45,706 nt of DNA from a virus. This document shows positions 1-45,706 of this stretch, in pieces. Both the position numbers and the translations under genes were made by a program. The notes beneath the pieces are model-generated. The model saw nothing but the letters and a program-made list of their open reading frames with translations, searched no databases and was not told the DNA's origin. Where the stretch lies: positions 1 through 45,706 of the IMG/VR virus record IMGVR_UViG_3300025154_000162, one strand, 5' to 3'. The first letter of the stretch is position 1, and every line of letters begins with the position of its first letter.

Positions 1-20
1 GAAAGGAGTAGTGTAAATTT

Positions 21-3000
21 ATGGCAGTTATTCAATTACATCCGCGCCAATTACCAATTTTTGAAATTACAGGTAGTGGTTTATATCTTAGTGCAAGTCA
101 AATAATTGTTGGGGCGGGTGAGGGAATTGGAGTAAGTGGTTCACAAGTTAGAGTAAATCAAGGGCCGGGTATTACAGTAAGTGGCTCTACAGTGGGATTA
201 CTTACTCCCGGTACGATTTCTTCAAGTAGCGTGAATTCAGCATTAAATAGTCATACTCACGCATTAAATATTTTTAATGCGGTTTTGCCCGTAACTATTG
301 TTCCCGACGCAACTGGTTCTGGCGGTTCATCGGTAATGGCCGCAAGATTAGATCACACACATCCAATTTTGGCTGGCACTCCATTTAGTGTTTCTGCATC
401 TGCAACCAATTATGAAGGAAGTTCCACTTCTTTTGCTAGGGCAGATCATACACATTTTGTTAATGCTTTCAATCCTGAAAATCCAATGGCGATTGTGCCA
501 GATGCAAGCGGAAATTCTGGTTCTATCGCAATGGCGGCGAGAATTGATCATGTTCATGCCATTACTGCCGCTGTTGCAATAGGATTATCGGGGTCATCCA
601 CTAATGCAGAAGGTGGAACAAGCTATTTTTCTCGCTCTGATCATACACATCAAATAGCTTGCTATTCCGATGTTAGCCTTCCAATTAGTGCCATTATTAA
701 AAGCGATACATCGGGAGATATTAAATTACATAAATTAGAGGCAACAGATAGGATAACTGTTCCTTTAATCAACACAAATGCTGGCATTTCTCTTTCAATC
801 GCTCCCGATCAAGATTTAAATTTAAGTCCATCTGGTAGTAGGGTTAGATTAACTTCTCCGGTAAGAATTCAATCCGATCATTATGTAAGTCAAACTACAG
901 GTTGGGGAATTTCTTATGCTGGTGGAGGTGATTTTAGATATCTATATACCGATGAATTACACGCTAGAGCATTTATTGTTGATCTAGAAGCGGTTAGAGC
1001 GGGTATTCATGGTGTATTTCCATCTGCTTCTGTGTTGGCTACTGATTTTATGGTTCCTGCCGCGGGAGCAAGTTCTACATTAGTTGTTGAAACTTTTAAA
1101 GGTTTTAATTCTTATCGTGTATTTTTAGATAACGATATTGTAAATATTCGTAATTTTTCTCGTTCGGGTTGTTCTTTAACAATTGCTGATTGCTATGGTG
1201 CAGTAACCTGGGTATCAACGGATTTAACAAATAAAACTCAAACGTATACTTTTGTACGTTCTGCATCTCCTAATAGTGGTATGGCAACTTCTGGAAGCAC
1301 AATTCTTGCGGGAGCAACGGTTCCTGATTATGGCATATCTGGAAATGGCTATTTAGAATCAAATGCCATTGATGGATATCGTGGGGAAAATTCTCCTTAT
1401 AACCAAACAGTAACTTGGGTTAATCATCCTGCTACTGGAAAAACAGTTAATACTCGTTTAGGTAATTTATATGGTATTTTTGCATCTTCCGGCGAATATG
1501 GTTTATATGCTGGTAGCGGGGTTACGGATGCTTCAAGCTACTTAAGAATTAGTAATCAATTTATCGAGGGACATAATTTACCTATTCGATTGTATTCAAG
1601 TGCATCAAGAGTTATTGCTATAGAACCTAATTCGTCTAATCCCTATATTGCAATAGGGTATCCGATTCCTACTGATTTTGCAAATCAAAACGGGGTGTGG
1701 GCAGGTAGAAGTAGTGGGGTTTATAAGATGCACGTGGGGAGTGTATCTGCTGGTTCTCTTGTAAAAGGATGGGCATGGGATGGTGATAATCTAGTAATTA
1801 ATGGTAATTTAACGGTTGGAGATGGTAATTTAAATTATGGTATAACTTTAAATAATGTTCTATTATTGTCAAGATTTGATGGGCCAACTCCTTATGCTAC
1901 AGACTATACAGGTACGGCAACAAGTTTACAGGGAGATGCGGCTACATTAAGCGGAGGGGTAATTTTCCGACCCGGCAAGTTTGGTAAAGGGGCGCAGTTT
2001 GCAGAAGCAACTATAAACCAGCATCCAAATCCAAGCGGTGAAACAAATGCAAGCTATTATGGTCAGGTTATAGGAACTGAAACAATCGCTCGAATCACAA
2101 CGGATGCTTATATTGGATTGTCTTGTATTAATGTCGCGTGTACTGGAGGCTCTAATTCTGAAGGCGTTCTTCTAACTGGTTCTGTGGCTGGTGGATTAAT
2201 GGCTGCTAGTGCTAGTGCGGCAAATACTTTTTCTGCATATCTTCGTGCTTCTGTGCCAGTTTCACTTATTTTGCTGATTCAGTGGTACACAGATGCGGGA
2301 ACGTATATTTCAGAAACTTATGTAACGAAGGCTGTAACTACAGAGTGGGAAAGATATGCTATTACCGCTACTGCTCCAGCAACCGCCACAAAAGCCCGCG
2401 TACAGATTCGTAAACCTATTGCTCATGGATCATCGTGGTACTTTAAAGTTGATGCTGTGCAGTTCGAAAATAAAGATTATGAAACATCGTATTGTGACGG
2501 TAGTCTTGGAACAGGGCATTCATGGAATGGAACGGCACATGCATCGACCAGTAGTCGAACGGCTACAGTTTTAAGTTATCCCGTTTCTGGGAATATTGAC
2601 TTTAATCAAGGTTCTGTTGGTTTTTGGATTTATTGGAATTCTTCAGCGGCTACTTTCAAGCGGATGTTCTATGCTTACTACGACGCTGACAATTATATAA
2701 GCATTCTTTCCGATGCTACCAATGGTCTATATGCTTATGGCGAATGGCAAGGAACCTTATGGAGTTCTTCTGGAGGAGCATTGCCTATGTCTTCAGGATG
2801 GCATCATGTTGTAATGACCTGGGCCGTGGGTGGAAATGTAGTCGTATACCTTGACGGAGTCGCTTCGAGTGCGTTGCCAGTTTATCCCGACATTGACTCT
2901 ACATTGTTGCCTACAACGTTTTATGTAGGTGGAACAAATAGTTCTGCTCAAGTTAACACTGTTATGGATGAATTCTTTATTCTTGATCGAGCTTTAGACG

Positions 3001-5096
3001 CAGATAGTGTTAGGGCGATTTATTATAGCAGTACTCCAATTACTATTAATAGCAACACTAGTAATTTATATTTGAGAGATAATAGTGTTAGTGGTTATGT
3101 GATGGGTAATGCTCAAGGGATATTTGGATATTCTTCTATAAGTGGCTCTGAAGGTTCGGGAGCATTTGCTTTAGTAACATCTACTGTTACACTAGGAACT
3201 CCTTTTGGAGGATCATCAATTACTTTAGATACTGGCGATTTACTTATTGGTAGTGTTTCAGTAAATAAAAATAATTTTTTATATGATCATAGTGCAGGTA
3301 CGCTTTCTCTGCGTAATAATACAACAAATTTAATAAATTTAAATGCAATTGGAAATATCACGGTTGGAAACATTTCAACTGAACATATTTTTATTGATTC
3401 AGGAAGTGTTCAAATTAAAGATGGTGCAAATGTCTATACTAATTTAGTAGGTGGGATTCTTACGCTTGGCTTAGTGAGTGGTGGAGAATATGTTACCGTA
3501 GATGGTACAAATGGTATTAAGTTATATGGTAGTGGTTCTCCCAATATTCAATTGAGTAATGCTGGTTTAGTTACTGTTGGGGATTCCTCTTATAATCACT
3601 TATTAATGTCATCAAGTGCAGTATATATTAAAAGTGGTTCCAACATTCATACAAATCTAACAAGTGGTTCATTATTCTTAGGCTTACAAAGTTCTGGCGA
3701 ATATATTAGCATTGATCCTAATAATGGTTTAAGAATGTATGGTAATAATCAACTTACTGTACAATTATTGAATACTGGAATACTTTCATTAGGTGATACG
3801 TCTAATGATCATTTGCTAGTATCTCCAAGTGCTATATATATTAAAGCTGGAAATGATATTTATACAAATCTAACATCTGGTTCTTTAATATTGGGTTTAG
3901 CCAGTAGCGGAGAATATATTAGTATTGATCCTAATAATGGTTTAAGATTATATGGTGGTGGTAGTTTAAACGGTCAATGGTTAAATAATGGTGATATTAC
4001 ATTAGGGTCGGTGGCCGCAAATAAGTCTAACTTATTTTGGGATGTAAGCGAAGGAAGATTGAATTTTAGAGGTGGCTCTAGTGGTGATTTTACACAAATT
4101 TATGTAGATACAGAGGGTACAATTAAGGCCGGGGATATAACTATTTCGTCCGCTGGAATGCTAGTAGATAACGGTGCAGATAGTCTAACAAGCACTGTTT
4201 TGAAATTTATAACAAGTAGCTATGCTCCGTTTTATGGACAGATTATTGGATATGGTACTACTCCTGGTGCATATTCTAGGATGATAATGCAATGTAATAA
4301 TACTACAGGAAATAATTCATCCAATCTTTCATTAGTAAATTATGCTGGCGGGCATGGAATAGCGAGTCTATCAATAAATAATACAGATCATGATGATCTA
4401 TATTTTACGATGGCAAATGAAGTTGCTCTTGCTGGTCATGGTGGATCAGGAGAAGGGCTTTTGTTTTCGGTTGGGAATAATCCCGCATGGTCTATAATTG
4501 AAAATACTGGATCGTATACGGCAACTATTTATGGGGATCAAATAGCTTATGAAGATCAAAGAGTCGGTAAAGGCTTACACGTAGGAGCTATTGACTATTC
4601 ACCTTATGATAATGACATTACTGTTGACGGTGGCATATCTGCTGGTTGGGCGGGTGATCCAGGTGTAGGCAATTTTTATTATACAGGAAGTTTAGTTTCT
4701 TTTAAGAATTCAACTGAATATGTTGGATATATTTTTGTTCCTCTTACTGTACCATTAACATCAACGTCTTGGGATGGGGATTCGTTTAGTACTACTGCTA
4801 AAACAAAAATTGATTTATCTGCTGTATTTAGCACACCTGCTAAAATTAAAGCAGTTAAAGTATATGTTGGCGTAAGAGATAGCGATTCAGCGGGTACGGA
4901 TACATATTTAATTCTTGGCCCTACTGATACTGCCGATTTAGGAATTCCGTTTTCACCACTTCCAGTAAATGATAGGTGGTATCGAGGAGGAGATGATATT
5001 CCTTGCGATAGCAATGGTGATATTTATTATCAAATAGCGGCTAGTGGAGCGGGAACTTTTGATGTTGTATTACAAATATGGGGATATTATATTTAA
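21..5096 (+). CDS. Large tail fibre / adhesin with LamG-like domain
   Basis: A 1691-residue virion protein, probably a tail fibre or receptor-binding protein at the distal tail. The first ~215 residues carry four DHTH/DHVH motifs (near residues 112, 142, 177 and 208), a pattern common in phage tail proteins. About residues 670-840 look like a carbohydrate-binding beta-sandwich. Residues ~860-1003 are a LamG/concanavalin-like fold, with GFWIYW, WHHVVMTW, VYLDG and DEFFILDRAL visible. Then come three 71-residue repeats (annotated separately) and a C-terminal beta-rich domain of ~115 residues that may be the tip. The start has a good AAAGGAG site at 2-8. Family knowledge links such domains to host glycan binding; the receptor is unknown. 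Its position upstream of the tail tube gene, far from Dit and Tal, is unusual for a receptor-binding protein. Confidence 0.8.
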   Translation: MAVIQLHPRQLPIFEITGSGLYLSASQIIVGAGEGIGVSGSQVRVNQGPGITVSGSTVGLLTPGTISSSSVNSALNSHTHALNIFNAVLPVTIVPDATGSGGSSVMAARLDHTHPILAGTPFSVSASATNYEGSSTSFARADHTHFVNAFNPENPMAIVPDASGNSGSIAMAARIDHVHAITAAVAIGLSGSSTNAEGGTSYFSRSDHTHQIACYSDVSLPISAIIKSDTSGDIKLHKLEATDRITVPLINTNAGISLSIAPDQDLNLSPSGSRVRLTSPVRIQSDHYVSQTTGWGISYAGGGDFRYLYTDELHARAFIVDLEAVRAGIHGVFPSASVLATDFMVPAAGASSTLVVETFKGFNSYRVFLDNDIVNIRNFSRSGCSLTIADCYGAVTWVSTDLTNKTQTYTFVRSASPNSGMATSGSTILAGATVPDYGISGNGYLESNAIDGYRGENSPYNQTVTWVNHPATGKTVNTRLGNLYGIFASSGEYGLYAGSGVTDASSYLRISNQFIEGHNLPIRLYSSASRVIAIEPNSSNPYIAIGYPIPTDFANQNGVWAGRSSGVYKMHVGSVSAGSLVKGWAWDGDNLVINGNLTVGDGNLNYGITLNNVLLLSRFDGPTPYATDYTGTATSLQGDAATLSGGVIFRPGKFGKGAQFAEATINQHPNPSGETNASYYGQVIGTETIARITTDAYIGLSCINVACTGGSNSEGVLLTGSVAGGLMAASASAANTFSAYLRASVPVSLILLIQWYTDAGTYISETYVTKAVTTEWERYAITATAPATATKARVQIRKPIAHGSSWYFKVDAVQFENKDYETSYCDGSLGTGHSWNGTAHASTSSRTATVLSYPVSGNIDFNQGSVGFWIYWNSSAATFKRMFYAYYDADNYISILSDATNGLYAYGEWQGTLWSSSGGALPMSSGWHHVVMTWAVGGNVVVYLDGVASSALPVYPDIDSTLLPTTFYVGGTNSSAQVNTVMDEFFILDRALDADSVRAIYYSSTPITINSNTSNLYLRDNSVSGYVMGNAQGIFGYSSISGSEGSGAFALVTSTVTLGTPFGGSSITLDTGDLLIGSVSVNKNNFLYDHSAGTLSLRNNTTNLINLNAIGNITVGNISTEHIFIDSGSVQIKDGANVYTNLVGGILTLGLVSGGEYVTVDGTNGIKLYGSGSPNIQLSNAGLVTVGDSSYNHLLMSSSAVYIKSGSNIHTNLTSGSLFLGLQSSGEYISIDPNNGLRMYGNNQLTVQLLNTGILSLGDTSNDHLLVSPSAIYIKAGNDIYTNLTSGSLILGLASSGEYISIDPNNGLRLYGGGSLNGQWLNNGDITLGSVAANKSNLFWDVSEGRLNFRGGSSGDFTQIYVDTEGTIKAGDITISSAGMLVDNGADSLTSTVLKFITSSYAPFYGQIIGYGTTPGAYSRMIMQCNNTTGNNSSNLSLVNYAGGHGIASLSINNTDHDDLYFTMANEVALAGHGGSGEGLLFSVGNNPAWSIIENTGSYTATIYGDQIAYEDQRVGKGLHVGAIDYSPYDNDITVDGGISAGWAGDPGVGNFYYTGSLVSFKNSTEYVGYIFVPLTVPLTSTSWDGDSFSTTAKTKIDLSAVFSTPAKIKAVKVYVGVRDSDSAGTDTYLILGPTDTADLGIPFSPLPVNDRWYRGGDDIPCDSNGDIYYQIAASGAGTFDVVLQIWGYYI
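3384..4022 (+). repeat. Three tandem 71-codon repeats inside the tail fibre
   Basis: Histidines at protein residues 1122, 1193 and 1264 mark three copies with an exact 213-bp period. Each copy runs through a YIK/QIK, YTNL or HTNL, LGL, SGEY, NG-(I/L), LYG/MYG and G-(D/N)-x-T/S-x-G pattern. The second and third copies share EYISIDPNNGLR. Exact spacing without indels fits a rigid beta-helical or triple-stranded shaft segment; that structural reading is inference. Confidence 0.85.
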
Positions 5097-5144
5097 TTTA
5101 GATTTTAATTTCAATCAATTTCAAATAATGGAGAAAGTGAATAC

Positions 5145-5399
5145 ATGAAGAAGAAAATTCAAGAAAAAATTGAGTTTCTCGAAGGAGAATTAGCAAAACG
5201 TCAAAAGGAAAATAGTGACAAACTCAATGAGTTTATGCGCCAAACAGGAATTTTGGATTTTTTAAATGAAAATCGCGTACAAGATTCTTTACTGCAAGGC
5301 AAAATTGATTCTTTAAAAGAAATTCTTTTAGAACTTGAAGATGAAGATCGAGATGAACATTCCGATCAAGAAGATCAAGAAAATCAAAAAGAAGATTGA
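5145..5399 (+). CDS. Small acidic coiled-coil protein
   Basis: 84 residues, highly charged and without membrane segments. Heptad-like spacing is visible over residues ~1-30 and 45-65, and the tail is Glu/Asp/Gln rich. The ATG follows a GGAGAAAG ribosome site about 48 bp after the fibre gene, so it is probably cotranscribed with it, and a hairpin terminator follows. It could be a fibre-assembly chaperone or a hinge-connector, but the only support is its position and coiled-coil character. No family is recognised. Confidence 0.65.
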   Translation: MKKKIQEKIEFLEGELAKRQKENSDKLNEFMRQTGILDFLNENRVQDSLLQGKIDSLKEILLELEDEDRDEHSDQEDQENQKED

Positions 5400-5436
5400 A
5401 TTAAATAAAATATTGTTTTTATTTTATTAATAAAAT

Positions 5437-5477
5437 GTAAAGAGAATATTAATTAAATTGATATTCTCTTTACTTTT
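5437..5477 (+). terminator. Hairpin terminator after the fibre pair
   Basis: A perfect 13-bp inverted repeat, GTAAAGAGAATAT (5437-5449) and ATATTCTCTTTAC (5461-5473), with an 11-nt loop, followed by a short TTTT. The T tract is weak, so partial read-through into the next gene is plausible; its ribosome site starts only 8 bp later. Confidence 0.65.
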
Positions 5478-5498
5478 AATGAGGAGAATTTATGGCAA

Positions 5499-6041
5499 AT
5501 GTCAAATTATAATGATTTTGGTATTCTCCCTATTTTACCTTACAATTGCATAACACACCTGATTGATAATAGTGAATTAGTATGGAAGTTATTAAAATAT
5601 AACGATGCAAATGCCTGGAAAGAAGATAGTTCCCATCCCGATCTTACAAAATCCCAAAAGGGAGCGTTGATTTATGATGGTTTAAAAACTATGACAGATT
5701 GTAGGGTATTTATGACAACGGGATTAGATTCGGCATGGGTAGAAGAATGTTGCCAATTACGAATTTCTGTTTTAACTGCCGATCCTGTAAATTACGTTGT
5801 AGGAAATATTTCTATAGGAATGGAAATATATCCTCACGCGAAGGTTGCTCAACTTAGTAATTATCAGACAAGGGCCGATACATTAGCTCAAGAGTTAATT
5901 AGAGTTTTTAATGGTGTAGACGTAGGAGGATTGGGGAAATTATATTTTGATGCAAGAGCAAATCCTCGTTGTCGTCTTAGAGTAGTTGGTTATACTCCAT
6001 TTGTGGGAAAATCGATAATCTTTTGCAATTGGGCTGTATAA
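5499..6041 (+). CDS. Tail completion/terminator-like structural protein
   Basis: 180 residues, soluble, no signal or membrane segment. Its place directly before a linked 264-residue gene and the tail tube gene matches the usual site of tail terminator or head-tail completion proteins, and the predicted mix of beta strands fits. This is inference from order; no diagnostic motif is visible. The start is odd. The ribosome site GAGGAG (5481-5486) is best placed for an ATG at 5492 that encodes only six codons before TAA at 5510, while the long frame starts at ATG 5499, 12 nt from the site. The stop at 6041 is immediately followed by the next ATG, so the two genes are coupled. Confidence 0.5.
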   Translation: MSNYNDFGILPILPYNCITHLIDNSELVWKLLKYNDANAWKEDSSHPDLTKSQKGALIYDGLKTMTDCRVFMTTGLDSAWVEECCQLRISVLTADPVNYVVGNISIGMEIYPHAKVAQLSNYQTRADTLAQELIRVFNGVDVGGLGKLYFDARANPRCRLRVVGYTPFVGKSIIFCNWAV

Positions 6042-6836
6042 ATGAGAAAAATTACAAAAAAATTTTATAATAATAAATATGATATATTTGGACTTCCTCA
6101 AATATATAAAGGTGTAGAATTTTATCCAATAAAATTAAAAGATTTTGAGGCCCAACATTTATATTATAAAATTTTTCAATATCCAAAAGACTTTATTTCT
6201 CAAAAAGAAATAATTAAAGCATCGTATTTAAAGTTTTTATTGATATATATTAATTCTCAATGGAACAAAGATTTGGGCGAATCTTTAGATGTTTCATTGA
6301 TAAAGTTTTTAGAAATTATTACTAAGCACGATGATGTATACATAGGGTTTTCTGAGGTATCGTTAGAGATTAGTATAAAAATTGGCGAAACTGTTTTTAC
6401 AGAACAAGAATTTGAAGTTATACGAGAAATTATTTTAAATCAAAATGGTTTATCTGTTGAATATGTAGAAGAATACCATCCTGAGTTGGAAAAAGTTCTA
6501 CAATATAGTTCTCGTAAATTTTCTAATTTGTCATTAGAGGACGAAATATGGGCATTTTGTTCAATAATGCATAAGACTATACATGAAATTGAAGAATATA
6601 CATTATATCAATTTAACAAGCATTTTGAAAGATTAATGCTATCCTATAATCATAGTCTTTATTCTCCCCTGGAAATTTCTGGTCAGATAAAATCTAAAAA
6701 TGGTTCAGAAATCATAAAACACTTTTTATCTCCAATTGACAAAAAAGGAAGGTATTCTAGTATTTTGATTTCAACAGATGCTTATTTTACTGAGCATCCA
6801 GAAATGGTGGATGGAGGAAAATTAGGTAGTGTATAA
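6042..6836 (+). CDS. Conserved-type tail module protein, function unknown
   Basis: 264 residues starting on the base after the previous stop codon, with no ribosome site of its own, so it is probably translated by coupling. It is rich in Lys, Ile, Tyr and Glu and mainly helical by eye. A TLYQFNKHFERL stretch lies near residues 190-201 and resembles helices in tail-assembly helper proteins of Firmicutes phages, but the resemblance is weak. The position before the tail tube gene suggests a connector, tail completion or assembly role. No domain is recognised with confidence. Confidence 0.45.
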   Translation: MRKITKKFYNNKYDIFGLPQIYKGVEFYPIKLKDFEAQHLYYKIFQYPKDFISQKEIIKASYLKFLLIYINSQWNKDLGESLDVSLIKFLEIITKHDDVYIGFSEVSLEISIKIGETVFTEQEFEVIREIILNQNGLSVEYVEEYHPELEKVLQYSSRKFSNLSLEDEIWAFCSIMHKTIHEIEEYTLYQFNKHFERLMLSYNHSLYSPLEISGQIKSKNGSEIIKHFLSPIDKKGRYSSILISTDAYFTEHPEMVDGGKLGSV

Positions 6837-6867
6837 ATTTATAAATTTTAAAAGGAGAGCGTAAAAT

Positions 6868-7893
6868 ATGGCAAATGAATTTTTAGTTAGTGTGGCTGAT
6901 GTAATTGGTAGAGACGCGACTACAGATGCTTTGTTATTCCTTGGCAAAGCTAATATTTCTAGTGCATTTGGAATTACTACTCAAAAAACAGATGTACGCG
7001 GTGGTATCAACAACCCACTATTATATACTTATTATCATGATCGTGAAGTTTCAGTAAAGGTTGAATCGGCAACATTTAATAAATCGATTATTGCACTAAA
7101 TGCGGGTACTACTGTTACTAATAGTACTTATACTGTTTGCAAGAAAGAATCGAAAACATTAAGTGGTGGTTCTGTTACTCTTTCTGAAACTCCGACTAGT
7201 TCAACTGTTGGTGTAATTCTTCCTAACGGAACAATTCAAAATATAACTCCTTCAGGAGCGACTATTACTGTTTCCGGTGGTTTAAATCAAACCGTTGACT
7301 GTATTTATGATTATAGTGAAACCCTGGTTGATCAGGTTGTAGGTTATGCTACACTACCCCCAACCGGCATTCATCTAACCCTGATTAGTGAAGTAAGAGA
7401 TGCATCAAATACTAAAACTTATGATTTGATTATTGATGTTCCAAACTTTAACCTATCCGGTAACTATAATATGAGTTTGAATGCTAATGGCGTATCGAGT
7501 GATAATCTGGAAGGTACTGCTGTTGTAGAAGCGGCTACAGGCGGAGATTATTACTACAAAGTTTGGTGGGTTCCCGCAAGTACTACCTCGGTGGCCTATA
7601 CGGATATTGCGGCCACCCCCAGTACTGTTACTTTCGATGTGAGTGATCTTCCCGATACTTCTCAAATTACGGTTCTTGGGATCAGAGGGGGCACATACGC
7701 GAACGTGAACATTACAACGTCCACTAGTTTTACCCGAACTTCAGGTTGTACTACGTTTACTGTAAGTTCTGCTGGATTAATTACTGCAACATCGGCTGTC
7801 TTGGCAGACAGTACTTGTGTGATTACGAGTACTTATTATGATTCCGTGAGCGGGAGCCTTGTCGATACTATGACCGTACAAGCACAAGCGTAA
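6868..7893 (+). CDS. Major tail tube protein with C-terminal Ig-like domain
   Basis: 341 residues, beta-rich and poor in charged runs, with a strong AAAGGAGAG site. Residues ~1-240 have the composition of a siphovirus tail tube protein, including a variable Thr/Ser/Gly-rich loop. Residues ~255-341 form a bacterial Ig-like (BIG2-type) module, with TFTVSSAGLITATSA, a conserved Cys pair and a final TMTVQAQA strand. Such modules commonly decorate tail tubes and may give weak surface adhesion. Gene order (completion proteins before, tape measure after) supports the call. Sheath, lysozyme-hub and wedge genes are absent from the window, so a non-contractile tail is likely. Confidence 0.7.
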   Translation: MANEFLVSVADVIGRDATTDALLFLGKANISSAFGITTQKTDVRGGINNPLLYTYYHDREVSVKVESATFNKSIIALNAGTTVTNSTYTVCKKESKTLSGGSVTLSETPTSSTVGVILPNGTIQNITPSGATITVSGGLNQTVDCIYDYSETLVDQVVGYATLPPTGIHLTLISEVRDASNTKTYDLIIDVPNFNLSGNYNMSLNANGVSSDNLEGTAVVEAATGGDYYYKVWWVPASTTSVAYTDIAATPSTVTFDVSDLPDTSQITVLGIRGGTYANVNITTSTSFTRTSGCTTFTVSSAGLITATSAVLADSTCVITSTYYDSVSGSLVDTMTVQAQA

Positions 7894-7909
7894 CATAAAT
7901 TTGTAAATT

Positions 7910-8013
7910 AAAGTTAAACAAATTTGTAACTTTATGGTAAAATAAAAAATAGGGGATAGGTAGAAGTAATTACTCTACCGAAAAGTTGCTTCTCTGACAA
8001 CCTTCCCCTTTTT
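7910..8013 (+). terminator. Structured terminator-like region after tail tube gene
   Basis: Two structures follow the tail tube stop. The first is a hairpin with arms AAAGTTA (7910-7916) and TAACTTT (7927-7933). The second is a closed domain whose outer stem pairs AGGGGA (7951-7956) with TCCCCT (8004-8009), extended by A5 opposite T4. It encloses two small hairpins, GGTAGA/TCTACC (7959-7964/7974-7979) and GTTG/CAAC (7985-7988/7998-8001). The final T tract (8009-8013) fits an intrinsic terminator, but a two-hairpin internal architecture is unusual for a plain terminator. It may be a terminator, an mRNA-stabilising element or a small structured RNA. Confidence 0.5.
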
Positions 8014-8075
8014 AACTTAATTCAGAGAATATAATTTATAATAAATAATTTATAAAAAAGGAAAATCAGAGAAAA

Positions 8076-8990
8076 ATGATTAGAGATAAAATTAGCGGAA
8101 TATATTGTATTTCAAATATTAAAACGGGTAAAAGATACATAGGTTATGGAACTAATCTTAAAATAAGATGGAATGGTCATAAGAGGCAATTAAGAAAGAA
8201 TATTCATAATAATCCATATTTACAAAGTTCATATAACAAGTGGGGAAAAGAAAACTTTGAATTTTCTATTATTCAGGAAATAAATGAAAGCACAGAAACT
8301 TTGAGATTAATGGAAATTTATTGGATTGTTTATTTTAATTCTTATTATAAAGATGGTTGCGGATATAATATGACTTATGGGGGAGAGGGTACATATGGAT
8401 ATAAACACACCGATGAACAGATAAAAAGAAATTCCGATGCAAAAAAAGGAAAACCATCTTGGAATAAAGGTATTCCTATGTCAGAAGAAAGTAAATTAAA
8501 AGCTTCACAATCTCATAAAAACTTATCTGAAGAAACTAGAAGAAAACAATCTTTAGCTAAAAAGGGTAGACCATCTAACAATAAAGGTAAAAAAGCATCA
8601 GATGAAACCAGAAGAAAACAATCTCTTGCTAAAAAAGGAAAACCTATTTCGAAAGCGGCAACTGAAGGTTCCATTAGGGCGCTTAAGGGTGTTCCAAAAT
8701 CAGAGGAACAAAGGCGGAAAATGTCTGAATCACAAATATTTACCAAGAAAGGGAAGAATCCAAGTAGTAAATATATTGGTGTTTATTTTGATAAAACTAA
8801 AAATAAATACAGGGGTCGCATATCCTATGAAGGCAAAGATATTGCCGTTGGCACTTTCCCAACAGAACTCGAAGCTGCTTTAGCCTATAATGAAGCCGCA
8901 ATAGAATTTTACGGCTGGAAAGCAAAATTAAACGATATTTCCAAAGATGAAATTGAGAAATTGTGGGAGATGCAAATAGAAACACAGTAA
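8076..8990 (+). CDS. GIY-YIG homing endonuclease with NUMOD3 repeats and AP2 domain
   Basis: 304 residues. The N-terminal ~95 residues are a GIY-YIG nuclease: GIY at 8-10, RYIG near 20-23, and an Arg in the RWNGH helix. Residues ~105-225 hold about five NUMOD3-type DNA-binding units (repeated SEE-x-RRK-x-SLAKKG and NKG patterns). Residues ~228-285 form an AP2-like domain (KYIGVYFDK, YRGRI, AALAYNEAA). It is free-standing between the tail tube gene and a holin-accessory-like gene, and no group I core is visible on either side, so it is a homing gene inserted between virion genes rather than a clear intron ORF. The start is preceded by AAAAAAGGAAAA. GIY-YIG enzymes of this kind make site-specific breaks that spread their own gene; the target is presumably the matching junction in related phages. 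Confidence 0.9.
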   Translation: MIRDKISGIYCISNIKTGKRYIGYGTNLKIRWNGHKRQLRKNIHNNPYLQSSYNKWGKENFEFSIIQEINESTETLRLMEIYWIVYFNSYYKDGCGYNMTYGGEGTYGYKHTDEQIKRNSDAKKGKPSWNKGIPMSEESKLKASQSHKNLSEETRRKQSLAKKGRPSNNKGKKASDETRRKQSLAKKGKPISKAATEGSIRALKGVPKSEEQRRKMSESQIFTKKGKNPSSKYIGVYFDKTKNKYRGRISYEGKDIAVGTFPTELEAALAYNEAAIEFYGWKAKLNDISKDEIEKLWEMQIETQ

Positions 8991-9052
8991 GTAGAAACAC
9001 AGTAAGCAGAAATATAATAAATAAAAGAATTAGTGAGGTGTCATATTGAACT

Positions 9053-9097
9053 ATGCTCGATAATAAAAACTTAAATGATTTAGAACGTGGGGGGTAA
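9053..9097 (+). CDS. Possible 14-codon leader or gene remnant
   Basis: An ATG 12 nt after GAGGTG (9035-9040) opens MLDNKNLNDLERGG and stops at TAA 9095. Its last Gly codons form the G6 run that can serve as ribosome site for the next gene at 9104. It could be a coupling leader, a remnant left by insertion of the homing endonuclease gene, or chance. Direct repeats of AGAAACACAGTAAG lie just upstream, at the endonuclease end. Confidence 0.25.
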   Translation: MLDNKNLNDLERGG

Positions 9098-9103
9098 ACG
9101 TCT

Positions 9104-9559
9104 ATGACAGATCAAAGCAATAATAATTCTAAATGTATAACAATATGTAATGATGTAAAACTTTTATCTGAACGCGTAGATAGGCTAGAAGACAGAGTGG
9201 AAGATATGAGAGTTTCAATTAATAATATAGATACTCAAGGCAACGTTTTAGAAGCTGTATTATGTCGATTGGAAACCGCTTTTGAAAAAAATATTCAGGT
9301 TATGAATAGTATGGGAGATACATTAGCTTCTATGCGATATGAAATTAAAACAGTTGGTCAGTTGACTTCTGAATTAAAGGTTGAAATTGGGGGAGTAAAA
9401 AAAAAGTTTGATGAAGCAGAAGAAAAAAATAAAATTGATATTAGATTAATTATCAAAGAAGTTTTGTCAAATAAGATTATATGGTTATTAGGAATTGCTA
9501 CTGCGATTTTTGAAATTGTGCGTTCCAATTTTGATAATATAAAAAATTTTTTAAAATAA
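9104..9559 (+). CDS. Coiled-coil protein with C-terminal membrane anchor (XhlA/holin-accessory-like)
   Basis: 151 residues. A long charged coiled coil (about residues 18-120) is followed by one hydrophobic segment near residues 127-147 (NKIIWLLGIATAIFEIV) and a short basic end. This layout matches haemolysin XhlA-like holin accessory proteins, although those are usually shorter (~90 residues). The ribosome site is the GGGGGG run at 9089-9094. A three-helix membrane protein lies 1.4 kb downstream and the lysin at 24.9 kb, so a lysis role is plausible. A structural anchor is the alternative. Assignment rests on topology, not on a diagnostic motif. Confidence 0.5.
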   Translation: MTDQSNNNSKCITICNDVKLLSERVDRLEDRVEDMRVSINNIDTQGNVLEAVLCRLETAFEKNIQVMNSMGDTLASMRYEIKTVGQLTSELKVEIGGVKKKFDEAEEKNKIDIRLIIKEVLSNKIIWLLGIATAIFEIVRSNFDNIKNFLK

Positions 9560-9571
9560 AGGGTGATTTTC

Positions 9572-10198
9572 ATGCCGTCTAAAAGTGAAAATGAAAAGTT
9601 AAAAATTGATTTGGTTCCTATTACTGAAAAAGTAATTAAATTTTATATTGGAGAAGAAACATATAAAATAAGTTTAATTCCATATGTTTCCATTTCTAAT
9701 AAAGTAGAAATAATTCAAAATTATATCAATTGTTTATATGAAGACAATCTAGAGGAAAATATATCTACCAAGTATATAGCAAGTAAATATATGTTAATTT
9801 TAGAAATTGTTGAACGATTGACAAATATTGATGTAGAAAGTTTAAGTATAGACCTGGTATACAATAGTGGATTGTGGGAAAAAATTGTTTCGGAAATTTA
9901 TAATTATTCAGAATTTGAACGAGAATTAAATGAAGTTGTAAAAATTAAAGAAACAGAGATACTTTTAAGCAATTCTGTAGGTAAAATTGTTAATGACATT
10001 TCTATTAAAGTAATTGATTTGCTAGATAAAATTAAAAACATTGATGTTGACACACTAAAAAATATATCTAAAGAATTTACAAATAATCTAGATGAATTAA
10101 ATAAAAAGTATCCTGGTCTTACAGAAACAAGTAAACCTAAAAAAGAAGTTCCTCTCGTGAAGCCTGCAAGAAAATCAGGAAAAAAAAAGGTTCAATAG
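9572..10198 (+). CDS. Candidate tail assembly chaperone (first frame)
   Basis: 208 residues from ATG 9572, which is six bases after AGGGTG; an in-frame GTG at 9563 is less well placed. The protein is helical and acidic, ending in a Lys/Pro-rich tail. Position between tail tube and tape measure, a helical body and an A-rich slippery end are the classic features of the lambda G type tail chaperone. The last codons (GGA AAA AAA AAG) contain nine A residues. A +1 or -2 shift there would continue into the next open frame; a -1 shift would add only a short tail ending at TGA 10210. Chaperone function is inference from order and the shift site, not from homology. Confidence 0.45.
   Translation: MPSKSENEKLKIDLVPITEKVIKFYIGEETYKISLIPYVSISNKVEIIQNYINCLYEDNLEENISTKYIASKYMLILEIVERLTNIDVESLSIDLVYNSGLWEKIVSEIYNYSEFERELNEVVKIKETEILLSNSVGKIVNDISIKVIDLLDKIKNIDVDTLKNISKEFTNNLDELNKKYPGLTETSKPKKEVPLVKPARKSGKKKVQ
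10180..10190 (+). promoter_or_regulatory. Candidate programmed frameshift site (A9-GG)
   Basis: Nine consecutive A bases (10180-10188) followed by GG end the upstream frame. They contain the canonical heptamers A AAA AAA and A AAA AAG. The downstream frame is open back to 10161 and its ATG at 10209 has no properly spaced ribosome site; the only AAGG is 18 nt away. Fusion needs a +1 or -2 shift, as reported for some tail chaperone genes (Mu uses -2). Confidence 0.35.
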
Positions 10199-10208
10199 TT
10201 TTAATTTC

Positions 10209-10469
10209 ATGAAAAAGAATAAGTTTGCTAAACATAAAAGCAAAAATGAATGTTCTGAATATGAAGAAAATTCTTTCAAAAATGGTTATCATAAAAAATG
10301 TCCTGAATGTGAAGAAAATTCTTTAGTGTTAATTGTTGAGAAAAAAATTTCAGATGGAGTTACATATTTCAAAAAATATCTTTTTTGTAGTGTTTGCGAA
10401 TATAAAAAAGAATACAAGCAAAAGAATTGTCAAAATAATAAAACAGAGAATTTTGTAGACGAGGAGTGA
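10209..10469 (+). CDS. Zinc-ribbon-like small protein, possible frameshift extension
   Basis: 86 residues as an independent gene. Cys pairs CPEC (near residue 37) and CSVC (near residue 62) form a zinc-ribbon pattern; a CSEYEEN/CPECEEN near-repeat is visible in the first half. It is Lys-rich and probably binds zinc. Lack of a ribosome site in front of ATG 10209 and the overlapping open frame upstream make it a candidate C-terminal extension of the preceding protein. Alternatively it is translated by termination-reinitiation, since the upstream stop lies only 10 bases away. Confidence 0.5.
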   Translation: MKKNKFAKHKSKNECSEYEENSFKNGYHKKCPECEENSLVLIVEKKISDGVTYFKKYLFCSVCEYKKEYKQKNCQNNKTENFVDEE

Positions 10470-10480
10470 GAATAAAATAA

Positions 10481-10987
10481 ATGCCACAATATTATAATGA
10501 TGAACAACTAACTAAAGGTTTAATTTCTATAATGAGTGGCGTTATGGATAGCGTAGCACAAAAATTGAAAGACCTGTTGGCCGATGATGCAGGATTGATA
10601 GATACAATTATTTATCAGGCCAATGATCCAAAGGCATATGCGCGGCAAGGAGATTCGGGGGGGTTGTTAGGAATGTGGGAAAAAAAACCTTTGAAATCTA
10701 GTGGGCGAGGAATTGCTTATCAAATTTATGCTGATTCAGATTTGCTTTCTCATGATCCCAAGCATTTTATTCACGGCTCTAATTATTGGGAAGAGAGTGA
10801 TGATATTCGTGACATATTGATTGATTTAGTGGTTGGTGGTGGTTCAGGAGATTTTTTTGGTAGTGGTTTTTGGATGGGGGCTAGAGACTTTTGGACTCCT
10901 TTTTTAGAAATGCTCGAAGATGGAACAGTTAATAAAATTTTAGAAAGTGAATTTAAAAAAAGAGGAATAGTTTATATTAAGGTTTAA
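10481..10987 (+). CDS. HK97 gp10-like / tail completion candidate
   Basis: 168 residues. The N-terminal helix (LTKGLISIMSGVMDSVAQKL) is followed by AYARQGDSGGLLGMW and a Gly-rich region ending in an FWTPFLEML helix. Phage neck and tail-completion proteins of the HK97 gp10 type typically show a helix, then a Y-x-R-T/Q-G-x-LL element and a C-terminal helix, which fits. It lies between the chaperone candidate and a membrane protein. The call is family resemblance by eye and remains tentative. Confidence 0.45.
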   Translation: MPQYYNDEQLTKGLISIMSGVMDSVAQKLKDLLADDAGLIDTIIYQANDPKAYARQGDSGGLLGMWEKKPLKSSGRGIAYQIYADSDLLSHDPKHFIHGSNYWEESDDIRDILIDLVVGGGSGDFFGSGFWMGARDFWTPFLEMLEDGTVNKILESEFKKRGIVYIKV

Positions 10988-11000
10988 GGAGAAACTATTT

Positions 11001-11306
11001 ATGGCAATGACATTAAGTCAATTTTTAACTTGGTTGTTTGCTTCAGGTGGAAGTGCCGTGGTAGCTAGTTTTATTTTGGAAAGAAGTGGAAAATATCAGG
11101 AACTAGCATCTGAAGCTAGAAAGTGGGTATTTTTTGTAGTAGCCGCGGTTATTGCTTTGGCTGGTTATTTTACTGTTACATATGTTCCAACAGATATTTT
11201 AAATCAAATTGCTCCGATTTTTACAATTGTAGCGATGATTTTTACAACTGTATTTTTAGGAACTAAGGCCCATGAGTTTGATAAACTCACAAGTAAAAAG
11301 CAATAA
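11001..11306 (+). CDS. Three-helix membrane protein, putative holin
   Basis: 101 residues with three hydrophobic segments: about residues 7-26, 42-61 (WVFFVVAAVIALAGYF) and 68-88 (IAPIFTIVAMIFTTVFLG). A short charged Lys-rich C-terminus follows. Size, topology and basic tail match class I holins, which make the membrane lesion that releases endolysin. The ribosome site AAGGAGAAA is good. The lysin is far away at 24.9 kb, so the lysis genes are split. Another membrane-bound virion role cannot be excluded. A strong terminator follows. Confidence 0.55.
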   Translation: MAMTLSQFLTWLFASGGSAVVASFILERSGKYQELASEARKWVFFVVAAVIALAGYFTVTYVPTDILNQIAPIFTIVAMIFTTVFLGTKAHEFDKLTSKKQ

Positions 11307-11326
11307 TAAAAATAATTATTTTTATT

Positions 11327-11360
11327 AAAAGAGTATGCCCTTTGGCATACTCTTTTTTTT
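11327..11360 (+). terminator. Strong rho-independent terminator
   Basis: GAGTATGCC (11331-11339), loop CTTT, GGCATACTC (11344-11352), then eight T residues to 11360. Flanking A4/T4 lengthens the stem. An AT-only 22-nt palindrome lies just before it (11305-11326). No promoter is obvious in the 27 bases before the next gene, so read-through must feed the recombination and tape measure genes unless a promoter is hidden. Confidence 0.9.
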
Positions 11361-11387
11361 TAAATTTTAAAATTTAAAGGAATTTTT

Positions 11388-11852
11388 ATGTACATATATT
11401 CAATAGATTCGTCTCTTGCCAATACTGGAATTTGTATTTTTGAATCTGAAACAGGAAAACCAAAGCAAGTATTTAGTATCCAAACAAATGCAAAATATAA
11501 TCATGCGAATAGATTAAAAATAATTGCTGATTTTTTTCTAAAACTTAGGGAAAAATATCCGACAAATATTGTTGTCTTCGAACAAGGTTTTTCTCGTTAT
11601 TCCATTAGTACTCAAGCATTATTCAAAGTTATTGGTGTAATTTCTTATGTTTTTTGGGATTGCGAACAATTATTTTATGCTCCGTCAACTGTAAAAAAGG
11701 CAGTTACGGGTAACGGGAGGGCTGATAAAAAAGATGTGCAAAGAGAAATAAAAAAAAGATGGCCCTACTTAAATTTTGAAAATGATGATCAATCTGATGC
11801 TTGTGCTGTTGGAATTTGTTACTTGCTGGATAAAGGAAAGCTAAAGAAATGA
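11388..11852 (+). CDS. RuvC-like Holliday junction resolvase
   Basis: 154 residues with the RuvC/RNase H fold pattern. Asp7 lies in the first strand (YIYSIDSSLANTG), Glu65 in VVFEQG, and the acidic C-terminal motif DDQSDA holds Asp134 and Asp137. A basic KK-x-VTGNGRADKK segment precedes the last helix, as in phage RuvC-like enzymes. It probably resolves branched DNA during replication or packaging. The gene has an AAAGGA site and starts right after a strong terminator. It is 10 bp from the tyrosine recombinase gene, so a recombination pair sits inside the tail module. Confidence 0.85.
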   Translation: MYIYSIDSSLANTGICIFESETGKPKQVFSIQTNAKYNHANRLKIIADFFLKLREKYPTNIVVFEQGFSRYSISTQALFKVIGVISYVFWDCEQLFYAPSTVKKAVTGNGRADKKDVQREIKKRWPYLNFENDDQSDACAVGICYLLDKGKLKK

Positions 11853-11862
11853 GAAATAAAAA

Positions 11863-12867
11863 ATGAAAAAGAAACAAGTTTATAATAGAATTTATAATGA
11901 AGAAGAATATAAATTAGTCAATGTAGAAAATTTAGAAATAATTGATGATTTTCTTCAAGAATATCGTCAGAGAAAAATAAAGAAAACTACATTAATGCAG
12001 TATGCAAATGACCTTAGAATCATTGCGTTGTTTGTAAAAAGATTTTGCGATAATCAATTTTTTTTAAATTTATCTAAAAAAGATTTTAGAAAATTAAGTC
12101 TTTGGTTAAGTGATGACTGTCAAATGTCTAATGCTAGAACAAATCGCATAATGAGCGCGTGTCGGTCTATGTTAACTTATATTGAAGACAGTGATGAATA
12201 TGAGTATTTAACCAATGTCGCAAAGAAAGTAAAAGGTTTGCCTAAAGAAAGAGTAAGAACAGACGAGAATGATTTTTTTATGACTTTTGATCAGATTATG
12301 CGAGTGCGGCAAAAGCTAATTGAAATGGGAGAAATACAGCTTGCCGTACTTCATATGATTATGTTTGATAGTGGGGCAAGACGAAACGAAGTTGCCCAAA
12401 TAAAAAAACATAATTTATTAAGTGGGAATAAAACTAATTCGGTAGTAGGAAAACGAGGAAAAGTATTTTCTTTAGTATATTTAGATGATACAAAAGAATT
12501 GATTAGGCAATGGTTAAGTGAGAGGGGTGAAGACGATATAGATTGTTTATGGATTGTGGGAAAGGGTGAAAATAAACGGGAAGCATCATATGAAATTCTA
12601 TATGAATGGACTATGAAAATTCGCAAAGTTATAACTGAATTGGAAGGAAAAGAAATAAATATTTTTCCCCATTCTTATAGGCATAGTCGAACGGAATGTA
12701 TGTTGCAAGGTGCAGATACCAGAATTATAGATAAAAATACTGGTCTTCCTAAAAAATTTCCCTTAGAGCAAGTTCAAATATTCTTACATCATTCAGACCC
12801 TAAGACAACTTTAGATTACTCTAAGGATCATACTGAAGAAGTTATTGATACCATGTTTAATTTATAA
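11863..12867 (+). CDS. Tyrosine recombinase (XerC/integrase family)
   Basis: 334 residues. A SAM-like core-binding domain covers about residues 25-120 and the catalytic domain about 140-330. Visible catalytic residues are Arg173 (DSGARRNE), a Lys in the beta hairpin (~197-200), His270 and Arg273 (HSYRHSR), His309 or His310 (LHHSDPKTT) and Tyr319 (LDYSK). All core residues are present, so the enzyme should be active. No attachment core is recognisable beside it, and it lies between RuvC and the tape measure gene rather than in a lysogeny module. From memory, SPbeta-type phages also carry an XerC-like gene near their tape measure gene (not verified). Its role may be chromosome resolution or integration. 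Confidence 0.88.
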   Translation: MKKKQVYNRIYNEEEYKLVNVENLEIIDDFLQEYRQRKIKKTTLMQYANDLRIIALFVKRFCDNQFFLNLSKKDFRKLSLWLSDDCQMSNARTNRIMSACRSMLTYIEDSDEYEYLTNVAKKVKGLPKERVRTDENDFFMTFDQIMRVRQKLIEMGEIQLAVLHMIMFDSGARRNEVAQIKKHNLLSGNKTNSVVGKRGKVFSLVYLDDTKELIRQWLSERGEDDIDCLWIVGKGENKREASYEILYEWTMKIRKVITELEGKEINIFPHSYRHSRTECMLQGADTRIIDKNTGLPKKFPLEQVQIFLHHSDPKTTLDYSKDHTEEVIDTMFNL

Positions 12868-12897
12868 AAATAAATTTTATAAGAAGGGAGGTTTTTA

Positions 12898-14237
12898 ATG
12901 CCACCTAGTAATAAATATCAAGTTATAGTTGAAGCGATTGTAGATCAAGCACAACTTCAACAACAATTTTCAAAAGTACAAGCTACATTAAATCAATTAG
13001 CGGCAGGAAGAAAAATTGTACTGTTTGATGATAGAGTAAATCATGAAGCTATTCAAAGTGCAAAAAGAGAAGTAGAAAAACTTTTTGGCGATGTGCAAGC
13101 ATTTGGAAAAGTTAAGATTTTTGAAAGCCCATCGGGAGAAGTGACAGGGGCAATCGTTCAATATCGTGACAAATTGAATTTGGTACAACAAGCGTATTTG
13201 AAAATTGCCGAAAGTGGAGGGAAGTGGGAATTAGCATCTCGTAGTACCGCTCAAAATATTGATCAAGCCCGTAAAGAAGCAGAGAAATTTGCAAAGCAAC
13301 AAGAACAAATGTATCGTTCTGCTTATCAGATGGATCAAGAATATAATCTGAGAAAAGAAAGAATGTTGCGTGAGGCTTATGCTCAAAATGAAAAATTAGA
13401 TCGTCAAAAAGAAATTGCTATTAAAAGGCAAGAATTGGCTCTTGACAGACTGCAAATAAAAAATAAAGATGCTTTTGGAGATAGCGCGGTAAAAGTTGCT
13501 TTAACTAATTATAATAAAATGTTTGACGCATTTAAAAGCGGGAAAGCAACATTAGATCAAGTTAAATTAGCTTTTGGAGATTTGAGTAATTCAGTTGCAA
13601 AATTTAACGATGCGACGAGAAGTGCTAATAAATCTGGACTAAGTTTTACTTCCATGTTGGATGTTGCCATTAAGAAAATCGCTGTATGGGGTATGGGCAC
13701 AATGGCAATTTATGGCACTATGAGAAAAATTCAAGATGGTATACAGTATATTCGAGATTTAAATAAGGAATTGACGAATACTCAAATTGTTACCGGAGAG
13801 AGTAGTCAAAAAATTGGTCAGTTGGCAAGTAAATATAATCAGTTGGCTTTAGAATTAGGGTCTACATCTTTACAGGTAGCTCAATCTTCTTTGACATTTA
13901 TTCGTCAAGGTAAAAGTGCTGAAGAATCTGGAATTTTAGTTAGAAACAGTATGATGATTTCAAAACTTGCTAATCTTGAAAGCGCGCAAGCAAGTGAGTA
14001 TTTGACATCTGTAATGAATGGCTATCAAATGTCTGTAGAAGAAACTACGGGTGCTATTGATAAGATGGTTGCGGTTGATAACGCGGCAGCCACGTCAGTC
14101 GGAGAATTAGCAGAGGCATTAAGTAGAACTAGTTCGGTAGCGCAAACTAGCGGTGTATCTTTTGAGAATCTCGTTGCATACATAGGAACGGTTTCGAGTA
14201 TAACGAGGCGAAATGCTGAGAGTATTGGTGAAGCCTT
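12898..14237 (+). CDS. Tape measure protein, exon 1
   Basis: Encodes residues 1-446 plus two bases of codon 447 of the tape measure protein, which sets tail length and guides DNA ejection. It has an AAGGGAGG ribosome site, a long helical region (residues ~90-190), then the conserved TMP segment with SVGELAEALSRTSSVA, SFENLVAYIGTVSSITRR and ESIGEAFK. The genomic frame runs on to TAA 14335 but the last ~32 codons are intron, not protein: the family motif GEAFK-TIF-x-R breaks off at 14237 and resumes at 15822. Exon 1 ends GCC TT, and exon 2 begins C AAA ACC, restoring Phe447 (TTC). Confidence 0.88.
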
Positions 14238-15821
14238 TAAAAATTTTGTAATACTAATGAATATGTGTTACAATAGATGGAGGCGTTGGGGCATAATAAA
14301 TAATCCCCAAATGAAAATTCTCTTTAATGATTTATAATAAATAATTATAATTATTTATTATAATGCTTGAAAACCCTTTGGCGGGGCAACAAGAACGAAG
14401 CGATTTTAAATTCTGTATTTTATAATTTATATTTTATCTTCCCTTGGAGAAATTATGAGTATTTGTAATTTTTGTGAAATTGAATTTACTAATGTCAGTA
14501 ATAAAAAATATTGTTCCGTTGAGTGTAGAAATAAAGCAAGAAGCAAAAGAGATAGTAATAAATTCGAATTGATTTGCAAGAATTGCAATAAAGAATATTC
14601 TGGTGGTCGTCATAGTAAAAAAAATATTAATAATTTTTGTAGTAAAAATTGTCAACTTAAGTATAGATATAAAAAAGAAAACTTGCAATTATCAAATTGT
14701 AAAATTTGCAATACTGAATTTTATCAAAAACTTTCTAAACATGTTACTTGCTCAGTGGAATGTAGAAATAAAATGATTAAGATAAAAAAAGAGAATAATC
14801 CTTTTTATTATACTTGTGAAAATTGCGGAAATCCTTTTTCTACACCAGATAAAAGACAAGGCAATCATATTTTTTGTTCTCGTGAGTGTAGTACTATATT
14901 TTTTGCTAAACAATCTAAAGTAGAAGTTAAATGTCCCAATTGTGGAAAATTTTTTGAGAGAGCAGGTAACAGAAAAAGAATAATATTTTGTTCGCCTAAA
15001 TGTGGGTACGAACACAGAAGTAAAACATATTTTGGCAAAAATTCTCCAACTTACAATCATGATATTCCTGATGCTGATAGAATTGCCAAATGTCAAAAAT
15101 GTGGAAAGACTTTTGATATTAAATTACGAAAAAAGAAACCTAAATTTTGTTCTAAAAAATGTAAAATTGCATCAATGAATACTAGTCTAACAAAACCGCA
15201 TATTAAAATCTGTGATATTCTTTGTGAAATGAATTTAAAATTTGAAATAGAATATTCTATTAATGGTTTTTTATTAGACGTTTATATTAGTGATGATATT
15301 ATGATTGAAATAATGGGAAAATATTGGCATTGTGATATAAGAAATTACAATGAGCCAAAAAATGAAAAACAAATTAAAAATATAGATAAAGATAAAAGAA
15401 AAAAAGAATCAGTTTTTAATAAAACAGGTGGATATATTTTATATCTTTGGGAAGATGATATAAATATGCGTCCTGATTTATGCAAAAAATTAATTGAAAA
15501 ATATGTTCGAAGTAATGGAAAATTAAAAAATTATCATTCAATGAATTATTTTTTAAATAATAATTTATTGAAACTAAACGATAACGTTTTAGTTCCATTT
15601 TTTGAACAATAATTTTTTGAAATCGCACGTCGAGAGACTAAACAAGAGAACATCATGTAAAATGATGATGTGATAGTCCGATCTACAGATATGCCAATAA
15701 AAATTAAACTGTAGAAAATAGGTCAAGTGTAAAGACACTTTAAAGAAGTACCTATTTCGCCATATTGATATTGTAAATATGGTCAGTAATACAAATAACA
15801 TTTGTATGAAAGTAACAGATG
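14238..15821 (+). mobile_element. Group I intron (1584 nt) in the tape measure gene
   Basis: The 5' site follows U14237 and the 3' site follows G15821, the two base rules of group I splicing, and joining restores frame and the conserved motif. The guide sequence GAGGC (14280-14284) pairs with exon GCCUU, giving a U-G wobble exactly at the cut (P1). An extra 9-bp hairpin (UUGUAAUAC/GUGUUACAA) sits in the P1 loop, and a UUGGGG/CCCCAA hairpin follows. The 3' core shows AGACUA (15635-15640) and UAGUCC (15674-15679) as P7 strands, with a CAUCAU/AUGAUG P8. P9-type hairpins (AAAUAGGU/ACCUAUUU, CCAUAUU/AAUAUGG, AUACAAAU/AUUUGUAU) lie before the 3' site. A 30-nt palindrome covers 14333-14362. The endonuclease ORF sits in a peripheral loop. 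Confidence 0.88.
14455..15612 (+). CDS. Intron-encoded EDxHD (Vsr-like) homing endonuclease with six zinc knuckles
   Basis: 385 residues. The N-terminal 240 residues hold six C-x2-C...C-x3-C knuckles, starting at Cys4, 41, 82, 121, 160 and 213. The C-terminal nuclease (about 243-352) has the EDxHD pattern of the I-Bth0305I / very-short-patch-repair family: FLLDVYI (Asp275), IEIMGKYWH (Glu285, His292), a Lys/Asp-rich IKNIDKDKRKK segment and GGYILYLWEDDI. The fold nicks or cuts DNA with divalent metal. The knuckles are presumably for long-site DNA recognition, and the expected target is the intronless tape measure sequence around the GEAFKTIF codons. The ribosome region is CCUUGGAGAAAUU. It is transcribed within the intron, so splicing and translation compete. 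Confidence 0.85.
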   Translation: MSICNFCEIEFTNVSNKKYCSVECRNKARSKRDSNKFELICKNCNKEYSGGRHSKKNINNFCSKNCQLKYRYKKENLQLSNCKICNTEFYQKLSKHVTCSVECRNKMIKIKKENNPFYYTCENCGNPFSTPDKRQGNHIFCSRECSTIFFAKQSKVEVKCPNCGKFFERAGNRKRIIFCSPKCGYEHRSKTYFGKNSPTYNHDIPDADRIAKCQKCGKTFDIKLRKKKPKFCSKKCKIASMNTSLTKPHIKICDILCEMNLKFEIEYSINGFLLDVYISDDIMIEIMGKYWHCDIRNYNEPKNEKQIKNIDKDKRKKESVFNKTGGYILYLWEDDINMRPDLCKKLIEKYVRSNGKLKNYHSMNYFLNNNLLKLNDNVLVPFFEQ

Positions 15822-18800
15822 CAAAACCATTTTTACTCGAATGCAAAATATACGATTGGGGGATTTAGACGAAGAAGGGCAATCTATTAATAATGTAGAA
15901 GAAGCATTAAAAAGAGTTGACATTCAGTTAAGAGAAAACGATACAACCTTTAGAAACATGGAAGATGTTTTAGCTGATGTAGCAGATAAATGGAAAACAT
16001 TTGATGATGTTACACGAGCCAGTATAACTCAAGCTCTGGCTGGTACGAGACAAGCCAACATGCTGATAGCATTACTTGACAACTGGTCTATGTCACAAAA
16101 TTTACTTACCGAAGAAATGGAATCCTCTGGACTTGCCGCCCAAAGATTCGGTATATATATGGAAGGTCTAGAGGCAACCACTAATAAATTTACTGCGACT
16201 TGGGAAAAAGTAGTTCAAGATACCATTACTGAAGAATTGGTAAAAAAATTTCTTGAGTTTGGTATTGTGTTATTAGAAGTTGCAGATAATTTGGGGGTTC
16301 TTAATATAGCATTAGTAGCTTTAGCTACTTTCATGATAACTAAACTTGCTTTGGTTATACCCGGATTAACTAGTACAATATATACATTAATTACCGCGTT
16401 TATCAGCTTAACTGGTACTGTCACTATGACTAGTACGGCAGTAAATGCGCTGTCTATTTCTATGGGAGGAATGGCGTTAGGTTTAGCCGTTGTTGGTTTA
16501 ATTGCTTTATTTAATAAATTAAATGCTTCAGCAGTTGAAACCTATACTAATTTTGAAAAACTAAAACGTCAAACAGACGATAATAAAAACGAACTTTCTA
16601 GTTTAGCCAAAGAATATGAAGCATTAGCAAACAAACAAAATAAAAATTCAGATGATTTAATTAGATTGCTTGATATACAGACAATTGTAAATACTAAATA
16701 TGGCGGGTTAACTGAGGGTATTACATTATATTCAGATGCAATTGATAGGAACAGTCAAGCGATTGATGAAAATATCGAATGGCTTAAAGAAAAAGCAAAA
16801 TTTGAAGAAATAGAGTTTATTAATAAGAATAAACGCGCTTATGAAGAACAAAAAAAATTCCTAGAAGCAAAAACGATGAGTGGGGCTGGCCCTACATGGC
16901 AAAGAGTTAATTTATATGGCACTCCCGAAGAACAATTAACTCAACTAGGTAAATATTTAGAAACTCATAAGGACATTAGCGGATTATTAGAAAAAGAATA
17001 TGGAATTAGAAATGATGAAATTTCCGCTGCTAAATCTCTCATAATCGAATACGAACATTATGTTAATGTATTAGCTGATATTTCTGTTGGTTGGCAAGAT
17101 ATTGGTGTAAGTAGAAGGGGGGCAATGGAATCAGAGGTTGATGATTGGAAAGATGTTGGCGGTAATGTTAATCTTCCAAAACCATTAACTATTGCCCCTC
17201 AAATTGCGGGGGGGTTTGGTGATTTATCTACAATAATTACAAATTTAAATACTGAATTAAAAGTTTATTTAGATTTATTAAGCAAATCGCAAAGTGGACA
17301 ACAATTATCTGCTGATGACATTGCGGCATTATCTGCTGTCAATAAGGATTATACTGACTTTCTTGTACTTGAAGGGGATCAATTAGTACTAAACGAAGAA
17401 GCAGTAAGGGCGTATATTCAAGCACAAGCAGATTTAGTTGCTTTGCAAGCTAGAGGTGTTTCTGAAGCTAATCCTTATAGTGCTGAATTGTATATACAAG
17501 CAGACCTTGTTGGTGCATGGGTCGAGATGATTAAAAATGATTTAATTCCTGCTACCGAAGATGCGCGCAATGAAATTGCTGGTCTTTTCAGTGATCTTGC
17601 AGCTTCTTTAGATACAAGTATGACTGATGCTCGTGATAGCTATATAGAAAGTCATAACGAACTTGTTGATAAATTAGCGGAATTAAGAGTACAAATTATG
17701 AGGGTTGAAGCACAGCCTTTTTCTGAAGAACAAAGGGCTGAGTTAATTAAATTAAAAGAAGAATTTAACAATACATCTAGGGCGGTTGATGCACTTGCTG
17801 CTGAACATGAATTAGCGACACGACGCATCATTTATGGAATGATGTTACAACGTGTTATGCAAATGGATTTAAGTCGTCTTCCTCCTGCCCAGGCTCTAGC
17901 AATACAGCAAGCGGCCTTTAAAATGATGGACGATATTGGAACAGCCTGGGGCCTTATTGATGCAAATACTTCTGCTGTTGTTCAAGGCATGACCGAATTC
18001 GTTACATTGGCTATGTCAGGCGCGGGTGAGGAAGCCATTGCTGTTTTAGATAGAGTTAGATTAGCGGCATTGGCGGCGGCTGGTGATTATTATATTCGTT
18101 TTCATGTAACAGTAGACGATGAAGGCATTGCATATGGTGCAATGGGTTATGATTGGTCAGATTCAGGAAAATCAACCGTTCCCGAAAAACCTAAAGGTGG
18201 CGGCGGTGGTGGTGGCGGAGGCGGGGCAGAAAAAGCCAAAGAAGAACCTACCTATTCCGGTGCAAACCTCTACCAAATGATCATCAATCTTATTCGGCAA
18301 GAAAAAGAAGCTGAAAAAGAATTGATTCGAGAAAAGCAAGATGCTCTCCGTCAGGAACAAGAAATACTAAAGCAACAGCAAGACGCTTTAGATAAACAAC
18401 TAGAAGATTATGAAAAGATAATCGATGCTCGTAAAGAAATTCTCCAAACACAAGAAGATGAATTAGATTATCAAGAAGAAATTGCGGATAAAAATAAGTC
18501 TATTCAAAAACTTCAAAGAGAATTAGCAATACTTGCATTAGACGATTCAGCGGAATCGAAAAAACGTCAATTAGAACTACGAGAAGAATTAGAGGAAGAA
18601 CTTTCCGACTTAGACGAAACTCAAAGAGAACACGAAATAGAATTAACCGAAAATCGTCTTGATGAAGAGTATGAATTATATAAACAATATATTGAAAACC
18701 AAAAGACTTTATTGCAAACCCAATTTGACTTATTAGATCAAGAATATGATGTCTTGCAAGATACCATTGATGCAATTGATGAATTTCTAAGTAAGTCTGG

Positions 18801-19614
18801 TTTAATTGGTCAAGCGGCACTAGAACGAATGGCGCAAATGGGGCCGGATTTGTATGAAGAATTGGTGGCATGGAATGAAGTTTACGGTTCTGGCATTGAA
18901 GAAGATGTTGTTCGTGCGTGGAATGAAGCAGTAAGAGCATTGGAAGAATACAATAATCTTTTGGATGTTATTCTTGGAAAAAGCGATTTTGGTAGTGGTA
19001 AACCTTATATTCCCGGCGATAGTGGTAATGACGGTGAAACTCTTGGAAAAACCAATCGTGGTTTTAATCCTGAGATGATTACTGGTGGATTCAGGGCTGA
19101 TACCGGAGAGGGCTTTTCTCCCGAAATGATTACAGGAGGATTTAGGGGTAATGGTAGAGAAGGTTTTTCTCCTGAGATGATAACTGGTGGATTTAGAGCC
19201 GATCCTACGGATGCGCCTGAAATGATTACGGGTGGTCGTAAATACGGCTTTAATCCTGAGATGATAACTGGTGGATTTAGGGGAGATGGTGATTCTCGTT
19301 CTCCCGAAATGATTACAGGTGGTCGCAAATATGGTTTTAATCCTGAAATGATAACTGGAGGATTTAGAGCCGACACGTTCTTACGAGGGGATAGATTATC
19401 GTCGTTATTGAATTCTTTAACTACAAATATAATTGGGGGGAACATAAGTTCTGTTGGAGATATTGTAATTCAGAATTTAATTAATGTTGAAGGTAATCTA
19501 GATGAAAATGTTTTAGGAGATGTTAGAGTCGTGGCTAACGAGGTTATCAAACAATTAAACAATAGTTTAACAAAACGTGGTTATACACGAGGAGCGCAAC
19601 TATTTCAAACATAA
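15822..19614 (+). CDS. Tape measure protein, exon 2
   Basis: Supplies the last base of codon 447 and residues 448-1710. It opens with the conserved TIFTRMQNIRLGDLDEEG and EALKRVDIQLRE segment and the ALAGTRQANMLIALLDNW motif. Hydrophobic stretches near residues 590-680 could cross the cell membrane during DNA ejection. About residues 1239-1248 is a ten-glycine run, followed by a long coiled coil (~1263-1433) and seven PEMITGG repeats (residues ~1530-1627). The joined coding length is 5133 nt. With the usual ~0.15 nm per residue rule, 1710 residues predict a tail near 255 nm (inference). An apparent ATG at 15802 in the same frame lies inside the intron and is not the true start. Confidence 0.88.
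19069..19383 (+). repeat. Seven PEMITGG peptide repeats in tape measure protein
   Basis: Copies begin at 19069, 19120, 19171, 19216, 19255, 19303 and 19342, so periods are 17, 17, 15, 13, 16 and 13 codons. All seven keep PEMITGG exactly; five continue FR and two continue RKYGFN. Codons vary synonymously between copies (CCT/CCC, GAG/GAA, ATT/ATA, ACT/ACA/ACG), so protein sequence rather than DNA identity is what is conserved. The spacer residues are short, Gly/Asp/Arg-rich and flexible. Confidence 0.92.
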
Positions 19615-19642
19615 ACATAAATATAGATATAAAATAAAATAA

Positions 19643-19677
19643 AAAAGGGAAGATGTAATTTATACATCTTCCCTTTT
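19643..19677 (+). terminator. Hairpin terminator overlapping the Dit ribosome site
   Basis: GGGAAGATGTA (19647-19657) pairs with TACATCTTCCC (19663-19673), extended by A4/T4, giving about 15 bp with a 5-nt loop. The T tract runs directly into AAGGAG, the ribosome site of the next gene, so this hairpin can both reduce transcription and affect the 5' end of dit mRNA. Confidence 0.85.
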
Positions 19678-19691
19678 AAGGAGAAATTATT

Positions 19692-20483
19692 ATGGCATTT
19701 CACGCTAAATCTTTTGTTTATGATAGTATCGATTCGGATACTTATGGTTTACAAATAGCGAGTATAGAAGCGGGAGGAATGAGTAGCAATAGGGCTAGTG
19801 GGAATACTGAAATTTTAGAGACTTTTATTTACAAAAAACCGAAACCTTATTTTTATGGAATACAATATACTTCCAGATTGGAATTTCCCGTAGCTTTCTT
19901 TTCAGAAAACGAAATTACTGCTTCTATGTTGAGTTTTATTTTAGATTGGTTATTTAATAAGTCAAGCTACAGAAATTTTGCCATTATGCAGGATGATATG
20001 GACGAATATTACATGCAATGTATATTTACCGATCCTGTAGTTCGAAGAATAGGAAATATTGTATATGGAGTATCAGGAACATGTAAGCTAGATTCTCAAT
20101 TTGCTTATACTCGATCTAAAACAATTACATACACGAATCCTTTACCAACATCTATTACTTTTCAAAATAATAGTCATTGTAGTAACGGATATTTATTTCC
20201 AACATTGAATTTTACAATGGGAACAAGCGGTGGAAATTTGTCTATGACAAATGCCAATGATGACGATAGGATTTTTTCATTTACTGGATTATTAGGGTCT
20301 GAAATTGTGAATGTAAATAATGATTTAGGAATTGTTACAAGTTCTACTGGTTCTCCAATATTAAGCAAATTTAATAAAAATTTTTTGAGATTTGTTCCTG
20401 GTGTAAATGTGCTTGCCGTTAGCGGTTCGAGTGTTTCTTCATTGTCTTTAACATATCAATTCTTAAGACAAATTGGAGCATAA
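19692..20483 (+). CDS. Distal tail protein (Dit, siphovirus tail family)
   Basis: 263 residues. Location directly after the tape measure gene and the N-terminal pattern (FVYDSIDSDTYGLQIASIE, then a FPVAFF strand and a helix SMLSFILDWLFN) fit Dit proteins. Dit forms the hexameric hub that joins tail tube to baseplate. The second half (residues ~150-263) is a beta-sandwich galectin-like module ending LTYQFLRQIG. The ribosome site AAGGAG lies within the trailing edge of the upstream terminator. The TAA is followed one base later by the next ATG. Confidence 0.8.
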   Translation: MAFHAKSFVYDSIDSDTYGLQIASIEAGGMSSNRASGNTEILETFIYKKPKPYFYGIQYTSRLEFPVAFFSENEITASMLSFILDWLFNKSSYRNFAIMQDDMDEYYMQCIFTDPVVRRIGNIVYGVSGTCKLDSQFAYTRSKTITYTNPLPTSITFQNNSHCSNGYLFPTLNFTMGTSGGNLSMTNANDDDRIFSFTGLLGSEIVNVNNDLGIVTSSTGSPILSKFNKNFLRFVPGVNVLAVSGSSVSSLSLTYQFLRQIGA

Positions 20484-20484
20484 T

Positions 20485-22608
20485 ATGCAACAAAATTTTG
20501 ATTATTTTAGTAAGCAGGAACGTCCTGCTATGACTTTATGTAATCCTAACTTAGATCAAATCTATTCGCTGGAATCGGCATATGACGTTGAATTGAAATT
20601 TAAATGGAACGCATTATCAGAATTATCTTTTAAATTTCCAGAAGAAATAGACGGTGTTGATTTAGACGCATATGACTATATTGCTGGAAAAAGAATTGTC
20701 TTATTAGGAGATTTGGGATATTTTTTAATTTCGGATGTGTCTGAAAATAGTAATGGAGGCATTTATATTAAAGATGTTGATTGCGTATCGTTAGATGGGG
20801 AACTGGTTTATAAAAAAATAAATGCTTTTTCTGGAACGTACCTACTTTATAATTCTGGAAGTCCTACTGATCCTGATTCGCTGATGGGGCACGTAATAAG
20901 TTTGGTTCCTAATTGGGAAATTGGAACTGTAGAATCGAGTTTAAATAGTATTTATAGAACGTTCGATATATCTAATTCAAACGTATATCAATTATTAAAT
21001 GAGGAAGCATCTAAATCTTACGGTTGTATTTTTGACTTTGATTATTTAAATAGAACCATTTCCATTGTTTCATCTAGCGGAAGTGGAAATGCAACAGATA
21101 TATTTTTATCATTTGATAATTTAATTAAAAACACAAATTATAATGAAATTACTGATGAAATTGCAACTTGCTTGTATCCGAATGGGGGTGGAGATTTAAC
21201 TATTAGAAGTGTTAATCCATTGGGTACAAATACGATTTATAATTTTGATTATTATAAAACTACAAGTTGGATGAGTCAAAGTTTAATAACCGCTATTGAC
21301 GCATGGGAAACAAAATTTGATAGTTATGCTGATTCTTACAGTGCTTCTGCGGTAGAATTAGGCGAATTACAAACTGATTGGCTTATTGAACAGGCATTAT
21401 TGGCAGAATATGAGGCTCAATTAAGTGCCGATCAAGCAGTACGTGCCGCTAGATTGCAACAAGGTTTAGATACAACGGATATTGATAATCAAATATTAAC
21501 TGATACAACATATGTTAATGATCAAACAATCGTGGTAGATGGAATAGTTGATGATATTTCATTGACAACTCAAGGAATGGAAACAGTAAATGGATTATTA
21601 GCTTTTTCAAATACTGATAATTTTACTAATGCTCAATGGCTGGAATTAAATAATTTTATTTTCGAAAATGGTTTTACCGATAATACTATTATTATAACAG
21701 ATTCTATGACAGAAACAGAAATTCAAGAGCAAACACAAAAGTTATACGATAAAGCCGTAGAAACATTAGCGAAATTATCTGTTCCTCGTTATCAAATTAC
21801 AATTAATTCTGTAAACTTTCTTGCTTTGCAAGATTATTCTCATTTTATCGCTCAATTAGAATTAGGCGATCAGATTACAGTAGATACCGGAAAAGGTTAT
21901 ACGATTACTGCCACATTGTTACAATATGAATTTACTTATGATGATCCTGAGAAATTTAAAATAATATTATCGAATCGACAAAGATTAGATGATTCTAGCT
22001 TTATTTTTTCTGATTTCATGGGAAATACAATTCAAACTACATCCACGGTAGATTTTAATTACTCTAATTGGAACGATTGGAAAAATAATAAATCGTTGAT
22101 GATTGGGAAAGTTGTTACTCCCGATGGAATTATTGTTTATGGCACTAAAAGCTCAAATTTAGTTGGTACAATTCTGGCTGGCTCTAGTTTATCTATTGAA
22201 AATATAAATTCTACTACGGGTAGCACTAATATCTTAATAGATAAAGACGGTGTTTTAATTCGTGATCCTAAATTATATGATGCAGATGGAAACATTGGAA
22301 TTAATGCAAACCTAGATATGGCAGGAGGGGGTCAAATCATGTTTCGCAATGGTATTTTCATTGGCGGAGCAGGGCTTGAGCCGGGAAGTAATATTGTTAC
22401 TATTGAAGATTTAACGGGAAATACGGGAACTGATTTTTCTACAGTGTCAGTTTATTTAGCCAATTCATTACGCGTATATATAAATGGCGTAATGCAAAGA
22501 AAAGATTATACATATGCAGAAGGTTTGGATTTGCAATCGTTTACGATGTACGATTCAATTTTTTCTACAGATAATTTTTTAATTGAATACGTATCAATAG
22601 GTTCATAA
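20485..22608 (+). CDS. Tail-associated protein (Tal / gp18-like baseplate hub)
   Basis: 707 residues from ATG 20485, six bases after GGAG inside the end of dit; an in-frame TTG at 20473 is less likely. The N-terminal ~370 residues resemble the gp27-like fold of siphovirus Tal proteins, with the late LGDQITVD and YEFTYDDPEKFKIILSNRQR strands near residues 480-520 typical of that fold. A helical insert (~275-345) divides it. The C-terminus (~540-707) is a beta-rich extension with VYLANSLRVYINGVMQ, a small domain seen at the tips of phage structural proteins. Tal closes the tail tube and opens upon host contact. No peptidase motif is visible. Confidence 0.75.
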   Translation: MQQNFDYFSKQERPAMTLCNPNLDQIYSLESAYDVELKFKWNALSELSFKFPEEIDGVDLDAYDYIAGKRIVLLGDLGYFLISDVSENSNGGIYIKDVDCVSLDGELVYKKINAFSGTYLLYNSGSPTDPDSLMGHVISLVPNWEIGTVESSLNSIYRTFDISNSNVYQLLNEEASKSYGCIFDFDYLNRTISIVSSSGSGNATDIFLSFDNLIKNTNYNEITDEIATCLYPNGGGDLTIRSVNPLGTNTIYNFDYYKTTSWMSQSLITAIDAWETKFDSYADSYSASAVELGELQTDWLIEQALLAEYEAQLSADQAVRAARLQQGLDTTDIDNQILTDTTYVNDQTIVVDGIVDDISLTTQGMETVNGLLAFSNTDNFTNAQWLELNNFIFENGFTDNTIIITDSMTETEIQEQTQKLYDKAVETLAKLSVPRYQITINSVNFLALQDYSHFIAQLELGDQITVDTGKGYTITATLLQYEFTYDDPEKFKIILSNRQRLDDSSFIFSDFMGNTIQTTSTVDFNYSNWNDWKNNKSLMIGKVVTPDGIIVYGTKSSNLVGTILAGSSLSIENINSTTGSTNILIDKDGVLIRDPKLYDADGNIGINANLDMAGGGQIMFRNGIFIGGAGLEPGSNIVTIEDLTGNTGTDFSTVSVYLANSLRVYINGVMQRKDYTYAEGLDLQSFTMYDSIFSTDNFLIEYVSIGS

Positions 22609-22634
22609 TTTTATAAAAGAAAGGAGTTATAAAT

Positions 22635-22982
22635 ATGGCTTTAAGTACATCGTATAGCACAATTAATTCTCTTGGAGATGATTCATTTGTTGCTGGAACA
22701 ACTTATCAACTTAAGTTTACTGTTGTTGATCAAAACGGAACGGCAATTGATTTAACTGGAGCAACTTGCACGTTGAGATTAGCGGAATATGGTTCGAGTG
22801 CGGCATTGTTAACAAAAACAGGAAGCATAACCGCAACAAATGTTTTTACTACTTTATTTGTTCCTGAAGATACAGATGGATTGTCGGGTAAATATAGTTA
22901 TCAACCAAAAATTGTATTTTCAGATGGGAGTACGGTTATTCCCGCGCAGGGGATTCTCACATTAATTAAGGAAATTCAATAA
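22635..22982 (+). CDS. Small baseplate protein, BppU N-domain-like
   Basis: 115 residues with a single beta-sandwich: AGTTYQLKFTVVDQNGTAIDLTGA, then TCTLRLAEYG, SGKYSYQPKIVFSDG and a final LTLIKEIQ strand. This is the pattern of the N-terminal domain of baseplate upper proteins, here as a stand-alone gene. It has an AAAGGAG site and its stop overlaps the next start by one base (TAATG). Probably a connector between Dit/Tal and the receptor-binding proteins. Confidence 0.6.
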   Translation: MALSTSYSTINSLGDDSFVAGTTYQLKFTVVDQNGTAIDLTGATCTLRLAEYGSSAALLTKTGSITATNVFTTLFVPEDTDGLSGKYSYQPKIVFSDGSTVIPAQGILTLIKEIQ

Positions 22983-23230
22983 TGCCAAATAATTATCCTA
23001 TTACAGAGAAGACATTATATATTGTTACAGGAAGCAATGTAATTCGAACGGGATTATTGGAATTTTATGATCCTTTATCAATTTCCGATATCTCAGGATC
23101 AATTTTATCTGGATTAAATAGTACATCGGCAAGCGTTATTCCTGCAACAGACGCCTTAGATGGAATTACGTTACCTGATTATATTAATGTTAATGAATTA
23201 ACTTTAGCAATTACTACTAGTACGGGATAA
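22982..23230 (+). CDS. Small baseplate-module protein, unknown function
   Basis: 82 residues, Ser/Thr/Ile rich, no membrane segment or motif. The start overlaps the previous stop (TAATG) and is preceded by AAGGAA. It is likely a linker or small virion protein by position only. The residues around SGSILSGLNSTSASV resemble low-complexity joints in neighbouring tip proteins. Confidence 0.5.
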   Translation: MPNNYPITEKTLYIVTGSNVIRTGLLEFYDPLSISDISGSILSGLNSTSASVIPATDALDGITLPDYINVNELTLAITTSTG

Positions 23231-23238
23231 ATAATAAA

Positions 23239-24036
23239 ATGAGTAATTCAACAAATTTAAGTTTAAATTTATATCATCATAAAGTAGATAAAGAACAAAG
23301 TTTTGAAATGTATCGAGCAAATTTGGATGGAATAGTTAATAGCAATATGATGATAATTGATAGTTTTGCTGGTTCTGCAATTTCAGATATAAGCGAAATA
23401 GATAATTCGTCAACATCATATTTTTCGGGAATGAATACGTTACTCACTTTATATGCGGGATTAGTGATATCTGGTTGTGCCAGTGTTGTTTCAGCAAGTA
23501 ATCGTATTGTGAAACTTGCTGAACATACTGGCTCAGGACTTGTAGACTTTAACAGCATTTCTCAGAATTATAAACATTTAGTAATTATGGGTGCTACGGC
23601 GGGAAGTGCGACAAGTGGGAGTCTCATATTGGGGTGTGATTTTAATTCCGATTCGACAAGCGGTAGTTATAAGGGGATTCGATATGTTCAAACTGGTTCT
23701 TCCACATATGCTCAAGAATATATATCGGGAGAATATATTATTGGGGGTATTCCGATAGGTAGCATTAATGATTATTATTCAGGTAGTACTGGCTATTCGT
23801 CGTCTATATTTGCAGTTATACCAAATTATTCTGGAAGTACTGGTTTTTATAAAACGGCAATGGGATTCGGAAGTGTATTTTTCTTTATATCCCCTAATGC
23901 AATGGTTTCATTACAAGGCGGAACATGGACTAGCAGTAGTGCAATTACTCGCATTAGAATGTATTGTAGTGCGGATAGTGTTACAAGAAGAAATTTAATG
24001 CAAAATACAATAATTAGTTTATATGGAGTTTATTAA
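23239..24036 (+). CDS. Tail tip / receptor-binding protein A (paralogue pair)
   Basis: 265 residues. The N-terminus (LSLNLYHHKVDKEQSF, then MMIIDSFAG) is an attachment segment, residues ~35-100 form a spacer and ~105-265 a beta-rich head. It aligns with the following protein along its length: LNLYHH/LGLILYNN, KHLVIMGAT/KHLLIIGTT, FAVIPNYSGS/FAIIPNYSGS, SLQGG-x-W, and a final S-LYG motif. The pair arose by tandem duplication. The KHL and AITR-x-RI/R elements and LYG end are frequent in phage receptor-binding heads. No clear ribosome site precedes the ATG, so coupling to the previous gene is likely. Confidence 0.65.
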   Translation: MSNSTNLSLNLYHHKVDKEQSFEMYRANLDGIVNSNMMIIDSFAGSAISDISEIDNSSTSYFSGMNTLLTLYAGLVISGCASVVSASNRIVKLAEHTGSGLVDFNSISQNYKHLVIMGATAGSATSGSLILGCDFNSDSTSGSYKGIRYVQTGSSTYAQEYISGEYIIGGIPIGSINDYYSGSTGYSSSIFAVIPNYSGSTGFYKTAMGFGSVFFFISPNAMVSLQGGTWTSSSAITRIRMYCSADSVTRRNLMQNTIISLYGVY

Positions 24037-24858
24037 ATGACCTCTTTGAGTACAAACTTAGGTTTAATATTATACAATAATACCACTGATCAATCTGGTA
24101 GTTTTTTAACTTGGACACAAAATATGTCCGGTTCTGATACTAGTAATATGAAAACAATTGATCGTTGGGCAGGACAAGTTAGCGCATCGTTTATTGCATT
24201 AAGTGGTAGTGTTAGCGCATCAATGACTAATTTAAATAATCAAGCAACTTCAATCAGTGGTTCAATTACTACATTGAATTCGAATATTACTACTATTTTA
24301 GGAAGATTGGAAAAATTAGATGAATTTACAGGAGCGGGGCAAGCTGACTTTACGGGCATTGGTCAAACCCATAAGCATTTATTAATTATAGGAACAACGT
24401 GTGCTGGTGATTCGCGTTCAGAGGGACTTGTAAGATTAGGTATAGATTTTAATGGAGATGCAAATAGTGCTAACTATGCAAGTACATATTGGTATTCCGT
24501 ACCTACTACGCCTACATTTGAGGTAATAAGTACAGCCACTAATATTGGTAGCATTCAAGTAGGATATGTTAATAATTATGCGGGTGGAATTACTTATGGG
24601 TATGGTACAACCGTATTCGCTATTATTCCTAATTATAGCGGAAGCAGCACTACGGGATTTTATAAAAACGCATCTGGATTTACTGCTACTTATCTTCCTG
24701 CTGGTTATGGTGGAGGGCAATCCACTACAAGTTTACAAGGTGGAGTTTGGAAATCGCGCAATGCCATAACTCGTTTACGCATTTTTACTTTGGGTAGTGA
24801 TAGTGATCGTAGAAATTTAGGGGCGGGAACAGTATTATCGTTATATGGTTTTGGATAA
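24037..24858 (+). CDS. Tail tip / receptor-binding protein B (paralogue pair)
   Basis: 273 residues, a diverged copy of the preceding gene, whose stop codon is directly adjacent. Compared with copy A it has a longer Ser/Asn-rich spacer (residues ~50-95, SGSVSASMTNLNNQ) and an altered head loop (AGYGGGQS). The attachment segment and the C-terminal strands (NAITRLRIF, VLSLYG) are kept. GGAG inside the end of copy A serves as ribosome site. Two linked heads with differing loops suggest two receptor specificities or a heteromeric tip; which cannot be told here. Confidence 0.65.
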   Translation: MTSLSTNLGLILYNNTTDQSGSFLTWTQNMSGSDTSNMKTIDRWAGQVSASFIALSGSVSASMTNLNNQATSISGSITTLNSNITTILGRLEKLDEFTGAGQADFTGIGQTHKHLLIIGTTCAGDSRSEGLVRLGIDFNGDANSANYASTYWYSVPTTPTFEVISTATNIGSIQVGYVNNYAGGITYGYGTTVFAIIPNYSGSSTTGFYKNASGFTATYLPAGYGGGQSTTSLQGGVWKSRNAITRLRIFTLGSDSDRRNLGAGTVLSLYGFG

Positions 24859-24884
24859 AATTATTAGTTTTTTAGGAGAAAACA

Positions 24885-25778
24885 ATGCTAAAAATAGATT
24901 TAAGTCAGTATAAAATAGGCTTTGATGTATGGGAAGGTTCGTTAAATATTGATGAAGAAATAATTAAAGAAGGGGGAATTGATTATTTAATTATTCGAAT
25001 GAATACCACAACGGGACAATTGAAATTAGACAATAATTTTCTGAAACAGTGGTATGAAGCAAATAATTTTTATAAATTTCCATATTGGGTAGTTTCACCT
25101 TTAATTTCAGCACAGAATCAATATGATTTTATAATTAAAAACATTCCTTTAGGATGTAAAATTATTGCTATAGATGTTGAAATTATTCGTTTTGGAGTAA
25201 CAAGAGCAGGATATGGAAAATTAGTAAGAAGTCTATGCTCTTTATTAAGAAATTCTGGATTTATAGTGATTGTTTATACTGGCCCTTGGCGATATAATTT
25301 ATTAGATTATTGGCCTAGCGACGTAATGTATTGGATTGCTGGTTATTTATATTCAATGTATCCTTCTCAACGCATATTCATTACTTATGAAGTATTGAAA
25401 CAAATGCTTTCTAGATTATATTGGATACCATATGTTGCTCCAAATCCAACTTCTAAGATATCTATATGGCAAACTTCTGGTGATAGATTAATTTTACCGG
25501 GATGTGCGAATCGCCCCATTGATGTAAATCTAATGCCGATTGCCGAATTTGAAAAAATATTTGGCGATCAAGAAATTATTCTGCTACCTTCATTTGTTCC
25601 TTATCAAGCAGAAATAACTGCTTATGTTTTGACTATTCGAACAGGCCCAGGAACTAGTTATACTAAAACTGGAAAATATTATCTTTACAAAAATAGCGTT
25701 GTGATTTTAGAAGAGTTAGACGGTTGGGGAAGAACCGATTTAGGTTGGATTAGTTTATGGTATACGAGGAAATTATAG
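24885..25778 (+). CDS. Endolysin: GH25-like muramidase with C-terminal SH3 domain
   Basis: 297 residues. Residues ~8-220 match the GH25 lysozyme barrel: an early Asp in IGFDVWEG, the DxE pair in IIAIDVEI (near residues 96-98), YTGPW, and the closing ISIWQTSGD and IDVNLM strands. Residues ~235-297 are an SH3b wall-binding domain (LTIRTGPGTSYTKTGKY, GWGRTDLGWISLWY). It cleaves the beta-1,4 bond between N-acetylmuramic acid and N-acetylglucosamine. There is no signal peptide, so it should need the holin. It is the last gene of the rightward operon, with an AGGAGAAAA site and a terminator after it. A virion-associated lysin is an alternative because it follows baseplate genes. Confidence 0.82.
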   Translation: MLKIDLSQYKIGFDVWEGSLNIDEEIIKEGGIDYLIIRMNTTTGQLKLDNNFLKQWYEANNFYKFPYWVVSPLISAQNQYDFIIKNIPLGCKIIAIDVEIIRFGVTRAGYGKLVRSLCSLLRNSGFIVIVYTGPWRYNLLDYWPSDVMYWIAGYLYSMYPSQRIFITYEVLKQMLSRLYWIPYVAPNPTSKISIWQTSGDRLILPGCANRPIDVNLMPIAEFEKIFGDQEIILLPSFVPYQAEITAYVLTIRTGPGTSYTKTGKYYLYKNSVVILEELDGWGRTDLGWISLWYTRKL

Positions 25779-25847
25779 CGATTATTGGTATAAAGTTGAT
25801 TTATAATAAAAGAAATATTTTATAGGTAAAATTTCGATAATTTTTGC

Positions 25848-25889
25848 AAAAAATAGGTTGCTAACACGTGTTAGCAACCTATTTTTTTT
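25848..25889. terminator. Bidirectional terminator between converging operons
   Basis: A perfect palindrome of 40 nt centred between 25867 and 25868 (core CTAACACGTGTTAG). Both arms end in A6/T6, and the plus strand T tract runs to 25889. It lies between the rightward lysin and the leftward mazG genes and should end transcription from both sides. Confidence 0.9.
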
Positions 25890-25924
25890 CGTTTTTTTGA
25901 TAAAAATTTACTAAATTTGTAAGA

Positions 25925-26293
25925 TTATTTAGAAGGGTTTAATTTTTCCAAAATTTCTCGCTCTTTGACTAAATCTCGGTTGATTGCATCTTTTTGATTA
26001 AATTTATTGGGATAACGAGCAGTAAGTTTATCAATATTGTTTTGCATTCCTTCTTCTGGATCAATGCCTAGCATTCGACAAAGATTAATCAAATACCAAA
26101 AAATATCAAAAATTTCTTCGGCAACATTAGTTTTATCTAGTGGCTTTCCATAAACAAACCATTTTTTATATGCGTCTAAAAGTTCTCCTGCCTCGGTAGA
26201 TGCGCCAATCGCCATGTGCATTTGATTATTTAAATCTGAACCAAGATCGGGACAAGTTTTTGAAGATTCAATCATGTATTGTTTAATATCCAT
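25925..26293 (-). CDS. MazG-like nucleotide pyrophosphohydrolase
   Basis: 122 residues, a single MazG/dUTPase-like all-alpha domain. The metal-binding ExxE...ExxD pattern is visible: Glu34 and Glu37 in EAGELLD, then Glu59/Glu60 and Asp63 in AEEIFDIFWYL. Such enzymes hydrolyse NTPs or dNTPs to monophosphates and pyrophosphate. In phages they clean nucleotide pools or lower alarmone levels. It is the last gene of the leftward nucleotide-metabolism cluster, 4 bp from an HNH endonuclease gene, and ends at the shared bidirectional terminator. Confidence 0.85.
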   Translation of the reverse strand: MDIKQYMIESSKTCPDLGSDLNNQMHMAIGASTEAGELLDAYKKWFVYGKPLDKTNVAEEIFDIFWYLINLCRMLGIDPEEGMQNNIDKLTARYPNKFNQKDAINRDLVKEREILEKLNPSK

Positions 26294-26297
26294 TTAT

Positions 26298-26870
26298 TTA
26301 TTCTCCATATGATTGATGAGGGCAAATACCGTAATGATATTTTGCTAAATTACAATTCCAACATAAAACTTGTAATTCATAGCCAATATCAAAGTTTTTT
26401 CTTACTAGTTCTGAATATAAATCAGTTCCTACAAATCCTCCAGGTTTTGATTTTCTATGGTTATTTCCGTCGTTGTTGACATGATCTATTGTTAAAAATT
26501 CTAATCTTGATTCTCCACAGCAAGTACATTTTCCTCCGTAGTGTTCAATTACTTTTAATTTTATATTTCGTCTTTTATTTTTTGATTGTTCTTTTGAACA
26601 TTTTTTACAAGTTAAAATCCTCTTTGCTTTTTTCCCATATTTTACGGTATTTTCTTCTGTTAGTAAATTTCCACATATTTTGCAATTTATTTTTAATAAA
26701 GCTGTAAGTTTATTTCTGATGGACAACGTGCAAGATTTACAATAAAATTGTTTTTTATTTTTTATAATTCTGTTAAATCTACTTAATTGAACAAATAAAT
26801 CTTTTTTGCATTCAACGCACTTTGCTTTTTTGCATCTATATCTTTTATATATGATTATTTCATTATCCAT
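26298..26870 (-). CDS. HNH homing endonuclease, free-standing
   Basis: 190 residues. The C-terminal half is an HNH domain of the type common in large phages: YGGKCTCCGE, LTIDHVNNDGNNHRK, a LYSELVRKNFDIG helix and LQVLCWNCNLAKYHYGICPH. The N-terminal ~95 residues carry further Cys pairs (CVEC, CKSC, CKIC, CKKC) that probably form two zinc knuckles for DNA binding. It fills the gap between the ribonucleotide reductase (7 bp) and mazG (4 bp) with no clear ribosome site, so it looks like an insertion at that junction. It may target sequence in or near the reductase gene, as seen in other phages with endonucleases beside this gene. Confidence 0.85.
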   Translation of the reverse strand: MDNEIIIYKRYRCKKAKCVECKKDLFVQLSRFNRIIKNKKQFYCKSCTLSIRNKLTALLKINCKICGNLLTEENTVKYGKKAKRILTCKKCSKEQSKNKRRNIKLKVIEHYGGKCTCCGESRLEFLTIDHVNNDGNNHRKSKPGGFVGTDLYSELVRKNFDIGYELQVLCWNCNLAKYHYGICPHQSYGE

Positions 26871-26877
26871 TGTGAGT

Positions 26878-29502
26878 TCATTGTTTATCGATAGAAAAAT
26901 TACACGAAGGACATTTTTTAATATCTTTTATAATAATAAGTGGGGTTTTACAACTAGGGCATAAATCTTTCTTGATTGATCGAGGACTCAAAACCTCTAC
27001 TTTTCGGGAACCGTTACGATATACCGCTAATCCTTTTGCCCCTTTTTCCCATGCCATAATAAACGCTTTTCCAATGGTTTCACGATGGGTATGAGTGGGG
27101 AAATTAATTGTTTTTGATACACCTGAATCTATATGTTTTTGTGCGGCTGTAAGTATATCAATATGCTCTTCCCAAGTTACTTCTATTCCTCCATCGGCAG
27201 AGACAGCACAACGAAAATAAGGTTGTTGTGCAAGATCATTGACAAAAGTATATGTTCCTGTCTTATCATTACGTACAGTTATTTCGCTAAAAATTGGTTC
27301 AATTCCTGATGAACATCCGGCAATAATACTTGTTGTACCAGTAGGGGCAATAGTCATAAGGGTGATATTACGCCGAGGAACAGGAAGCATTTGACACATT
27401 TTAGGAATGCCGTATTTTTGTCCTAATTCAACAGATTCTTTTTCTGTCACTTGGGAAATAAAAGAAAGAATTTTTTCTAATTCTTTAATTGATTCTTCTG
27501 AACCATATGCGATTTTACGTAAAAGACAATAATCGGCAAATCCCATTATTCCTGTTCCAATTGCTCGATTTTCTTTTGCCCATTTTTCGATTTCAGGTGT
27601 GGGATAAGCGGTTTTATCAATGACTTGATCTAAAAATTCTACTGTTAATTGTGTGGCAACTTCTAGTTTTAGATAATCTATTGAATCTGTTTTGCAATTG
27701 TAGAATTTAGAAATATCTATAGATGCAAGATTACATACGCCATTAAAAGGAAGTGGTTGTTCTCCGCAATTGTGAACTATAAAACCGTTGGCAAAATTAT
27801 AATGAACATCATTGGAAAAATCCCAAACTTCTTGTTCTCCAACATTTTCAATTTTAATAACCTTTAATTTTTTATTATATTTCTTATCAAAAGTTTTTAT
27901 TCTGCTATTTTTTATCGATGAATAAAACCCAATGTTTTTATAAAAATTTAGTGAGTTTCTAGGCGCAATTTGAACGTTATAACTTTCTCTTGATGTATAA
28001 TCCCCATTCTTCCAATGAATTTTCACTGGTTTATTTCTTACAATCCAAGATTGAATTTCAAAAGATGCTAATATAATTTGTATAATTTTTGCCGTTTTAT
28101 GGCAAGTTGTTTTTAATGAAATTTGGCTATTAGATATAGTTACACTTCCATTAGCTTCAAATAATCCTTTTAAAAAAGAACCAAGAAATTCTGTGTTTTT
28201 TGTTAAAATATTATCGGGAATTTCTCTATCGTATACTCTGCTATTTAAAAAGTCTAATTGATATTCTAATTTGTCTTCAAGTGTTTTTCTATTGATGTAG
28301 AATGCGCCGTTGTTTTCTTGATAAAATCCATAATGTTTTAATAATTCTGCAACTTCAAATTCTTTTTCGGGATTAATTTTAACAGATATTCCTTGTTTTT
28401 TTCCTGCTAGAAATCCATCTCCAAATAAAAACCCTAGTAGTAATGCGTTTTTATTTATGCTTGAAAGTTTGCGATTCCCTAATCCCCACTTAATTGATTT
28501 ATTTAAGCTGTCTTTGCTATCAATAAAACTTTCATCTTCGAGCATGACTTTATGATCGGGAGTAACAATTATTTCATGACCAGCATTTGTAATAAGTTTA
28601 ATGCATTCTTTTATTCCGGTTTTCCAAGAAGTAAATGTATCGTGGTTATAATGGGAGATTTTATTAATCTTGTCATTATCTAGCATATATGTATCTTTAT
28701 GTATGCAAGGATTTGTAGCTAAAATTTCTTGTCCTGTATATTTGTATGGAGAATCATCAATGCGATCCTTATAAAGCATTCCTGGTTCTCCATTTCTCCA
28801 TGCACCCTCTACAATTAAATTAAAAATATCTTTTGCTTTATACTCTTGATATTTAACACCATTAAATTCTGTCCAATAAGTTTCATCGTTAATTACCTTT
28901 TGCATGAAATTATCATCAACCATTACTGAAATATTGGCATTAGTGATTTTGTCTTCTTCTGATTTTGCGGTTATAAATTTAATCAAATCAGGATGATATA
29001 CGCTCATAACAAACATAATTGCCATGCTACGAAATCCCGATTGAGTTAAAGCATCTGCATCATGAGAAATTGTATCGGCAAATTTTACAGCCCCGCCAGC
29101 ATAGCCATGTGTACTACCAGCAACTTTTGATCCTTCGGGCCGAATTTTACTCAGGGTTGTTCCACATCCTCCACCTTTACGAGCAATGAGAGCAAAATCT
29201 AATTTAGTTTTATAAATCCCCTCAATTGTATCTGGAAAATCTACAACAAAGCAAGCACATAATCCTCCTGTAGATTTTCCAGCATTGACTAAGCAAGGGG
29301 AATTTGGAACAACGTAAGTATTTAGAATTAATTCGTATAATAATTGTTTATTCTCATAGTCATCGTCAAAAAGATGGTTGATAACTCTTTTAACAACATC
29401 ATCCCATGTTGTTTCACCCTCAGAAAAATATCTCTTTTCTAAGATACTTTGAGCCACTTTAGAAATTGGTTTTATTTGTGGAAATAGTGATTGATATGTC
29501 AA
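26878..29502 (-). CDS. nrdJ: Class II (B12-dependent) ribonucleotide reductase, intein-containing
   Basis: An 874-residue precursor; after intein removal, 561 residues. It reduces ribonucleotides to deoxyribonucleotides using adenosylcobalamin. Seen: the redox Cys in GGLCACFVV (82/84), the GGGCGTTLS region, NP/CGEQPLPFNGVCNLASIDI, APTGTTSIIAG and a C-terminal Cys motif CPSC...CPSC typical of NrdJ tails. The N-x-C-x-E triad (Asn264, Cys579, Glu581 in precursor numbering) is split by the intein. The start codon is TTG, chosen because a perfect AAAGGAGGT lies nine bases upstream and no ATG fits. No ATP-cone is visible at the N-terminus, so overall allosteric control may be missing. It is flanked by dNMP kinase and an HNH gene. 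Confidence 0.88.
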   Translation of the reverse strand: MTYQSLFPQIKPISKVAQSILEKRYFSEGETTWDDVVKRVINHLFDDDYENKQLLYELILNTYVVPNSPCLVNAGKSTGGLCACFVVDFPDTIEGIYKTKLDFALIARKGGGCGTTLSKIRPEGSKVAGSTHGYAGGAVKFADTISHDADALTQSGFRSMAIMFVMSVYHPDLIKFITAKSEEDKITNANISVMVDDNFMQKVINDETYWTEFNGVKYQEYKAKDIFNLIVEGAWRNGEPGMLYKDRIDDSPYKYTGQEILATNPCIHKDTYMLDNDKINKISHYNHDTFTSWKTGIKECIKLITNAGHEIIVTPDHKVMLEDESFIDSKDSLNKSIKWGLGNRKLSSINKNALLLGFLFGDGFLAGKKQGISVKINPEKEFEVAELLKHYGFYQENNGAFYINRKTLEDKLEYQLDFLNSRVYDREIPDNILTKNTEFLGSFLKGLFEANGSVTISNSQISLKTTCHKTAKIIQIILASFEIQSWIVRNKPVKIHWKNGDYTSRESYNVQIAPRNSLNFYKNIGFYSSIKNSRIKTFDKKYNKKLKVIKIENVGEQEVWDFSNDVHYNFANGFIVHNCGEQPLPFNGVCNLASIDISKFYNCKTDSIDYLKLEVATQLTVEFLDQVIDKTAYPTPEIEKWAKENRAIGTGIMGFADYCLLRKIAYGSEESIKELEKILSFISQVTEKESVELGQKYGIPKMCQMLPVPRRNITLMTIAPTGTTSIIAGCSSGIEPIFSEITVRNDKTGTYTFVNDLAQQPYFRCAVSADGGIEVTWEEHIDILTAAQKHIDSGVSKTINFPTHTHRETIGKAFIMAWEKGAKGLAVYRNGSRKVEVLSPRSIKKDLCPSCKTPLIIIKDIKKCPSCNFSIDKQ
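27769..28707 (-). mobile_element. LAGLIDADG intein in ribonucleotide reductase
   Basis: 313 residues (precursor 266-578), from CIHKDTYML to FANGFIVHN, followed by a Cys +1 residue. Block B is VTPDHKV. Two LAGLIDADG helices are present: LLLGFLFGDGFLAG and FLGSFLKGLFEANGSV. Terminal Cys1, His-Asn and +1 Cys are all intact, so self-splicing should work. The +1 cysteine is the predicted thiyl-radical cysteine of the reductase. Confidence 0.93.
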
Positions 29503-29517
29503 TGCTTTGTACCTCCT

Positions 29518-30051
29518 TTATAACTGATAAATTTTTATAAATCTTTCTACTGCGGTTTCAACATTTTCTAATCCTTCTTCGATATAAGTTACAAAATCAA
29601 ATTCAAAGTCATTTAGATTTATTTCGCTAGGGTGAGATTGTTGCTCTAATGTTAAATTGCTCTTATAACCTATGCGGTTTATCTTCATTGAAATTATTGG
29701 ATAATTTAAATCTTTGAAATACCAGTACTCATTTTTAAATCGAAAATCCGGCAATATAAAATAATCAAAATCATCTTTAAATATACCTATAAAATTTTCA
29801 ATGTTTGTTACCCAAAAATCAGGATAGATAGAACGAATTCTATCAGTTCCAATAAACTGTAATAACGTTCTTCCTTCGATATTTTTTTCGCCATTCCATT
29901 GAAAATATTGTTCACAGATATATTTTAAATAATCTGCAAAGTGCATGATTAAGACTCTGTTATTTTCTCGTTCCAATTGTTCTTTTAGATATTTTCCAAA
30001 AGTATCTTTTCCATGACACGCGCTACCTCCAATAATCACAATCTTTTTCAT
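29518..30051 (-). CDS. Deoxynucleoside monophosphate kinase-like
   Basis: 177 residues with a P-loop at residues 8-17 (GGSACHGKDT) and a FADYLKYICEQYF helix after the second strand. IGTDRIR and DFRFKNE follow, giving an order resembling T4 gp1-type dNMP kinases. It would phosphorylate dNMPs with ATP and feed the dNTP pool with NrdJ and ThyX. Its ATG overlaps the stop of the nucleotidase gene (4-bp ATGA overlap) and the NrdJ start lies 15 bp downstream, so the three are one operon. The substrate base cannot be read from sequence. Confidence 0.75.
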   Translation of the reverse strand: MKKIVIIGGSACHGKDTFGKYLKEQLERENNRVLIMHFADYLKYICEQYFQWNGEKNIEGRTLLQFIGTDRIRSIYPDFWVTNIENFIGIFKDDFDYFILPDFRFKNEYWYFKDLNYPIISMKINRIGYKSNLTLEQQSHPSEINLNDFEFDFVTYIEEGLENVETAVERFIKIYQL

Positions 30052-30596
30052 ATAATATTATCCTTATAATTTTTTACAACTCCTATAATTTGATTCCATC
30101 CCATCATTCTATTTTTATACTCATGCTGTGAATTCCAAGGTTGATCAAATAGTAACCCAAAAGCATCTGAATTAACAACGTTTTCAAATTTATCATCGAT
30201 AATCAAATCACCCTTAATTAAGTGTTTAGAATGTGTTTGAATAAAATGATCCCGTTCTTCTTGCCAGAAACCATGTTTCTTTAGCCAATTTAACTTTGTA
30301 CCTTCTCCTCCCGCTCCACCTGCCGTTACGTAGACAATTGTAAATCCTAAATCTCGTAATAAGTTTACACCATCTAAAGCATTAGGAAGGGGTTTGACAG
30401 TATTATATAAAGTTTTAGATTTCAGTAACTCATATACTTTTAATTGACAGTTCGGCAAAGTATATTGTGCCATATTCCAAGAAATAATTGATTCTCGTTT
30501 TAAATTATCTCGGTATTTGTGGTTGTATCGTCTCAGCCAAACCGACATTAAATCTGCGATTGTATCATCAATATCTAAGAGCGCAATTAGTTCCAT
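30048..30596 (-). CDS. 5'(3')-deoxyribonucleotidase-like HAD phosphatase
   Basis: 182 residues. The HAD motifs are LLDIDDTIAD (nucleophile Asp8, acid Asp10), VTAG in motif II, a Lys in IKGDLIIDD and the acidic DD motif with FENV. This is the NT5C / cytosolic 5'(3')-nucleotidase group, which removes phosphate from dNMPs. In a phage it may balance deoxynucleotide pools or recycle host nucleotides. It is coupled to the dNMP kinase gene by overlap, so opposite activities sit next to each other. Confidence 0.78.
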   Translation of the reverse strand: MELIALLDIDDTIADLMSVWLRRYNHKYRDNLKRESIISWNMAQYTLPNCQLKVYELLKSKTLYNTVKPLPNALDGVNLLRDLGFTIVYVTAGGAGGEGTKLNWLKKHGFWQEERDHFIQTHSKHLIKGDLIIDDKFENVVNSDAFGLLFDQPWNSQHEYKNRMMGWNQIIGVVKNYKDNII

Positions 30597-30607
30597 TTTA
30601 GTTTAAC

Positions 30608-30838
30608 TTAGTTTAATTTAATAATTTTTAATTCTGGTTCTGGACAATCGGGGAATACGCTTGCCATAATGGATGAATTATCTTTTCGAATTTTTTTTGC
30701 TTGCTCAAAACTAAGACCTCTAGCAAGTAGGGTTAATTTACCTCGATAAACTTTAACTTCTCCGTATTTAAGATTGCTTGCATCTTGCTTTACTTCATTG
30801 AACACAATGCCTTTAACAGAAAACTTTTTATTATTCAT
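30608..30838 (-). CDS. Small conserved-type phage protein, unknown
   Basis: 76 residues with no recognised domain. It reads as a short alpha/beta protein: a first strand (KFSVKGIVFNEV), a second (GEVKVYRGKLTLLARGLSFEQAKKI helix) and a last strand (PELKIIKLN). The pattern of a strand followed by SFEQAKKI is common in small phage proteins that bind DNA or partner enzymes. It sits between guaC/guaB-like and nucleotidase genes, 11 bp from the latter, with AAAAGGAAGA as ribosome site. Confidence 0.6.
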   Translation of the reverse strand: MNNKKFSVKGIVFNEVKQDASNLKYGEVKVYRGKLTLLARGLSFEQAKKIRKDNSSIMASVFPDCPEPELKIIKLN

Positions 30839-30853
30839 TATGAAATCTTCCTT

Positions 30854-31807
30854 TTATTTTAATTGGATAAAACTTCCATTTAGCCAAATTTCAAACAAGT
30901 TTCTTGCATTTAAATATGTCGCAGAACTTTTAATTCCCCAAGAAAACTCTTCTACAAGTTGTTCAAGCGAATATTCTTTTTTAACTGTTTTTTCTATTCC
31001 CTCAATTGATTTAATTCGGGTATATATCATTTCATTTAGCTTACGACTCGCCATTCCAAATATACTACCATCGTTAGGACTTTCAAACGTTTTCCCGAAA
31101 ATTGATCCTCCCATGCACAAATCTCCTCCTGCTACAATGGCTTTCACAAAATTACCGCTTGAATTTATTCCTCCATCCATACAGATAATTACATCATTTA
31201 TTTGGGATGCTTCTTGTAAAGCTGAAATACTTGGATTTCCAATTCCGGTAACATGACGAGTAGTACACAATTGACCTGTTCCAATTCCAAATCTAATAAT
31301 GTCTACTCCTGAATTTTTCAAGTTTTCTGTCCCTTGTAAAGTACATACATTGCCTGAACATAATAAAGTATTGAGATTATTAGAAATAATATAATTTTTT
31401 ATTTCTTCACAGAAAACTAACAACGATTCAGTATATCCATTAGCAACGTCTACAATCAAAATTCTAGGTTGATAACGATCTAAAATAGTTATATAATCAT
31501 TATCGTTTAATCCAATGGACATACCGAAATTTTTATTTGTTTGAAGTAGAGTATTTGCATCGGAATATAATTCATCTTTTGAATTATAAAAGCGATGAAG
31601 AATTGCAATACCTCCTAAGTCAGACAATACAGATGCAAAGTTAGCATCTACAATACCTCGCATGGGCGATGCAATTAAAGGAAATTGTAAAGTAAAATTA
31701 TCAGATAATTTTACAGAAATATCTACTTCTTCTCTAGAATTTACCTGAGAAGGAATAGGTTTGATTAAAACATCATCGAAGTCTAGATTACGATAAATAC
31801 GTTTCAT
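30854..31807 (-). CDS. GMP reductase / IMP dehydrogenase family enzyme
   Basis: 317 residues from ATG 31807; a TTG six codons earlier is possible but less likely. It shows the TIM-barrel family signature: NLDFDDVLIKP at the start, IASPMRGIVD, VDVANGYTE, the catalytic loop GIGTGQLCTTRHVTGIG with its Cys, then CMDGGI and GGDLCMGGSIFG phosphate-binding strands. There is no CBS domain. Length and the VTGIG after CTTR resemble GuaC (GMP to IMP) more than GuaB (IMP to XMP), but short phage IMP dehydrogenases exist, so the direction is undecided. It would adjust the purine pool for the phage. Its 5' end touches the stop of the next small gene. Confidence 0.8.
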   Translation of the reverse strand: MKRIYRNLDFDDVLIKPIPSQVNSREEVDISVKLSDNFTLQFPLIASPMRGIVDANFASVLSDLGGIAILHRFYNSKDELYSDANTLLQTNKNFGMSIGLNDNDYITILDRYQPRILIVDVANGYTESLLVFCEEIKNYIISNNLNTLLCSGNVCTLQGTENLKNSGVDIIRFGIGTGQLCTTRHVTGIGNPSISALQEASQINDVIICMDGGINSSGNFVKAIVAGGDLCMGGSIFGKTFESPNDGSIFGMASRKLNEMIYTRIKSIEGIEKTVKKEYSLEQLVEEFSWGIKSSATYLNARNLFEIWLNGSFIQLK

Positions 31808-31808
31808 T

Positions 31809-32084
31809 TTATGGACACCAATCAAAGAAGTTCATTTCTGCAATACTATCATCGGCTTTATTTCGCTCAACCGAAAGAATAATTTCATCAAAATCATTGG
31901 TAGTATCATTTAATTTAAGACGAAGAACCTCACAAGTATATTTGTTTCCTCGCCAAGATTCTTCTACTTTTCCATGCTTGATTGCTTCATTGGGGTTATC
32001 GTATACACCTAGAACATAGGAATGTTCTTCTTTATTTGCATAGCGATACATTGTAACAACGTATAAAAAATTATTTTTATTCAT
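31809..32084 (-). CDS. Small hypothetical protein
   Basis: 91 residues. The N-terminus (FLYVVTMYRYANKEEHSYVLGVYDNPNEAIKHGKVEESWRG in outline) has the strand-helix pattern of small phage proteins that show YVLGVYD followed by an EA-A-x-x helix. A C-terminal acidic and aromatic tail ends FFDWCP. No function is known. Its stop lies one base before the ATG of the GuaC-like gene, suggesting coupling. Confidence 0.6.
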   Translation of the reverse strand: MNKNNFLYVVTMYRYANKEEHSYVLGVYDNPNEAIKHGKVEESWRGNKYTCEVLRLKLNDTTNDFDEIILSVERNKADDSIAEMNFFDWCP

Positions 32085-32102
32085 TATATTTTCCTATTTA
32101 TA

Positions 32103-32327
32103 CTAATCTTTGATTTCGAAATGAGAAAAATGTACCTTCTCAACCGGGCCATTAACAGATATTAACCATTCTGGTTCTTCGTCAAATTTTTCATTTACTA
32201 AGTCGTCACTAACAAATTTAAAATACTCATAAGCATCTTCAACTTTATCAGTAGGGCAAACATAATTATGTCCATCTTCATCTGAAATAATACAGAAAGT
32301 TCGTACTTTTTTTGGATTTTTAGTCAT
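32103..32327 (-). CDS. Small acidic hypothetical protein
   Basis: 74 residues from the ATG at 32327, which has AAAGGAGAAAA right before it; an upstream ATG at 32348 lies ahead of that ribosome site and is rejected. The protein is acidic, with SDEDGHNYVCPTD and a DAYEYFKFVSDDL helix. No domain is recognised. It lies between the MT-A70 methyltransferase and another small gene. Confidence 0.6.
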   Translation of the reverse strand: MTKNPKKVRTFCIISDEDGHNYVCPTDKVEDAYEYFKFVSDDLVNEKFDEEPEWLISVNGPVEKVHFSHFEIKD

Positions 32328-32357
32328 TATGTTTTCTCCTTTATGCATTATATATTA

Positions 32358-32945
32358 TTAAAACTTATTTATTTCATTTCCCCAAGAATCCCAATCTTCA
32401 AATTGCTCTCGTGAAAATAATTCAATTCTTGGTAAATTTCCGCATAGTTCAACTATCTTGTTTCTTACTTCATCCGGCTTTCGACTATGCTCACGAATTC
32501 TAGATACAATTTGTTCTGTGTCCCATAATTCATCATTAATTACTTGGTGAACACCTCTACTTTCTCTAGATGGATTTCCTTTTGTTGCCAGCAAACATAA
32601 TTCTACATTTGCTCTTGTCCAATATCCTAAGCCCCAAAAAAAACTATCGGCCTTTTTATTCTTTTTATACCAAGAAAAGCCGATTGTCTTGTAGGCGAAT
32701 CCCCATTTTTTAATTACTTCCAATCCTTCTTGCAGTAAAGGATTAGTTACCCATAAAAATAAAATGCAATTTTCATCAGCAATATCTTTAACGGGCAAAT
32801 CATAAATATCCTCTAAACTCATGCAATCGTAATGCAGTTCAGGAGATTTTTTCTCTTTACCTTTTTCAGAATATGTGCGAAATGTCCAGGGTGGATCGGC
32901 ATATATGATCTGATATTTTTTTGTCGGAAAATTTGAAATTTTCAT
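32358..32945 (-). CDS. MT-A70-family adenine N6-methyltransferase
   Basis: 195 residues. The catalytic DPPW is at 17-20 (IIYADPPWTF), followed by LFLWVTNPLL, GFAYKTIGFSWYK, NVELCLLATKG and the C-terminal SRKPDEV and PRIELFSRE motifs. This is the full MT-A70 order seen in phage DNA methyltransferases. It transfers a methyl group to adenine N6, probably on phage DNA as protection against host restriction. A promoter with an overlapping inverted repeat lies directly upstream, so it may be the first gene of its own transcript. The ribosome site is weak. Confidence 0.88.
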   Translation of the reverse strand: MKISNFPTKKYQIIYADPPWTFRTYSEKGKEKKSPELHYDCMSLEDIYDLPVKDIADENCILFLWVTNPLLQEGLEVIKKWGFAYKTIGFSWYKKNKKADSFFWGLGYWTRANVELCLLATKGNPSRESRGVHQVINDELWDTEQIVSRIREHSRKPDEVRNKIVELCGNLPRIELFSREQFEDWDSWGNEINKF

Positions 32946-32979
32946 TATTATTTTATATAAATACTCTTTTTATTATGTA

Positions 32980-33025
32980 AGCATCGTGCTATCAATATAA
33001 TAACACGATGCTAGATTGTTGTCAA
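32980..33025 (-). promoter_or_regulatory. Sigma-A-type promoter with inverted-repeat operator
   Basis: On the minus strand a perfect TTGACA (33025-33020) is followed after 17 bases by TATTAT (33002-32997). An exact 9-bp inverted repeat, AGCATCGTG (32980-32988) and CACGATGCT (33004-33012), flanks the -10 box with a 15-bp gap, so one arm lies in the spacer and the other covers the expected start site near 32990. This geometry fits a repressor operator. It drives the methyltransferase gene. Confidence 0.8.
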
Positions 33026-33049
33026 GAGAATACTATGAAAGCCGATAAA

Positions 33050-33205
33050 TTAGAACAACTGCAAATGATGAATTAAAAAATGGATAATTATTCCAATAAC
33101 AGTATAGATCAAACACATAGTTGGAATAAGCAATAGAAAAACGCCTATCATGGGAGGTTTGAATTCTATGCTACTATTTTTAGAATTATTAATGTTGCCG
33201 CTCAT
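33050..33205 (-). CDS. 51-residue membrane peptide
   Basis: A short gene found in the gap before the VWA gene's 3' end. Its ATG (33205-33203) overlaps the VWA stop codon as ATGA, a standard coupling arrangement. The first 18 residues are polar (Asn/Ser rich). Residues ~19-46 form one or two tight hydrophobic segments (MIGVFLLLIPTMCLIYTVIGIII), ending in a His-rich HFLIHHLQLF tail. No family is recognised. It might anchor or work with the VWA protein. Confidence 0.65.
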   Translation of the reverse strand: MSGNINNSKNSSIEFKPPMIGVFLLLIPTMCLIYTVIGIIIHFLIHHLQLF

Positions 33206-33819
33206 TCGATTGTTTTTGCCCAATCCTCTTTGATTTCACCAGATGTACGGCTATTACTTACCAAGTTAGCAACGGTATTATAAACACTTTCGGTTCCACG
33301 AGTTGTTGCAGAATATGTAGCGGCATAACTAATTCCATATTGGTTTCCAACATCTACGGCATCCATGTTAGCGCCTAGGAAAATGAATTTCCAGTTATAA
33401 ACATTAGTTTGATGTTCAACCATTTCTTTAATTTGTTGTGCGGTAAATTCTTTACTAGAATTTTCTTGACCATCTGTAGTAATAACAAAAATAACTTGAG
33501 ACGGTTTACTTTCTTCTTTTGTATTATCAAGACGATGACCTACATCGTTGATTGCTTTCCCAATAGCGTCGAGTAAAGCGGTTGTATCACGAACGTAATA
33601 TTCCTTTTTTGTAATGGGTTTTACGTATTTAAGATTTATTCCATTATGAAGAATTTCATATTTGCTATCAAACAAAACAGTGGTTAGTAATGCTTCTCCC
33701 GGTTCGTTTTTTTGCTGATCAATAAAAGAATTGAATCCTCCAATAGTATCATCGGTAAGAGATTGCATAGAACCGCTTCGATCTAAAATAAATACAATTT
33801 CCGTTAGATTGTCTTTCAT
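33202..33819 (-). CDS. VWA-domain protein
   Basis: 205 residues forming one von Willebrand factor A domain. The metal-ion site is complete: DRSGS (Asp13, Ser15, Ser17), the DTTALLDAIG threonine and TTDGQENS. No signal peptide, membrane segment or second domain is visible. VWA domains bind partner proteins through the metal. In bacteria many pair with MoxR-type ATPases or tellurite-resistance-like proteins, but none is seen in this window. It is linked to a 51-residue membrane peptide downstream and to thyX upstream (5 bp). Its role in the phage is unknown. Confidence 0.85.
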   Translation of the reverse strand: MKDNLTEIVFILDRSGSMQSLTDDTIGGFNSFIDQQKNEPGEALLTTVLFDSKYEILHNGINLKYVKPITKKEYYVRDTTALLDAIGKAINDVGHRLDNTKEESKPSQVIFVITTDGQENSSKEFTAQQIKEMVEHQTNVYNWKFIFLGANMDAVDVGNQYGISYAATYSATTRGTESVYNTVANLVSNSRTSGEIKEDWAKTIE

Positions 33820-33824
33820 TATTT

Positions 33825-35387
33825 TTACTCCTCTGTAATTATATCACCAAAAAAAGTTGGAAACTCGCTTTGAAATTCTCGTAATAATGGAATTACTAAT
33901 TCTCGCATTTGAGGATGCGCCCTTTTAGAAGTTCTAAGTTTTAGAAAGTGCCTCCATTCTCGCAAATTCATAGTTTGAAATACTTCTGTTTTTAATGAAT
34001 TAGGAAGTACGGAACGTGCTTGTTCTGGCGTAGCGCCTTCTTCAAGCAATGCTATATACGTTAATTCAGCATCTTCACAATGTTCTTTCCAAAGCAAATA
34101 TTGAATAGAATCTCTTTTCCAAAAGAAAGGTTCAATTACTGTGATTTCTCTATTGAATTTGTCTTTACTATAGTTACAATTATGTACAATTATTCCATTA
34201 GCTACATAATTATGGTTTCTACTGTTTGTTGTTAAGTCATATACTTTACTTTTTCCTTTGTGAGATATTTTAATTATTTTGTCAAAGTAGACATTCTTTA
34301 ATGAGTTATTATGAATACCGCCGTGACAAATTGAGCATACGGTGATTAAATTCGATAAATCATTATTGTATCTATTTTTATCTTTATGATGGACATTTAA
34401 ATTCTTCATCGATCCACAAATTGCACATTTTTCTTCTACGGCTTTATGAAAAGTTCTAATACTTAGTTTTTTTATTCTTTCTTTTCTGTTTGCGGGAATA
34501 TTTTTATTTCCATCCCAATGATATTCTTTGAGAGCGTTTATTTGATTTAAAACAGACGGATTTCCTTTTGAATTTTCTCTAGTTAATCCCTTATTCCAAG
34601 CAGTTTTACCAATATTAAAGTAGCTTCTTGGTTTTGACGGAAGATCAAATTTTTTAACCCATTTTTTTATTGTACTGTGATTATAGCCGAATTCTTTTTC
34701 TATTTGGGTTGATGTTTTCTTTAAAATATTATATTGATAATATAGCCAATCTTTATTTCTATAAAGCGGTTCATTAGTATTAATATTGCTTCCATTTACC
34801 CCTATTAAATCACCAACGTTTAAGTTTTGTATTTTTTTAAATCCGTCATTTGTAAAAATTTCATGATTCGATGTTGCATTTAATTTATATCCCAATTCAG
34901 TTTCTAACTCATATGTGTCCTGAATTTCATTATAGAATATATCTTGAATTGTAGTATAAGTAAAACATCCTGTTTCATAATTAAATTCTTTAATATTTAT
35001 TCTTTTCCATTGTCCATTTTTTGAATCATTTTTTTTATTATATAATTCATCAATACTTAAATCATAATGAGGGTTTTTATAAGATAATTTAGTAGAGCCA
35101 TCTACACAATACCGACTTGATTCTTGAGTAATACTAGCAATTCTATGTCTTACAAGTTCATGCGATACTCCACGGTCACAGATAAATCTTACACTAATTG
35201 TAAAATGTTCAATAACAGATTCGTGGCCGCTTTTAATAATGCTGGCAATAAATTTCTTGGCAGAATCAGATGTAATTCGATCTTCACTTTTATACGCTGT
35301 TCTACCTGCTTTTTCAATGAATACTAAAATTTCTTCTTCGCTGATAATGGGAGTTTCGATTATATAATATGGTTTAATAATTTTCAT
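33825..35387 (-). CDS. thyX: FAD-dependent thymidylate synthase ThyX, intein-containing
   Basis: A 520-residue precursor; the mature enzyme would be 210 residues. It converts dUMP to dTMP using methylene-tetrahydrofolate, FAD and NADPH. The ThyX signature RHRIASITQESSRY (80-93) is present and is broken immediately afterwards by the intein at Cys94. The exteins resume with CNYSKDKFN and end with the dUMP-binding MNLREWRHFLKLRTSKRAHPQ helix and MRELVIPLL. The ATG overlaps the previous gene's stop (ATGA). It supplies dTTP with NrdJ and the dNMP kinase. Confidence 0.92.
   Translation of the reverse strand: MKIIKPYYIIETPIISEEEILVFIEKAGRTAYKSEDRITSDSAKKFIASIIKSGHESVIEHFTISVRFICDRGVSHELVRHRIASITQESSRYCVDGSTKLSYKNPHYDLSIDELYNKKNDSKNGQWKRINIKEFNYETGCFTYTTIQDIFYNEIQDTYELETELGYKLNATSNHEIFTNDGFKKIQNLNVGDLIGVNGSNINTNEPLYRNKDWLYYQYNILKKTSTQIEKEFGYNHSTIKKWVKKFDLPSKPRSYFNIGKTAWNKGLTRENSKGNPSVLNQINALKEYHWDGNKNIPANRKERIKKLSIRTFHKAVEEKCAICGSMKNLNVHHKDKNRYNNDLSNLITVCSICHGGIHNNSLKNVYFDKIIKISHKGKSKVYDLTTNSRNHNYVANGIIVHNCNYSKDKFNREITVIEPFFWKRDSIQYLLWKEHCEDAELTYIALLEEGATPEQARSVLPNSLKTEVFQTMNLREWRHFLKLRTSKRAHPQMRELVIPLLREFQSEFPTFFGDIITEE
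34179..35108 (-). mobile_element. HNH-type intein in ThyX
   Basis: 310 residues (precursor 94-403), from CVDGSTKLSY to ANGIIVHN, with a Cys +1. Block B is ATSNHEIFT. The middle holds a helix-turn-helix-like segment (STQIEKEFGYNHSTIKKWVKKF), a NUMOD3-like TAWNKGLTRENSKGN, and an HNH nuclease (CAICG, NVHHKDKNRYNNDLSNL, CSICHGG). Splice residues are intact. The HNH class differs from the LAGLIDADG class in the reductase intein, so the two were acquired independently. Confidence 0.93.
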
Positions 35388-35533
35388 TTATTATCCTTCG
35401 CATTATAAATTTCAACTGTTCTTTTATATAATTCTTTTTCTGTCCACCAACAAACTTTATCTATTTTATCTAGATAAATTAAAAAATGTTGAATGGTGTT
35501 ATTTTGAGTCGGATTAGATTTCGTCTTCGCCAT
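35384..35533 (-). CDS. Small hypothetical protein upstream of ThyX
   Basis: 49 residues from ATG 35533 (MAKTKSNPTQ). An in-frame ATG at 35599 exists, but the region upstream of 35533 is occupied by another coding frame, so the shorter start is preferred. It has a HFLIYLDKIDKVCWWTEKELYKRTVEIY helical core and a basic end. The stop overlaps the thyX ATG (ATGA), indicating coupling. No function is recognised. Confidence 0.45.
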   Translation of the reverse strand: MAKTKSNPTQNNTIQHFLIYLDKIDKVCWWTEKELYKRTVEIYNAKDNK

Positions 35534-35666
35534 AGTCGATTTCCGAATATTCAACTTCTTCTGTTTCAGTAAATGCGTCTTCTTCGAATTCATCATCATA
35601 AGTTGCTGGAAATTGAATTTTTCCAGGATCGTTAGGATCGTTAAAATAAAAAATATATTTACACAT
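35514..35666 (-). CDS. 50-residue acidic peptide gene
   Basis: MCKYIFYFND...GEDEI, 50 residues. The second half is almost entirely Asp/Glu (DDEFEED, TETEEVEYSEIDYGEDE). The ATG lies inside the last codons of the next upstream gene (8-nt overlap), and its 3' end overlaps the following gene by 20 nt. Back-to-back overlaps on both sides support translation. Very acidic small phage proteins can act as DNA mimics or host-factor inhibitors, but nothing here proves that. Confidence 0.55.
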   Translation of the reverse strand: MCKYIFYFNDPNDPGKIQFPATYDDEFEEDAFTETEEVEYSEIDYGEDEI

Positions 35667-35904
35667 TATAATAGTCGTCTACTAGTCCTTTTTTCTTTCC
35701 TTTGCGAGGATGATTATCTTCAATAAGTTCATGATCTAATTGGTCACGAAGAGATAAAATTTCTTTTTTATATAGTTCGATTTCAGCATAGAGTTTCACA
35801 CGTTCCTCTTTCCAAGATGCAAGAACATCTAAGGCTTGTTCTTTGCTCAATCCTTGTTTTTCTGCTAGGTCTTTCCAATCTTTATAACTTAAAATTGTAG
35901 ACAT
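35659..35904 (-). CDS. Small coiled-coil hypothetical protein
   Basis: 81 residues, helical: a WKDLAEKQGLSKEQALDVLASWKEERV helix pair resembling a small helix-turn-helix-like unit, then a coiled coil (KLYAEIELYKKEILSLRDQL) and a Lys-rich KGKKKG patch. It has an AAAAGGAGAAAAT ribosome site. Its last codons overlap the 50-residue acidic peptide gene. Function unknown. Confidence 0.6.
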   Translation of the reverse strand: MSTILSYKDWKDLAEKQGLSKEQALDVLASWKEERVKLYAEIELYKKEILSLRDQLDHELIEDNHPRKGKKKGLVDDYYNV

Positions 35905-35924
35905 TATTCATTTTCTCCTTTTAT

Positions 35925-36185
35925 TCAATAAATGTATTTGAAAGGCTCGATAATCTTAATTATAATTTTATACAAGAGATAATATATAAAATTCCGTCTA
36001 TCGTGTTCTACTCTACCATTAAGTTTATGAATAGAATCATCGGTATCTTGCCACCATCCTTTATAACTATAAGTATACTCTTCAAATTGATTTTTTGCAA
36101 GAGTGTTAATTATTTCTAGAGTGGAAATTGTTTTCTTATTTTTTTCTTTGCCAAAAGGAATTAGGTCAATGGTTATTCTGATCAT
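35925..36185 (-). CDS. Small hypothetical phage protein
   Basis: 86 residues. It opens with MIRITIDLIPFGKE, an opening shared by a family of short phage proteins that run M-I-R-x-T-I-x-L-x-P-x-G. A middle aromatic segment (EEYTYSYKGWWQDTDDSI) precedes an RVEHDRRNFIYYLL helix. The family has no known function. It directly follows (3 bp) the 143-residue gene expressed from the 36.65 kb promoter. Confidence 0.6.
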   Translation of the reverse strand: MIRITIDLIPFGKEKNKKTISTLEIINTLAKNQFEEYTYSYKGWWQDTDDSIHKLNGRVEHDRRNFIYYLLYKIIIKIIEPFKYIY

Positions 36186-36188
36186 GTA

Positions 36189-36620
36189 TTAAAACCTATT
36201 GATAAAATCACTGAATCGAATTTGTAATTTTTTCCAGAAACTAAGTTTTGCATATTTAAGTTCTGTTTCTAGCATAACAATTTCCGCATTTAGGATTTGA
36301 TTTTCTGTATTTAGGAATTGATTTTTTGTTTGAAGATATTCTATCGTAGTTTGATAATCCTCTATTAATTTAATCATTGCGCTATTATCAAATATGATAG
36401 GAATATGCATTCCTCTTATTTTATAGTTTGCTATATCTTCAAGGGTAATAGGAATAGCTTTTTTATTATACTGTGCCAATATTTTGGCATGTTCCCGCGA
36501 TGATGCAACAAGAAAAAATCTAGAATCATAATCAAGTGTACCTTGCTCCATCAGTGTTGTGTGGCCTATGCCTCTACTTTGATAATAATGATATAATTCA
36601 TTAAATATGTTATTAGCCAT
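36189..36620 (-). CDS. Hypothetical protein with Walker-like loop and coiled coil
   Basis: 143 residues. SRGIGHTTLMEQG (residues ~15-27) resembles the GxGHTT loop of a phage family that looks like a degenerate nucleotide-binding P-loop, followed by a FFLVASSREHAKILA strand-helix. About residues 85-130 form a coiled coil with a near-repeat QFLNTENQILNAE, and the end is basic. It is the first gene after a promoter with overlapping inverted repeat. Whether it binds nucleotide is inference. Confidence 0.6.
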   Translation of the reverse strand: MANNIFNELYHYYQSRGIGHTTLMEQGTLDYDSRFFLVASSREHAKILAQYNKKAIPITLEDIANYKIRGMHIPIIFDNSAMIKLIEDYQTTIEYLQTKNQFLNTENQILNAEIVMLETELKYAKLSFWKKLQIRFSDFINRF

Positions 36621-36644
36621 TATTAAAAATTATCCCTTCTATAT

Positions 36645-36687
36645 TTCGTATTTTACCACATTTTCTGGTTTTGTGGCAAACTACGAA
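36645..36687 (-). promoter_or_regulatory. Promoter overlapped by imperfect 16-bp inverted repeat
   Basis: On the minus strand TTGCCA (36679-36674) and TAAAAT (36655-36650) are separated by 18 bases. The arms of an imperfect inverted repeat, 36645-36660 and 36672-36687, match at 14 of 16 positions with an 11-nt gap; one covers the -35 and the other the -10. It lies 30 bp before the 143-residue gene. The sequence differs from the 33.0 kb operator, so a different regulator or a hairpin function is likely. Confidence 0.55.
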
Positions 36688-36711
36688 GATGAAACGTACA
36701 TTTTATGATTT

Positions 36712-36876
36712 TTAATTTCCAAATCCTATAAACATTAGCGCATAAATTACCATAAAAAAGACAAATTTCTCCATTTGAGATTGACTTATGCCTTTAAAAT
36801 CTTTTATATTCCACGTGATTAATTTTCCTACTGATAGAATAAAGAGCGTTAAACCTATTTTAGATATGATTTCCAT
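36712..36876 (-). CDS. 54-residue membrane protein
   Basis: 54 residues from ATG 36876, which follows AGGAAAAAC. A longer in-frame start at 37020 would overlap another coding frame entirely and is rejected. Two hydrophobic segments are visible, about residues 5-21 (SKIGLTLFILSVGKLI) and 38-53 (VFFMVIYALMFIGFG), with a polar KDFKGISQSQMEK link. Possibly a small two-helix membrane protein; no family recognised. Confidence 0.55.
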   Translation of the reverse strand: MEIISKIGLTLFILSVGKLITWNIKDFKGISQSQMEKFVFFMVIYALMFIGFGN

Positions 36877-36901
36877 GTTTTTCCTATATAAAATAAAACT
36901 T

Positions 36902-37096
36902 TTATTCTTCAAAAATCTCTGCTTCTGTTTCTTTAATTTGTTGAAGTACGTTGATAAGATCATCAATGTCATCGAAAGGAAAATCAAATGCCAATCCAAC
37001 ATCTTCGTCGTCTGGATCAATTACAAGCCAGATACAGCATCCTATTCCATCAGGATATAAAACTTTTTCGCCTCTATAGTTTCCGCTTTTTAACAT
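36902..37096 (-). CDS. Small acidic hypothetical protein
   Basis: 64 residues from ATG 37096, which has GAGG nine bases upstream; an alternative ATG at 37111 overlaps the previous stop (ATGA) and would add five basic residues. GCCIWLVIDPDDEDVGLAFDF and DDIDDLINVLQQIKE suggest a beta hairpin then an amphipathic helix. Both starts are plausible. Function unknown. Confidence 0.6.
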   Translation of the reverse strand: MLKSGNYRGEKVLYPDGIGCCIWLVIDPDDEDVGLAFDFPFDDIDDLINVLQQIKETEAEIFEE

Positions 37097-37107
37097 TTTC
37101 CTTTTCC

Positions 37108-37341
37108 TCATTGCTTTTCTCTATTTAAAAACCCGTGACCAATTTCAGATTCTTTAATATTCGATATTTCGAGTTCGTAAAAATATTCTCGGAGTCTTTT
37201 CCCATCATCGAAATAAGCAACTTGATATTGTTTTCCCGTATCTCCATAATAAAAACCAACAATAATTCCAATTCGGTTTATTTCTTTAATTTTAATTTTT
37301 TCCCCAATTGAATATTTGAGTTTTATAATTGTGCTACTCAT
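37108..37341 (-). CDS. Small SH3-like hypothetical protein
   Basis: 77 residues with the pattern of a small beta-barrel: YSIGEKIKIKE, RIGIIVGFYYGDTG, YQVAYFDDGKRLREYFYELEI. This resembles KOW/SH3-like phage proteins that have a GD-x-V...G-I-V-x-G-x-Y...Y-x-V-x-Y-F-D order. A CGGAGAT site precedes it. Binding to nucleic acid or protein is possible but unproven. Confidence 0.6.
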   Translation of the reverse strand: MSSTIIKLKYSIGEKIKIKEINRIGIIVGFYYGDTGKQYQVAYFDDGKRLREYFYELEISNIKESEIGHGFLNREKQ

Positions 37342-37383
37342 ATCATTGATCTCCGTTATTATATCATAAAAGAAGTTTTTTAT

Positions 37384-37683
37384 TTAATAAAAAATTCGTT
37401 CCGAATTAGAAATTCCAAATTTTTTACACGCACACTTAATTTCATTATTATCATTATATCCTTGAATACATAATCGATTTAGATTTTTATATCTGCTAAG
37501 AGGGTTATTATAATATTCATTTGGCAAATCCAATTCGTCTGGAAATTCTTTCTCATATTTCTCTTGAAATTCAATAATCTTAGATTTATATTCATCGTAC
37601 TTATATTTAATAAAGTCTTTATCGCCAAGTTCTAATAAATATAAGCCTTCGTAATCACAATACACTAATACAAAATATTCCAT
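37384..37683 (-). CDS. Hypothetical protein
   Basis: 99 residues. The first third (YFVLVYCDYEGLYLLELGDKDFIKYKYDEYKSKI) reads as strands followed by a helix, a layout frequent in small phage proteins. A YNNPLSRYKNLNRLCIQGY segment and a Cys pair (CACKKFG) follow. No domain is recognised. It is part of the leftward small-gene array. Confidence 0.55.
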   Translation of the reverse strand: MEYFVLVYCDYEGLYLLELGDKDFIKYKYDEYKSKIIEFQEKYEKEFPDELDLPNEYYNNPLSRYKNLNRLCIQGYNDNNEIKCACKKFGISNSERIFY

Positions 37684-37712
37684 TTTATCCTTATAAAATT
37701 TTTATTTTTTTA

Positions 37713-37901
37713 TTAAAGTTGCCCGTTTCTTAATTCTTCTTCTAATTTTTCAATATATTCTATAATTTCATTATCTCTAATAATAAAATCACATTCTAAA
37801 CATTCTAGAAAAATCGATCCGATTGGCATATCATTTCTAGAATCAATTATTTCTGTAGCTAAATAATAATCGTGCTTATGATTTTCGATTATGCTTTTCA
37901 T
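37713..37901 (-). CDS. Small hypothetical protein
   Basis: 62 residues, acidic, with a FLECLECDFIIRD strand containing two Cys and an IEYIEKLEEEL helix at the end. No family recognised. Six bases separate it from the upstream gene. A short AT-rich gap without a good ribosome site precedes the ATG, so coupling is likely. Confidence 0.5.
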   Translation of the reverse strand: MKSIIENHKHDYYLATEIIDSRNDMPIGSIFLECLECDFIIRDNEIIEYIEKLEEELRNGQL

Positions 37902-37907
37902 AAATTT

Positions 37908-38174
37908 TTATTTTAATTTTATTTTTATTTCAATAAATTCACTAGATTTTAAATATGGGTCTTCCGATAATTTTTCCATTGCTGGATAAATCTCGAAAAT
38001 GTAATTGGCATTTTGTAACGCATCCCGAACATCGTTGATAAAATCTACAGAAATAGTGAAAATGAGAAAATTTTCTCCTTGAGCTACGGCTTTAATTAAA
38101 TTGTTTTCGAGTAAAAACAAAATGTAACTTATGGCTTTTCCTCTAATCCCTGAAACATTAGATAAATTTTTCAT
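37908..38174 (-). CDS. Hypothetical protein
   Basis: 88 residues with an alpha/beta pattern: GIRGKAISYILFLLENNLIKAVAQG, a FLIFTISVDFINDVRDAL strand-helix and a final EFIEIKIKLK strand. It has a strong AAAGGAAAAGAAAG site. No function is known. Confidence 0.55.
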   Translation of the reverse strand: MKNLSNVSGIRGKAISYILFLLENNLIKAVAQGENFLIFTISVDFINDVRDALQNANYIFEIYPAMEKLSEDPYLKSSEFIEIKIKLK

Positions 38175-38214
38175 CTTTCTTTTCCTTTCATCATTATAAA
38201 AATCTTATTTTATA

Positions 38215-38352
38215 TCATTCTTTTATGAAATGTCCAAGCACAAACATAATAGTGCCAACAAATATACATACAGTTCTTATATCTATAGATACAGGGAGGG
38301 CGAGTAATCCAAAAAGAAAAAAGCATAATCCCATTTTTTCAACTGCATTCAT
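38215..38352 (-). CDS. 45-residue membrane peptide
   Basis: MNAVEKMGLCFF..., 45 residues, found by reading the gap between annotated neighbours. Two hydrophobic stretches (LCFFLFGLLALPVSI and VCIFVGTIMFVLG) flank a short Asp-Arg link. The ribosome site is weak (GAAAGAGA). Composition and uninterrupted frame on the coding strand support it modestly. Confidence 0.5.
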   Translation of the reverse strand: MNAVEKMGLCFFLFGLLALPVSIDIRTVCIFVGTIMFVLGHFIKE

Positions 38353-38384
38353 TTTTATTCTGTCTCTTTCATAAAATTAAAGTT

Positions 38385-38543
38385 TTATTTGTTTTTCCAT
38401 TTATCTATCAGTCTTCCAATAATTCCTTTGCCGCCTATTGTAGTATGAGCGGCAGTTTTATTATCTCGATGAAGACTTGCATCTTTACTTTTCTTTTTAG
38501 TTTTACTGCTATTTACTTTTTCTGGTAATGATTCAATGTTCAT
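38385..38543 (-). CDS. 52-residue basic peptide
   Basis: 52 residues, strongly basic (KVNSSKTKKKSKD, then GGKGIIGRLIDKWKNK). It lies 5 bp after the 138-residue gene and in the same direction. The ATG is preceded by AAGAAAA. The Lys-rich start suggests nucleic-acid or membrane contact, but this is inference. Confidence 0.5.
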   Translation of the reverse strand: MNIESLPEKVNSSKTKKKSKDASLHRDNKTAAHTTIGGKGIIGRLIDKWKNK

Positions 38544-38548
38544 TTTTC

Positions 38549-38965
38549 TTATTGCAATGAAGATGCAATTTCTTCAATTTCTAGTTCAATTTTCTTTTCG
38601 TTCGAAAGTAGATTATGTAGTTTTTCTTCCATTGCCCTAAGTTTATTTTCTTCTGCTTTTCGAGTAAGGATCATACGCTTGGTTTGAAGGTCTGTAATCC
38701 ATTCGGTTACTGTATATCCAGAAATTTTGAATTCTTCAAGCATTCCCAAATTTTCAGCAGATAACTTGTAGGTATTGAGAAGAACGAGTAAATTAATAAC
38801 TTCAGTAATTTGTAATGTGTGAATATTATATCGAGTATCGCCAATTTCTACAGAACAATTAGTTACGGGAATAAATTTTTCACTGGTTTTTAATGCTTTC
38901 TTTTTTTCTTCAATCTGTTTTTTTAGATTAAGAATTGTTTTATCGTTGGTACTTTGTTTAGACAT
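38549..38965 (-). CDS. Coiled-coil hypothetical protein
   Basis: 138 residues. Two coiled coils (about residues 10-30 and 100-135) flank a central section with SVEIGDTRYNIHTLQITEVINLL and a SGYTVTEWITDLQTKRM helix. The central phrase resembles small phage proteins with unknown function that show Y-x-I-H-x-L. An AGGAGAT site precedes the ATG. Probably oligomeric; role unknown. Confidence 0.55.
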   Translation of the reverse strand: MSKQSTNDKTILNLKKQIEEKKKALKTSEKFIPVTNCSVEIGDTRYNIHTLQITEVINLLVLLNTYKLSAENLGMLEEFKISGYTVTEWITDLQTKRMILTRKAEENKLRAMEEKLHNLLSNEKKIELEIEEIASSLQ

Positions 38966-38987
38966 TTTATAATCTCCTATCTTTTAT

Positions 38988-40073
38988 TTATTTCAAGATT
39001 TTTCCATTTACTAAATATGGAATACGTTTACAAAATTGTAACTCATTATGTAATTCTTGTAAAGTATGATTTTCATTATAGGCGTATTTTCGATAAAGAA
39101 GATTTTCAATGTCGCTATTACAATTATAATAAAACTGTAAATAACAAAGATTTTTTGATGATTCCATACCATAACTCCAGCCTGTTTTTTTCAAAATATC
39201 ACAATTGAAAATTTCATCATTATATTTAAAATAAATATTTCTCATTACTGGATTACAAAAGTAATTTCTTTTTGCGATTTCATTAATCTCATCTATTGCA
39301 TAAGGAATATATTCACTTTTTTTGTCATCAACGGGCGAATAAAAATCTTTATGCTCTAAATTTTCTAGTAATTCTGCATAATTTTCTACTGGTTCTGTAG
39401 AAATAGTTTGAACAATCCGGCCACTAAGAGATTTTAATGTTTGATAGCATCCATTCCAAAAGAAATAATGCGGCCCCTCATTTTTTCGATATTTTTCTTT
39501 ATCCCAAGTAGTAGCATTATATCTATCAAATCTTCCAAGATAAATCCACTCTTCATTTTGATTAGTTTTATATTGACCGCCTAAAACTAAATCTTTTCCT
39601 TTAATGGATTCAGGTTTATGAATCATTTCATTGAATTTGCTAATTTCAATATAATCTGGTGAAGACGTAGGAATAAGAATTAACTTATCTTTATCCCATC
39701 CATAAACAAAATCGCCCTCAAGTCCTTTACCCTTAATGGAATTAGTATTTTCAAGAATGTATAAAAGATTTTCGATTGTAATTTCAAATTCAAAATCTCT
39801 AGGATCATAAATGCGAGTATAAGCTTGGCGATGATTGCCCCAATCTCCCGAATAATCTCCGACTTTCTTATTTAGCACAAAACCAAAAGTAGGAATGTTT
39901 TCAAAATCAAGCGGTTCAATTTTTTCATCTCGCCAAGATTGCCAGGAAGTTTCTTTTCGAAGTTTATTTTTATTATCGTAGTAAATTACATATGCTAATT
40001 TTTTAGTATATGTATCTGAACGATTCTGAAAACCAATTTTAATTTTTTTGGGAATAAATATAGTTGTTTTCAT
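38988..40073 (-). CDS. Conserved large-phage protein of unknown function
   Basis: 361 residues. The opening (IFIPKKIKIGFQNRSDTY, then KLAYVIYYDNK and KLRKETSWQSWRD) is a recognisable signature of a family found in many large tailed phages and never assigned a function, as far as I know. The GDYSGDWGNHRQAYTRIYDPRDFEFEI region and a GGQYKTNQNEEWIYLGRFDRY strand follow. It is the longest unassigned gene of the leftward array. No catalytic motif is evident. Confidence 0.7.
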   Translation of the reverse strand: MKTTIFIPKKIKIGFQNRSDTYTKKLAYVIYYDNKNKLRKETSWQSWRDEKIEPLDFENIPTFGFVLNKKVGDYSGDWGNHRQAYTRIYDPRDFEFEITIENLLYILENTNSIKGKGLEGDFVYGWDKDKLILIPTSSPDYIEISKFNEMIHKPESIKGKDLVLGGQYKTNQNEEWIYLGRFDRYNATTWDKEKYRKNEGPHYFFWNGCYQTLKSLSGRIVQTISTEPVENYAELLENLEHKDFYSPVDDKKSEYIPYAIDEINEIAKRNYFCNPVMRNIYFKYNDEIFNCDILKKTGWSYGMESSKNLCYLQFYYNCNSDIENLLYRKYAYNENHTLQELHNELQFCKRIPYLVNGKILK

Positions 40074-40100
40074 TTATATTCCTATTATAAAATTTTACTT

Positions 40101-40382
40101 TTATTTATATCTTTCAATCTCTAAAACATCTTTTAAATCTTGATAAATTTCATATTCATAACCACACTTAGGACAATCTGTAAGAATGGTCAATTCTGTT
40201 GTCACTGTACTTAGATTTGGGCCAAGTCTATTATTTATAGCGTCATCTAGCCAATATAAATTTCCGAAAGAAATAATCCACCATAAAAAGTGAATATCAG
40301 CATATAAATTTTTGAAATCTATATGAAAGCCCAATGATAGCCAAGGCCCGATACAATTTTCAATATGAAATCTGAATTTCAT
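40101..40382 (-). CDS. Small hypothetical protein with CPKC
   Basis: 93 residues, rich in Trp and aromatic residues over the first 55 (GPWLSLGFHIDF, HFLWWIISFGNLYWLDD), with a single CPKC pair near residue 70. Its ATG overlaps the previous stop by four bases (ATGA). It might be a membrane-associated or small beta protein; no family is recognised. Confidence 0.5.
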   Translation of the reverse strand: MKFRFHIENCIGPWLSLGFHIDFKNLYADIHFLWWIISFGNLYWLDDAINNRLGPNLSTVTTELTILTDCPKCGYEYEIYQDLKDVLEIERYK

Positions 40383-40630
40383 TCTCTATTTATCCATTTT
40401 TCAATGGTTGCTTTTGCATCTCTGATTTTTTGAGTTTCCATTAATCTCCATAAATCAGGATATTCTGCAAAACCTTCTCTAAAATCATCGGCAAATTTGG
40501 CGGTTAATGCATAATGGCATTCGTCATCAAGATATATATCTCCGAATTTTGGATAAGTTTCAGCGGCACATAGCGCCACCATTTTAATCGTTCCGTCTAT
40601 GTCTTTTAATTGTCTTAATCTAATTGCCAT
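40379..40630 (-). CDS. Small conserved phage protein
   Basis: 83 residues from ATG 40630. A longer in-frame start at 40705 would run back into the upstream gene and is rejected. It shows ALCAAETYPKFGDIYLDDECHYALTAKFADDF, an arrangement (AAET-P-x-GD-x-YLDD-x-HYAL-x-x-K) common to a family of small phage proteins of unknown role. It overlaps the next gene by ATGA. Confidence 0.6.
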   Translation of the reverse strand: MAIRLRQLKDIDGTIKMVALCAAETYPKFGDIYLDDECHYALTAKFADDFREGFAEYPDLWRLMETQKIRDAKATIEKWINRE

Positions 40631-40667
40631 AATTAATTTCTCGTTTAATGTGAAGAAAGTATTAATT

Positions 40668-40865
40668 TCATTCCGATCTTTCAGTACATCTTTTATAAAA
40701 ACCATTCAAAGCATCTAAAACATCTGGCTCGACATAGATAATGTCAGTTGGATTATCAGGATTAGAAATCATTAAATTAATCCCGTATCCATCATATACA
40801 GCATAAACCCCATCTCCTAAATATGATCTTGGGAAATATTCTGGAAATTTTTGATTTTCTTTCAT
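40668..40865 (-). CDS. Small conserved phage protein (DGVY family)
   Basis: 65 residues with PRSYLGDGVYAVYDGYGINL and IYVEPDVLDALNGFYKR. The order L-GDGVY, DGYG, IYLEP-x-VL-x-x-L is widely seen in short phage proteins of unknown function, often next to the AAET-type gene, as here. Starts after GAGAAAATAAT. Confidence 0.65.
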   Translation of the reverse strand: MKENQKFPEYFPRSYLGDGVYAVYDGYGINLMISNPDNPTDIIYVEPDVLDALNGFYKRCTERSE

Positions 40866-40874
40866 ATTATTTTC

Positions 40875-41462
40875 TCACTTTCTAAAAACCCAAAGATATG
40901 AATGATTTTTTCGAGCATGTTTTTGATATTTATGGCGCATCATTGGAATGCCAATTCTAGTAAGAATAAATAAATCATCTGCTGTAAATCCTAGTTCTAT
41001 TGCTTGATTATAAATGACGATATGATCAAAACAGTTTTTACCACTTTCAACCTGATCTTGACATTTTACCATGAGAATACCTTTTTTGGCAAGTACTCTA
41101 TATGCTTCTTTTATACCGTCAAAGTAGAGTTGATAAACATAGTCTGCACCCCAACCACCTTTTTTATTATTTAGATATGTCTTATCGTATTCTTCTTTTA
41201 TTGGTGTGGGAGAGCCGTGCATGTATGGAGGATCAAGAATTAAGGCATTAATGGAATTATTTTTATATGGTAGATTTCTAAAGTCTATCCCTGTTTTTAT
41301 ATCACTTGGAAAAAATTTATAAATGCTAGTATCGACTTTCTTCCAAAAGTTGCCCATTCCAAAAGTTACATCTGCTACAGCATCACCCTCTTTGGCATAG
41401 ATATTCATAGCATGAGGAATCAAATCTTCATTTTTTCCAACAATAGACGATAATGAAATCAT
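40875..41462 (-). CDS. DNA methyltransferase (DPPY)
   Basis: 195 residues. The SAM-binding region is VADVTFGMGNFWKKV, followed by FPSDI, the catalytic ALILDPPYMHG (DPPY at 77-80) and a helix-strand GILMVKCQDQ. The end is HARKNHSYLWVFRK. The order SAM motif then DPPY and a small target region fits a beta/gamma-type N6-adenine or N4-cytosine enzyme. It is separate in sequence from the MT-A70 enzyme at 32.4 kb, giving two DNA methyltransferases in the window. Recognition sequence unknown. Confidence 0.82.
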   Translation of the reverse strand: MISLSSIVGKNEDLIPHAMNIYAKEGDAVADVTFGMGNFWKKVDTSIYKFFPSDIKTGIDFRNLPYKNNSINALILDPPYMHGSPTPIKEEYDKTYLNNKKGGWGADYVYQLYFDGIKEAYRVLAKKGILMVKCQDQVESGKNCFDHIVIYNQAIELGFTADDLFILTRIGIPMMRHKYQKHARKNHSYLWVFRK

Positions 41463-41489
41463 ATTTTTATTATATTATAAATTTATAAA

Positions 41490-41864
41490 TTATTCTATTG
41501 GTTCTTCCCAAGATGTAACCACAAATTTTAGTCCTACAAAATTTTCTCGAATGGTAAGTTCGAATCCGCCACATTGGGTAGAAGTAGAAGTATGTTTTGT
41601 ATCTTCATTAGACAAATAATCTTTCAAACAACGAGCAAACAAATCACTACAAAATTCTACCATTTCATATAGCGTAGGAGGATTTTTAGAACCTGCCCAT
41701 TTCCAATTTAAACAATCCATTACATTAGAAACCTTAACAAAATCAAATTCGCCTAACAAGGTAATGAAAAGACTACGATAATGACGTTCTTTTTCTCGCA
41801 TTTGATTTATATGATGATTTGTACAATACGCACAATTACACACACATTCTTCAGGATTACACAT
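41490..41864 (-). CDS. Cys-rich hypothetical protein
   Basis: 124 residues. The N-terminus has five cysteines in 14 residues (2, 7, 9, 11, 14), a possible metal site. A NWKWAGSKNPPTLYEM element in the middle resembles a short motif (W-x-W...PP/PT) in small phage proteins of unknown function. The ribosome site is AAAGGAG. No clear family. Confidence 0.55.
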   Translation of the reverse strand: MCNPEECVCNCAYCTNHHINQMREKERHYRSLFITLLGEFDFVKVSNVMDCLNWKWAGSKNPPTLYEMVEFCSDLFARCLKDYLSNEDTKHTSTSTQCGGFELTIRENFVGLKFVVTSWEEPIE

Positions 41865-41892
41865 TTTTAAAAATCTCCTTTTATTTATTATA

Positions 41893-42105
41893 CTATTCTT
41901 CGTTTTCGTTATTGTCTTCCAAGTTATCAGGAAGATTTAAATATGGCTTTATAACAGATAATATTTTTTCTAAAAATTCAGGGGAATTTTCAGCAACCCA
42001 ATCACATTGATAGATGGTTTCAGGCTCAAAAATTGTATTTTCATTATAAAAATCTAATACAATATTAAATAGCTTTTCTGCGTCAATTAAAAATACAACG
42101 TTCAT
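41893..42105 (-). CDS. Small acidic hypothetical protein
   Basis: 70 residues, acidic, ending DNLEDNNENEE. It has a FLIDAEKLFNIVLDF strand-helix and a YQCDWVAENSPEFLEKIL helix. The ATG overlaps the stop of the previous gene (ATGA). No function is recognised. Confidence 0.5.
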   Translation of the reverse strand: MNVVFLIDAEKLFNIVLDFYNENTIFEPETIYQCDWVAENSPEFLEKILSVIKPYLNLPDNLEDNNENEE

Positions 42106-42431
42106 TTTATACTCTCAATCTTAATTTTTTGCGCTTCAATAATTTCGTCGCAACAATCTGGAATTCCCTTAAAATCATCAGGGTATTCATATCCACAAAA
42201 TTTACACAGTAATACATATTTTTTTTCTGTACTTATCTGATAGGTATCTCTACTTCTATGATCCCGAATGAAACTTTCAAAGCTGTCAATTTCTGAATTT
42301 AGTTGTTTTTCAAGTTCCTTCCAATATTCAGGTGTACCATATTGGTAAAAGTAAACTCGCACGTATGGAAATTCGATTTTGGCTATAACATCAATAATTT
42401 CTCGATTGAATAATTCTTCTTGTTTAGACAT
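42102..42431 (-). CDS. Hypothetical protein with zinc-binding Cys pattern
   Basis: 109 residues. FPYVRVYFYQYGTPEYWKELEKQLNSEI reads as a strand and helix. The end has CKFCGYEYPDDFKGIPDCCDE, a plausible zinc site. It lies 11 bp from the membrane protein gene and overlaps the next gene by four bases. Function unknown. Confidence 0.55.
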   Translation of the reverse strand: MSKQEELFNREIIDVIAKIEFPYVRVYFYQYGTPEYWKELEKQLNSEIDSFESFIRDHRSRDTYQISTEKKYVLLCKFCGYEYPDDFKGIPDCCDEIIEAQKIKIESIK

Positions 42432-42442
42432 TATAATATCTT

Positions 42443-42631
42443 TTAACTCTTATCTTTTAATAAAATATAAATTTGCTTAAGATGATTTGATATATCTGAA
42501 AGAATAGAGTTAGATGTACCCATGTTTTTGAAAACCAAAAATAAAAATAAAAGAACCGTTATTGTTTGTAAATTTATATTTATACTATGTAAATCAGTGG
42601 CTATATTATTAAGAACTTCTATTTCAGTCAT
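42443..42631 (-). CDS. Small single-helix membrane protein
   Basis: 62 residues with one hydrophobic segment near residues 20-38 (NLQTITVLLFLFLVF) between two polar helices (TEIEVLNNIATDLHSIN and SILSDISNHLKQIYILLKD). The ATG lies inside the end of the RNA-repair gene (8-nt overlap, ATGACTGA), so the two are translated together. Its function is unknown. Confidence 0.55.
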   Translation of the reverse strand: MTEIEVLNNIATDLHSININLQTITVLLFLFLVFKNMGTSNSILSDISNHLKQIYILLKDKS

Positions 42632-44831
42632 TTTTATTTTCCTCTTGAGATTCCAAGTACAAATTTCTAAGTTGAATAATAGAATTATTGTTTAGTATTT
42701 CCCGATCTAATTTGGATAAAAACGCAAACGCTTTGATTAATTCTGGTTTTACAATGATGCGAGTATCCACATTTCTGCCTTTAGCCAAACTTTGCGCTAG
42801 ACCACGTAGCATCTTCCAAACTTTATAATATTCCGTCTTGATCTTTATCATAAAACCGTTTTTATCTTCTATTACAAATCCTTCGATTATGCTATCGTTA
42901 TAGCGATAGTTATACTTTCCATCTACAGATGAATAAAAATCATAAAATTGATTATAGTCTTGAAATACATATGCCAATGTTTTTACTGGTAAACCAAATT
43001 TATCGGCAACATTACAAAGTTCATCATAATCATATTTTCGATAGTCGAATTCTCGATATATTACATCTAATAATACTACAGCTTGCAATTCTCCATAATC
43101 AATAATATGTGGATCACGAATTGCGTCTACAACTTCAAAGACCATGCTGGTATTATTGGTTTTTACAAAATCTTTAATCTTTTCTAAATCGACGTAACGT
43201 GACAAGATTTCCCTAAACCATTCTGAAAAATTTGATCTGTTGGAAGATTTTGAACAAATCCACAAATCATCATTTTCTTCATCGTATCCAACAATTCCTA
43301 AATATCCATTATATTTAAGATATACATTAACGGGAAAAGCCAACGTTCTCCTTAGTTCAGCGGTTTTTACTGATTCGTTTTCTCCAATATTAAAGAATTT
43401 ATCATATGCTCTAGCTACGACTTTATTAGTAAATGTGTTAGCAAATAAACCTCTTGCGCGTACGGTTTGCTCATTCCACACTTTATCGTAAAATGCCTTA
43501 TCGGTAAAGTTGAAGGATGAAATATGTTCCGAAAGTTTCTTTTCGTAGATATATCTATTGTTGCGAAACTGAGCAATAATTTGAGAAGGTTCCTCCAAAA
43601 GAGGAATATCATTTGCGTTTTCATCTGTAGATTCGTGAATATAAAAAGTATTGTTTTTTATAAGAACTTCATGAAATCCATTTTCATCTAATTGAAGAAA
43701 ACGCATACTTCCGCCAAATTCAACAACATCACATAGATTAAAACATCTATCATTTATAATAGGAGAACGTTCTGTATTACGATGTGCATGAATTTGGTAT
43801 GAATTACTTGAAGTATTTTTATTCCAAGAATTTTCTACTTCTAAATAATTTTCATATTTACCTACGCCTTTAATGTATTCTTCACTTGCATAATAGGGAC
43901 TAGGATAAGTAGGAATACCGCCATGAGAAATAAAAATATCATTTCCACGATAAGTAAACCACGCTAGTTGGCCCAATCGTCTGCAAATTTCCCGAATGAC
44001 TTTCTTATCGATTGATTCAATTTGAGGTATTGTATATTTTATGAATTCTTTAGAACGAATGGAATCAAACTCTTCATCCCCAAACATTCTTAGCCAAATC
44101 TCGTGATTTCCATCCAATAAAAGTACGTTTTTATTTGTCTTAATTTTATCAAGAAATTCAATAACTTCTTTATTTTGAATACCGCGATCAATATAATCGC
44201 CCGTAAAGATGTAAAATTGTTCTAAGTCATTGATATCATTAGTTTCAAAATACTCTTTTAGTGGGTCAAAACAACCGTGAATATCTCCAACAAAATGAAT
44301 TTTCCTATATTGATCAAAGTTTTTCTTAGGCAGAACAGAAGGAAATAATTCAAAAAATTCACTTGATTTAATTACTGTTGTCCAAGATGAAGCAGGCTGA
44401 TTTAATATTTGTGCGTACATGCGTTCAATTACATCTGTAGGAACGTGTTTATATTCCTCACGATTTTCATTCTGCCAAAGAGTTTGTTCAATAGGAATAT
44501 CGCTAAAATCTACCACATAACAGCGGTAACGATATTTAGCACATAAATCTTTGTAAGATTGATTGATTAGTTGCGCTCTAGAATGAGTAGCATCTACAAT
44601 TGTAAACTCTCCGCGTTCCATGCGACGTTTAACTAAATCCCTAATTAAATCCCAAACTTGCTTATCGTTTTTCTGAGAAATTTCTTGCTTTCCAAAAATA
44701 TTTAAAGCAGGAGATTGAATTAATAATCGAACAGTATCGGCATTGATTGTATATTGTTCTAAATTATTATTTTTAATCCAATGTGATTTTCCACATCCGG
44801 CAGAACCACGTAATAGAATTAGATTTCTCAT
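42624..44831 (-). CDS. Trifunctional RNA repair enzyme: kinase, metallophosphatase, RNA ligase
   Basis: 735 residues, three domains in order. Residues 1-170: P-loop 5'-OH polynucleotide kinase (GSAGCGKS 9-16; DATHSR 80-85). Residues ~176-400: calcineurin-like phosphatase with GDIHGC (182-187), GDYIDRG (211-217), GNHE (241-244) and SHGG (302-305). Residues ~440-735: ATP-dependent ligase with RARGLF (458-463), ARAYDKFFNIGE, nucleotidyl Lys506 (KYNG), Glu566 in MVFEVVD, then IEGFVIED and IKIKTEYY. The set would heal 2',3'-cyclic phosphate/5'-OH ends and seal them, for example after host anticodon-nuclease attack. The phosphatase and ligase types resemble bacterial Pnkp and the T4 Rnl1 group. T4 uses two separate proteins with a different phosphatase fold. 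Confidence 0.88.
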   Translation of the reverse strand: MRNLILLRGSAGCGKSHWIKNNNLEQYTINADTVRLLIQSPALNIFGKQEISQKNDKQVWDLIRDLVKRRMERGEFTIVDATHSRAQLINQSYKDLCAKYRYRCYVVDFSDIPIEQTLWQNENREEYKHVPTDVIERMYAQILNQPASSWTTVIKSSEFFELFPSVLPKKNFDQYRKIHFVGDIHGCFDPLKEYFETNDINDLEQFYIFTGDYIDRGIQNKEVIEFLDKIKTNKNVLLLDGNHEIWLRMFGDEEFDSIRSKEFIKYTIPQIESIDKKVIREICRRLGQLAWFTYRGNDIFISHGGIPTYPSPYYASEEYIKGVGKYENYLEVENSWNKNTSSNSYQIHAHRNTERSPIINDRCFNLCDVVEFGGSMRFLQLDENGFHEVLIKNNTFYIHESTDENANDIPLLEEPSQIIAQFRNNRYIYEKKLSEHISSFNFTDKAFYDKVWNEQTVRARGLFANTFTNKVVARAYDKFFNIGENESVKTAELRRTLAFPVNVYLKYNGYLGIVGYDEENDDLWICSKSSNRSNFSEWFREILSRYVDLEKIKDFVKTNNTSMVFEVVDAIRDPHIIDYGELQAVVLLDVIYREFDYRKYDYDELCNVADKFGLPVKTLAYVFQDYNQFYDFYSSVDGKYNYRYNDSIIEGFVIEDKNGFMIKIKTEYYKVWKMLRGLAQSLAKGRNVDTRIIVKPELIKAFAFLSKLDREILNNNSIIQLRNLYLESQEENKND

Positions 44832-44858
44832 TTTAATTATATCTCCAATTATAAATAT

Positions 44859-45635
44859 TTAATCCAAGTTTGTCGATTGTTTGTTTTGTTTGATACCATA
44901 TTGTTCATATAGATGTTTTTGAGGGGCAAATTCTTTAAAATATTTTTTTTCAGCATTTAAGCGAGCTATAATTGCATCTTCTTTATTTATAAAAACACCT
45001 AAATGAATAGCTATTCCGTCACAAACTATTCTTGCTCTCCATTTATTTCGTCTTTTGACCCAATCGACTCCAATAAATCCAGACATATTATCAAAACTTT
45101 TACTTATATTTTTTCCATTTTCTTTTGTTACAGCGGTTCTTAAGTTAGATTTTCTATTGTCTAATTTGTTTCTATTTATATGGTCTGTTTTTTTATTATT
45201 ACTTGTAGGGTAAATTAATTTATGCATTAATAAACTTGTAGACGATAAATCATTAGAGATAGTTGTATACATATAACCCCAATTATTTATCCACCAACAA
45301 TAATCTTTTATTTTATCATAATTGTCAATATCAAAATAAAAAACATCATTCGAGTTAGATGAATGACCCATCATTGTATTGTCGCCAATTATTTCATATT
45401 TGTTGTGTTTTTTATTATTTCGAGCTACGATCTTAAATTTTTCTATTCTTATGCACCCACAATTTGTACTTCTGCTAGAAGTCAAAGTTCCTCCTTTAAC
45501 AATTCTTCGTGTTTTATTTTCACAAGAGCATTCACATAGCCATAAAATTTCACCTCTTTTACCTTTGTGGTTTATTTTTTCAATAACTTTCCATCTTCCA
45601 AATATCTTTTCAGTTAAATCTATAAATTTTGGCAT
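44859..45635 (-). CDS. HNH homing endonuclease with zinc ribbon and AP2 domain
   Basis: 258 residues. The first 65 form a Cys-rich DNA-binding unit (FGRWKVIEKI, WLCECSC, SSRSTNCGC). Residues ~100-180 are the HNH domain (LLMHKLIYP, TDHINRNKLDNRKSNLR), and ~183-245 an AP2-like domain (GFIGVDWVKRRNKWRARI, LGVFINKEDAIIARLNAE). It is free-standing directly upstream of the RNA-repair gene, 27 bp away. Its start overlaps a stop codon of the frame running in from the window edge. A group I intron is not visible nearby. It belongs to the same HNH-AP2 style found throughout large Firmicutes phages. Confidence 0.88.
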   Translation of the reverse strand: MPKFIDLTEKIFGRWKVIEKINHKGKRGEILWLCECSCENKTRRIVKGGTLTSSRSTNCGCIRIEKFKIVARNNKKHNKYEIIGDNTMMGHSSNSNDVFYFDIDNYDKIKDYCWWINNWGYMYTTISNDLSSTSLLMHKLIYPTSNNKKTDHINRNKLDNRKSNLRTAVTKENGKNISKSFDNMSGFIGVDWVKRRNKWRARIVCDGIAIHLGVFINKEDAIIARLNAEKKYFKEFAPQKHLYEQYGIKQNKQSTNLD

Positions 45636-45706
45636 TATACAATCCTATTATAAAAATCGCATCCAAGTATTTCTTTTATTTCCAACATTTGTCTTAATAC
45701 ATTTAT
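45635..45706 (-). CDS. Partial gene: 3' end at window edge
   Basis: The last 23 codons of an open frame entering from the right edge (ending LGCDFYNRIV) and closing at TAA 45637-45635. The TAA overlaps the HNH gene's ATG as TAATG, a common coupling pattern. Too short for identification, and the rest lies outside the window. Confidence 0.45.
   Translation of the reverse strand: MNVLRQMLEIKEILGCDFYNRIV

Follow-up and report, generated by a model that had tools for sequence, protein, structure and literature searches.

Are the two open reading frames (ORFs) at 12898-14337 (479 aa) and 15802-19614 two genes, or are they one gene interrupted by an intron that must be removed from the RNA? Both lie on the + strand of a virus record from IMG/VR that is 45.7 kb long and probably a fragment; the window is the whole of its 45,706 nucleotides. 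We found that together they encode a single tape-measure protein (TMP). It is very probable, in our judgement, that the most conserved motif of this TMP has been invaded by a mobile group I intron, that splicing would restore the full-length protein and that the intron ORF would drive homing. A single TMP split by a group I intron is the only reading consistent with the open frame, with the protein domain, with the ribozyme core and with relatives that lack the intron.

Two reading frames form one tape-measure gene

When 14238-15821 is taken out, the two ORFs fuse into a single open frame of 1,710 aa. The first ORF alone matched PhageMin_Tail (PF10145) with 82.2 bits over profile positions 1-145; after joining, the score rose to 109.7 bits and the match became complete (1-201 of 201; curated cut-off 33.2). 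The insert was missing from approximately 200 phage records, each with a single uninterrupted match to at least 80% of the domain: the joined segment was covered to at least that extent by one uninterrupted match in 70 records, and the corresponding segment of Microcystis phage MaeS type in one place in 198. In intronless TMPs of Psychrobacillus, Enterococcus, Brevibacillus, Lactococcus and Bacillus phages, the alignment runs straight across the junction. The original prediction that two apparent genes are one was thus borne out by the single frame, the completed PF10145 and the colinear relatives, and the comparison with intronless relatives that it proposed showed the insert lacking and the domain whole. 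Searches for an intronless allele of the window's exact TMP lineage found none, and querying genome contigs with the TMP of the window yielded no host. In the 19005-19445 region (+), towards its C-terminus, the TMP has repeats of the GF-PEMITGGFR type.

12898-14237, + strand: TMP exon 1, with 446 codons and 2 further nt (PF10145 profile positions 1-145)
14238-15821, + strand: group I intron (1,584 nt), preceded by U14237 and ending in omega-G 15821
14335-14337, + strand: in-frame stop met by unspliced RNA, giving a 479-residue product
15822-19614, + strand: TMP exon 2; its first base finishes the F codon of GEAFKTIF

The intron splits the TMP motif GEAF/K-TIF. Protein continuity by itself permits a few sliding junctions; 14237/14238 joined with 15821/15822 is the sole junction that obeys both group I rules, a U just ahead of the intron and a G as its last base, and by inspection a slide of 1-2 bases either way breaks one of them. 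The base-exact boundaries proposed earlier therefore stand as the only ones fitting both rules. Assembly error can be dismissed because a second contig, L002 (IMGVR 3300024999_000212), has the insert at the same base; an IMG/VR pattern search for the window's exact site returned four chance matches plus this contig. A stop codon in the intron would truncate the unspliced product, as had been claimed, at 479 rather than 478 residues, and it can soundly be inferred that tail assembly depends on splicing.

The intron contains a covarying group I core

The intron has the group I ribozyme elements P1, P3, P4, P6, P7 and P8. P6 and P6a were placed from the sequence, and P2 from sequence and fold.

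14280-14284, + strand: internal guide GAGGC, which forms P1 with GCCUU of the exon (14233-14237); the pair at the splice site is a U-G wobble
14286-14310, + strand: P2 hairpin, UUGGGG 14286-14291 with CCCCAA 14305-14310
14318-14322, + strand: 5' strand of P3, UUCUC, pairing with GAGAA 15646-15650
14366-14393, + strand: P4, CUUG 14366-14369 with CAAG 14390-14393
within 14366-14393, + strand: P5, CCC 14374-14376 with GGG
14395-14397 and 15628-15630, + strand: P6, ACG with CGU
14400-14406 and 15620-15626, + strand: P6a, GCGAUUU with AAAUCGC; the intron ORF sits in this P6 loop
15636-15640 and 15674-15678, + strand: P7, GACUA with UAGUC
15651-15656 and 15662-15667, + strand: P8
15682-15688 and 15709-15715, + strand: P9, which with its subdomains spans 15682-15821

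The guide pairing with its wobble at the cut was found as predicted, and the P7, P8 and P9 elements reported near the 3' end could be located (P7 and P8 at 15636-15678, P9 at 15682-15715). The intron terminates in GAAAGUAACAGAUG, an ending shared by many other TMP introns, and its 3' domain is that of other TMP introns too.

A core pattern built from P7, J7/3 and the opening base of P3 in the window matched 40 viral contigs, many of which carry compact introns with the string CTTTAAT ... GAGACTAAACAAG ... GATAGTCC. The P3 strands pair in all 16 aligned introns, the window included, and four of the five pairs have changed on both sides: UUCUC/GAGAA in the window, and UCUUC/GAAGA, UCCUC/GAGGA, UCUCC/GGAGA, UUUCC/GGAAA and CUCUC/GAGAG in others. 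None of 500 shuffles matched the P3 covariation score, and slid controls scored far lower. The relatives were fetched with the window-derived pattern, in which the P7 letters and one P3 pair are fixed and so do not count as independent support. One P4 pair has changed on both sides among the relatives, with full pairing in only part of them. Rfam scans of the window gave no relevant hit, and the group I model (RF00028) did not reach its gathering threshold there; this silence is uninformative, because the model misses the compact structure relatives as well. A single 7-kb viral contig (L018) has two introns with the same core pattern (823-866 and 2022-2065, minus strand).

The intron encodes a putative homing endonuclease

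The ORF in the P6 loop, which the original prediction did not recognise as a homing endonuclease, begins just downstream of a ribosome-binding site visible in the sequence.

14446-14449, + strand: GGAG ribosome-binding site of the intron ORF
14455-15612, + strand: putative homing endonuclease, 385 aa, with Cys-x2-Cys repeats followed by a Vsr/EDxHD-type nuclease domain (approximately residues 246-350)

At its C-terminus it resembles the I-Bth0305I catalytic domain (PDB 3r3p, E = 1.8e-5), and the ORF matches PHROG 1271 (E = 3.6e-26). Endonucleases of the same family lie inside TMP introns of MaeS and of two further contigs, L142 and L138. The full E, D, H, D set of EDxHD endonucleases was not found in the window protein: D275, H292 and D313 are kept, and the first acid (Glu), present as PEK or PER in the related enzymes of L142, L138 and MaeS, is His249 in both the window and L002. 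We therefore place the protein beside the EDxHD family and claim no active membership, since loss of the first catalytic acid may mean that the enzyme is inactive or altered. Between the window and L002, dN/dS was 0.24 for the endonuclease, against 0.02 and 0.06 for the TMP exons, values that point to constraint on the endonuclease, weaker than the strong purifying selection on the TMP. An AlphaFold model of the endonuclease was set aside as too poor for use (mean pLDDT 38).

We infer splicing in the cell, cutting by the endonuclease and homing as parts of the following explanation. The intron RNA would fold into a ribozyme with P1-P9, cut after U14237 and ligate 14237 to 15822, yielding the 1,710-residue TMP. 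The P6-loop ORF would supply a sequence-specific endonuclease cleaving intronless TMP alleles, and this cleavage would drive copying of the intron plus flanking exon sequence.

Other mobile elements were seen elsewhere in the window. A ribonucleotide reductase gene (26878-29502, - strand) and a gene for a ThyX-like protein (33825-35387, - strand) each contain an apparent intein with a C...HN-C junction, the latter with an HNH-like stretch; together with the TMP intron these would make three splicing elements in 45 kb. Apparently free-standing homing-type endonuclease genes (GIY-YIG and HNH) lie at 8076-8990 (+), 26298-26870 (-) and 44859-45635 (-).

A near relative has a divergent exon block around its introns

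The L002 and window contigs are 95% identical over 9 kb. The ribozyme parts are identical at 213/217 and, for the 3' part, 209/209 positions, and are more conserved than the exons; the endonuclease ORF is identical at 1108/1158. Two other contigs, L008 (122 kb) and L009 (20 kb), carry a TMP whose nucleotide identity to the window is 96-100% for residues 1-160, mostly 89-100% for residues 560-1200 and only approximately 47-68% for residues 321-545. In L008, this low-identity exon block, in round figures 50-60% identical between flanks of 96-100%, is interrupted by three introns that differ from the window's but lie in the same domain: those at 1265-2822 and 3486-5003 each have an endonuclease ORF, and the one at 2983-3245 has none. 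All three obey the U-before and G-at-end rules, and their removal leaves 1,711 codons without a stop. A swapped block around introns is the trace expected of co-conversion in homing; recombination of the ordinary kind, with some other cause, may also account for it. The C-terminal TMP repeats also differ between the window and L008.

Alternative explanations

The insertion might instead have fractured the gene, so that each half is translated on its own and the two products then assemble, as reportedly happens in phage Aeh1, where nrdA is split by a free-standing endonuclease. Each half here is a long open frame, and the second has a TTG start at 15802; however, no ribosome-binding site stands ahead of that TTG, and the cut falls inside a domain kept whole in intronless relatives. 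Under fracture there would, moreover, be no reason for the upkeep of a covarying P3, a group I core and exact splice rules, and RNA splicing is documented in the same type of gene in Vibrio phage ICP1 (PMC10448857). We regard a fractured gene as very improbable. Less probable still is that intron activity has been lost and the phage is dead, or that the contig is a defective genome. The first EDxHD acid is indeed missing from the endonuclease, but the TMP exons are under strong purifying selection and the ribozyme is better conserved than they are.

Tape-measure introns cluster in three conserved zones

We surveyed a 297-residue TMP core, with search patterns that span some of the sites and with rule-based junctions, and found 19 introns in 14 TMP lineages; 18 are group I-like and one is a group II intron confirmed by Rfam. 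Among SP-beta-like TMPs, 3/80 were interrupted in IMG/VR, and 6/15 TMPs were interrupted in GTDB genomes. MaeS has a 1,313-nt TMP intron encoding an endonuclease of the window's family, with both TMP halves annotated as hypothetical, and Geobacillus virus E3 has a 304-nt TMP intron, with the parts annotated as N- and C-terminal TMP genes; tail-length genes are in this way miscalled, annotation giving two unrelated proteins. In Cytobacillus gottheilii (L163:5324-6482), one of the interrupted GTDB cases, a single TMP holds three ORF-less introns, one per zone. TMP introns of L160 and L163 exceed the Rfam group I threshold, with 92.9 and 71.5 bits. The MaeS TMP (L058) is 74% identical over 297 residues to the intronless TMP of Cytobacillus horneckiae (L149), a likeness unexpected for a cyanophage that calls the host label into question or raises that of a recent transfer.

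The group II intron, in the TMP of Saccharibacillus deserti (L159:4345-5003), is ORF-less, scores 104 and 62 bits with two Rfam models and sits in the first zone, which group I introns use too. Its automatic junction was rejected as wrong, group I rules having been forced onto a group II intron; under group II rules, NNFAITTQ is restored exactly by inspection.

In nucleotides of the core, the insertions lie at positions 291, 299, 305 (two), 309, approximately 319-323 (two), 409, 447, 459 (six), 467 (the window), 654, 660 and 673; the window site is thus 8 nt from the position occupied by six introns. Eighteen of the 19 introns fall within three short, strongly conserved zones (NEVDN, IGN-LKTI and AGRYQ). 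Mean column entropy at the zones was 0.73 versus 1.45 under random placement (P = 0.00025 for three centres), and 21 intron pairs lay no more than 35 nt apart versus 7.3 expected (P = 0.0006), figures to be read with the lineages being phylogenetically non-independent and the zones having been defined after the data were seen. An intron tree had weak supports and hints at partial grouping by site. We consider it likely that, across phages infecting different hosts, the PF10145-type TMP core is a recurrent landing ground in three zones, entered by group I introns of independent origin and by one or more group II introns, and that homing drags exon blocks along, swapping the conserved middle of an otherwise near-identical TMP as a cassette.

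Comparison with known systems

An intron-split TMP is a kind of gene already published, and is less exceptional than the original prediction implied. In ICP1, three introns divide the TMP gene (gp79-81) into four exons, RNA-seq and RT-PCR having demonstrated their splicing, and the TMP has been named as a frequently interrupted gene (PMC10448857). What the present analysis adds is the pattern of sites and the exon-block swap; our search of the open-access literature found no description of recurrent TMP zones. ICP1 resembles the window in that its TMP gene is interrupted by introns with endonuclease genes, but those endonucleases are HNH, whereas the window's is of Vsr/EDxHD type. We rejected the idea of shared insertion sites with ICP1, whose TMP gives no match to the window's TMP core profile, so that its sites are not comparable.

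The window protein shares its C-terminal nuclease domain with I-Bth0305I and differs from it in having a Cys-repeat DNA-binding array and His249 in place of the motif Glu. The TMP introns of E3, MaeS, C. gottheilii and others interrupt the same PF10145 core in or near the same three zones, and several have the window's 3' domain; their positions are shifted by a few to approximately 30 nt, and several are without an ORF. For experiments on homing, occupied sites can thus readily be paired with empty ones.

Group I introns of Bastillevirinae and Twortvirinae occupy nucleotide and DNA metabolism genes only and carry endonucleases, including one Vsr-type group in terminase, and why phage introns occupy metabolism genes is a question raised in the same work (PMC11878797). 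That a structural gene is invaded repeatedly, and at the motifs it conserves best, speaks for introns targeting sequence that is indispensable and conserved, and against a role for them in switching replication on. Unlike the metabolism-gene introns of those subfamilies, the window's intron lies in a structural tail gene.
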